This document shows, in pieces, positions 1-32,740 of a DNA stretch of 32,740 nucleotides. A program made the translations under genes and the position numbers. Location of the stretch: assembly GCA_023261505.1 (NCBI GenBank), contig JAHFOV010000020.1, forward strand, positions 1 through 32,740. The letters are read 5' to 3'. The DNA is from Planctomycetota bacterium. GTDB taxonomy: Bacteria; Planctomycetota; Brocadiia; Brocadiales; Bathyanammoxibiaceae. How positions within the stretch are numbered: position 1 is the stretch's first letter; each line of letters starts with the position of its first letter. The notes under the pieces were generated by a model that made no database searches, was not told the DNA's origin, and saw nothing but the letters and a program-made list of their open reading frames with translations.

Positions 1-2
1 CT

Positions 3-689
3 GTACCCAATGCTTTTGCCTTTGGTAGGTGGGGAGGGGATGGAAGGATTTGTGTGTCGGAGTCTCTTATGAAACTCCTTTCTCCTAAAGAATTAAGAGC
101 GGTTCTGGGACATGAAATCTCTCACCTTAGACACAGGGATGTGGCCGTAATAACTATGCTCTCTTTAGTGCCTATGATCCTCTATTATGTGGCCTGGAAC
201 TTCATGTGGATGCCCAGAGACAGGGAAAGGGGTAACCAGGCTGCCATAATTGGTCTTTTAGCCTTTCTACTCTACTTTATTACAAACCTTCTAGTGCTTT
301 ATGGTTCAAGGATAAGGGAATACTATGCAGATTTAGGCAGTGTAAAATTAGGAAATGCGCCTAGCGATATGGCTACTGCCTTATACAAGCTGGTATATGG
401 TAGTGCAAGGGTACCTAAAGAGGTGCTGCATCAGTGTGAGGGCTATAAGGCCTTCTTTGCTAACGACCCTTCCAGGGCCAGGAACGAGATAAAGGAACTG
501 AGAGAGCTAGACATTGATATGAGCGGTACTATTGACCCGCAGGAATTAGAGTCCATAAGGACAGCTCATGTCAAAATAGGTTTTGCCGATAGGCTATTAG
601 AGGTGTTTAGTACCCATCCTAATATGGTCAAAAGGATGGCTCACCTGGCCAAACTTACCTCCTTGTATAGAGAGAGTAAGGTGAGATAA
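3..689 (+). CDS. htpX: HtpX-like M48 zinc metalloprotease, 5' partial, with an EF-hand loop
   Basis: The reading frame is open from the window edge, so the N-terminus is missing; the first GTG at 54 is internal. The conserved M48/HtpX segment P-N-A-F-A-F-G precedes the zinc motif HEISH (about 114-128). A third ligand Glu follows in R-E-Y-Y-A-D. Two hydrophobic helices lie between them, as in HtpX membrane proteases that degrade misfolded membrane proteins. Near the C-terminus (510-545) is a complete 12-residue EF-hand calcium loop, D-I-D-M-S-G-T-I-D-P-Q-E, which ordinary HtpX lacks. The last part (T-H-P...R) matches the usual M48 end. The family call is firm. The orthology to E. coli HtpX and actual calcium binding are inferred. 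Confidence 0.88.
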   Translation, partial: VPNAFAFGRWGGDGRICVSESLMKLLSPKELRAVLGHEISHLRHRDVAVITMLSLVPMILYYVAWNFMWMPRDRERGNQAAIIGLLAFLLYFITNLLVLYGSRIREYYADLGSVKLGNAPSDMATALYKLVYGSARVPKEVLHQCEGYKAFFANDPSRARNEIKELRELDIDMSGTIDPQELESIRTAHVKIGFADRLLEVFSTHPNMVKRMAHLAKLTSLYRESKVR

Positions 690-702
690 AAGGAAGCACC
701 TA

Positions 703-936
703 ATGCCCGTCAAGGCTTACATCCTGGTAGATATAAGCACAGATGTAAAGACCCAGGAAATCCTGGATAAGTTAAACTCTATTTCCGGGGTGAAGACTGC
801 TGAAGCAGTCTCTGGCCCTCACGATATTATGGTTGTGGTGGAAGCAGCAGACCTCAAAAGTCTTGGTGATATTGTAATCTCCAAAGTTAGGACTATTGAA
901 GGGGTCACGAAGACGATAACATGCTGTTGCGTTTAG
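703..936 (+). CDS. Stand-alone AsnC/Lrp-type ligand-binding (RAM) domain protein
   Basis: This 77-residue protein consists only of the alpha/beta fold that forms the C-terminal effector domain of Lrp/AsnC regulators: an opening A-Y-I-L-V-D-I strand, a G-V-K-T-A helix-turn, the G-P-H-D-I-M-V-V-V strand and a closing I-E-G-V-T-K-T-I-T strand. There is no helix-turn-helix. Such single-domain proteins occur in archaea and some bacteria, where they can oligomerise with full-length Lrp proteins or act as small-molecule sensors. It starts 13 bases after the protease stop, behind an AAGGAAG Shine-Dalgarno, so the two are probably co-transcribed. The C-terminal T-C-C-C-V triple cysteine is unusual. 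The ligand is unknown. Confidence 0.85.
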   Translation: MPVKAYILVDISTDVKTQEILDKLNSISGVKTAEAVSGPHDIMVVVEAADLKSLGDIVISKVRTIEGVTKTITCCCV

Positions 937-952
937 TTATCTTAAGTCATGC

Positions 953-986
953 CTTTGGCAGATTCGCCGAAGCGAACCTCCAAAAG
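953..986. repeat. Imperfect intergenic hairpin
   Basis: CTTTGG at one end and CCAAAAG at the other enclose a TTCGC-CGAA-GCGAA stem-loop. The core resembles the segment GCAGATTCGCTTCGGCGAAC found in the truB insertion near 12475, so it may be a degraded copy of the same repeat family. Confidence 0.45.
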
Positions 987-1042
987 TGAAAAATTATTCT
1001 AGCCTTTTGGTCAAATAGAATCTGGAGGATTAGCCAAGGTAC

Positions 1043-1840
1043 ATGAATAAGAAACTTCTTTATGGGGGGTTATTTTTTGTATATCTTTTGCTTCTTCCCT
1101 CTGGGTGCAAGAAGGGGGATGCGGACAAGGTAAAGGAAGAACTTAAGTTAGAAAGGAAGAAACGGGAAGAAACCTCCGAGAAATATAAGGAAGTTTTAAA
1201 ATCCCTTGCAGAAGAGCAAAAACGAGCAGAGAGTCTAGAAAGAATCTTAATGGAACTGGGCGAAAGGCTGAAAAAGCAAGGAAAACTCCTGCCTGAGGAA
1301 GCTAGCAAACTTAATAAACTTAAGACTAAGAGGGAAAAAGAAGAATCCCAAGAACAAGAAAAAGCCGTGGAGAAGCTTCTCGACCTGGGCAATCAATTCT
1401 ACTCCAAAGGGGATTATGCTGCCGCAAAAGAGGTTTATTCTAGTGGCCTGGAACTTGGTGCAAAGGGGCCTGCAGTATATATGGGGCTGGGCAAATGCTG
1501 TATAGAGGCAAAGGAATATGATAGGGCTATTAGCCTCTTGGAAAATGCAGCGACTCAGTTAGAGGAAAAAGGAGAAAATGATAGGCTTTGTCCGCTCTAT
1601 AATAACCTGGGATGGCTCTACACCATGAAAGGGGAATTTAAAGAGGCTGAGAAGGTTTATCTAAAGGCTATAAAGCTGAACCCTAACTATGCCAATGCTT
1701 ATTATAATTTAGGATTGCTCTATGACTTACACCTAAAAGATGAAATGGGAGCCATTGAATGCTTTGAGAAGTATATAGAGCTGAAAGGAGAGAGGTCCGA
1801 CTCTGTACAGAAAAGACTGGCGGAAATAAAACAGAGATGA
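1043..1840 (+). CDS. TPR-repeat lipoprotein with coiled coil
   Basis: A 265-residue protein. Residues 1-22 form a lipoprotein signal ending in P-S-G-C, with C22 the likely lipidated cysteine; the -3 residue is Pro rather than the usual Leu/Val. Residues 25-110 are highly charged (K/E/R-rich) with heptad-like spacing and probably form a coiled coil. From about 112 to the end there are three to four tetratricopeptide repeats, for example G-N-Q-F-Y-S-K-G-D-Y-A-A-A and N-A-Y-Y-N-L-G-L-L-Y. TPR lipoproteins scaffold envelope protein complexes. The specific partner cannot be deduced. The gene stands alone, with about 100 bases on either side. Confidence 0.8.
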   Translation: MNKKLLYGGLFFVYLLLLPSGCKKGDADKVKEELKLERKKREETSEKYKEVLKSLAEEQKRAESLERILMELGERLKKQGKLLPEEASKLNKLKTKREKEESQEQEKAVEKLLDLGNQFYSKGDYAAAKEVYSSGLELGAKGPAVYMGLGKCCIEAKEYDRAISLLENAATQLEEKGENDRLCPLYNNLGWLYTMKGEFKEAEKVYLKAIKLNPNYANAYYNLGLLYDLHLKDEMGAIECFEKYIELKGERSDSVQKRLAEIKQR

Positions 1841-1937
1841 GGGAGAGAAATCTCTTGACTTTCTCGGTTAATTGTGTAAATAAGTAGCCTGAAATGAGTG
1901 GGGCATGCGGAGGAGGAAAGGAGGAAAAAAGACTAGT

Positions 1938-2087
1938 ATGGAGTTTGGTGACTTAATCTTTTGGGTGTTAGCTGCGGCAGAAGGGAAAAAGATGCCACCG
2001 CTGATACCACACATCTATGTAATCCCCATCGTCTTTCTTATTGGGGTGGGGGTAGGCTATTGGTACCGTGGAAGAAAGGCCGGATAA
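1938..2087 (+). CDS. Small single-pass membrane protein, YWYRGR type (copy 1)
   Basis: A 49-residue protein from the ATG at 1938; the frame also allows an ATG at 1905, but that would put the strong purine-rich ribosome-binding stretch (1911-1924) inside the gene. It has a short amphipathic N-terminus, a K-K-M-P linker, one hydrophobic helix (I-P-I-V-F-L-I-G-V-G-V-G) and the basic tail Y-W-Y-R-G-R-K-A-G. The same tail appears in the next small gene, so the pair looks paralogous. No known family is recognised. The positive tail after the helix suggests it faces the cytoplasm. Confidence 0.6.
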   Translation: MEFGDLIFWVLAAAEGKKMPPLIPHIYVIPIVFLIGVGVGYWYRGRKAG

Positions 2088-2136
2088 TAATCATCCAATT
2101 CCTTGAAATCTTCAGGGAAAGAAAGGAGGATGCACA

Positions 2137-2289
2137 ATGGATTTTTTAAGTCCAGATAGCCTTATGTGGTTTCTTGCTCAGGCCGAAAAAGCGCCAGGGT
2201 TTTTGAGTAAGAAAGTTATTGTCATAGTACTGGTGTTAATAATTATTGTAGGTGGAATCTACTGGTACCGTGGTCGTGGTGCAAAGTAG
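2137..2289 (+). CDS. Small single-pass membrane protein, YWYRGR type (copy 2)
   Basis: A 50-residue ORF: ATG at 2137 preceded by AAAGGAGG, stop TAG at 2287-2289. It begins M-D-F-L-S-P, has a hydrophilic A-E-K-A-P stretch, one helix of almost only V/I/L (V-I-V-I-V-L-V-L-I-I-I-V-G-G) and ends Y-W-Y-R-G-R-G-A-K. The layout and C-terminus match the small protein 50 bases upstream: acidic/neutral start, E-K linker, helix, Y-W-Y-R-G-R tail. Both have their own Shine-Dalgarno, which supports real translation. Function unknown. Confidence 0.62.
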   Translation: MDFLSPDSLMWFLAQAEKAPGFLSKKVIVIVLVLIIIVGGIYWYRGRGAK

Positions 2290-2350
2290 TTAGCTGGTTT
2301 TTCTTTGATTCACTCTGGAGAGGTTAGGGCAAAAATTTTTTTTTAAGCCT

Positions 2351-3994
2351 TTAGTCGGTGCATTTCACCACCTCAGGAACCGCTTGGGACTGTGGAGTTT
2401 TCTTTAGTTCTGCCCTTGCCTTCTCCAGAGTGCTCAAGAAGTTCTCCTTTGCAAAGTCCTGTTTCCACTTCTCCAGGATAATTCTTCCCCCCAATCTGAG
2501 CCTAAGATTCCTAAACTTCATCCATGCCTGACGCTTGGCCTGGGAAAAACTCTTTGCAAGAAGACTGCCAAGGGAATCTCTCTTGCCAGCCCGTAGCTCC
2601 TTAAAGAACGCGCCAAGGAAACGTATACCTACCTCGAGAGGATAAAGAGGCACTTGATAAAGAAGCTTAGGGAATATCCACAAGTTGTAAAATTTCTTTA
2701 CAAGCTTTTCCGTTTGATACAGAAAATCATGTGGGTCTATATCTGCATCTGGCTCGAAACACAACCAATTTCCATCATACTTACTATAATCAACAAGGTT
2801 TACAGGATAAAGCCTGTTTTCATCCTTCAATTTCTTCTCCAAACCCGTCCCTGGCAGTGGAACGGGCTTAACTATCTGGACGGTGTCAAGGTCGTTTCTT
2901 TTTATGAACTGCCAGAATCTTTCTACCCTTTCTGCCATGGAGATATTTAGTTTGCACCTGGAATCCTTAAAGGTAGGATACCCTAGTATGAACATGCCGT
3001 GAATATAGAAACCATATTTCTTGAGGGTTTGGGTATATTCATCGAGTTTCTGTAAATTAAGACCCTTCTTCATGTTTTTCAGGTCTTCTTCAATTGGAGA
3101 TTCGTAACCAATACAAAGGATCTCTACATCCGCTTCCCTCATAAGTTCCAGAATTTCCTTATCCTTTGCCACATCTGCCCTGACTTGAACACAAAAAGAC
3201 AGGTTCTTTCCTGTCTTGCGCTTATATTCTGCAATCATCTTGCAAAGTTCCGCCGTAGTGTCCCTATCCTGGGCAAAGTTGTCGTCTGTGAAGAAGAAAT
3301 TCCTGTAACCTTTCTCCACTAATCTCACTATCTCTTCCATGACATAACCCGGAGAGCTGCTCCTGGTGTGACCTAGGTGTTGATTCACGGCACAAAACTC
3401 ACAAACAAAATTACACCCCCTTGTCCTTCCGAGGGGAATGAGCATTATACGGCTCTGCAAGTCCCTTATAAGGCTGAAGTCCGGGTAAGGAAGGCTATCC
3501 AAATCCTGAATGGGGGGCCTCCTTTTTGTATAAACAGTTTGGTTACCCTTCTTAAAGCATATTCCGGAAACCGCTGAAAGATCCTTTCCGTAAAATATGG
3601 CTTTTACCGCCTCAGGAAGGGTATATTCCCCTTCTCCCATAATTACCACATCTACGCCAGAAGATAGGGCCTCCTCTACGCAGGCATTAATATGGTTACC
3701 CCCTGCCACTGTGGGAACTCCCAGACCTTGATAAAAGGAGGCCACCTCATAAAGCCTGGGTATAGTAGAAGTAAGACCCCCATAAAGGCCCACTGCATCT
3801 GCCGGGCGCTCCTTCTGAATGAGGTTATGGTCTAGTGGGCCACTAAAGTTATTCTCATCTATTATTTCTACCTTGAATTCCCCTAGTGAATTTACTGTAG
3901 TAGCGACACTCACAGCACCCCTGGGAGGCATCTTTATCCGACTGTAGACGTTGAAATATGGAAACTTCGGTATTACTAATCTGAAGAGCTTCAT
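2351..3994 (-). CDS. B12-binding-domain radical SAM protein (BchE/P-methyltransferase-like class)
   Basis: A 547-residue protein. The N-terminal ~150 residues form a Rossmann-like cobalamin-binding domain (D-A-V-G-L-Y-G-G-L-T, V-V-I-M-G-E-G-E-Y-T). The radical SAM core follows with the cluster motif C-N-F-V-C-E-F-C (CxxxCxxC) after G-R-T-R-G, and later the D-D-N-F motif typical of this class. A basic C-terminal region of ~110 residues is not recognisable. These enzymes use a [4Fe-4S] cluster, SAM and often cobalamin for methylations, cyclisations or rearrangements. The substrate cannot be predicted. The ATG has a strong GGAGGGAAAGGG Shine-Dalgarno. The gene is divergent from hppA, and cobT in this window is consistent with cobalamin use. 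Confidence 0.86.
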   Translation of the reverse strand: MKLFRLVIPKFPYFNVYSRIKMPPRGAVSVATTVNSLGEFKVEIIDENNFSGPLDHNLIQKERPADAVGLYGGLTSTIPRLYEVASFYQGLGVPTVAGGNHINACVEEALSSGVDVVIMGEGEYTLPEAVKAIFYGKDLSAVSGICFKKGNQTVYTKRRPPIQDLDSLPYPDFSLIRDLQSRIMLIPLGRTRGCNFVCEFCAVNQHLGHTRSSSPGYVMEEIVRLVEKGYRNFFFTDDNFAQDRDTTAELCKMIAEYKRKTGKNLSFCVQVRADVAKDKEILELMREADVEILCIGYESPIEEDLKNMKKGLNLQKLDEYTQTLKKYGFYIHGMFILGYPTFKDSRCKLNISMAERVERFWQFIKRNDLDTVQIVKPVPLPGTGLEKKLKDENRLYPVNLVDYSKYDGNWLCFEPDADIDPHDFLYQTEKLVKKFYNLWIFPKLLYQVPLYPLEVGIRFLGAFFKELRAGKRDSLGSLLAKSFSQAKRQAWMKFRNLRLRLGGRIILEKWKQDFAKENFLSTLEKARAELKKTPQSQAVPEVVKCTD

Positions 3995-4129
3995 GCCAAC
4001 CCTTTCCCTCCATTATATGCTATTGACTTGTATGTGTTATTCTGCTAAATGTTAGAACTCCTTTATCGAACTTTCTGGCTCAATAGTTAACCAAACGAAG
4101 CTAGCAATTTCAACACAATTTTTCGTACT

Positions 4130-4159
4130 TTGAGAAGTTTTTTAAATGATGCATAATAT
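4130..4159 (+). promoter_or_regulatory. Candidate sigma-70 promoter for hppA
   Basis: TTGAGA at 4130-4135 and TAATAT at 4154-4159 with an 18-base spacer, in the divergent intergenic region. It would start transcription near 4166 and give a leader long enough only if translation begins at the ATG at 4220. Found by eye only. Confidence 0.4.
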
Positions 4160-4219
4160 TTTGCAAAAAGATTCAGGGTGATGGTTACGAAAGGATACGA
4201 AAGGAAAGGATCTGAGAGG

Positions 4220-6502
4220 ATGCAAAAGTTCAAATTTTTCTCCTTGATAATATTGGCCCTGGTGGGGCTTAGTCTTCTAGAAAGTGCCGTTGCAGGAGTT
4301 ACACATGGAGGCGAGACCTACGTTGAGGAATTACCAAGACTATGGTTTCTTGCCCCTTTTGGCGCCCTTATGGGATTAATATTTGCCTTCAAATATTACC
4401 GAGATGTCATGGCCTGCCCTCCTGGTGATAAACTCATGGTGGAGATAGCAGGTCACGTAAGGGAAGGGGCCTATGCCTACCTGGGACAGCAGTACAAAGT
4501 AGTGGCTATCGTCTTTTTAGTAGTGGCCATTGTGTTATCATTACTGGCCTTTGTGCTGGATATACAATCTAGGCTAGCCCCCTTTGGTTTCCTTACCGCT
4601 GGAACTCTATCGGGACTTGCAGGTTTCCTTGGTATGAGGATTGCCACTCAGGCCAACTCCCGCACTGCAGAGGCGGCAAAACACTCCCTTAACCGCGGCC
4701 TTCAGGTTGCCCTCCATAGTGGGGCGGTTATGGGACTTGTGGTGGTGGGTTTGGCCCTTACAGACCTCTCACTTTGGTTCTTCGTCTTGCGCCATTATAC
4801 AAGCCTCTCCCTGGGCCACATCGTCATGAGCATGCTATGCTTTGGAATGGGGGCCAGCTTCCAGGCCCTCTTCGCAAGGGTGGGGGGAGGTATATACACC
4901 AAAGCCGCTGACGTTGGCGCTGACCTTGTAGGGAAGGTAGAAGCCAACATCCCCGAGGATGACCCTAGAAATCCTGCTGTCATTGCGGATAATGTCGGTG
5001 ATAATGTTGGGGACGTGGCTGGCATGGGTGCAGACCTTTATGAGTCCTATTACGGTTCTATCCTGGCAGCCAACGCCCTGGGCGTTACCGCAGGTCTTGG
5101 GATTAAGGCGGTAGTCTTACCCATGGCACTAGCAGGTCTGGGCATTTTACTATCAATAATGGGCTTTTTTGTGGTGAAGACCCCTGAGCATGTTTCACAA
5201 AAAGAACTCTTGAGCGCCTTTGGTAGAGGGGTTAATCTGAGTTCCCTTTTGATACTTGTAGTCTCAGCAGCGCTTATATATGTCCTTATACCGGAGCACC
5301 TTGGCCTATGGGGATCCATCGCTTCCGGACTTATTGCGGGGGTAATTGTTGGTAGAATCAGTGAATATTATACCTCTGACGCTTACACCCCCACCAGGGA
5401 CATAGCCGGCTCCTCCCTCACAGGCCCTGCTACAGTAATCCTTTCTGGTATATCTACTGGAATGCTCTCCACTGCTACGGCATGCGTTACCATCGTTTTG
5501 GGGATTTTACTGGCTTTCACCTTTGCCGGTGGATTTAATAATCTTACTCTAGGGCTTTATGGTGTTGCTATTGCCGCCGTTGGAATGCTCTCTACCCTGG
5601 GTATAACCCTGGCTACCGATGCCTATGGCCCCGTGGCTGATAATGCTGGCGGTAACGCCCAGATGGCTGGTCTGCCACCAGAGGTAAGGGAAAGAACCGA
5701 GATGCTAGATGCTCTGGGTAATACCACTGCTGCCACAGGAAAAGGTTTTGCCATTGGCTCAGCGGCCCTTACAGCCATGGCATTGTTAGCAGCCTATGTG
5801 GGAGAGATTCAGGTGGTGTTTGAAAGGAGCGGCATAGAAGAATTAACCCTTGATGGCCGCACCATCGACGTCCATACTGCCAGTTTTTTGGATTTTATGG
5901 AATATTACAATGTGACCTTGATGAATCCCAAGGTACTGGTAGGTATCATGCTAGGGGCGATGACCTCTTTTGTCTTTTGTGCCCTGGCAATCCGCGCAGT
6001 AGGTAGGGCCGCCCAGAGGATGGTCGAGGAGGTTAGGAGGCAGTTCAGGGAGATAAAGGGCATTATGGAAGGTAAGGCTAAACCAGACTACGCTGCCTGC
6101 GTAGCCATAAGCACAAGCGGTGCTCAGAGGGAAATGATGTTTCCAGCCATGCTTGCCATACTTACGCCTGTAACAGTGGGTCTTCTCCTGGGGGTACCGG
6201 CTGTTATGGGCCTCCTGATTGGCTCCCTGGCCACAGGTTTTCTACTGGCTATATTTATGGCCAATGCCGGGGGCGCATGGGACAATGCAAAGAAGTATAT
6301 AGAAAGGGGAGAATATGGTGGGAAGGGTTCCCCTGCACATAAGGCGGCAGTGGTGGGAGATACTGTGGGTGACCCGTTCAAAGATACTGCCGGTCCTTCT
6401 CTTAACATCCTTATAAAGCTAATGGCTATAGTTTCTGTGGTTTTTGCTGGGGCTGTGGTAACATATTCCCCCACAATATCTGCTATCCTGCATCTACAAT
6501 AG
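4220..6502 (+). CDS. hppA: Membrane-bound K+-stimulated pyrophosphatase
   Basis: An integral membrane ion pump of ~760 residues that couples PPi hydrolysis to H+ and/or Na+ transport. The diagnostic catalytic stretch T-K-A-A-D-V-G-A-D-L-V-G-K-V-E and the Asp-rich D-N-V-G-D-N-V-G-D motif are intact, as are the second Asp sets (D-A-Y-G-P-V-A-D-N-A-G-G and G-D-T-V-G-D-P-F-K-D). The segment N-T-T-A-A-T-G-K-G has Ala at the position where K+-independent enzymes have Lys, so it belongs to the K+-stimulated class. H+ versus Na+ specificity cannot be read safely. The frame opens at a GTG (4178) and an ATG (4181). I prefer the ATG at 4220, which follows AAGGAAAGGA with good spacing and begins a signal-like helix. 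A short hydrophilic loop with H-G-G-E precedes the core. Confidence 0.93.
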   Translation: MQKFKFFSLIILALVGLSLLESAVAGVTHGGETYVEELPRLWFLAPFGALMGLIFAFKYYRDVMACPPGDKLMVEIAGHVREGAYAYLGQQYKVVAIVFLVVAIVLSLLAFVLDIQSRLAPFGFLTAGTLSGLAGFLGMRIATQANSRTAEAAKHSLNRGLQVALHSGAVMGLVVVGLALTDLSLWFFVLRHYTSLSLGHIVMSMLCFGMGASFQALFARVGGGIYTKAADVGADLVGKVEANIPEDDPRNPAVIADNVGDNVGDVAGMGADLYESYYGSILAANALGVTAGLGIKAVVLPMALAGLGILLSIMGFFVVKTPEHVSQKELLSAFGRGVNLSSLLILVVSAALIYVLIPEHLGLWGSIASGLIAGVIVGRISEYYTSDAYTPTRDIAGSSLTGPATVILSGISTGMLSTATACVTIVLGILLAFTFAGGFNNLTLGLYGVAIAAVGMLSTLGITLATDAYGPVADNAGGNAQMAGLPPEVRERTEMLDALGNTTAATGKGFAIGSAALTAMALLAAYVGEIQVVFERSGIEELTLDGRTIDVHTASFLDFMEYYNVTLMNPKVLVGIMLGAMTSFVFCALAIRAVGRAAQRMVEEVRRQFREIKGIMEGKAKPDYAACVAISTSGAQREMMFPAMLAILTPVTVGLLLGVPAVMGLLIGSLATGFLLAIFMANAGGAWDNAKKYIERGEYGGKGSPAHKAAVVGDTVGDPFKDTAGPSLNILIKLMAIVSVVFAGAVVTYSPTISAILHLQ

Positions 6503-6507
6503 GAGAA

Positions 6508-6612
6508 TTCAGAATTCAGTAGTCAGAATGAAGGGAATTTTGTATCCTGAATTTTGTATTCCGAGGTTCAGTATTAAGCCATCGGTAGTCAGCATAAAAA
6601 GAATTCTGAATC
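6508..6612. repeat. Intergenic AATTCAGAATTCAG-type repeat cluster
   Basis: Tandem and inverted copies of AGAATTCAGAATTCAG-like words (6508 onward) are answered by GAATTCTGAATCCT near 6601-6614, with further copies of GTCAG and TCCTGAATTTTGTAT between. The cluster fills the gap between hppA and rsfS and can fold back on itself. It is noncoding. Confidence 0.55.
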
Positions 6613-6636
6613 CTCTATTTTGAGGTTAGAGGTACG

Positions 6637-7002
6637 TTAGAGCCCAAGGAAATCGCCAAGCTATTTGCCCAGATAGCCGATAATAAAAAGGCAGAGGATA
6701 TTCTTGTCCTTGACCTCCGCAAGATTACCTTCATTACAGAATTTTTTGTCATCTGCAGCGGCATAAACTCGCGCCAGTTACAGGCAATCGCCGATGAAAT
6801 TGTAAAACAAACTGAAGAGAAAGGTATCCGCAGGCTTGCCATAGAAGGTTACCGGGAGGCCAGATGGATACTGCTGGACTATGGTGATGTCATCATACAC
6901 ATCTTTGACAAAGAGGCCCGCCATTTTTATGACCTGGAGCTCCTTTGGGGTGACGCCCCCAGGGTCAAATGGCATCCTTCTAAAGTTGCAAAAAGGAAAT
7001 AA
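6637..7002 (+). CDS. rsfS: Ribosomal silencing factor RsfS (start codon unclear)
   Basis: The frame encodes L-E-P-K-E-I-A-K-L-F, then A-E-D-I-L-V-L-D-L-R, F-V-I-C-S-G, R-Q-L-Q-A-I-A-D-E, E-G-Y-R-E-A-R-W-I-L-L-D-Y-G-D-V-I-I-H-I-F and F-Y-D-L-E-L-L-W-G-D-A. These are the ordered signatures of the Iojap/RsfS family, which binds ribosomal protein uL14 and blocks subunit joining under starvation. Length is about 121 residues, normal for the family. The frame is closed upstream by TGA at 6607-6609, and between there and the conserved region there is no ATG, GTG or TTG. The position of the family's usual Met is a TTA codon (6637). ACG (6634) or ATC (6610) are the only near-cognate options; a GAGGT Shine-Dalgarno-like stretch is at 6629-6633. 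Either a rare start codon or a small sequence error is involved. Confidence 0.85.
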   Translation, partial: LEPKEIAKLFAQIADNKKAEDILVLDLRKITFITEFFVICSGINSRQLQAIADEIVKQTEEKGIRRLAIEGYREARWILLDYGDVIIHIFDKEARHFYDLELLWGDAPRVKWHPSKVAKRK

Positions 7003-7166
7003 TCCGTGATATAAGTAAACATATAAGCCCTTTCGTTATTTTAAATTAAACGTCATGAAAGCGTTTATATATGTATTTGCTTCTTGCCTGATTATAAAAA
7101 GCTATTGAAAGAAAAACCTATTTCTGAGATATTATTCCTGCTTACACTATAAGCATACCTAACTCT

Positions 7167-7196
7167 TTGGCAGAAAAGTAGATTGTATATTATATA
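7167..7196 (+). promoter_or_regulatory. Candidate sigma-70 promoter upstream of the secreted-protein/scpB/cobT run
   Basis: TTGGCA at 7167-7172 and TATATA at 7191-7196, spacer 18, lie in an AT-rich 224-base gap (7003-7226) that otherwise shows no gene. The TTG start at 7227 follows TAGGAGGTAAGACC. Confidence 0.4.
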
Positions 7197-7226
7197 TTCT
7201 AAAACCGTATCATAGGAGGTAAGACC

Positions 7227-7814
7227 TTGAGAGTCTTATCCTTAGTAATCTTTTTACTTTGCATCCTTGAAGTATCTCTAGCTGGGGCACCAGAAAAAGC
7301 TCCACCCTATGGTGCCCCTTCTGCAGAAAAGGGAGGTATGGAAGCCCCAGCAGAAGAAACCTCAACAGGGGAACAGAGGAAAGAGCAACAGAGGATAGAG
7401 CACCAAGAGAGAGAGCAAGAGAAAGAGCAACAGGCGAAAGAAGAAAAAAAGCCGGAGGTTCCCGTTACCGAGACTCAGCCAGAGGAAAAAAGGGAAAAAA
7501 AGAAGGAAAAGTGGACAAAGGCTGAGGGGGGTGACTTCGCCTACAGAGATGTCGTCCTCCGTCAGGGAGGTTATACCTTTGTTACACAGTTTGAGGGAGA
7601 CATGGTGAATAACTCTGGCATGGATTATAGTATAGTAAAGTTTATGTGTAGTATTTACGATAGCAGGGGGCGATTGCTTACCGAGGAGGCCTTCCATATC
7701 ATAGATTTCGATAATGGACAAACCAAGCATTTCAGGGGTACTTTGGTGGATGGTTTCAGGGAGATATCAAGTTTTAAAATAAGATTCAAATCCGGGGTGG
7801 CAGCGGCCAGATAA
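7227..7814 (+). CDS. Secreted protein with Glu/Gln/Lys-rich linker and FxLYD-like beta domain
   Basis: A 195-residue protein with a TTG start behind an excellent AGGAGG Shine-Dalgarno. Residues 1-20 are a signal peptide (hydrophobic core, end near S-L-A-G). Residues 25-105 are low complexity, dominated by E, Q, K and R, probably an extended or helical spacer. The last ~90 residues look like a small immunoglobulin-like sandwich: F-E-G-D-M-V-N-N-S-G, then S-I-Y-D-S-R-G-R-L-L-T, then G-Q-T-K-H-F-R-G. This follows the 'N-x-S ... D-x-x-G-x-x-L' pattern of FxLYD-type domains. Function is unknown; an envelope role is likely. Confidence 0.68.
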   Translation: MRVLSLVIFLLCILEVSLAGAPEKAPPYGAPSAEKGGMEAPAEETSTGEQRKEQQRIEHQEREQEKEQQAKEEKKPEVPVTETQPEEKREKKKEKWTKAEGGDFAYRDVVLRQGGYTFVTQFEGDMVNNSGMDYSIVKFMCSIYDSRGRLLTEEAFHIIDFDNGQTKHFRGTLVDGFREISSFKIRFKSGVAAAR

Positions 7815-7815
7815 G

Positions 7816-7843
7816 TCCGCCAGGGGCGGATCCGCCTAAGGCG
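7816..7843. repeat. Double-hairpin intergenic repeat (TCCGCC...GGCGGA family)
   Basis: TCCGCC-AGG-GGCGGA (7816-7830) is followed by CGCC-TAA-GGCG (7833-7843), just after the TAA stop of the secreted-protein gene and before scpB. The core word TCCGCCT...AGGCGGA recurs inside truB at 12713-12727, so this is a dispersed repeat. Confidence 0.65.
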
Positions 7844-7857
7844 TGAAGGGAGGAATT

Positions 7858-8451
7858 ATGACCACCCATAGCGATCCACAGGAAGAAGCTCTAGCGTTAC
7901 CTCAGGGTGATACACAGGTAGAAGGCTCTCAAAAAAGTCCCCATGAGATAAAGCCTGTGGTAGAGGCCCTCCTATTTGCCACCGACCAGCCTTTGCCTAT
8001 AAAAAAACTTGTAGAGATTTTGGGGGCTGAGAAGGAGTGCATCTTACAGGCCATTGACTTGTTACGTCAGGAGTACGAATCCTCCCGACGAGCCTTTCAA
8101 CTGGAAGAAATTGCAGGAGGCTACCAGCTACTCTCTAAGAAAGAATATCACTCTTGGATAAGTTGCCTGGAAAAGAAAAACACCGAAAGCAGCCTTTCCC
8201 CAGCTGCTGTGGAAACTCTGGCTATCGTAGCCTATAAACAACCAATCCTCCGTGCCACCATTGAAGCCATTCGGGGTGTAGAGTCCAGCCAGATTCTCAG
8301 AAGTCTTATAGAAAAGGGGCTTGTAAAGATTGTGGGTAAAGATGAGAGCCTGGGGCGACCCCTCCTTTACGGTACCACCAAAAGGTTCCTTGACTACTTT
8401 GGTCTCAATTCCCTCAACGACCTCCCAAGGTCCCAGGAACTCCCTAGTTGA
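7858..8451 (+). CDS. scpB: Segregation and condensation protein B
   Basis: ScpB is the winged-helix partner of ScpA/kleisin in the SMC condensin complex that organises the chromosome. The protein (~197 residues) shows family signatures V-E-A-L-L-F-A-T-D-Q-P-L, then L-S-P-A-A-V-E-T-L-A-I-V-A-Y-K-Q-P, then I-R-G-V-E-S-S and G-R-P-L-L-Y-G-T-T. A GTG at 7843 would add five residues but lies within the hairpin repeat. The ATG at 7858 follows GGGAGGA and is preferred. The first ~30 residues are non-conserved and acidic. scpA is not adjacent in this window. The gene overlaps or abuts cobT, so the two are probably co-transcribed. Confidence 0.92.
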   Translation: MTTHSDPQEEALALPQGDTQVEGSQKSPHEIKPVVEALLFATDQPLPIKKLVEILGAEKECILQAIDLLRQEYESSRRAFQLEEIAGGYQLLSKKEYHSWISCLEKKNTESSLSPAAVETLAIVAYKQPILRATIEAIRGVESSQILRSLIEKGLVKIVGKDESLGRPLLYGTTKRFLDYFGLNSLNDLPRSQELPS

Positions 8452-8453
8452 AG

Positions 8454-9515
8454 ATGAACCTCCTTGAGTACACCTTACGAAATATACAGTCAGTCCGTAA
8501 AGAGCGTGAGACAGAGGCTAGAGAAAGGTTTAAAGAATTCGCTATACCCAAGGGGAGCCTTGGGAGGCTGGAAGACCTGGCCACCTTTTACACCTCAATA
8601 AGGGGTACACCAAAAGAGGAAATAAAACACAAAGTGGTATTTGTAATGGTCGGAGACCATGGTGTGGCGGAAGAAGGGGTAAGCAGCTTTCCTCAGGAAG
8701 TAACCTGCCAGATGGTAAAAAATTTCTTAAACGGCGGCGCTGCTATCAACGTCCTGGCCAGCCACGTCGGGGCAAGGGTGGTAGTAGTGGATTGTGGTGT
8801 AGCAAGGCCGCTGGATCCATCCACTGAACTAAAGTCAAAAAAGATAGGTTACGGTACAAGAAATATCGCTAATGGTCCTGCCATGACCACGCAAGAGGCC
8901 GAAAGGGCATTAGAGGTGGGTATAGAAGTCCTGGAGGAGGAACTGGAAAGAGGTGTGGAAGTAGTGGCCACAGGTGATATGGGTATCGCAAACACAACAG
9001 CAAGTGCCGCTATATTTGTATCCCTAACAGGAGTGAGGGTAGAAGAAGCTGTAGGCAGGGGTACTGGCGTATGCGGTGATGGACTATCCAGGAAAGCGCA
9101 GGTAGTTAAGAGGGCCATAGAGGTAAATCGCCCTGACCCAAATGACCCCCTGGATGTCTTAGCAAAAATAGGAGGATACGAAATTGGGGCCACTGCAGGT
9201 CTTTGCCTTGGAGCGGCTCGTCACCACCTTCCTATCTTGCTGGATGGTTTTATCTCTACAACGGGCGCCCTCCTGGCCTGCGCCTTAGAACCTAAGGTTA
9301 AAGGTTACCTTTTGGCTTCCCACCTCTCGGCCGAGAGAGGACATGCCTTGATGCTGCAGAAATTGGGCTTAAAACCTGTTTTAGACCTGGATATGAGACT
9401 GGGAGAGGGTACCGGTGCCGTCCTGGTCATGCCCCTGGTAGAGGCCAGTGTAAAGCTACTCCTTCAGATGGCCACCTTCAGTCAGGCTGGGGTCAGCCGG
9501 GCAAAGGACATGTAG
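8454..9515 (+). CDS. cobT: Nicotinate-nucleotide-dimethylbenzimidazole phosphoribosyltransferase
   Basis: CobT makes alpha-ribazole phosphate for the lower ligand of cobalamin. About 353 residues, the normal length. Recognisable blocks: the P-K-G-S-L-G-R-L-E entry, V-M-V-G-D-H-G-V, N-F-L-N-G-G-A-A-I-N, E-V-V-A-T-G-D-M-G-I-A-N-T-T, and G-E-G-T-G-A near the C-terminus, whose Glu is the catalytic base in this family. A TTG at 8448 overlaps the scpB stop (TTGA). The ATG at 8454, two bases past the stop, is equally possible and gives M-N-L-L-E-Y. No other cobalamin-synthesis gene is nearby, so the placement looks like an operon of convenience. Confidence 0.95.
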   Translation: MNLLEYTLRNIQSVRKERETEARERFKEFAIPKGSLGRLEDLATFYTSIRGTPKEEIKHKVVFVMVGDHGVAEEGVSSFPQEVTCQMVKNFLNGGAAINVLASHVGARVVVVDCGVARPLDPSTELKSKKIGYGTRNIANGPAMTTQEAERALEVGIEVLEEELERGVEVVATGDMGIANTTASAAIFVSLTGVRVEEAVGRGTGVCGDGLSRKAQVVKRAIEVNRPDPNDPLDVLAKIGGYEIGATAGLCLGAARHHLPILLDGFISTTGALLACALEPKVKGYLLASHLSAERGHALMLQKLGLKPVLDLDMRLGEGTGAVLVMPLVEASVKLLLQMATFSQAGVSRAKDM

Positions 9516-9523
9516 AGTTTCCT

Positions 9524-10594
9524 ATGAAACTAGCCCTCATCGGTCTGCCCAAGTGTGGAAAAACTACGGTATTTGATGCAGTGGTCGGTCCTCATAAAGA
9601 AAGGCAAACCCCCTCTCACGCCGCCGTACAGAATATCGCCGTGCTCAAGGTTCCTGATGAGCGGCTCGACTTCCTCCACCGCTTCTTTCCTGAGAAACGC
9701 TGTACCCCTGCTGCGGTTGAACTTCTTGAACTTGTAGGTATTTTCCCCTCCCCTTGGGAGGTCTACGCAGAGTCCGCTACTGCCCTTACCCTACTAAGGG
9801 AAATGGACCTCGTTGTGGAAGTAATCCGAGCATTTTCGGATGAGACAACTCCCCATCCAAAGGGTTCGATTGACCCCTACAGAGACCTCAAAGATATGGA
9901 GCAAGAACTCCTGTTGAACGACTTGCTTTCTGCAGAAAAAAGGATAGATAAACTAAAAAAGGCTGTTACCAAGCCCACCCCTACCCAGCAAAAAGATAAG
10001 GAGGAACTAGAGATACTCCTTATGTGTAAAGAAGCCCTGGACAAGGGACAAGACATCTCTACGTTACCACTAAGTATTACTCAGCAAAAGCTCATAAGGG
10101 GTTTTTGCTTTTTTACTGAAAAACCCAAGCTGGTAGTGGTCAATGTGGGAGAAGACCAGCTAGACAGAGAATTTAAGGACCTTTCTACTAAGGCCCAGGT
10201 ACTGGCCTTCTGCGGTAAATTGGAATCAGAACTCCTCGGACTGGAGGACAAGGAGCGTGATGAGTTCCAGAGGGCCTGGGACATTTCTGAGCCTGCAGGA
10301 ACAAGGCTCCTGAAAGCCTGTTACAAGACCCTTAATCTGGTCTCTTTCTACACTATTGAGGGGGAAGAAATAAGGGTTTGGTCCATACCCCGCGGGGAGA
10401 CGGCCCTTACTGCCGCAGGGAAGATTCACTCCGATATGGCCCGTGGTTTCATTAAGGCCGAGGTGATGAGCCTGGAAGACCTCAAAAGCCTTGGCTCAAT
10501 CAAAGAGGTTAAGACTCATGGAAAACTCCACGTGGTAGCAAAAGAATATATCGTCCAGGACGGCGATATAATTACCTTTCGCTTTCACGTGTAA
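9524..10594 (+). CDS. Divergent YchF/OBG-family GTPase with TGS domain
   Basis: 356 residues. Walker A is G-L-P-K-C-G-K-T-T (residues 7-15); YchF proteins usually have N-V-G-K-S-T there. The usual D-I-A-G switch-II motif is replaced by E-L-V-G and the following Gly-rich loop is lost (S-P-W-E-V-Y). The nucleotide-base motif reads N-V-G-E, in the YchF style (NxxE rather than NKxD). The last ~90 residues are a TGS/YchF C-terminal domain (S-F-Y-T-I-E-G-E-E-I-R-V-W-S-I-P-R-G, H-S-D-M-A-R-G-F-I-K-A-E-V, G-D-I-I-T-F-R). YchF is a ribosome-associated ATPase. This looks like a lineage-specific paralog with altered switch regions; hydrolysis may be slow or absent. It follows cobT by 8 bases. Confidence 0.85.
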   Translation: MKLALIGLPKCGKTTVFDAVVGPHKERQTPSHAAVQNIAVLKVPDERLDFLHRFFPEKRCTPAAVELLELVGIFPSPWEVYAESATALTLLREMDLVVEVIRAFSDETTPHPKGSIDPYRDLKDMEQELLLNDLLSAEKRIDKLKKAVTKPTPTQQKDKEELEILLMCKEALDKGQDISTLPLSITQQKLIRGFCFFTEKPKLVVVNVGEDQLDREFKDLSTKAQVLAFCGKLESELLGLEDKERDEFQRAWDISEPAGTRLLKACYKTLNLVSFYTIEGEEIRVWSIPRGETALTAAGKIHSDMARGFIKAEVMSLEDLKSLGSIKEVKTHGKLHVVAKEYIVQDGDIITFRFHV

Positions 10595-10601
10595 TAAAGA
10601 C

Positions 10602-10676
10602 AAATTTCAAATTTCAGATTACAAATTTCAAATTTGGAATTTAATGTGTAATTTGAAATCTGCAATTTGTAATTAG
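10602..10676. repeat. AT-rich inverted-repeat cluster between the GTPase gene and cinA
   Basis: Copies of CAAATTTCAAATTTCAGATTAC on one side are answered by AATTTGAAATCTGCAATTTGTAAT on the other, giving a long AT-rich fold-back. It ends only a few bases before the TTG start of cinA, so it may lower or modulate cinA translation. Confidence 0.55.
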
Positions 10677-10683
10677 ATTTAAA

Positions 10684-12012
10684 TTGAAGACCGCAGAAAT
10701 TATCGCCACAGGGAATGAGCTTATCCAGGGGGAGGTGACCAACACCAACGCCACCTATATCTCTCAGGAACTGGTTAGAAAAGGGTTAAGCATACTGTAC
10801 CACACCACCGTTGGAGATGAGGTTGTATCTCTTGGTGGGGCCATTGAAAGGGCATTGGAAAGGGCAGATTTGGTTATAATCACAGGGGGTCTCGGCCCTA
10901 CCAGAGATGATGTCACCAGGGAGGCTGTGTCTCTTGCATGCCATAGAAAATTAGTCATGGATAAGGAAGCACTGGCCCACATCCAGAATCTCTTCCGCTG
11001 CCGCCATCAGGAGATGCCCGAGTCTAACCTCCGGCAGGCAATGCTTCCTAAGGGGGCTATATTAATCCCTAATAAGATAGGCACCGCCCCAGGATTTTGC
11101 CTCTCCCTCCCCGTTGACGGGGAGGGTAGGGAGGGGTTAACGGGTAAGGAAATTATTTGTCTCCCAGGCGTGCCAGAGGAAATGAAAGGGATGTTTCATG
11201 AATGGGTAATTCCGCACCTAGAAAGGCTTATACCCAAAAAGAGACATACCCTATTAAAGAAGATACATATATTTGGACTCCCCGAGGCCCTTGTGGGGGA
11301 GAAGATTAGCTATTTGATGTCGCCTGAGGCTAACCCCAAGGTCGGTACAATGGTTCATGAAGGCATAATCACCCTCCGCCTGCAGGCTGAGGCAGAGGAG
11401 GAAGCCAAGGCCAGGAACATGCTCGAAGGGGCGGAACAGGAGATACGACAGCTGCTGGGAGAGGCCGTATTCGGCGTAGAAGAAGAAAATCTGGGGGATG
11501 CCGTAGCCTCCCTCCTCATGAAGCACGGTCTTACTGTAGCCGTGGCCGAGTCCTGTACGGGGGGGCTGGTGTGTGACCTTCTAACAAATGTGCCAGGTAT
11601 TTCTAAGCACCTTCTAGGAGGAATGGTTGTCTATACAGTAAAGACTAAGGCCCTCCTTACTGGCCTCCCTGAAGAAAGTATAGAACAAATAGGCACAGTG
11701 AACCCGGAGATAACCAAACTCCTGGCCTCCGCTATTAGAGAAAGAACCGGTGCAGACATTGGCCTTGCTGTGACAGGCGTAGCCGGCCCCACAAGCCCTC
11801 ATCCAGATATACCTGTTGGGCTCGTCTACATTGCCCTGGCCACAAAAGGAAAATGTAGGGACAGGTCCTCAGACCTGTCCGAAGAGAACCAATGTACCGT
11901 AAAAGAATTCCGCTTCAGCGGCACCCGAAAATGGATAAAACTCCTTGCCGCAAAGCATGCGCTGAATATGGTGAGGTTAAACCTGTTAGAGTTGGAAAGA
12001 GCGTGTGTTTAA
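10684..12012 (+). CDS. cinA: CinA-family protein (MoaB-like domain + NMN amidohydrolase)
   Basis: 442 residues, longer than the usual ~410-415. The N-terminal molybdopterin-binding-like domain begins K-T-A-E-I-I-A-T-G-N-E-L and has G-G-L-G-P-T-R-D-D. The C-terminal nicotinamide-mononucleotide amidohydrolase domain carries V-A-V-A-E-S-C-T-G-G-L, with catalytic Ser and Cys, and T-G-V-A-G-P. The enzyme deamidates NMN in pyridine-nucleotide salvage. The extra length is explained by two in-frame palindromic repeats, at 11105-11126 (loop in the N-terminal domain) and 11859-11880 (loop before the final strand). The start is TTG. The 3' end overlaps the longest possible truB frame by 8 bases. Confidence 0.93.
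   Translation: MKTAEIIATGNELIQGEVTNTNATYISQELVRKGLSILYHTTVGDEVVSLGGAIERALERADLVIITGGLGPTRDDVTREAVSLACHRKLVMDKEALAHIQNLFRCRHQEMPESNLRQAMLPKGAILIPNKIGTAPGFCLSLPVDGEGREGLTGKEIICLPGVPEEMKGMFHEWVIPHLERLIPKKRHTLLKKIHIFGLPEALVGEKISYLMSPEANPKVGTMVHEGIITLRLQAEAEEEAKARNMLEGAEQEIRQLLGEAVFGVEEENLGDAVASLLMKHGLTVAVAESCTGGLVCDLLTNVPGISKHLLGGMVVYTVKTKALLTGLPEESIEQIGTVNPEITKLLASAIRERTGADIGLAVTGVAGPTSPHPDIPVGLVYIALATKGKCRDRSSDLSEENQCTVKEFRFSGTRKWIKLLAAKHALNMVRLNLLELERACV
11105..11126. repeat. In-frame palindrome inside cinA (copy a)
   Basis: CCCTCCCCGT at 11105-11114 pairs with ACGGGGAGGG at 11117-11126, a 10-bp stem. GGGAGGGG follows directly. Translated in the cinA frame it adds a L-P-V-D-G-E-G-R-E-G-L loop without breaking the frame. 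Confidence 0.7.
11859..11880. repeat. In-frame palindrome inside cinA (copy b)
   Basis: GGACAGGTC at 11859-11867 and GACCTGTCC at 11872-11880 form a perfect 9-bp stem with a 4-base loop. The encoded C-R-D-R-S-S-D-L-S-E segment separates two normally adjacent CinA strands (V-Y-I-A-L-A-T and V-K-E-F-R-F-S-G), so it looks like an inserted element. Confidence 0.75.
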
Positions 12013-12064
12013 AAGGCATGGCTATTCTTCGCTCTCCTCATTCAGGTCGAGACTTTGGCTCAGA

Positions 12065-12943
12065 ATGAAAAATATGCTAAAGGAGGTTGAAAAGGGGGTA
12101 ATACTGATAAACAAGCCTGTAGGCATTACTTCGTTTGGGGTGGTAGCCAGGGTAAGGGGGAAATATTTCCCGGGACAAAAGGTGGGGCATACTGGTACGC
12201 TGGATCACATGGCCTCTGGATTGCTGATACTCCTTGTGGGAGAGGCTACTAAAGGGCAGGGAGATTTTATGAAACTTCCCAAGGAATACGAGGGTGAGTT
12301 CGCCTTGGGGTTGGAGAGCGATACCTATAGTGCAGATGGGCGTCTCAGGTTCTATTACCTTTGCCACACAAGCCCGCCACCGGCCAATACTAATAAGGAT
12401 GTAGCGTGCGACCTTGTGTCACACGTGGGGAGACTTACCAACGTGCCAGACAAGTCGTGCCTGAGGCAGATTCGCTTCGGCGAACTGGCACGCTACACTT
12501 CCATAAAAAGTGAAGAGATAGAGACAGTCTTTAAAAGGTTTCTAGGGGAACTAGAGCAGGCCGTGCCACCCTTTTCTGCTGTGCAGGTAAAAGGCGAGAG
12601 ACTGCATAAGCTGGCCAGAAAGGGGCGGCCTCTGCCAGAATTACCCAGAAGGAGGATTTATGTCGAAAGCCTGAAATTGTTAGATTTTAAACCCTTTATC
12701 CTTGTAGGGGCATCCGCCTCAGGCGGACACGTACCCCTACCTAGCCCGGAAGATTTCTTAAAAAAAATAGCCCCGAGGGTAATGTTCAGGACATGTGTCT
12801 CTTCCGGAACATATATAAGGTCTTTGGTGGTAGACATCGGTAAGGAACTAGGCACAGGGGCAATCCTTACTCAATTGACACGTACAAGGATAGGCCCTTA
12901 TAAGCTCTCCGATGCTATTGAACTACCCATTGATATTGGATAA
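12065..12943 (+). CDS. truB: tRNA pseudouridine-55 synthase with two repeat insertions
   Basis: TruB makes pseudouridine 55 in the T-arm of tRNAs. Seen: I-L-I-N-K-P-V-G-I-T-S-F, the catalytic block V-G-H-T-G-T-L-D-H-M-A-S-G-L-L (with the family's Asp nucleophile), L-E-S-D-T-Y-S-A-D-G, P-P-F-S-A-V-Q-V-K-G-E-R-L, and C-S-S-G-T-Y-I-R-S-L-V-V-D-I-G. From the ATG at 12065 the protein is ~292 residues. A GTG at 12005 lies inside cinA and would add a non-conserved tail; an ATG at 12074 is also possible. Between the 'D-T...D-G' block and 'F-L-G-E-L-E-Q' about 45 residues are extra, including a 96-base in-frame repeat. A second repeat adds G-A-S-A-S-G-G-H later. All core motifs are intact, so the enzyme is probably active. 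Confidence 0.93.
   Translation: MKNMLKEVEKGVILINKPVGITSFGVVARVRGKYFPGQKVGHTGTLDHMASGLLILLVGEATKGQGDFMKLPKEYEGEFALGLESDTYSADGRLRFYYLCHTSPPPANTNKDVACDLVSHVGRLTNVPDKSCLRQIRFGELARYTSIKSEEIETVFKRFLGELEQAVPPFSAVQVKGERLHKLARKGRPLPELPRRRIYVESLKLLDFKPFILVGASASGGHVPLPSPEDFLKKIAPRVMFRTCVSSGTYIRSLVVDIGKELGTGAILTQLTRTRIGPYKLSDAIELPIDIG
12401..12496. repeat. 96-base in-frame repeat in truB with GTAGCGTG / CACGCTAC ends
   Basis: GTAGCGTG at 12401-12408 is inverted as CACGCTAC at 12489-12496. The span is exactly 96 bases (32 codons) and is read through in frame. The same ends occur in the intergenic element at 15805-15875. Inside are further small palindromes such as TTCGC-TTCGGCGAA. Confidence 0.75.
12704..12740. 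repeat. In-frame nested palindrome in truB (GTAGGGG...CCCCTAC)
   Basis: The outer arms GTAGGGG (12704-12710) and CCCCTAC (12734-12740) enclose the inner stem TCCGCCT-C-AGGCGGA (12713-12727). It is translated as V-G-A-S-A-S-G-G-H-V-P-L. The outer arms match the element at 16255-16282 and the inner stem matches 7816-7843. Confidence 0.78.
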
Positions 12944-12973
12944 AAAAGAAGTCCAATGAAAGGCTACTAAACC

Positions 12974-14008
12974 GTGAAAATAGTAGAATGTGTACCCAAC
13001 TTCAGCGAAGGGAGAGATTTGGATAAAATCAGGGCGATTGTTAAGGAGGTAAAATCTACCCCGGAGGTGAAGCTCCTGGGGGTGGAAGAAAATCCTGATT
13101 ATAATCGGACTGTTGTGACATTTGCCGGTAGTCCCGATGGGGTGAAGGAGGCTGCAAGGAAGGCCATCGCCAGGGTAGGTGAACTTATAGATATGTCGTG
13201 CCATAAAGGTAGCCACCCCAGGATAGGTGCGGCGGATGTGGTACCTTTTGTGCCCATTCGTGGGGTCACTATGGAGGAGTGCGTTGATCTGGCAGTGGAA
13301 CTGGCAAGGGAGGTGGGGGAGGGGTTGGGTATACCGGTTTATTTGTATCGTGAGGCAGCAAGGAAACCTGAGCGTAGAGAGCTTTCGTACATCAGGAGAG
13401 GGGAATACGAGGCGCTGCCAGAAAAGTTAGTCAGTGAGAGACCCGACTTTGGCCCCTGTGAGTTTAATGAAAGGGTCAGACGTACAGGAGCCACGGTCAT
13501 AGGAGCAAGGAAGCTCCTTATTGCTTATAACGTAGACCTTGCTACCCCAGACCTGGCAATTGCCAATAAGATTTCTGGCAGGGTGAGAGAGACAGGGGTT
13601 ATTAGGAAAACTAATGGCAAAGAGCGTATACCAGGACTTCTGAAGCAGGTGCAGGCGATGGGGGTTAAACTTAGTACAGGCATAACCCAGGTCTCCATGA
13701 ACCTACTGGATTACGAGGTTACGCCTCCCCATGTGGCCCTGGAGGCTGTCAGGAAAGAGGCTAAGGCCCTTGGGGTAGAAGTAACCGCAAGCGAGATAGT
13801 AGGACTTGTGAGCCTTGAGCCTCTCCTAATGGCAGGGAGGTTTTATCTCAGCAGTTTAATCCCCCCTCACCCCCCTTTATTAAAGGGGGGAAGGAGGGAT
13901 TCTGAAGAGGAATTGGTGCGGGCAGCAATAAAGGGGCTGGCCCTCAGGGACTTTGAACCACGAAAGAAGATAATTGAACATGCCCTGGACCTTGGAACTA
14001 AGGATTAG
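12974..14008 (+). CDS. ftcD: Glutamate formimidoyltransferase (formiminotransferase domains only)
   Basis: It transfers the formimino group between formiminoglutamate and tetrahydrofolate. It opens with the family signature M-K-I-V-E-C-V-P-N-F-S-E-G-R from a GTG start, and has S-H-P-R-I-G-A-A-D-V-V-P-F with the catalytic His region. Length is 344, so there is no cyclodeaminase domain fused. A palindromic repeat inserted near the C-terminus gives a P-P-H-P-P-L-L-K-G-G loop. Tetrahydrofolate chemistry connects it with the metF/metV module next door, which lies on the opposite strand, end to end with it. In one-carbon-metabolising anaerobes the enzyme can feed C1 units into folate. That role here is inference. 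Confidence 0.93.
   Translation: MKIVECVPNFSEGRDLDKIRAIVKEVKSTPEVKLLGVEENPDYNRTVVTFAGSPDGVKEAARKAIARVGELIDMSCHKGSHPRIGAADVVPFVPIRGVTMEECVDLAVELAREVGEGLGIPVYLYREAARKPERRELSYIRRGEYEALPEKLVSERPDFGPCEFNERVRRTGATVIGARKLLIAYNVDLATPDLAIANKISGRVRETGVIRKTNGKERIPGLLKQVQAMGVKLSTGITQVSMNLLDYEVTPPHVALEAVRKEAKALGVEVTASEIVGLVSLEPLLMAGRFYLSSLIPPHPPLLKGGRRDSEEELVRAAIKGLALRDFEPRKKIIEHALDLGTKD
13858..13902. repeat. In-frame CCCCCCTTTA/TAAAGGGGGG palindrome inside ftcD
   Basis: CCCCCCTTTA (13870-13879) pairs with TAAAGGGGGG (13881-13890). The flanks AATCCC... and ...GGGATT extend the pairing imperfectly. It encodes I-P-P-H-P-P-L-L-K-G-G-R-R, a translation product of a repeat type seen scattered in many genomes, and separates otherwise conserved FtcD segments. 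Confidence 0.75.
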
Positions 14009-14055
14009 GGACTAGGGGCTGGGGATAGGAGAAAAAGATTGTTAACCCCCGCCCC

Positions 14056-15036
14056 CTAACCTCCTACTGAAGCCGGGCGCGGGAGAAGGCCTGCCTTTTC
14101 AACGAGTTGGGCCACTACCTCTTCCCATTCAACTGCCATGATATGTATGCCGGAGAGGCCTTCTATCTGTCTTAGCTTCTCAACTATCCCAAGGCATATT
14201 TCTATACCTTCTGCCTTGGAATTTTTCTTTTCAAGGCGGGAGATAATTGCGTCAGGGACTTCCATGCCAGGGACATTTTTTTTCATGTATTTTGCCATGC
14301 CTGCGGATTTCAGCGGTGCTACGCCCGCAAGTATGAAGGCCTTTTTGTGGAGTCCCTTCTGGCGGACTTCTTCCATCCATTGAACAAATTTATCCACATT
14401 GTAGACAATCTGGGTCTGTATGAACTCTGCCCCGGCGGTTATCTTCTTGGCTAGGCGTCTTGCCCTAAAAGGGAAGGGGTCTGCGAAGGGGTTCTCTGCT
14501 GCCCCCAGGAAGAAACTTGGCGCTCCCTCAAGGGGTGTCCCCGAGAGCATCTTTTTTTCCTCTCGCATAGTCTTAAGCATTTGGAGGAGTTGTATTGAAT
14601 CTAAGTCAAAGACGGGTTTGGCGCCGGGGTGGTCTCCAAATTTGGGATGGTCACCCGTAAGACACAGTACGTTCTTCATTCCTAGAGCCCACGCACCAAG
14701 GAGGTCTGCCTGGAGGGCAATCCGATTACGATCCCGGCAGGTCATCTGCACTATTGGCTCAATTCCCATCTCCAGCAGTATCTGGGCGGAGGCAATACTG
14801 GACATCCTTACCACAGAAGTCTGACAGTCAGTGATGTTAACGGCATCCACATACCCCTTAAGGAGATGGGCCTTTTTTTCAACTACTGCCCTTTCTGCGC
14901 CTTTGGGAGGGCCCAATTCGGCTGTGACCACAAACTTTCCCTGCTTGAGTAATCTCTCAAAGTGGCTTCCCGCAGTAAGGTTAACAGGTGCTTCTAATGT
15001 AGGTGTCTCTAAAGAATGTGGATTTTTTCTGGGCAT
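14056..15036 (-). CDS. metF: Methylenetetrahydrofolate reductase, MetF-type flavoprotein
   Basis: It reduces 5,10-methylene-THF to 5-methyl-THF on FAD. 326 residues. V-V-T-A-E-L-G-P-P-K-G carries the catalytic Glu, and V-L-C-L-T-G-D-H-P the Asp that contacts FAD/folate. I-Q-T-Q-I-V-Y-N and M-A-V-E-W end the barrel. The first ~22 residues are non-conserved. It is the last gene of a minus-strand set with metV and a flavoprotein/ferredoxin/MvhD fusion. This arrangement is typical of anaerobes where MetF accepts electrons through MetV rather than directly from NAD(P)H. A Wood-Ljungdahl or anaerobic one-carbon role is likely. Confidence 0.93.
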   Translation of the reverse strand: MPRKNPHSLETPTLEAPVNLTAGSHFERLLKQGKFVVTAELGPPKGAERAVVEKKAHLLKGYVDAVNITDCQTSVVRMSSIASAQILLEMGIEPIVQMTCRDRNRIALQADLLGAWALGMKNVLCLTGDHPKFGDHPGAKPVFDLDSIQLLQMLKTMREEKKMLSGTPLEGAPSFFLGAAENPFADPFPFRARRLAKKITAGAEFIQTQIVYNVDKFVQWMEEVRQKGLHKKAFILAGVAPLKSAGMAKYMKKNVPGMEVPDAIISRLEKKNSKAEGIEICLGIVEKLRQIEGLSGIHIMAVEWEEVVAQLVEKAGLLPRPASVGG

Positions 15037-15109
15037 CTGTTTATTTAAGAAAGTTAAAATGTTGGAGGTCGACAGTTAGTACCCTATTTTGTCTTTTGCT
15101 GTCTACTAT

Positions 15110-15781
15110 TTACTGCCTACTATCTACCTTCCTCAGGTGCTCCATTATCATTCTTTGGGGTCTGACTGACCAGTCCTTGGGTGGCCTGATAACGTCCAGT
15201 TCTTCCCCCATGCCTAATTGCTCCATGCGCTCGTAAATAAGTTGCCAGACGCAAGGAGTGTCAGGAGAGACCTCACAGCGGCCTCCCTGGGAACCGCCGC
15301 AAGGACCGTTCATAAGACTTTTGGCGCATCTTGCCACAGGGCAGAAACCTCCTGTCTCTCCCACGATACATTCTCCGCATCCGACACACCTCTCCCAATA
15401 TAGCCCTGGTTCTATGGTGGCCCCCATGAATATGGTATCCACCCCCGGCAAGACCTTTATCCTGGGAAACCTCTCCGCCAGGCATTGTACCCCCACTCCA
15501 CAGGCCAGGGATATAACTACTTCCCAATCATTGGCCCTATCATTTATAGACTCTACGAACTCTGGTTCGCATTGCCGGGTGAGGGTAGCTTCCGTCACTA
15601 CCACATCTTTACCTTGCCTCTTAGCCCAGAGTCTGAGCAAGGAGGCCAGTTCTTCGGCCTGTTTCTGTCCGCCGATGGAACGCACTGTTACGCACCCACC
15701 GCAGCCCAGAACGGCCACCTTTTTATAGTTTTGAATGAGCCTTATTATCTCTTCAAAAGATTTTGGCCTGGCAACAATCAT
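15110..15781 (-). CDS. metV: MetV: methylenetetrahydrofolate reductase zinc/Fe-S partner subunit
   Basis: The open frame reaches 15862, but the upstream part is a palindromic repeat. The ATG at 15781 follows AAAGGTG and starts M-I-V-A-R-P-K-S, the usual MetV beginning. Cys motifs: L-G-C-G-G-C near the start, L-A-C-G-V-G-V-Q-C, then C-V-G-C-G-E-C, G-G-F-C-P-V-A-R-C-A and N-G-P-C-G-G. These match the MTHFR C-terminal domain family that forms a complex with MetF and carries Fe-S clusters and zinc. The C-terminus runs into a low-complexity TACTATTTACTGCCTACTATC stretch, so the last few residues may be repeat-derived. Confidence 0.9.
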   Translation of the reverse strand: MIVARPKSFEEIIRLIQNYKKVAVLGCGGCVTVRSIGGQKQAEELASLLRLWAKRQGKDVVVTEATLTRQCEPEFVESINDRANDWEVVISLACGVGVQCLAERFPRIKVLPGVDTIFMGATIEPGLYWERCVGCGECIVGETGGFCPVARCAKSLMNGPCGGSQGGRCEVSPDTPCVWQLIYERMEQLGMGEELDVIRPPKDWSVRPQRMIMEHLRKVDSRQ

Positions 15782-15804
15782 TTTTTTACACCTTTGGTTT
15801 TTAT

Positions 15805-15875
15805 GTAGCGTGCGACCTAGTGTCGCACGCCTTTTATCCGTTGTTTGGAACGTGCGAGGCAAGCTCGCACGCTAC
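15805..15875. repeat. 71-base composite palindrome with GTAGCGTGCGA / TCGCACGCTAC ends
   Basis: The outer arms at 15805-15815 and 15865-15875 are perfect inverted copies. Inside are two hairpins: GCGTGCGAC-CTAGT-GTCGCACGC (15808-15830) and CGTGCGAG-GCAAG-CTCGCACG (15851-15871). It lies between metV and the flavoprotein gene, in the metV leader, and is a longer-armed relative of the truB insert at 12401-12496. Confidence 0.85.
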
Positions 15876-15881
15876 ACCTAA

Positions 15882-17933
15882 TCAAACAATTTGAAATACT
15901 GGGCCGAGTTTTTTAATCTCCTCCACAAAATTGCTGAGCGACTTGAAAAATTCTTCCTCAGGAGTTGGAGAGAGCCACTGGAGTCTCTGCCTCTCAAGTC
16001 CTAGCGTCTCCAGGAACAAAGCAGTATAGTCAAATCTTCTCTTAGCCCAGGTGTGGCCCGCATCAAAGTGGCAGTCCCCGGACTGGGAGCCTATAATTAC
16101 AACTGCATCTGCAAGCATCTCAAATGCCTTGAGGAGGGTGCGAGGTTCTAACTTGCTTATGCAGGAAACCTCTACAACCTTTATGCCGTTTTCTCTTAGT
16201 TTTTGAGATACGGTCTGAGAGTGAGAGTCATACTGGCATAAGAATGCTACTATAGTAGGGGCGTATTGCAATATGCCCCTACCAGGAATTTGGCCCATAA
16301 CTGATTCTAGTGTCTTCTCCCCCATATCCTCGTATCTGTCTTTTAGGGAGATGGCATTTGCAGGGCATTCCACCACGCAGACCCCACACGACTGGCAGTC
16401 TGGGCCTATCTCGGCAGTCCTCCCTCCAAGGGGTATCTGCGGGATGTCATAGGGGCAGACTCTTACACAGGTAAGGCAGGCGGCGCAAAGCTCTGGGTCA
16501 ACCACTGCCCCGGCAGCGCAGTTGAGGCATCGTCTTGCCTCTTTAACGGCCTGTTCTTCTGGAAAGCCTAGTTCCACTTCATTGAAATCCTTTATCCTGG
16601 ACTCAACAGGGAGCATGGGCATCCTTTGTCTCGCCTCTCTCTTTATAAGCTGGACCCTGGGAGGTGATAATTCTTTTATTGGTTCAGTTCTGACAGGTAT
16701 CTGAAATCTTTCTCCTCTAAGGTAATTGTGAATAGAAAGAGCGGTCTGGTTACCGTGGGCTATGGCCTGTACTAAAGTACCTCCTAATGTAACAGCGTCT
16801 CCTCCCGCAAAGACCCAGGGTATGGTGGTTGACATAGTATGATTATCTATTTTTATAGTCCCTTTTTCGCTTATTTCCACGCCGTTTTTGGAAAGGAGGT
16901 CTACCTCGGGGGATTGGCCTATTGCAACAATGACGGTGTCCACCTGGAGGGTGAATCCCGAGCCTGGAAGGGGAATGGGCCTTCTCCTACCACTATTATC
17001 AGGCTCTCCCAGGGTCATTTTTATGCACCTTAGACCAGTTACCCTGTTCTTTCCGAAAATCTTAGCGGGGGTGGTCAGCAGGACAAATTTTATACCTTCC
17101 TCTTCCGCCTCCTTCCTCCCCACTGTTTCGCAAGGCATCTCTTCCATGCTCCTGCGGTATATAAGGCTAACGTCTCTCGCGCCCATACGTAGTGCCGCTC
17201 GGGCAGCGTCTAATGCAGTATCTCCCCCACCAATGACTGCCACTCTATTATCTACTTTTACGCCTCCACCGAGGGTTATCTGGCGTAAAAATTCAATGCC
17301 AGAAATCACCCCAGGTAGCTCTTCCCCTGGGATGTCCAGCTTCAAGGGTTTATGAGAACCTACAGCGAGGAACACCGCCTTGAAGCCTTCTCTCTGCAAG
17401 TCAGAAAGAGTGATGTCTCTACCCACTTTTATTCCAGTCCTGAGCTGCGCACCAAGAGAGAGGATGTTGTTAATGTCCTTATCCAGGGATTCCCTGGGTA
17501 AACGATAGCGGGGGACACCAACACGTAGCATGCCCCCTGGTTCTTGAAGTTCTTCAAATATTACACACTTATAGCCGAGGAGAATAAGGCTATTGGCTGC
17601 TGAGAGCCCTGCTGGCCCGGCTCCCACAATGGCCACCGTTTCAGGATATTCTTTCGGAGGCTTGGGCAAGTTAGGAGTGAAATCCTTATCAGCCAGGAAG
17701 CGCTTTAGCCAGCAAATGGCAACAGGCTCATCCACTGACGTCCTTCTACATGCCTCCTCGCAACGTCGTGTACAGATGCGTCCACAGGAGGCAGGGAAGG
17801 GGTTTTTTGACCTTACTATCTGAAAGGCCTGTTCAAAATTCCTTCGGGCTAGAAGTTGCACATAATCTCTAGCGTCTTGATTAATAGGGCAGGCTACTAT
17901 ACAAGGCGCCTCCCCTTTTATTTTTATGTTCAA
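15882..17933 (-). CDS. GltD-like FAD/NAD(P) oxidoreductase - ferredoxin - MvhD fusion
   Basis: About 683 residues. The N-terminal Cys-rich domain (C-I-V-A-C-P..., C-G-R-I-C-T-R-R-C-E-E-A-C) matches the Fe-S domain of glutamate synthase beta subunit. Two Rossmann motifs follow, V-G-A-G-P-A-G-L (FAD) and V-I-G-G-G-D-T-A-L (NAD(P)H). Next is a 2[4Fe-4S] ferredoxin domain (C-A-A-C-L-T-C-V-R-V-C-P and C-Q-S-C-G-V-C-V-V-E-C-P). The last ~140 residues are an MvhD/FlpD [2Fe-2S] domain: V-S-C-I-S-K-L-E-P and G-D-C-H-F are kept, but its usual double-Cys opening has become L-C-Q-Y. It probably passes NAD(P)H electrons to MetV/MetF. The TTG at 17933 fits the AAAGGAG Shine-Dalgarno better than the GTG at 17939. 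The linker before MvhD contains an in-frame palindrome. Confidence 0.85.
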   Translation of the reverse strand: MNIKIKGEAPCIVACPINQDARDYVQLLARRNFEQAFQIVRSKNPFPASCGRICTRRCEEACRRTSVDEPVAICWLKRFLADKDFTPNLPKPPKEYPETVAIVGAGPAGLSAANSLILLGYKCVIFEELQEPGGMLRVGVPRYRLPRESLDKDINNILSLGAQLRTGIKVGRDITLSDLQREGFKAVFLAVGSHKPLKLDIPGEELPGVISGIEFLRQITLGGGVKVDNRVAVIGGGDTALDAARAALRMGARDVSLIYRRSMEEMPCETVGRKEAEEEGIKFVLLTTPAKIFGKNRVTGLRCIKMTLGEPDNSGRRRPIPLPGSGFTLQVDTVIVAIGQSPEVDLLSKNGVEISEKGTIKIDNHTMSTTIPWVFAGGDAVTLGGTLVQAIAHGNQTALSIHNYLRGERFQIPVRTEPIKELSPPRVQLIKREARQRMPMLPVESRIKDFNEVELGFPEEQAVKEARRCLNCAAGAVVDPELCAACLTCVRVCPYDIPQIPLGGRTAEIGPDCQSCGVCVVECPANAISLKDRYEDMGEKTLESVMGQIPGRGILQYAPTIVAFLCQYDSHSQTVSQKLRENGIKVVEVSCISKLEPRTLLKAFEMLADAVVIIGSQSGDCHFDAGHTWAKRRFDYTALFLETLGLERQRLQWLSPTPEEEFFKSLSNFVEEIKKLGPVFQIV
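16255..16282. repeat. Palindrome inside the interdomain linker of the GltD-MvhD fusion
   Basis: GTAGGGGC (16255-16262) and GCCCCTAC (16275-16282) flank TATT-GC-AATA, giving an almost perfect 28-base palindrome. On the coding strand it reads G-I-L-Q-Y-A-P and sits exactly between the ferredoxin part and the MvhD domain. Its ends equal those of the truB element at 12704-12740. Confidence 0.78.
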
Positions 17934-17950
17934 TCTCACTCCTTTAAGAG

Positions 17951-18061
17951 GTGGGAAAACCTATCAAAATAATAATAGATTTATTGAGATTTTTCCAGAG
18001 GAAATTTTGATAGTGATGGCGTAGTAGGCAACAAAAAATGAAAAAAAGGCAGTTTTCCCAC
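17951..18061 (-). other. Nested inverted-repeat element in the leader of the GltD-MvhD gene (candidate structured RNA)
   Basis: Outer arms GTGGGAAAAC (17951-17960) and GTTTTCCCAC (18052-18061) are perfect 10-bp inverted copies. Directly inside are CTATCAAAAT (17961-17970) and ATTTTGATAG (18004-18013), again 10 bp and perfect. The innermost loop has a small TTCC-AGA-GGAA hairpin (17992-18002). On the minus strand this reads 5' arm, a 38-base bulge rich in T, second stem, hairpin, then the closing arms abutting CTCTTAAAGGAG, the Shine-Dalgarno of the flavoprotein gene. It could be a cis-regulatory RNA or a small mobile repeat. It matches no riboswitch I know. Confidence 0.55.
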
Positions 18062-18073
18062 AGAGGAGGGGGA

Positions 18074-18322
18074 CTAAGAAATACCAGTTAGGCTAATGTA
18101 ATAAGCAAATGCGCAAAGTACAAATATACCACCAACTGCAAAGAGTAGCAGTGACCAGCGAAGATAAGGTATGAGAAATCTAAGAGCGCCAGTTATCTGG
18201 GCATTACTGAGTTCCACACCAGGTGGTATCTGCAGCTTTAAGACGGGATAGGCACCCACAAAACCAGCTATTAATACTAAGAGACCTCCTAAAAGACCTA
18301 AGAGTTGTACCACGATTACCAT
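18074..18322 (-). CDS. Small two-helix membrane protein
   Basis: 82 residues with a textbook GGAAGGAGGAGAG Shine-Dalgarno before the ATG. Helix 1 is about residues 3-26 (L-L-G-L-L-G-G-L-L-V-L-I-A-G-F-V-G-A-Y). A short polar loop follows, with P-P-G-V-E-L-S-N-A-Q-I-T. Helix 2 is about residues 55-77 (W-S-L-L-L-F-A-V-G-G-I-F-V-L). No family recognised. It lies upstream of, and on the same strand as, the flavoprotein/metV/metF genes, separated from them by the nested inverted repeat. Confidence 0.7.
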   Translation of the reverse strand: MVIVVQLLGLLGGLLVLIAGFVGAYPVLKLQIPPGVELSNAQITGALRFLIPYLRWSLLLFAVGGIFVLCAFAYYISLTGIS

Positions 18323-18383
18323 TTCTCTCCTCCTTCCGGAGAAAAAGGTTTAAGAAAATAATTGTTAAACGTTATAAGAAAAG

Positions 18384-18406
18384 GAGAAGTCTGTCCAAGA
18401 CTTCTC
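18384..18406. promoter_or_regulatory. 9-bp stem-loop upstream of the small membrane gene
   Basis: GAGAAGTCT-GTCCA-AGACTTCTC, without a T-run on either side. It would be in the leader of the minus-strand small membrane gene; an attenuator or repeat remnant are both possible. Confidence 0.45.
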
Positions 18407-18789
18407 TCCCTCGGTAGAGGTCGGGTGTACGCGGTATTGCTTATCTCCTCCCAAAAAGTTAAGAAACTATATTAAAGATATAAGATTTTGTCAATAAAAA
18501 AGCGGTTCTTAATGAAAAATTTCAAGCTCAAAATTGTATCGACTGCGATTTTTCGCCTATAAATGTGGTTTGTGGACACACGCTTTGAGATTCTTCGCAT
18601 TCTCCGCTTTAGGCATGCCTGTATAGAAAACAAAATTTATAAATTCTTTCCCATGCAATATATACTCCACGCTACCCTTCAACTAAGTTTTCGGCAAAGT
18701 AAGTAAGGGATAGCTCACAAAACTGACTTTCTTGCGTTAAAGAAGGGCTTAAAGAGCATACCCAGGTTTAGTGAAAGTACAATATTTGC

Positions 18790-18818
18790 TTGACATAAGG
18801 ACTTAATTTTCTTAGCAT
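18790..18818 (+). promoter_or_regulatory. Candidate sigma-70 promoter for the sensor kinase/regulator genes
   Basis: A perfect TTGACA (18790-18795) and TAGCAT (18813-18818) with a 17-base spacer, 127 bases before the ATG of the kinase gene. Confidence 0.5.
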
Positions 18819-18846
18819 TAAGTATTGTATATTTATGTACACATGC

Positions 18847-18870
18847 CCGTCTGCTATGCCTGGCAGGCGG
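18847..18870. repeat. GC-rich palindrome upstream of the kinase gene
   Basis: CCGTCTGC (18847-18854) pairs with GCAGGCGG (18863-18870), with one G-T pair and an 8-base loop. It lies downstream of the candidate promoter, so it would be in the kinase mRNA leader. Confidence 0.5.
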
Positions 18871-18944
18871 CCGTTTGGTTCCAACAAACGAAAGATTTAG
18901 GAAGCGGGCCAGATTAAGCATTTTCCTCCAAAGAGGAGTTGTTA

Positions 18945-20708
18945 ATGAATCAATCTAAAGACCTTTTCCAGGAAGAACTTATTGAGCGCCTTTACTGGTT
19001 TATCCGATTAAGGTGGTTTGCAGTGGCCGGGGTGCTGGGGGTGGTATGGGTAGCTTATAGCTGGAAGCTGGTGTACTCTACCGCACCATTTATTATCATC
19101 TCTTTGATTCTCCTAGCCTTGAATTTCCTTTTTTCTATACATGCCAACCGTGCCAAGGAACATCCCAGGTGGACGGCTATCAATGCTCGGGTGCAAATAA
19201 CTTCTGATTTATTATGTTTGCTCTTACTCCTTCACTATGCCGGAGGGGCAGAGAACCCTTTCCTCTTCTATTTTATTTTCCACACCATACTGGCAGGCAT
19301 ATTGTTGGAACGTAGGGAAAGTTATTTTTTTGCCTTTACAACCATTTTTCTTTTTGGGACGCTGGTATTTATGGAGTATACCAGCCTTTTACCACATTAT
19401 CCCCTTCTGGCATATAAGAATCCATTTGTGAGTTTATTAGGGCCTGAGTGGTGGAAACAACCTGTTTACCTAACGGGAATACTATTTGTTTTCGCTACGA
19501 CAGTGCTTTTCTCCACCTATTTTACAGTCTCTATCGCTACGAGGCTTAGGGAACGTAGCCGCAGACTAAAGACCTTGCAGGAAGAACTCCTTAGGATGGA
19601 AAAAGATAAATGGAAGGCAGTAATTGAGTGCATGAATGAAGGGGTTGTTTTTGTGGACAATGAGGGAAAGATAGCCTTTTATAATGCCTCTGCTGCGGCC
19701 CTAAAAGAGGCTGCCTTTAATGAGTGTTATCCTGCTTCTATGAACGAACATAAGACCCCTTTAGAGCAAATGGAGATTTTAAAGAATGATAATCCCGACA
19801 ACTCTCACAGGATACTTAATGTAGGGGGGAGACTGTACGAAAATGCATGTTCAACCATAAAAGATTCTGAAGGCAAGCCTTTTGGTGTGGTGTTAGTAAG
19901 CCGTGACATAACGGAACGAAAAGAGATGGAAAAAAAGCTCATGCACCAAGAAAAGATGACTGTTATTGGTAAGCTGGCCGCAGGGGTGGCGCATGAATTG
20001 AATAACCCACTTGGGGTTATTTCTATGTTTACTCAGATGGCCCTCAAGAAGATTTCTAACGATAACCCCTTGCAAGAATACCTGGATATTATAAAGAGAA
20101 ATACTGACACTTGTAAAAAGGTTATACAAAGCCTCCTTTCTTATGCCAGGATGGTACCTGTTCACCCAAGGAATATAAATCTTAACGAGTGCTTAATGGA
20201 TGTCCTATTCATGTGTCGACCTTTACTAGAAAAGCACGGGATAAAATTGGAAACTGAGCTTTCTAAGGAGCCTATTGATTTCAAAGGAGATCCCGACCTT
20301 CTTAGACAAGTATTTATGAATATAGTAGTTAACGCAATACAGGCACAAGAGAAGGGGGGCAAGTTAAGGGTAGTTTCCGATAACCTCCAGGACGATGGTA
20401 TACTTGAGGCTGTAAGGATTGTCTTTGAGGATAATGGTCCTGGTATAGCTCCTGAGCATATGGCCAAGCTCTTTGAGCCTTTCTTTACCACGAAGCCAGA
20501 GGGCGTGGGAACTGGGTTAGGACTTTCTACTTGCAAGAACATTGTGGAAGGTCATGGCGGTTTCATTCAGGTAGAAAGCGAAGTGGGTAAAGGCAGCCGT
20601 TTTGCGGTGGTTTTGCCAATAAGAGGAGAATTGGGTTGGAAAGGAGCTTCTTCGGTAAAAGCTAAAAATTTAGATATGGAGTTAGAAATAAAAGATGAAC
20701 AAGGCTAA
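18945..20708 (+). CDS. Membrane sensor histidine kinase with RegB-like quinone-site motif
   Basis: About 587 residues from the ATG at 18945, which follows AAAGAGGAG; a TTG at 18939 overlaps that ribosome-binding site. Residues ~1-200 hold about six membrane helices. Like RegB/PrrB it begins with an R-L-R-W-F-A-V-A-G helix and has G-G-A-E-N-P-F (19242-19262), matching the RegB quinone-binding consensus GGxxNPF. A PAS domain follows (~225-325), ending D-I-T-E-R-K. Then the phosphoacceptor helix A-A-G-V-A-H-E-L-N-N-P-L (His ~350) and an HATPase domain with N-I-V-V-N-A-I-Q-A, D-N-G-P-G-I and G-T-G-L-G-L-S. The core is NtrB-like rather than RegB-like. It overlaps the response-regulator gene by 14 bases and probably senses the quinone-pool redox state (inference). 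Confidence 0.88.
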   Translation: MNQSKDLFQEELIERLYWFIRLRWFAVAGVLGVVWVAYSWKLVYSTAPFIIISLILLALNFLFSIHANRAKEHPRWTAINARVQITSDLLCLLLLLHYAGGAENPFLFYFIFHTILAGILLERRESYFFAFTTIFLFGTLVFMEYTSLLPHYPLLAYKNPFVSLLGPEWWKQPVYLTGILFVFATTVLFSTYFTVSIATRLRERSRRLKTLQEELLRMEKDKWKAVIECMNEGVVFVDNEGKIAFYNASAAALKEAAFNECYPASMNEHKTPLEQMEILKNDNPDNSHRILNVGGRLYENACSTIKDSEGKPFGVVLVSRDITERKEMEKKLMHQEKMTVIGKLAAGVAHELNNPLGVISMFTQMALKKISNDNPLQEYLDIIKRNTDTCKKVIQSLLSYARMVPVHPRNINLNECLMDVLFMCRPLLEKHGIKLETELSKEPIDFKGDPDLLRQVFMNIVVNAIQAQEKGGKLRVVSDNLQDDGILEAVRIVFEDNGPGIAPEHMAKLFEPFFTTKPEGVGTGLGLSTCKNIVEGHGGFIQVESEVGKGSRFAVVLPIRGELGWKGASSVKAKNLDMELEIKDEQG

Positions 20709-22107
20709 TATTTTGATAGTAGACGACGAGCCAGACATGGTTAAAGGTCTTGCTCTGGTACTGAAGGAGTTAGGGGAGATAAGAACTTCCTCTACGGCGG
20801 AGGAGGCTATAGAGTACGTACACAGATACCCGGTTGATGTCCTGGTCACGGATATACGCATGCCAGGGATTGGTGGAATCTCCCTCCTTGAAAAAGTTAG
20901 GGATCTTCGGCCAAGGATAGAAGTAATAATCCTTACAGCGTACGGTTCTATTGAATCTGCCATAGAGGCCATGAAGAAGGGGGCTTATCATTACGTTACA
21001 AAGCCTTTTAATAATGATGAACTTCTTTTAATGGTTCAGAGGGCCCTTCAGGATAAGCGTTTTCATGAGGAACTAGAGTATCTCAGAAAGAAGGTAAATA
21101 GAACCGGTGTTTTTGAAAACATAATCGGGCGAGACTGGAAGATGCAAGATATCTTTGAGACTATAAAGAAGGTGGCTCCCTCTAAAGTACCAATCCTTAT
21201 ACAGGGTGAGAGTGGTACTGGTAAGGAGCTTATCGCCAGAGCAATACATCAGCTCAGCCCCAGGGCCAAGAACCGTTTCCTCGGAATTAATGCTGCCGCC
21301 CTGCCAGAAAATCTCCTTGAAGCAGAACTGTTTGGATACAAGAAAGGGGCCTTTACTGGGGCAGATTACGATAAAAAAGGTCTTTTGATTCAGGCTAATC
21401 AGGGAACCCTCTTTCTGGATGAGATAGGCAGCATGTCTCTGGCCTTTCAGAGCAAGCTATTAAGGGTCATCCAGGAGATGGAGGTCATTCCTGTGGGTGC
21501 GACAGAGCCAGTAAAGATAGACGTCCGTTTTATCTCTGCTACCAATAGTGACATGGAGAAGGCCGTCAAAGAAGGCACTTTTAGGGAAGACCTCTATTAC
21601 AGGCTCAATGTGGTGAGGATTAATGTCCCTCCACTAAGAGAGAGGAAAGAAGATATACCAACGCTTGCTACCCATTTCCTGGATAAATGGAAAGAAGGGG
21701 AGGATAGAAGGAACTTAACCCCAGGTACCCTACGGAGACTAATGGAGTACGACTGGCCTGGTAATGTAAGAGAGCTAGAGAACGTTATTCAGCGGGCTAT
21801 GCTTGTCGCAGAAAATAAAGATATACAGCCTTCCGACATCCTACTAAGGCAAGAGCAATTACCATGGCTGGTAGATGCAGAGGGTTGTAGCAGTGTAAGT
21901 TATGATAAGGCCAAAGAAGAGGTCTTCCGCCGATTTCAACGAGAATACTTTACAAACCTTCTCAAGAAGTGTCATGGTAATATCTCCCTGGCTGCAGAAA
22001 AGAGTGGTATAACTAGGACCGCCTTACACCGCATAATAAAGAAACTGGCCCTATCAGAAGAAATCCTAAACATGAAGGACTCCACACCTCAGGTTGCTGC
22101 TAAATAG
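20695..22107 (+). CDS. NtrC-family sigma-54-dependent response regulator
   Basis: 470 residues. The receiver domain has the acidic pair D-D-E-P (10-13), phospho-Asp 53 in V-T-D-I-R-M-P-G and K-P at 103-104. The AAA+ domain has Walker A G-E-S-G-T-G-K-E (171-178), the sigma-54 contact loop G-A-F-T-G-A (218-223) and Walker B T-L-F-L-D-E-I-G. A Fis-type helix-turn-helix is at the C-terminus (A-A-E-K-S-G-I-T-R-T-A-L-H-R). It overlaps the kinase gene and is its obvious partner. The intact G-A-F-T-G-A means it should activate sigma-54 promoters. No convincing -24/-12 element is visible in the gaps before the downstream genes. Confidence 0.93.
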   Translation: MNKANILIVDDEPDMVKGLALVLKELGEIRTSSTAEEAIEYVHRYPVDVLVTDIRMPGIGGISLLEKVRDLRPRIEVIILTAYGSIESAIEAMKKGAYHYVTKPFNNDELLLMVQRALQDKRFHEELEYLRKKVNRTGVFENIIGRDWKMQDIFETIKKVAPSKVPILIQGESGTGKELIARAIHQLSPRAKNRFLGINAAALPENLLEAELFGYKKGAFTGADYDKKGLLIQANQGTLFLDEIGSMSLAFQSKLLRVIQEMEVIPVGATEPVKIDVRFISATNSDMEKAVKEGTFREDLYYRLNVVRINVPPLRERKEDIPTLATHFLDKWKEGEDRRNLTPGTLRRLMEYDWPGNVRELENVIQRAMLVAENKDIQPSDILLRQEQLPWLVDAEGCSSVSYDKAKEEVFRRFQREYFTNLLKKCHGNISLAAEKSGITRTALHRIIKKLALSEEILNMKDSTPQVAAK

Positions 22108-22133
22108 GGTTGCACACTATAGTATTCATAGAT

Positions 22134-22217
22134 GTGTACAAAAGTGTACTCTTTTATGTTCCTTGCCTATCAATAGTTACGTTTGATAATTCCAGCCTTG
22201 TTAATAAAGTGTAACAA
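22134..22217. promoter_or_regulatory. Cluster of short repeats upstream of the NXR gene set (candidate operator region)
   Basis: Within the 200-base gap (22108-22310) lie a direct repeat GTGTAC-AAAA-GTGTAC (22134-22149), an inverted repeat TATCAA-N9-TTGATA (22168-22188) and TTGTTA-N8-TAACAA (22198-22217). This density of dyads is not seen in the other gaps and would suit activator or redox-regulator binding. No known consensus is matched exactly. Confidence 0.4.
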
Positions 22218-22355
22218 TTCTGCTTTATTCCCCAGTTTTTTTAGGTTTAAAAGGTTTCTTAACTTTTGTATTCTTAACATTATAGGATAAGGTCTGAAGT
22301 TGAGTTAATAATGGTATGCAAATTGCTGATACTAGAGCAAGGAGTGGGGAAAGCA

Positions 22356-22775
22356 ATGCCTTTGGAGTACAAGTTTATGGGGGAAAAGATATTAGTGTTA
22401 GATAGTGATAGGAATCGTCACAAAATGGCAGAATCCCTTCTTGATGAAGCAGGTTATGAGGCAGTAGCTGTGGAGGATGAAGTTTCTTTGCTTCAGGCCC
22501 TCAAAGAAGAAGGGGGGTTTGCTGCCGTACTTGTGAGAGAAAGTGCATATGGTGGTTTGAGGGGTATGGATGTACTACAGGACATAAAAACCATCTTTCC
22601 AGAAATGCCTGTAGTGATAAGTGCCAGATCCTTGACGCCTCAGGCTATTCAACATTTTACTGGAATAGGGGCCTTCTTCTGCATGGAAAAAGAGGCAGAA
22701 GGTGACCTCCTTGTAAAGGTATTAAGCAAGGCTATTAACGAAAATAAGTCATCTTCAGAGAAAAAGAGTGCTTAG
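22356..22775 (+). CDS. Degenerate (pseudo-)receiver domain protein
   Basis: About 139 residues from the ATG at 22356 (AAGGAG upstream); ATGs at 22311 and 22377 are also in frame. The CheY fold is recognisable from I-L-V-L-D-S-D-R (acidic pocket partly kept), A-G-Y-E-A-V-A-V, G-M-D-V-L-Q-D-I-K, F-P-E-M-P-V-V-I-S-A-R and the C-terminal helix. The strand that should carry the phospho-Asp reads A-A-V-L-V-R-E-S, with no Asp at the acceptor site, and the usual K-P is M-E-K-E. It therefore probably cannot be phosphorylated in the normal way. It ends 15 bases before the cytochrome gene and is likely in the NXR operon. A role in regulation or localisation is possible. Confidence 0.75.
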   Translation: MPLEYKFMGEKILVLDSDRNRHKMAESLLDEAGYEAVAVEDEVSLLQALKEEGGFAAVLVRESAYGGLRGMDVLQDIKTIFPEMPVVISARSLTPQAIQHFTGIGAFFCMEKEAEGDLLVKVLSKAINENKSSSEKKSA

Positions 22776-22790
22776 TAAGGGGAGGGAGTT

Positions 22791-24353
22791 ATGGAATATG
22801 CAAGAGGGTTAGTTGTCTTTTTAGTTAGTTTAGGGTTGATAGCTGTTAGCTATAACCCTATCTTCGCCAGGGGAAATGCAGAAGCAGGAAAAGACGTCTA
22901 TCAAAAGAGATGCCAGGGGTGTCACGGAGAAAAGGGAGATGGCAAAAGTCTAGCCGCTGTCTTCTTATATCCCAAGCCTGCTGATTATACAGCTGGAAAA
23001 TTCAAACTTCGCTCCACCCCCTCAGGAGAGATGCCCACCGATGAGGATACCTTTAAAACGCTTACTAACGGCATTTCAGGAAGTGCAATGCCCTCCTTTG
23101 CTTACATTTCTGAGGATGAGCGTTGGGATGTTATACAATACATAAAGACCCTTACTGTCTATTTTGATGAGGAAGAGGGAAAGGTTTATAATCTCTTTGA
23201 ACTCAGGGGTACGCCACATCCTATAACTGTTGCGCCAGAACCCTCGATGGCTGCTGAAACTCTTACAAAGGCTAAGGCCATTTATGAGCGAGAAAAGCTG
23301 GGGTGTGTAAAGTGTCATGGCAGGCTCGGAAAGGGGGATGGCCCATCAGCTGCTGAACAGACAGATGACTGGGGCAGACCCATAAAAGTGAGAGATTTTA
23401 CTACAGGCGTATTCAAAGGTGGCAATACAAACAGAGACATCTATTTGAGGTTCGCCACCGGGATGAGCGGCACCCCAATGCCTGCCTTCTCAGGCGAGCA
23501 GATTTCTGACGAGGATCGCTGGTTATTAGTCCAATACGTTCAGTCCCTAAAGAATCCAGATGTAAAGATTGTTGCCCCGCTCGCCGATCCAACTATTGTG
23601 GCCACCCATACCAACGACGACATTCCTGAGGATAATCCCGATGCTGCAATCTGGCAGTCTGCGACAGAATACGCAATACCTCTTAACAGATTGTGGCAGC
23701 CGGAAATCATCCCCATGCATGTGCGGGTTCGTACCCTCTACAACGACAAGGAAGTCGCCATACGTCTGGAATGGGATGATGCTACCCAGGATATGAACTA
23801 TTCCAAGGAACAGAACTTCCGTGACGGAGCGGCTGTTCAGTTTTCGCCGAGCGGCGAGTTCCCATTTATAGGAATGGGTAACGGTAAGTCAATGACCGGG
23901 TTAGAAATACCAGTGAACATCTGGCACTGGAAGGGAGACTGGCAGGCTGATTCTGGTTTTTATCAAGATATACAACAGACTTATCCCAACATGCATGTAG
24001 ATACATACTACTTCCCCAAGGAAGTGCAGGATTCGACTTACCTGTCCGGTCGTGCTTCTGGTAACCTTTTCTCTCGTGAGCATCGTCCATCAGTTATAGA
24101 GAACCTTAACGCTATCGGTTTTGGGAGTCTTGAGTCCCAAGCACTTTCTTCACAGAGCGTAAAGGGAGCAGGTTGCTGGGCGGACAAAAGGTGGGCTGTT
24201 GTTTTTAAGCGTTCTCTGGGGTCTTCAGATGACAGGAACGTAAAGTTCTCAAAAGGGACCGCTATTCCTATCTCCTTTGCGGTATGGGACGGTGCACGGG
24301 AGGATAGGGATGGTATAAAGTTTGTCTCCACCTGGCTTAGATTGAAAATGTAG
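22791..24353 (+). CDS. nxrC: NXR gamma-type subunit: diheme cytochrome c fused to heme b (EBDH-type) domain
   Basis: 520 residues with a Sec signal peptide (1-27). Two cytochrome c domains carry C-Q-G-C-H (41-45) with M100 in S-A-M-P-S-F, and C-V-K-C-H (172-176) with M230 in T-P-M-P-A-F. From ~285 to the end is the ethylbenzene-dehydrogenase gamma / NXR-C type beta-sandwich that binds heme b (R-L-E-W-D-D, F-I-G-M-G-N-G, V-N-I-W-H-W-K-G-D-W). In type II DMSO-reductase-family enzymes the gamma subunit passes electrons between the Fe-S subunit and external cytochromes. Here the exit cytochrome c domains are built in. It directly precedes nxrA. GGGAGGGAG is at the ribosome-binding site. Confidence 0.87.
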   Translation: MEYARGLVVFLVSLGLIAVSYNPIFARGNAEAGKDVYQKRCQGCHGEKGDGKSLAAVFLYPKPADYTAGKFKLRSTPSGEMPTDEDTFKTLTNGISGSAMPSFAYISEDERWDVIQYIKTLTVYFDEEEGKVYNLFELRGTPHPITVAPEPSMAAETLTKAKAIYEREKLGCVKCHGRLGKGDGPSAAEQTDDWGRPIKVRDFTTGVFKGGNTNRDIYLRFATGMSGTPMPAFSGEQISDEDRWLLVQYVQSLKNPDVKIVAPLADPTIVATHTNDDIPEDNPDAAIWQSATEYAIPLNRLWQPEIIPMHVRVRTLYNDKEVAIRLEWDDATQDMNYSKEQNFRDGAAVQFSPSGEFPFIGMGNGKSMTGLEIPVNIWHWKGDWQADSGFYQDIQQTYPNMHVDTYYFPKEVQDSTYLSGRASGNLFSREHRPSVIENLNAIGFGSLESQALSSQSVKGAGCWADKRWAVVFKRSLGSSDDRNVKFSKGTAIPISFAVWDGAREDRDGIKFVSTWLRLKM

Positions 24354-24473
24354 TGCTGCTTTTGTCACTATATTCATCTGGTTTAGATTGTTCAGTTTCA
24401 CCATGGGACATTTGAGTAGTAAACTTCAGGCAAAAGATTTTAGACCTGACCAAGATAAAGGGAGGTAATTATT

Positions 24474-27400
24474 ATGGAGATTTCCAGACGCGAATTCCTA
24501 AAGTATACAGGGATGGCCACAGGAGGAGCTATGGCCACGGGGTTGAAGCTCCGCTTCCTGGAGGCCCAGGAGGAGATTCCTAACCCCCTGGAACATTACC
24601 CTGATAGAAACTGGGAGAAGGTTTACAGAGACCAGTATGCCTATGATAGAACCTTCACCTTTTGTTGTGTCCCCAACGATACCCATAACTGTAGATTGAG
24701 GGCATTTGTAAGGAATGGCATTGTAACAAGGATAGAGCAAAACTATGATAATGCATTAGTTGAGGATATTTATGGTAATAAAGCTACCCCTATGTGGAAT
24801 CCACGGGGTTGCCTGAAGGGATATACCCTGGTTAGAAGGGTGTATGGCCCCTACAGAATAAAGTATCCCATGGTGCGTAAGGGCTGGATGGAATGGGTAG
24901 AAGGTGGCTTCCCTGACTCAACGCTCCCTGAAAACCAAGAAAAATATTTCCAGAGAGATAGAGATACATGGGTAAGGGTCTCCTGGGATTATGCCTTCAC
25001 CCTGGTCGCGAAGGGATTGCTTCATGTAATGGAGACGTATGGCGGAGAGAAGGGGGCTGAACTCCTCAGGAAGCAGGGCTATCCGGAAGAGATGATTGAG
25101 GCCGCTCATGGTACAGGGGCCCGCTGCATAAAAATCCGTCCCGGTATGGGATTCCTAGGTATGACTCGTATTTACGGTTCAGTCGTGCGCTTCTGCAATA
25201 TGCTGGCCCTTTACGATGGTAAAGGTGGCGCACGTAACTGGTCAAACTATACATGGCACGGTGACCTCGGACCAGGACATCCTATGGTCTCTGGTATCCA
25301 GACTTTTGATTCGGACCTCAACGACTTCCGCCATGCCAAACTCATGGTATTCAGTGGCAAAAACATGGTGGAAAACAAGATGCCTGATGCCCATTGGTGG
25401 ATAGAGATAATGGAGAGGGGCGGGAAGATTGTAAATATCTCCCCAGAATATAGCCCAGCCTCCCAAAAGGCCGATTATTGGGTACCAGTAAGGCCAGGCT
25501 CTGACGTGGCACTAATGCTTGGAGTGGCCCATCTCCTGATAAAGAACAATTGGTATGAAGTAGACTTTGTAAAACAGTACACCGATCTACCCCTTTTGGT
25601 CAGGTTAGATAACCTTAAGATTCTCAGGGCCGCAGATATTATCCCAGGCTACAAGAACAAGGAACTCACCGGTTACAGCAAGAAGGTGCAAATTATCGAT
25701 CCTCAAATGAGAGAAGAGTGGGGTGACTTTGTGGTTTGGGATACCAAGAGCAACAGTGCCAAGGTCATTACGCGCGAGGATGTAGGTAAACACTTTGCCG
25801 CTATGGGTATTGACCCCGCCCTTGAAGGAAGCTTCAAGGTCAAGACTGTGGATGGCAAGGAGATAGAGGCAAAGCCCAGCTTCCAGCTCTATAAAGAGCT
25901 TTGCGCTGAGTACGACCCTGACACAACACAGGAGATAACCAGCACCCCCAAGGAGATGATAGAGCAGCTAGCCAAAGACTTTGCCACCGTTAAGCCAGCC
26001 ATGATTCATACAGGGGAGGGTACTAACCACTACTTCCACTGTGACATTAAGGATAGGATCAACTTCTTGGTGCTTGCCCTTACGGGCAACTTCGGCAAGC
26101 CAGGCGGAGGACCCGGTCACTGGGCAGGTAATTACAAGATTTCCGTCTTCCCAGGGTCATACGTCATGATGGGTGAAGACCCCTTCCACATTAATCTGGA
26201 TCCCAATGCCAAGGTAGAGGACATCAAGGCAAAGAAGTACTTCAAGCCTGAGGAAGTGTGCTACTGGAACTATCAGGACAACATCTTAAAAGTAAAAGGG
26301 AAGTGTTTCACAGGCCAGACCCATATGCCCACCCCCAGCAAGGTTATATGGTTTGCAAATGTGAACCTAATTAATAATGCGAAGTGGGCCTACGAAATGA
26401 TTTACAACACCAATAAGAGGGTGGAGATGATAGTGGCCCAGGATTGGGAGTGGACGGGTAGCTGTGAGGTCTCCGATGTGGTCTTCCCTGTGCACAGTTG
26501 GATGGAACTAACTCAGCCAGACTTTACTGCCTCCTGCTCTAACCCCTTCTTACAGCTCTGGAAGGGTGGAATAAAGCCACTTTACGACAGCAAGCAGGAT
26601 TCTGAGATATTTGCTGGTGTGGCTGTCAAGCTAGCCGAACTAACAGGAGACACTCGCTACAAGGACTACTGGAAGTTTATCCTGGAAGGGAAGACAGAGG
26701 TATACATACAGCGTATGTTTGACGCCTGTATTACTACCCAGGGTTATAAGGTAGATGAACTTCTCAAGGCAGACAGGGGCGCCTTAATGCTCTTCCGTAC
26801 TTATCCCAGGATAACAGGCTGGGAGCAGATTCAAGAATCCAAGCCTTTCTACAATAAGACGGGGAGACTTGAGTTCTACAGGGATGAGGATGAGTTTATT
26901 GAATACGGAGAGAATCTGATTGTCTTCCGTGAACCAGTGGAGGCCACGCCTTATCTGCCTAACGTTATTGTGTCCGCGCATCCAGCCATAAGGCCAAATG
27001 ACTACGGCATACCACTTGATGCCACCAGTGCGGATGAGCGCTCTGTTAGAAACGTCAAGATGCCTTGGAAGGAGGTAAAGAAGACCAAAAACTTCCTCTG
27101 GGAGAAAGGTTATCGTTTCTACTGCCTCACCCCCAAGACCCGTCACAGGGTGCATTCCTCCTGGAGTACAGCAGACTGGAACCTCATCTGGGATAGCAAC
27201 TACGGTGACCCATACCGTATGGACAAGAGGACCCCAGGAGTGGGCGAGCACCAGATTCATTTAAATCCTGAGGATGCTAAGGAAATGGGCATCAATGACG
27301 GTGACTATGTATATGTAGATGCTAATCCTGCTGACAGACCCTACGTTGGTTGGAAGCCTGACGACCCCAATTACAAGGTGTCCCGCCTGATGCTCCGGGC

Positions 27401-27827
27401 AAAGTACAACCCAGCTTATCCAAGAGGAGTAACCATGATGAAGCACGCGCCTTTCATGGCCCTTTGGAAGACGGTAAAGGCCCACGAGAGCAGACCGGAT
27501 GGTAGGGCCGTTTCTCAGGATACGGGCTATCAGGCCAACTTCCGTTACGGCTCTCAACAGTCCTTGACTAGGGGTTGGCTACAGCCCACCATGATGACCG
27601 ACAGTCTAGTAAGGAAAAATATCATGGGTCAGGGTATCGGCAAGGGGTACGAGATAGACGTCCATGCCCCCAACACCTGTCCCAAGGAGACCTTGATAAG
27701 GATATGCAAGGCTGAGGATGGAGGTATAGAGGGCAGAGGTCCGTGGGAGCCTGCCAGGACTGGTCTCACCCCGGCCCAAGAAAACGAGACCATGAAGAAT
27801 TACCTAGCTGGTAAGTTCATCGTCTAA
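24474..27827 (+). CDS. nxrA: NXR-type periplasmic nitrite/nitrate oxidoreductase catalytic subunit
   Basis: 1117 residues, close to the usual NxrA size. The Tat signal S-R-R-E-F-L-K (4-10) places it in the periplasm. The N-terminal [4Fe-4S] site reads C65-xxx-D69-xxx-C73 (C-V-P-N-D-T-H-N-C) with C113 following; Asp stands where NarG has Cys. The Mo-bis-MGD ligand is the Asp of T-W-H-G-D-L (D264), as in the type II DMSO reductase family. C-terminal dinucleotide-binding regions include H-Q-I-H-L-N-P-E-D-A. This enzyme interconverts nitrite and nitrate. Direction, and exclusion of related substrates (chlorate, selenate), cannot be settled by eye. GGGAGG precedes the ATG. nxrB follows after 51 bases. 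Confidence 0.86.
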   Translation: MEISRREFLKYTGMATGGAMATGLKLRFLEAQEEIPNPLEHYPDRNWEKVYRDQYAYDRTFTFCCVPNDTHNCRLRAFVRNGIVTRIEQNYDNALVEDIYGNKATPMWNPRGCLKGYTLVRRVYGPYRIKYPMVRKGWMEWVEGGFPDSTLPENQEKYFQRDRDTWVRVSWDYAFTLVAKGLLHVMETYGGEKGAELLRKQGYPEEMIEAAHGTGARCIKIRPGMGFLGMTRIYGSVVRFCNMLALYDGKGGARNWSNYTWHGDLGPGHPMVSGIQTFDSDLNDFRHAKLMVFSGKNMVENKMPDAHWWIEIMERGGKIVNISPEYSPASQKADYWVPVRPGSDVALMLGVAHLLIKNNWYEVDFVKQYTDLPLLVRLDNLKILRAADIIPGYKNKELTGYSKKVQIIDPQMREEWGDFVVWDTKSNSAKVITREDVGKHFAAMGIDPALEGSFKVKTVDGKEIEAKPSFQLYKELCAEYDPDTTQEITSTPKEMIEQLAKDFATVKPAMIHTGEGTNHYFHCDIKDRINFLVLALTGNFGKPGGGPGHWAGNYKISVFPGSYVMMGEDPFHINLDPNAKVEDIKAKKYFKPEEVCYWNYQDNILKVKGKCFTGQTHMPTPSKVIWFANVNLINNAKWAYEMIYNTNKRVEMIVAQDWEWTGSCEVSDVVFPVHSWMELTQPDFTASCSNPFLQLWKGGIKPLYDSKQDSEIFAGVAVKLAELTGDTRYKDYWKFILEGKTEVYIQRMFDACITTQGYKVDELLKADRGALMLFRTYPRITGWEQIQESKPFYNKTGRLEFYRDEDEFIEYGENLIVFREPVEATPYLPNVIVSAHPAIRPNDYGIPLDATSADERSVRNVKMPWKEVKKTKNFLWEKGYRFYCLTPKTRHRVHSSWSTADWNLIWDSNYGDPYRMDKRTPGVGEHQIHLNPEDAKEMGINDGDYVYVDANPADRPYVGWKPDDPNYKVSRLMLRAKYNPAYPRGVTMMKHAPFMALWKTVKAHESRPDGRAVSQDTGYQANFRYGSQQSLTRGWLQPTMMTDSLVRKNIMGQGIGKGYEIDVHAPNTCPKETLIRICKAEDGGIEGRGPWEPARTGLTPAQENETMKNYLAGKFIV

Positions 27828-27878
27828 AGGACACCTCTGTGAAAAGGGCAAAAGTTTTTTAGGATTAGGAGGAAACTC

Positions 27879-29048
27879 ATGACAAAGGTTTACAATTGGC
27901 AGCTGGGTCGGGAGATGGAGTACCCTTATGAGGCCGCCCGCCCAAAGAGGCAATTTGCTGCAGTTTTTAATATAAATCGTTGCATAGGTTGTCAAACCTG
28001 TACCATGGCTTGTAAAAGCACCTGGACCTTCTCTAAGGGACAGGAGTATATGTGGTGGAATAACGTGGAGACCAAGCCTTTTGGTGGTTATCCACAGTCC
28101 TGGGATGCCAAGACCTTGGCAATTCTCGGCCCACAACCAGGCTATGATACTAGCAGCAAGGACAAGGATGCTCCATATGGCAAATACAAAGGGGACACCC
28201 TGTTTGAGGCTGCTGGAAAGAGGATAGACGCCAGCGGACAGAAGGCCCTAGGGTATGTCCCAGAGGATAAAGAGTGGCGGGCTCCAAACTTTTTTGAAGA
28301 TACCGCTAACCGTTCTCCCAAAACCGTCAACGGGGTACAGGAGGGCGCCTCACTCCCAGAACATCAAATATTCTTTTTCTACATGCAGAGGATTTGTAAT
28401 CACTGCACCTACCCCGCATGTCTAGCGGCCTGCCCCAGAAAGGCTATCTACAAGAGGCCTGAGGATGGAATAGTCCTGATAGACCAGAGCCGATGCCGGG
28501 GCTACAGGAAATGCGTAGAACAGTGCCCTTATAAGAAACCCATGTTCAACGGGCAGACCAGGGTCTCTGAGAAATGCATAGCTTGCTACCCCAGGGTAGA
28601 GGGTAAAGATCCCCTGACTCAGGGGGAGCCTATGATTACCCGTTGCATATCTGCCTGTGTGGGTAAGATAAGATTGCAAGGGTGGGTAGATGACCCCGAT
28701 AGCCCTGTCAATTACCTGGTCAGGAAGGAAAAGGTTGCTCTGCCCTTGTATCCTCAATTTGGAACTGAGCCTAATGTGTACTATATACCGCCCAGGTGGG
28801 CACCAAGGAACTACCTATACCAGATGTTTGGCCCTGGGGTGGATGAAGCCATAGCAAAGTACACAAACCCGTCACATGAACTCCTTGCTGTACTACAGCT
28901 CTTCGGCGTAACACAGAAACTCGTCTACTGCTACGAGGTCACCGCAGATACCACAATCGCTTATGGTAGGGAGCATAAGGAAATCATTAGGGTACCTATT
29001 AACGAGCAAGTGCTAGTCAGAGATGAGAAGCACCTGAACGTAACTTAA
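27879..29048 (+). CDS. nxrB: NXR/Nar-type four-cluster iron-sulfur subunit
   Basis: 389 residues. Cys sets: C35-C38-C41-C45 (C-I-G-C-Q-T-C-T-M-A-C), C173-C176-C181-C185 (C-N-H-C...C-L-A-A-C-P), C206-Y209-C212-C216 (C-R-G-Y-R-K-C-V-E-Q-C-P) and C233-C236-C256-C260. Fifteen Cys, with Tyr at the position that makes one cluster [3Fe-4S] (NarH has Trp there), match the electron-transfer subunit of Nar/NXR enzymes. There is no signal peptide, so it is expected to be carried out with NxrA by the Tat system. Strong Shine-Dalgarno TAGGAGG. Electrons would flow between the NxrA active site and the heme b of NxrC. Confidence 0.92.
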   Translation: MTKVYNWQLGREMEYPYEAARPKRQFAAVFNINRCIGCQTCTMACKSTWTFSKGQEYMWWNNVETKPFGGYPQSWDAKTLAILGPQPGYDTSSKDKDAPYGKYKGDTLFEAAGKRIDASGQKALGYVPEDKEWRAPNFFEDTANRSPKTVNGVQEGASLPEHQIFFFYMQRICNHCTYPACLAACPRKAIYKRPEDGIVLIDQSRCRGYRKCVEQCPYKKPMFNGQTRVSEKCIACYPRVEGKDPLTQGEPMITRCISACVGKIRLQGWVDDPDSPVNYLVRKEKVALPLYPQFGTEPNVYYIPPRWAPRNYLYQMFGPGVDEAIAKYTNPSHELLAVLQLFGVTQKLVYCYEVTADTTIAYGREHKEIIRVPINEQVLVRDEKHLNVT

Positions 29049-29050
29049 AC

Positions 29051-29099
29051 TTGTCCTGAGCCTTCGGCCCGAGCTCAGGCCGAGGGCTTGCCGAAGGAA
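29051..29099. repeat. Palindromic intergenic repeat after nxrB
   Basis: CCTTCGGC (29061-29068) pairs with GCCGAAGG (29090-29097), and CCTGAGC (29055-29061) with GCTCAGG (29073-29079); alternative folds are possible. It belongs to the widespread TTCGGCAAGCTCAGGA-like repeat type. It fills the gap between nxrB and the chaperone gene and could also attenuate or stabilise the mRNA. Confidence 0.65.
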
Positions 29100-29110
29100 A
29101 AGGAGCTGTG

Positions 29111-29887
29111 ATGCAAGAAGTTGTAAAAGGAGTTGAGACCGGAGAGGCCTCTAACGAAGAAAGGGCTAAAAAGGCCCTGGCCAGGAGTATCCTTTATGGC
29201 TTTCTATCCAGGGGATTTGCCTATCCCACGGAAGAGGGCTTAAAGGAGATAAAGACTGGTGCCACTGCCAGGGAGCTGAAGGATTCCGCCTCTTGCTTGG
29301 GGGAAGAACTTCTGGACTCTGTGGAGTCACTTTGTGAGGCACTGGAGAGGGAGATAGCCCCTCTTGGGCTGAGGGATATGGAGGGGGGATACAACAGGCT
29401 ATTTTCCATGGGCCTATTGTGTCCCCACCACGAAACGTTTTACGCCTCTGCCCATGTCTTTATGAAGAGCCAGGATATGGCAGACATCCGAGGTTTCTAT
29501 GAGGCCTTTGGCTTTCGTCTCTCAGAGAAGGAGAAGGAACTGGCTGATTTTATAGGGACGGAGCTGGAGTTTATGTATGTGCTCTGCTTCAAGGAGTACC
29601 ACGCAATAGAAAAGGGTGCGGTGGATAAAGCTAATATCTGCCGTGAGACACAGGCCAAATTTTTGGAGGGCCATCTTGGCACATGGGCAGAGGCATTTTC
29701 TAAGACCCTTTCATCTGTTGCTCACATGGACTACTTTATAACTTTGGCAAAATTGCTGAAGGAATGTATAGACTTTGACTGTAGATACTTAGGAGTTAGT
29801 CCTAAACGAGTGGTACTGCCTGAAGAAGGGTGGAAACAGGCCGCGGAGCCCTTTACTTGTGGAGAGAATCCACAAGACCTGAAGTAA
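29111..29887 (+). CDS. TorD/NarJ-type molybdoenzyme assembly chaperone
   Basis: About 258 residues, all helical, from the ATG at 29111 after AAAAGGAG; a GTG at 29108 is possible. Family marks: S-I-L-Y-G-F-L-S-R-G-F-A-Y-P near the start, Y-N-R-L-F-S-M-G at ~100, and the C-P-H-H-E-T-F-Y and D-I-R-G-F-Y-E-A-F-G-F region that is the signature of TorD/DmsD/NarJ proteins. These bind the Tat signal and apo-enzyme until the molybdenum cofactor is inserted. Position right after nxrAB makes NxrA the evident client. It is a cytoplasmic protein not present in the mature enzyme. Confidence 0.88.
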   Translation: MQEVVKGVETGEASNEERAKKALARSILYGFLSRGFAYPTEEGLKEIKTGATARELKDSASCLGEELLDSVESLCEALEREIAPLGLRDMEGGYNRLFSMGLLCPHHETFYASAHVFMKSQDMADIRGFYEAFGFRLSEKEKELADFIGTELEFMYVLCFKEYHAIEKGAVDKANICRETQAKFLEGHLGTWAEAFSKTLSSVAHMDYFITLAKLLKECIDFDCRYLGVSPKRVVLPEEGWKQAAEPFTCGENPQDLK

Positions 29888-29976
29888 AAACCCCTCTCTT
29901 TTCATCATAAGTGTTAAGTGAAGTGTTTTTGTGCTTGGGCATAATTTTTTGACAAGCGGCAAGGGAGAATTCTTGC

Positions 29977-30537
29977 GTGGAAACAAAGGCAACTAATATG
30001 GAAGAAAAAACTGGAGCTGTCGAAGCGGTTCCCGTTAAGGAAGATACCGGATTGGCGGAGGGGAGCCGCAGGTCTTTTCTTTTAAAACTGGGCTGGGCTG
30101 GTTTTGCTCTTTTTCAAGTTACATGGATAGTATCCTTCATGAGGTTCTTCTTTCCACGCTGTCTCTTTGAGCCTCCAATGACCTTTAAGGCGGGCTTTCC
30201 GTGGGAGTACACTATTGGTTCAGTAAGCACGAGATGGCAGAAGGAGTACAGGGTTTGGGTAGTCAGAGAGAGTGAGGGTTTTTATGCCCTATTTGGCCAG
30301 TGCACTCACCTTGGTTGTACACCTGTGTGGTGGGAGGGGGAGAATAAATTTAAGTGTCCCTGTCATGGTAGCGGTTTTACCAAGGAAGGGATAAACTACG
30401 AAGGCCCAGCGCCCAGACCTCTGGAGAGGGTAAAGATAGCCCTGGCGGCCGATGGACAGCTCCTAGTGGACAAGTCCGTTCGCTTTAGGCAGGAAAGAGG
30501 CGAATGGGAAAAGCCAGGGGCCTTCCTTAAGGTGTAG
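29977..30537 (+). CDS. Rieske [2Fe-2S] protein of a cytochrome bc-type complex
   Basis: 186 residues. A twin-Arg S-R-R-S-F-L-L-K followed by one hydrophobic helix (~38-58) is the usual Tat signal anchor of Rieske proteins. The cluster motifs are C109-T-H111-L-G-C114 and C127-P-C-H130-G-S: Cys109, His111, Cys127 and His130 hold the cluster, and Cys114 and Cys129 form the disulfide. The GTG at 29977 has GGGAG at a proper distance; an ATG at 29998 is the alternative. It takes electrons from quinol at the Qo site and hands them to cytochrome c. It is directly followed by cytochrome b. Confidence 0.95.
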   Translation: METKATNMEEKTGAVEAVPVKEDTGLAEGSRRSFLLKLGWAGFALFQVTWIVSFMRFFFPRCLFEPPMTFKAGFPWEYTIGSVSTRWQKEYRVWVVRESEGFYALFGQCTHLGCTPVWWEGENKFKCPCHGSGFTKEGINYEGPAPRPLERVKIALAADGQLLVDKSVRFRQERGEWEKPGAFLKV

Positions 30538-30586
30538 AGTCTACCAGAGGATACCCACATGAGAAATATCTTGAAGGGAAAAATTT

Positions 30587-31363
30587 ATGCTGACTGAACA
30601 GAAAGAAAAGATAAAGGACATTGTAACTAAATCACAGGTATACAAATCCATCTTCCGTAGAGGCTTTGGGGATACCCCAAGGAATCGCGCCCTGGCCATC
30701 TTGGGTAATGTATTCCTCCATCTACATCCACCTTATGTAATGCGTCATGCACTGAAGTTTACACATAGCTGGTGTATGGGTGGCATTACCTTTCTTCTCT
30801 TCATAGTCCTTTGTTTTACCGGAGTATTCCTGTGTTTCTATTATCACCCTGACAAAATTAATGCATACAGGGACATGAAGTATTTTGAGTATGATGTCCC
30901 TTTCGGGGTAGTTCTAAGGAACATGCATCGTTGGGCGGCCCACCTGATGGTTATTACCGTATGGCTTCATATGACCAGGGTTTTTATGACCGGGGCTTAC
31001 AAACCTCCCAGGGAGTTTAACTGGGCAGTAGGAGTAATCCTGCTGGTTTTGACTTTACTTCTCAGCTTTACAGGTTATTTGCTGCCCGATGACCAGCTGG
31101 GTTTCTGGGCTGTGACGGTAGGCACTAACATGGCCAGGGCTACACCGCTACTTGGCCATGAGGGTCCTTTTGGTGAACAATTAGGGGCCACAGCCTACAA
31201 TGATATTCGCTTTGCCCTCCTTGGAGGTTCAGTGGTAGGTGGAAATGCCCTTCTAAGGGCATACGTGTGGCACTGTGTAGCCATGCCTGTAACAGCCATT
31301 ATCTTCTTGGCCGTACACTTCTGGAGGACTAGAAAAGATGGTGGTACGGCAGGACCACTATAG
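30587..31363 (+). CDS. Cytochrome b (b6-type N-terminal half)
   Basis: 258 residues with four main membrane helices. The heme ligands are H114 and H128 in helix B (H-x13-H) and H229 and H244 in helix D (H-x14-H). The 14-residue spacing in helix D is the b6f-type pattern. [15 protein letters not shown] matches the Qo-side segment. The C-terminal half of classical cytochrome b is missing because it is encoded by the next gene, as in b6f-like and Gram-positive bc complexes. It forms the quinol-oxidising core with the Rieske protein. Confidence 0.93.
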
Positions 31364-31396
31364 ATTAAAGAGTAGATTACAGAGGATTAAACATTC

Positions 31397-32371
31397 ATGT
31401 GGCACAATATCTGGATAATAGCTAGTAAACCCGACAACATCCCTATCGTAGGGATGCTCGTTCTTGTACTCTTTTTTGGGTTCCTCTCTTTCTGGTTGGC
31501 CTTTAAGAATGACCGAATAAGAAGGGCTGCCGCCGTAAGGCCAAAACCTGAAAGTGGAAAGGCCAAAAGGGACGCGGTAGATGTAATAGATATTATGTAT
31601 CCAGAATCAGAGCAGGGGCTGCCTAAGAAGGTCAGTTGCTGGCCCCATCTGGTTAAACTGGAGTTTATATGCGCAATAGCAGTAATGGCCTTGCTCATGT
31701 TCTGGTCCATACCCATAGACGCACCGCTGGAAGAACCTTCGGACCCCACACTCACCCCCAATCCCTCTAAAGCGCCGTGGTACTTCCTGGGGTTACAAGA
31801 TATGCTGGTTTACTTTGACCCGTGGATTGCCGGGGTGTTGCTCCCTACCTTTATAATAGTAGGACTAATGGTTATACCTTACATAGATGTTAATCCTAAG
31901 GGTAATGGTTACTACACCTTTGCTGAGAGACCCTTTGCAATACTGACGTACTGGTTTGGCTTCTTTGTGCTTTGGGTATTGGAGATAGTTATTGGTACCT
32001 TCTGCCGTGGGCCAGGGTGGATGTTCTTCTGGCCTGGTCAGGAATGGGACCCACATAGGGTGGTTGCAGAGGTGAACATAAACTGGAATGAGTTCCTTGC
32101 AAACATTACTGGCGTAACCACACTGAAGACTGAGACTGCGGGGCTCCTTCTAGGTATCATTACGATCCTTACATATTTTGGGCTCGGGATGCTAATACCC
32201 TATCTTTGGCTCAAGAAGCGTAGTGCCCCAATAATAGACCAATTAGGGCTCATCCGCTACAGCGTAGTCGGCTTTTTCTTCTGGACGATGATGGCTCTGT
32301 CCATCAAGATTGTCCTTCGTCTTGCGTTTTCTATCAAGTACATCCTGGTTACACCCTGGTTTAATATCTGA
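31397..32371 (+). CDS. Cytochrome b subunit-IV-like protein with N- and C-terminal extensions
   Basis: 324 residues, about twice the size of b6f subunit IV. An N-terminal helix (~15-36) is followed by a charged cytoplasmic loop. The core has the Qo motif P-W-Y-F (127-130, corresponding to PEWY) in K-A-P-W-Y-F-L-G-L-Q-D-M-L, and helices with D-P-W-I-A-G-V-L-L-P and the conserved P-Y-I-D-V-N-P-K-G. The last ~130 residues add further helices (I-T-I-L-T-Y-F-G-L-G-M-L, V-G-F-F-F-W-T-M-M-A-L) not present in standard subunit IV. It completes cytochrome b with the upstream gene. Confidence 0.85.
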   Translation: MWHNIWIIASKPDNIPIVGMLVLVLFFGFLSFWLAFKNDRIRRAAAVRPKPESGKAKRDAVDVIDIMYPESEQGLPKKVSCWPHLVKLEFICAIAVMALLMFWSIPIDAPLEEPSDPTLTPNPSKAPWYFLGLQDMLVYFDPWIAGVLLPTFIIVGLMVIPYIDVNPKGNGYYTFAERPFAILTYWFGFFVLWVLEIVIGTFCRGPGWMFFWPGQEWDPHRVVAEVNINWNEFLANITGVTTLKTETAGLLLGIITILTYFGLGMLIPYLWLKKRSAPIIDQLGLIRYSVVGFFFWTMMALSIKIVLRLAFSIKYILVTPWFNI

Positions 32372-32381
32372 GCAAAGACAA

Positions 32382-32740
32382 ATGCCTGAGAGAAGAGATC
32401 CCATAGAAGAAAAGTCTTATTCGTGGTTGTTTGCCCTGGTAGTTACTTTGCTTGTTATAAGCACCATTTGGGCTGTTTACGACGAGGTGCTAGGGAGAAG
32501 ACCCTGGAAACACTACCAGCGGAAATTTCTGATCCTGGCTGATGCAAAGGCCCAGAAAGATTTGAAGATGGCTTCTGAGGCCCTGGCCACAGAAGAGTAC
32601 AAAGAGCTCAGACAGGAGTACAATAGGACTTCTAAGGCCCTAGAGAACGATCAGGAAAGAAAGAAGAAGATAGCGGAGCTGGAAAAGATAGATAAAGAGC
32701 TAGCCGAGGATATCCACAAATTGCAACTTCACAGGGGTGA
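32382..32740 (+). CDS. Membrane-anchored protein of the bc complex operon, 3' partial
   Basis: It opens 10 bases after the previous stop at an ATG (M-P-E-R-R-D-P-I) and stays open to the window edge (119 codons). A single helix (~15-32) is followed by Y-D-E-V-L-G-R-R-P-W-K-H-Y-Q-R-K-F and then a long charged, coiled-coil-like segment rich in K, E, A and L. This 'D-E-v-...-R-R-P-W-K-x-Y-Q' start is one I associate with large periplasmic multiheme cytochrome c proteins encoded next to Rieske/cytochrome b genes. No CxxCH is yet visible in the part present. Its heme content depends on the missing 3' end. Confidence 0.65.
   Translation, partial: MPERRDPIEEKSYSWLFALVVTLLVISTIWAVYDEVLGRRPWKHYQRKFLILADAKAQKDLKMASEALATEEYKELRQEYNRTSKALENDQERKKKIAELEKIDKELAEDIHKLQLHRG

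Follow-up and report, generated by a model that had tools for sequence, protein, structure and literature searches.

In-frame copies of dispersed palindromic repeat families in conserved genes of a Brocadiales bacterium

Three consecutive genes of a Planctomycetota bacterium from the anammox order Brocadiales, cinA, truB and ftcD, contain palindromes that lie in frame within their coding sequences, which raises the question of what these palindromes are and how conserved enzymes came to carry them. The genes lie in a 32,740-nucleotide stretch of DNA (contig JAHFOV010000020.1; hereafter, the window). We compared the genome holding the window (G000) with the related genomes G005, G001, G007, G003 and G002, using G003 and G002 as ortholog outgroups. 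The nearest named relatives by CinA are Planctomycetota JACQVQ010000012 (G005) and Candidatus Brocadiaceae JASEHG010000199, at 78% CinA identity. The sampled DNA, taken as stretches, comprises 812 kb of G000, picked in part for holding matches, and 1,145 kb of G005, with open reading frames (ORFs) called by a simple length rule. We consider it very likely that at least five families of interspersed palindromic repeats, short and non-autonomous, gave rise to the palindromes, and that frame-keeping, loop-placed insertions of these repeats are tolerated and translated.

Palindromes of the window and their dispersed families

The features of the window that bear on this question are:

(i) 10684..12012, + strand: cinA, host of two inserts (Pfam CinA, MoCF_biosynth and CinA_KH; NCBIfam PRK00549).

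(ii) 11105-11126 (11101..11139 with its edge, CTCTCCCTCCCCGTTGACGGGGAGGGTAGGGAG): C-rich F4 palindrome CCCTCCCCGTTGACGGGGAGGG in cinA, adding PVDGEGREGL (10 aa).

(iii) 11859-11880 (11855..11880 with the GTAG tag, which overlaps GGACAGGTCCTCAGACCTGTCC): F3 palindrome GGACAGGTCCTCAGACCTGTCC in cinA, adding about 13 aa (GKCRDRSSDLSEE).

(iv) 12005..12943, + strand: truB, host of two inserts (TIGR00431; Pfam TruB_N in two stretches, split by the first insert).

(v) 12400-12497: F2 composite GTAGCGTGC...GCACGCTAC in truB, a REPIN-like pair of facing hairpins of 96-98 bp with perfect 10-nt ends (TGTAGCGTGC/GCACGCTACA).

(vi) 12704-12740: second truB palindrome GTAGGGGCATCCGCCTCAGGCGGACACGTACCCCTAC, with F1 arms (GTAGGGG/CCCCTAC) around an F6 core (TCCGCCTCAGGCGGA).

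(vii) 12974..14008, + strand: ftcD, glutamate formimidoyltransferase (TIGR02024), host of one insert.

(viii) About 13858-13902: F5 palindrome AATCCCCCCTCACCCCCCTTTATTAAAGGGGGGAAGGAGGGATT in ftcD (AATCCCCCC..GGGATT; family form AATCCCCC..GGGGGATT).

(ix) 15805..15875: F2 element at the 5' end of a - strand gene (15110-15862), probably untranslated because the conserved start of that gene looks to be downstream.

(x) 16255-16282: F1 palindrome GTAGGGGCGTATTGCAATATGCCCCTAC, in frame in an FAD/FlpD oxidoreductase gene (15882-17939, - strand).

The five palindromes that the original prediction had placed in cinA, truB and ftcD are all present, every one in frame, and all fold better than dinucleotide shuffles, with z of -2.5 and -3.7 for the cinA elements (11105 and 11859), -3.7 and -4.0 for the truB elements (12400-12497 and 12704-12740) and -2.2 for the ftcD element. 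The sixth copy, at 16255-16282, was not on that list; it has a fold z of -4.2, and G005 has the same core type at the same site. Two other parts of the window deserve mention. Upstream of cinA, at 10601-10677, lie intergenic A+T-rich imperfect inverted repeats (CAAATTTCAAATTTCAGATTAC..), apparently of another repeat class. At 24474-32371, a large molybdopterin oxidoreductase-like gene (1117 aa) is followed by genes for an Fe-S subunit and chaperone-like, Rieske-like and cytochrome b-like proteins, a cluster that, by eye, reads as nitrate reductase or nitrite oxidoreductase.

The five palindromes belong to at least five sequence families dispersed through the genome, in agreement with the earlier suggestion that several distinct families occupy this short region. 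Three families (F1, F2 and F3) carry the tag GTAG, motifs of this group being GTAGGGGC.., GTAGGGACAG.. and, for F2, GTAGCGTGC.. (F3 is composed of GTAG followed by GGACAGGTC..), and two, F4 (first cinA element) and F5 (ftcD), do not. The genome-wide search for further copies found them in abundance for all five families, with control counts near zero. The truB F2 96-mer has 40 matches; GGACAGGTC..GACCTGTCC of F3 occurs at 24 loci with at most three mismatches (2 in the control), the F5 inner stem CCCCCCTTT..AAAGGGGGG has 51 forward matches (1 in the control), and GTAGGGGC..GCCCCTAC has 42 copies (0 in the control). Copy numbers of the F1 palindrome are highest in the sister genus, at 198, 162 and 161, and lower over the order at large.

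These counts bear on the simplest alternative, that the palindromes are ordinary coding sequence, self-complementary by chance or through codon bias. A few in-gene hairpins are indeed common to orthologs as plain homologous sequence, but exact family motifs occur in tens of copies against 0-3 in shuffles, orthologous CinA proteins lack the residues, and the same palindrome DNA is also present in intergenic DNA. The controls reject chance palindromes, to which we assign next to no probability. Assembly error is likewise an unlikely source: a read is longer than the elements, and the same families occupy the same sites in separate assemblies.

Within F1, the outer arms are constant and the cores vary yet stay complementary, the commonest core in G005 being CACGTTGCAACGTG (26 copies). 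Elements of the form GGGG-core-CCCC pair GTA with TAC at both ends in 101 of 154 cases in G005 and 18 of 44 in G000. In ORFs, the F1 tag is read as GTA-GGG in 48 copies and as xGT-AGG in 26; the frame in which TAG is a stop is never used, as must be so. A sequence target motif beside F1 (flanks of GTAG..CTAC copies) was sought and none was found.

Orthologs, protein models and a survey of conserved gene pairs

The CinA proteins of G005, G003 and G002 lack both inserts (10 and 13 residues), and that of G001 lacks the first and has no coverage at the second site. An AF2 model of the window CinA shows the two inserts as low-confidence turns between adjacent strands, with pLDDT below 50 at residues 146-153 (first insert) and 390-400 (second); the model was built from a five-sequence alignment and has a mean pLDDT of 80, so that local detail is approximate.

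For truB, the first insert falls where Thermotoga maritima TruB (1r3e) has about 3 residues between matched blocks, and the same loop of G005 TruB is occupied by another palindromic element, GGGGCACGG..CCGTGCCCCTAC. The second element, at 12704-12740, has a decayed copy at the same codons in G005 truB and is therefore older than the genus split. The idea that residues were added between conserved blocks holds for CinA, where orthologs lack both inserts; this truB element is an old, shared insertion. TruB was found in 2 of 39 relatives with the window protein as query and in 2 of 9 members of the family with the Pfam model, all 14 control genomes being positive; there is therefore no close outgroup for TruB, and its patchy occurrence (12005-12943) possibly reflects acquisition or loss. 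At the ftcD site, the G003 and G002 outgroups carry nothing, whereas relatives carry other palindromes there and at the first truB site. At the same ftcD codon, G005 and G007 have GTAGGGGCGACCGGCCGGTCGCCCCTAC, G001 has GTAGGGGCACGTTGCAACGTGCCCCTAC and G000 its own element, three different palindromes in all.

We surveyed one genome pair, G000 and G005, for in-frame insertions across 299 reciprocal ORF pairs and found 123 internal ones of at least 5 aa. A strong hairpin (stem score of at least 7) is present in 30 of the 123 (24%) against 22 of 492 control segments (4.5%), and a 13-mer occurring at least six times in the sample in 46 of the 123 (37%) against 31 of 984 controls (3.2%); 53 of the insertions show at least one of two features, a stem score of 8 or a repeated 13-mer. 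Elements within the conserved pairs number 42 in G000 and 53 in G005. Recurrent units besides the five include TCCGCCTCAGGCGGA, GTGGCAGGGCCAC and GCCCTGAACC..GGTTCAGGGC, and hosts named by Pfam are PriA, Mfd (TRCF), the carbamoyl-phosphate synthase large chain (carB), SelA, DnaA, HypD and an AIR-synthase family protein. The host genes are conserved and open, and so appear, as far as sequence can tell, to be functional genes that received in-frame insertions. The elements fall in the 6% most variable alignment columns in 31 of 42 cases (G000) and 38 of 53 (G005), an enrichment that is partly circular because an insertion itself makes its column variable.

Sites that hold different palindromes in different genomes

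At the ftcD site and at two sites in priA, G000, G005 and G001 each have a different palindrome and the alignable outgroups have none, while G005 and G001 are about 91-92% identical around these sites. One of the two priA sites lies directly before Walker A. The peptides and reading frames at the same priA site differ (VGAG, CRGD and GEVGT), and the position of the element moves by several bases between genomes; some sites, such as those in priA, resemble replacement of native loop residues and not clean insertion. In a B12 radical-SAM gene and in carB, one junction matches exactly beside a differing core, which, like the ftcD and priA sites, would suggest exchange in place.

Such sites might be taken to mean that each palindrome is kept for a function of its mRNA or DNA hairpin or of the encoded loop, a reading to which stems that remain complementary although their cores vary, and the occupancy of the truB, ftcD and priA sites in several genomes, lend some support. 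We hold it to be improbable: the hosts are unrelated, peptides and frames differ at one and the same site in priA, the outgroups do without the elements, and recent copying also predicts perfect stems. We infer tolerance over benefit.

Template switching at replication forks, which would form palindromes where they stand and with no mobile element, is a further alternative. Local template switching can make perfect hairpins, and the replacement-like priA sites would suit it; identical cores and arms, however, turn up at unlinked places, tens to hundreds of them, and copying between loci is therefore required. We rate an origin purely in place as highly improbable, and return to dispersed, copied repeat families as the preferred reading.

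Whether those families also displace one another at occupied sites can be judged from the rate of coincidence. The same site is occupied in G000 and G005 in 5 cases, where 0.5 would be expected under uniform placement, an excess that looks significant; against placement in variable columns only, 2.8 are expected and the excess is not significant (P=0.14). We therefore make no claim of core swapping and put in-place replacement forward as conjecture. The G000-G005 data need no more than repeated landing in permissive loops, and what still suggests in-place exchange is the three G001-G005 sites. That intragenic sites are rewritten in place, a palindrome giving way time and again to one of another family or core while the flanks diverge more slowly, strikes us as doubtful. 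If true, permissive protein loops would be docking sites that cycle through repeat-encoded peptides.

Candidate mobiliser and relation to known repeats

We propose that palindrome families insert throughout the genome, that copies falling in frame in permissive turns would be tolerated and read in the cell as extra protein loops, and that selection would leave those that are in frame and loop-placed. The GTAG families (F1-F3) are most likely REP/REPIN-type elements, whose spread would be driven by RAYTs, the Y1 HUH transposases of REPs. A RAYT-like gene is present in G000 (L104:1393-2223, - strand), with GTAG-tagged GTAGGGGCGG hairpins clustered around it and present inside it, one of them in frame directly after the HFH motif; these repeats alone, and no other family, are tied to it. 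Among 12 loci checked in the wider order for Y1 transposases carrying these repeats inside, the association was unsupported beyond L104.

Several observations count against this proposal. One Y1 transposase in G000, three in G005 and a few in sister genomes are a small number given how many families there are; F6-F9 and the C-rich F4 and F5 have neither GTAG nor a candidate mobiliser; many F1 copies, most of those in G005, pair the tag, unlike described REPs; F1 showed no flanking target motif; and some sites, as in priA, resemble replacement of native loop residues.

REPs of both the GTAG and the CGTC type, with intragenic copies, facing dimers, a RAYT link and truB as a repeated target, are the subject of Di Nocera et al. 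2013 (PMC3733652), truB being reported as a target in R. conorii, Stenotrophomonas and others (PMC3733652); in recB of two Xanthomonas species, different REPs occupy about the same site (PMC3733652). Judged by sequence, intragenic GTAG-tagged REPs are the nearest known counterparts of the repeats described here. Shared traits are stem-loops of 20-40 bp that bear GTAG at one end (F1, F2 and F3), several families per genome, facing dimers, a possible RAYT link, stem variants that stay complementary, and in-gene copies that include truB and replication or repair genes. In contrast to GTAG REPs, many F1 copies form perfect palindromes in which CTAC pairs with GTAG, and several families lack GTAG. 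GTAG REPs are also predominantly extragenic, whereas here genes hold about as many copies as intergenic DNA does (some 110 of 225 family copies in ORFs of at least 90 aa, by an approximate ORF caller in the partly match-chosen G000 sample). The unpaired-tag descriptor fails for many copies, not for all, because the tag stays unpaired in the L104 repeats and in the cinA copy of F3. Since two REP descriptors, the unpaired tag and the rarity of in-gene copies, fail for many copies, we regard the repeats as a variant of a known phenomenon that is unusually pervasive here. Like REPIN/RAYT systems, the genome has a GTAG-ended pair of facing hairpins, in the truB element of 96-98 bp, and one RAYT with its own repeats; no one-to-one RAYT link to the inserted families is seen, however.

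The resemblance to Rickettsia palindromic elements (RPEs) that was first proposed applies to the process, in-frame palindromes in functional genes being read as extra residues and truB being hit in both cases. It does not extend to the elements: RPE-4 and RPE-6 of R. conorii are CGTC-tagged (PMC3733652), whereas three of our five elements are GTAG-tagged, none has a CGTC end, the phylum is different and there is no sign of an intracellular host. RPEs are thus analogous and belong to another family.

In a lineage other than Rickettsia, insertions derived from repeats can rank as a leading cause of length change in conserved proteins. Two genera with clear outgroups make it possible to test what becomes of selfish DNA in core enzymes such as priA, dnaA, mfd, carB and truB, and the recurrence of truB as a target across phyla points to permissive loops that are used across phyla.
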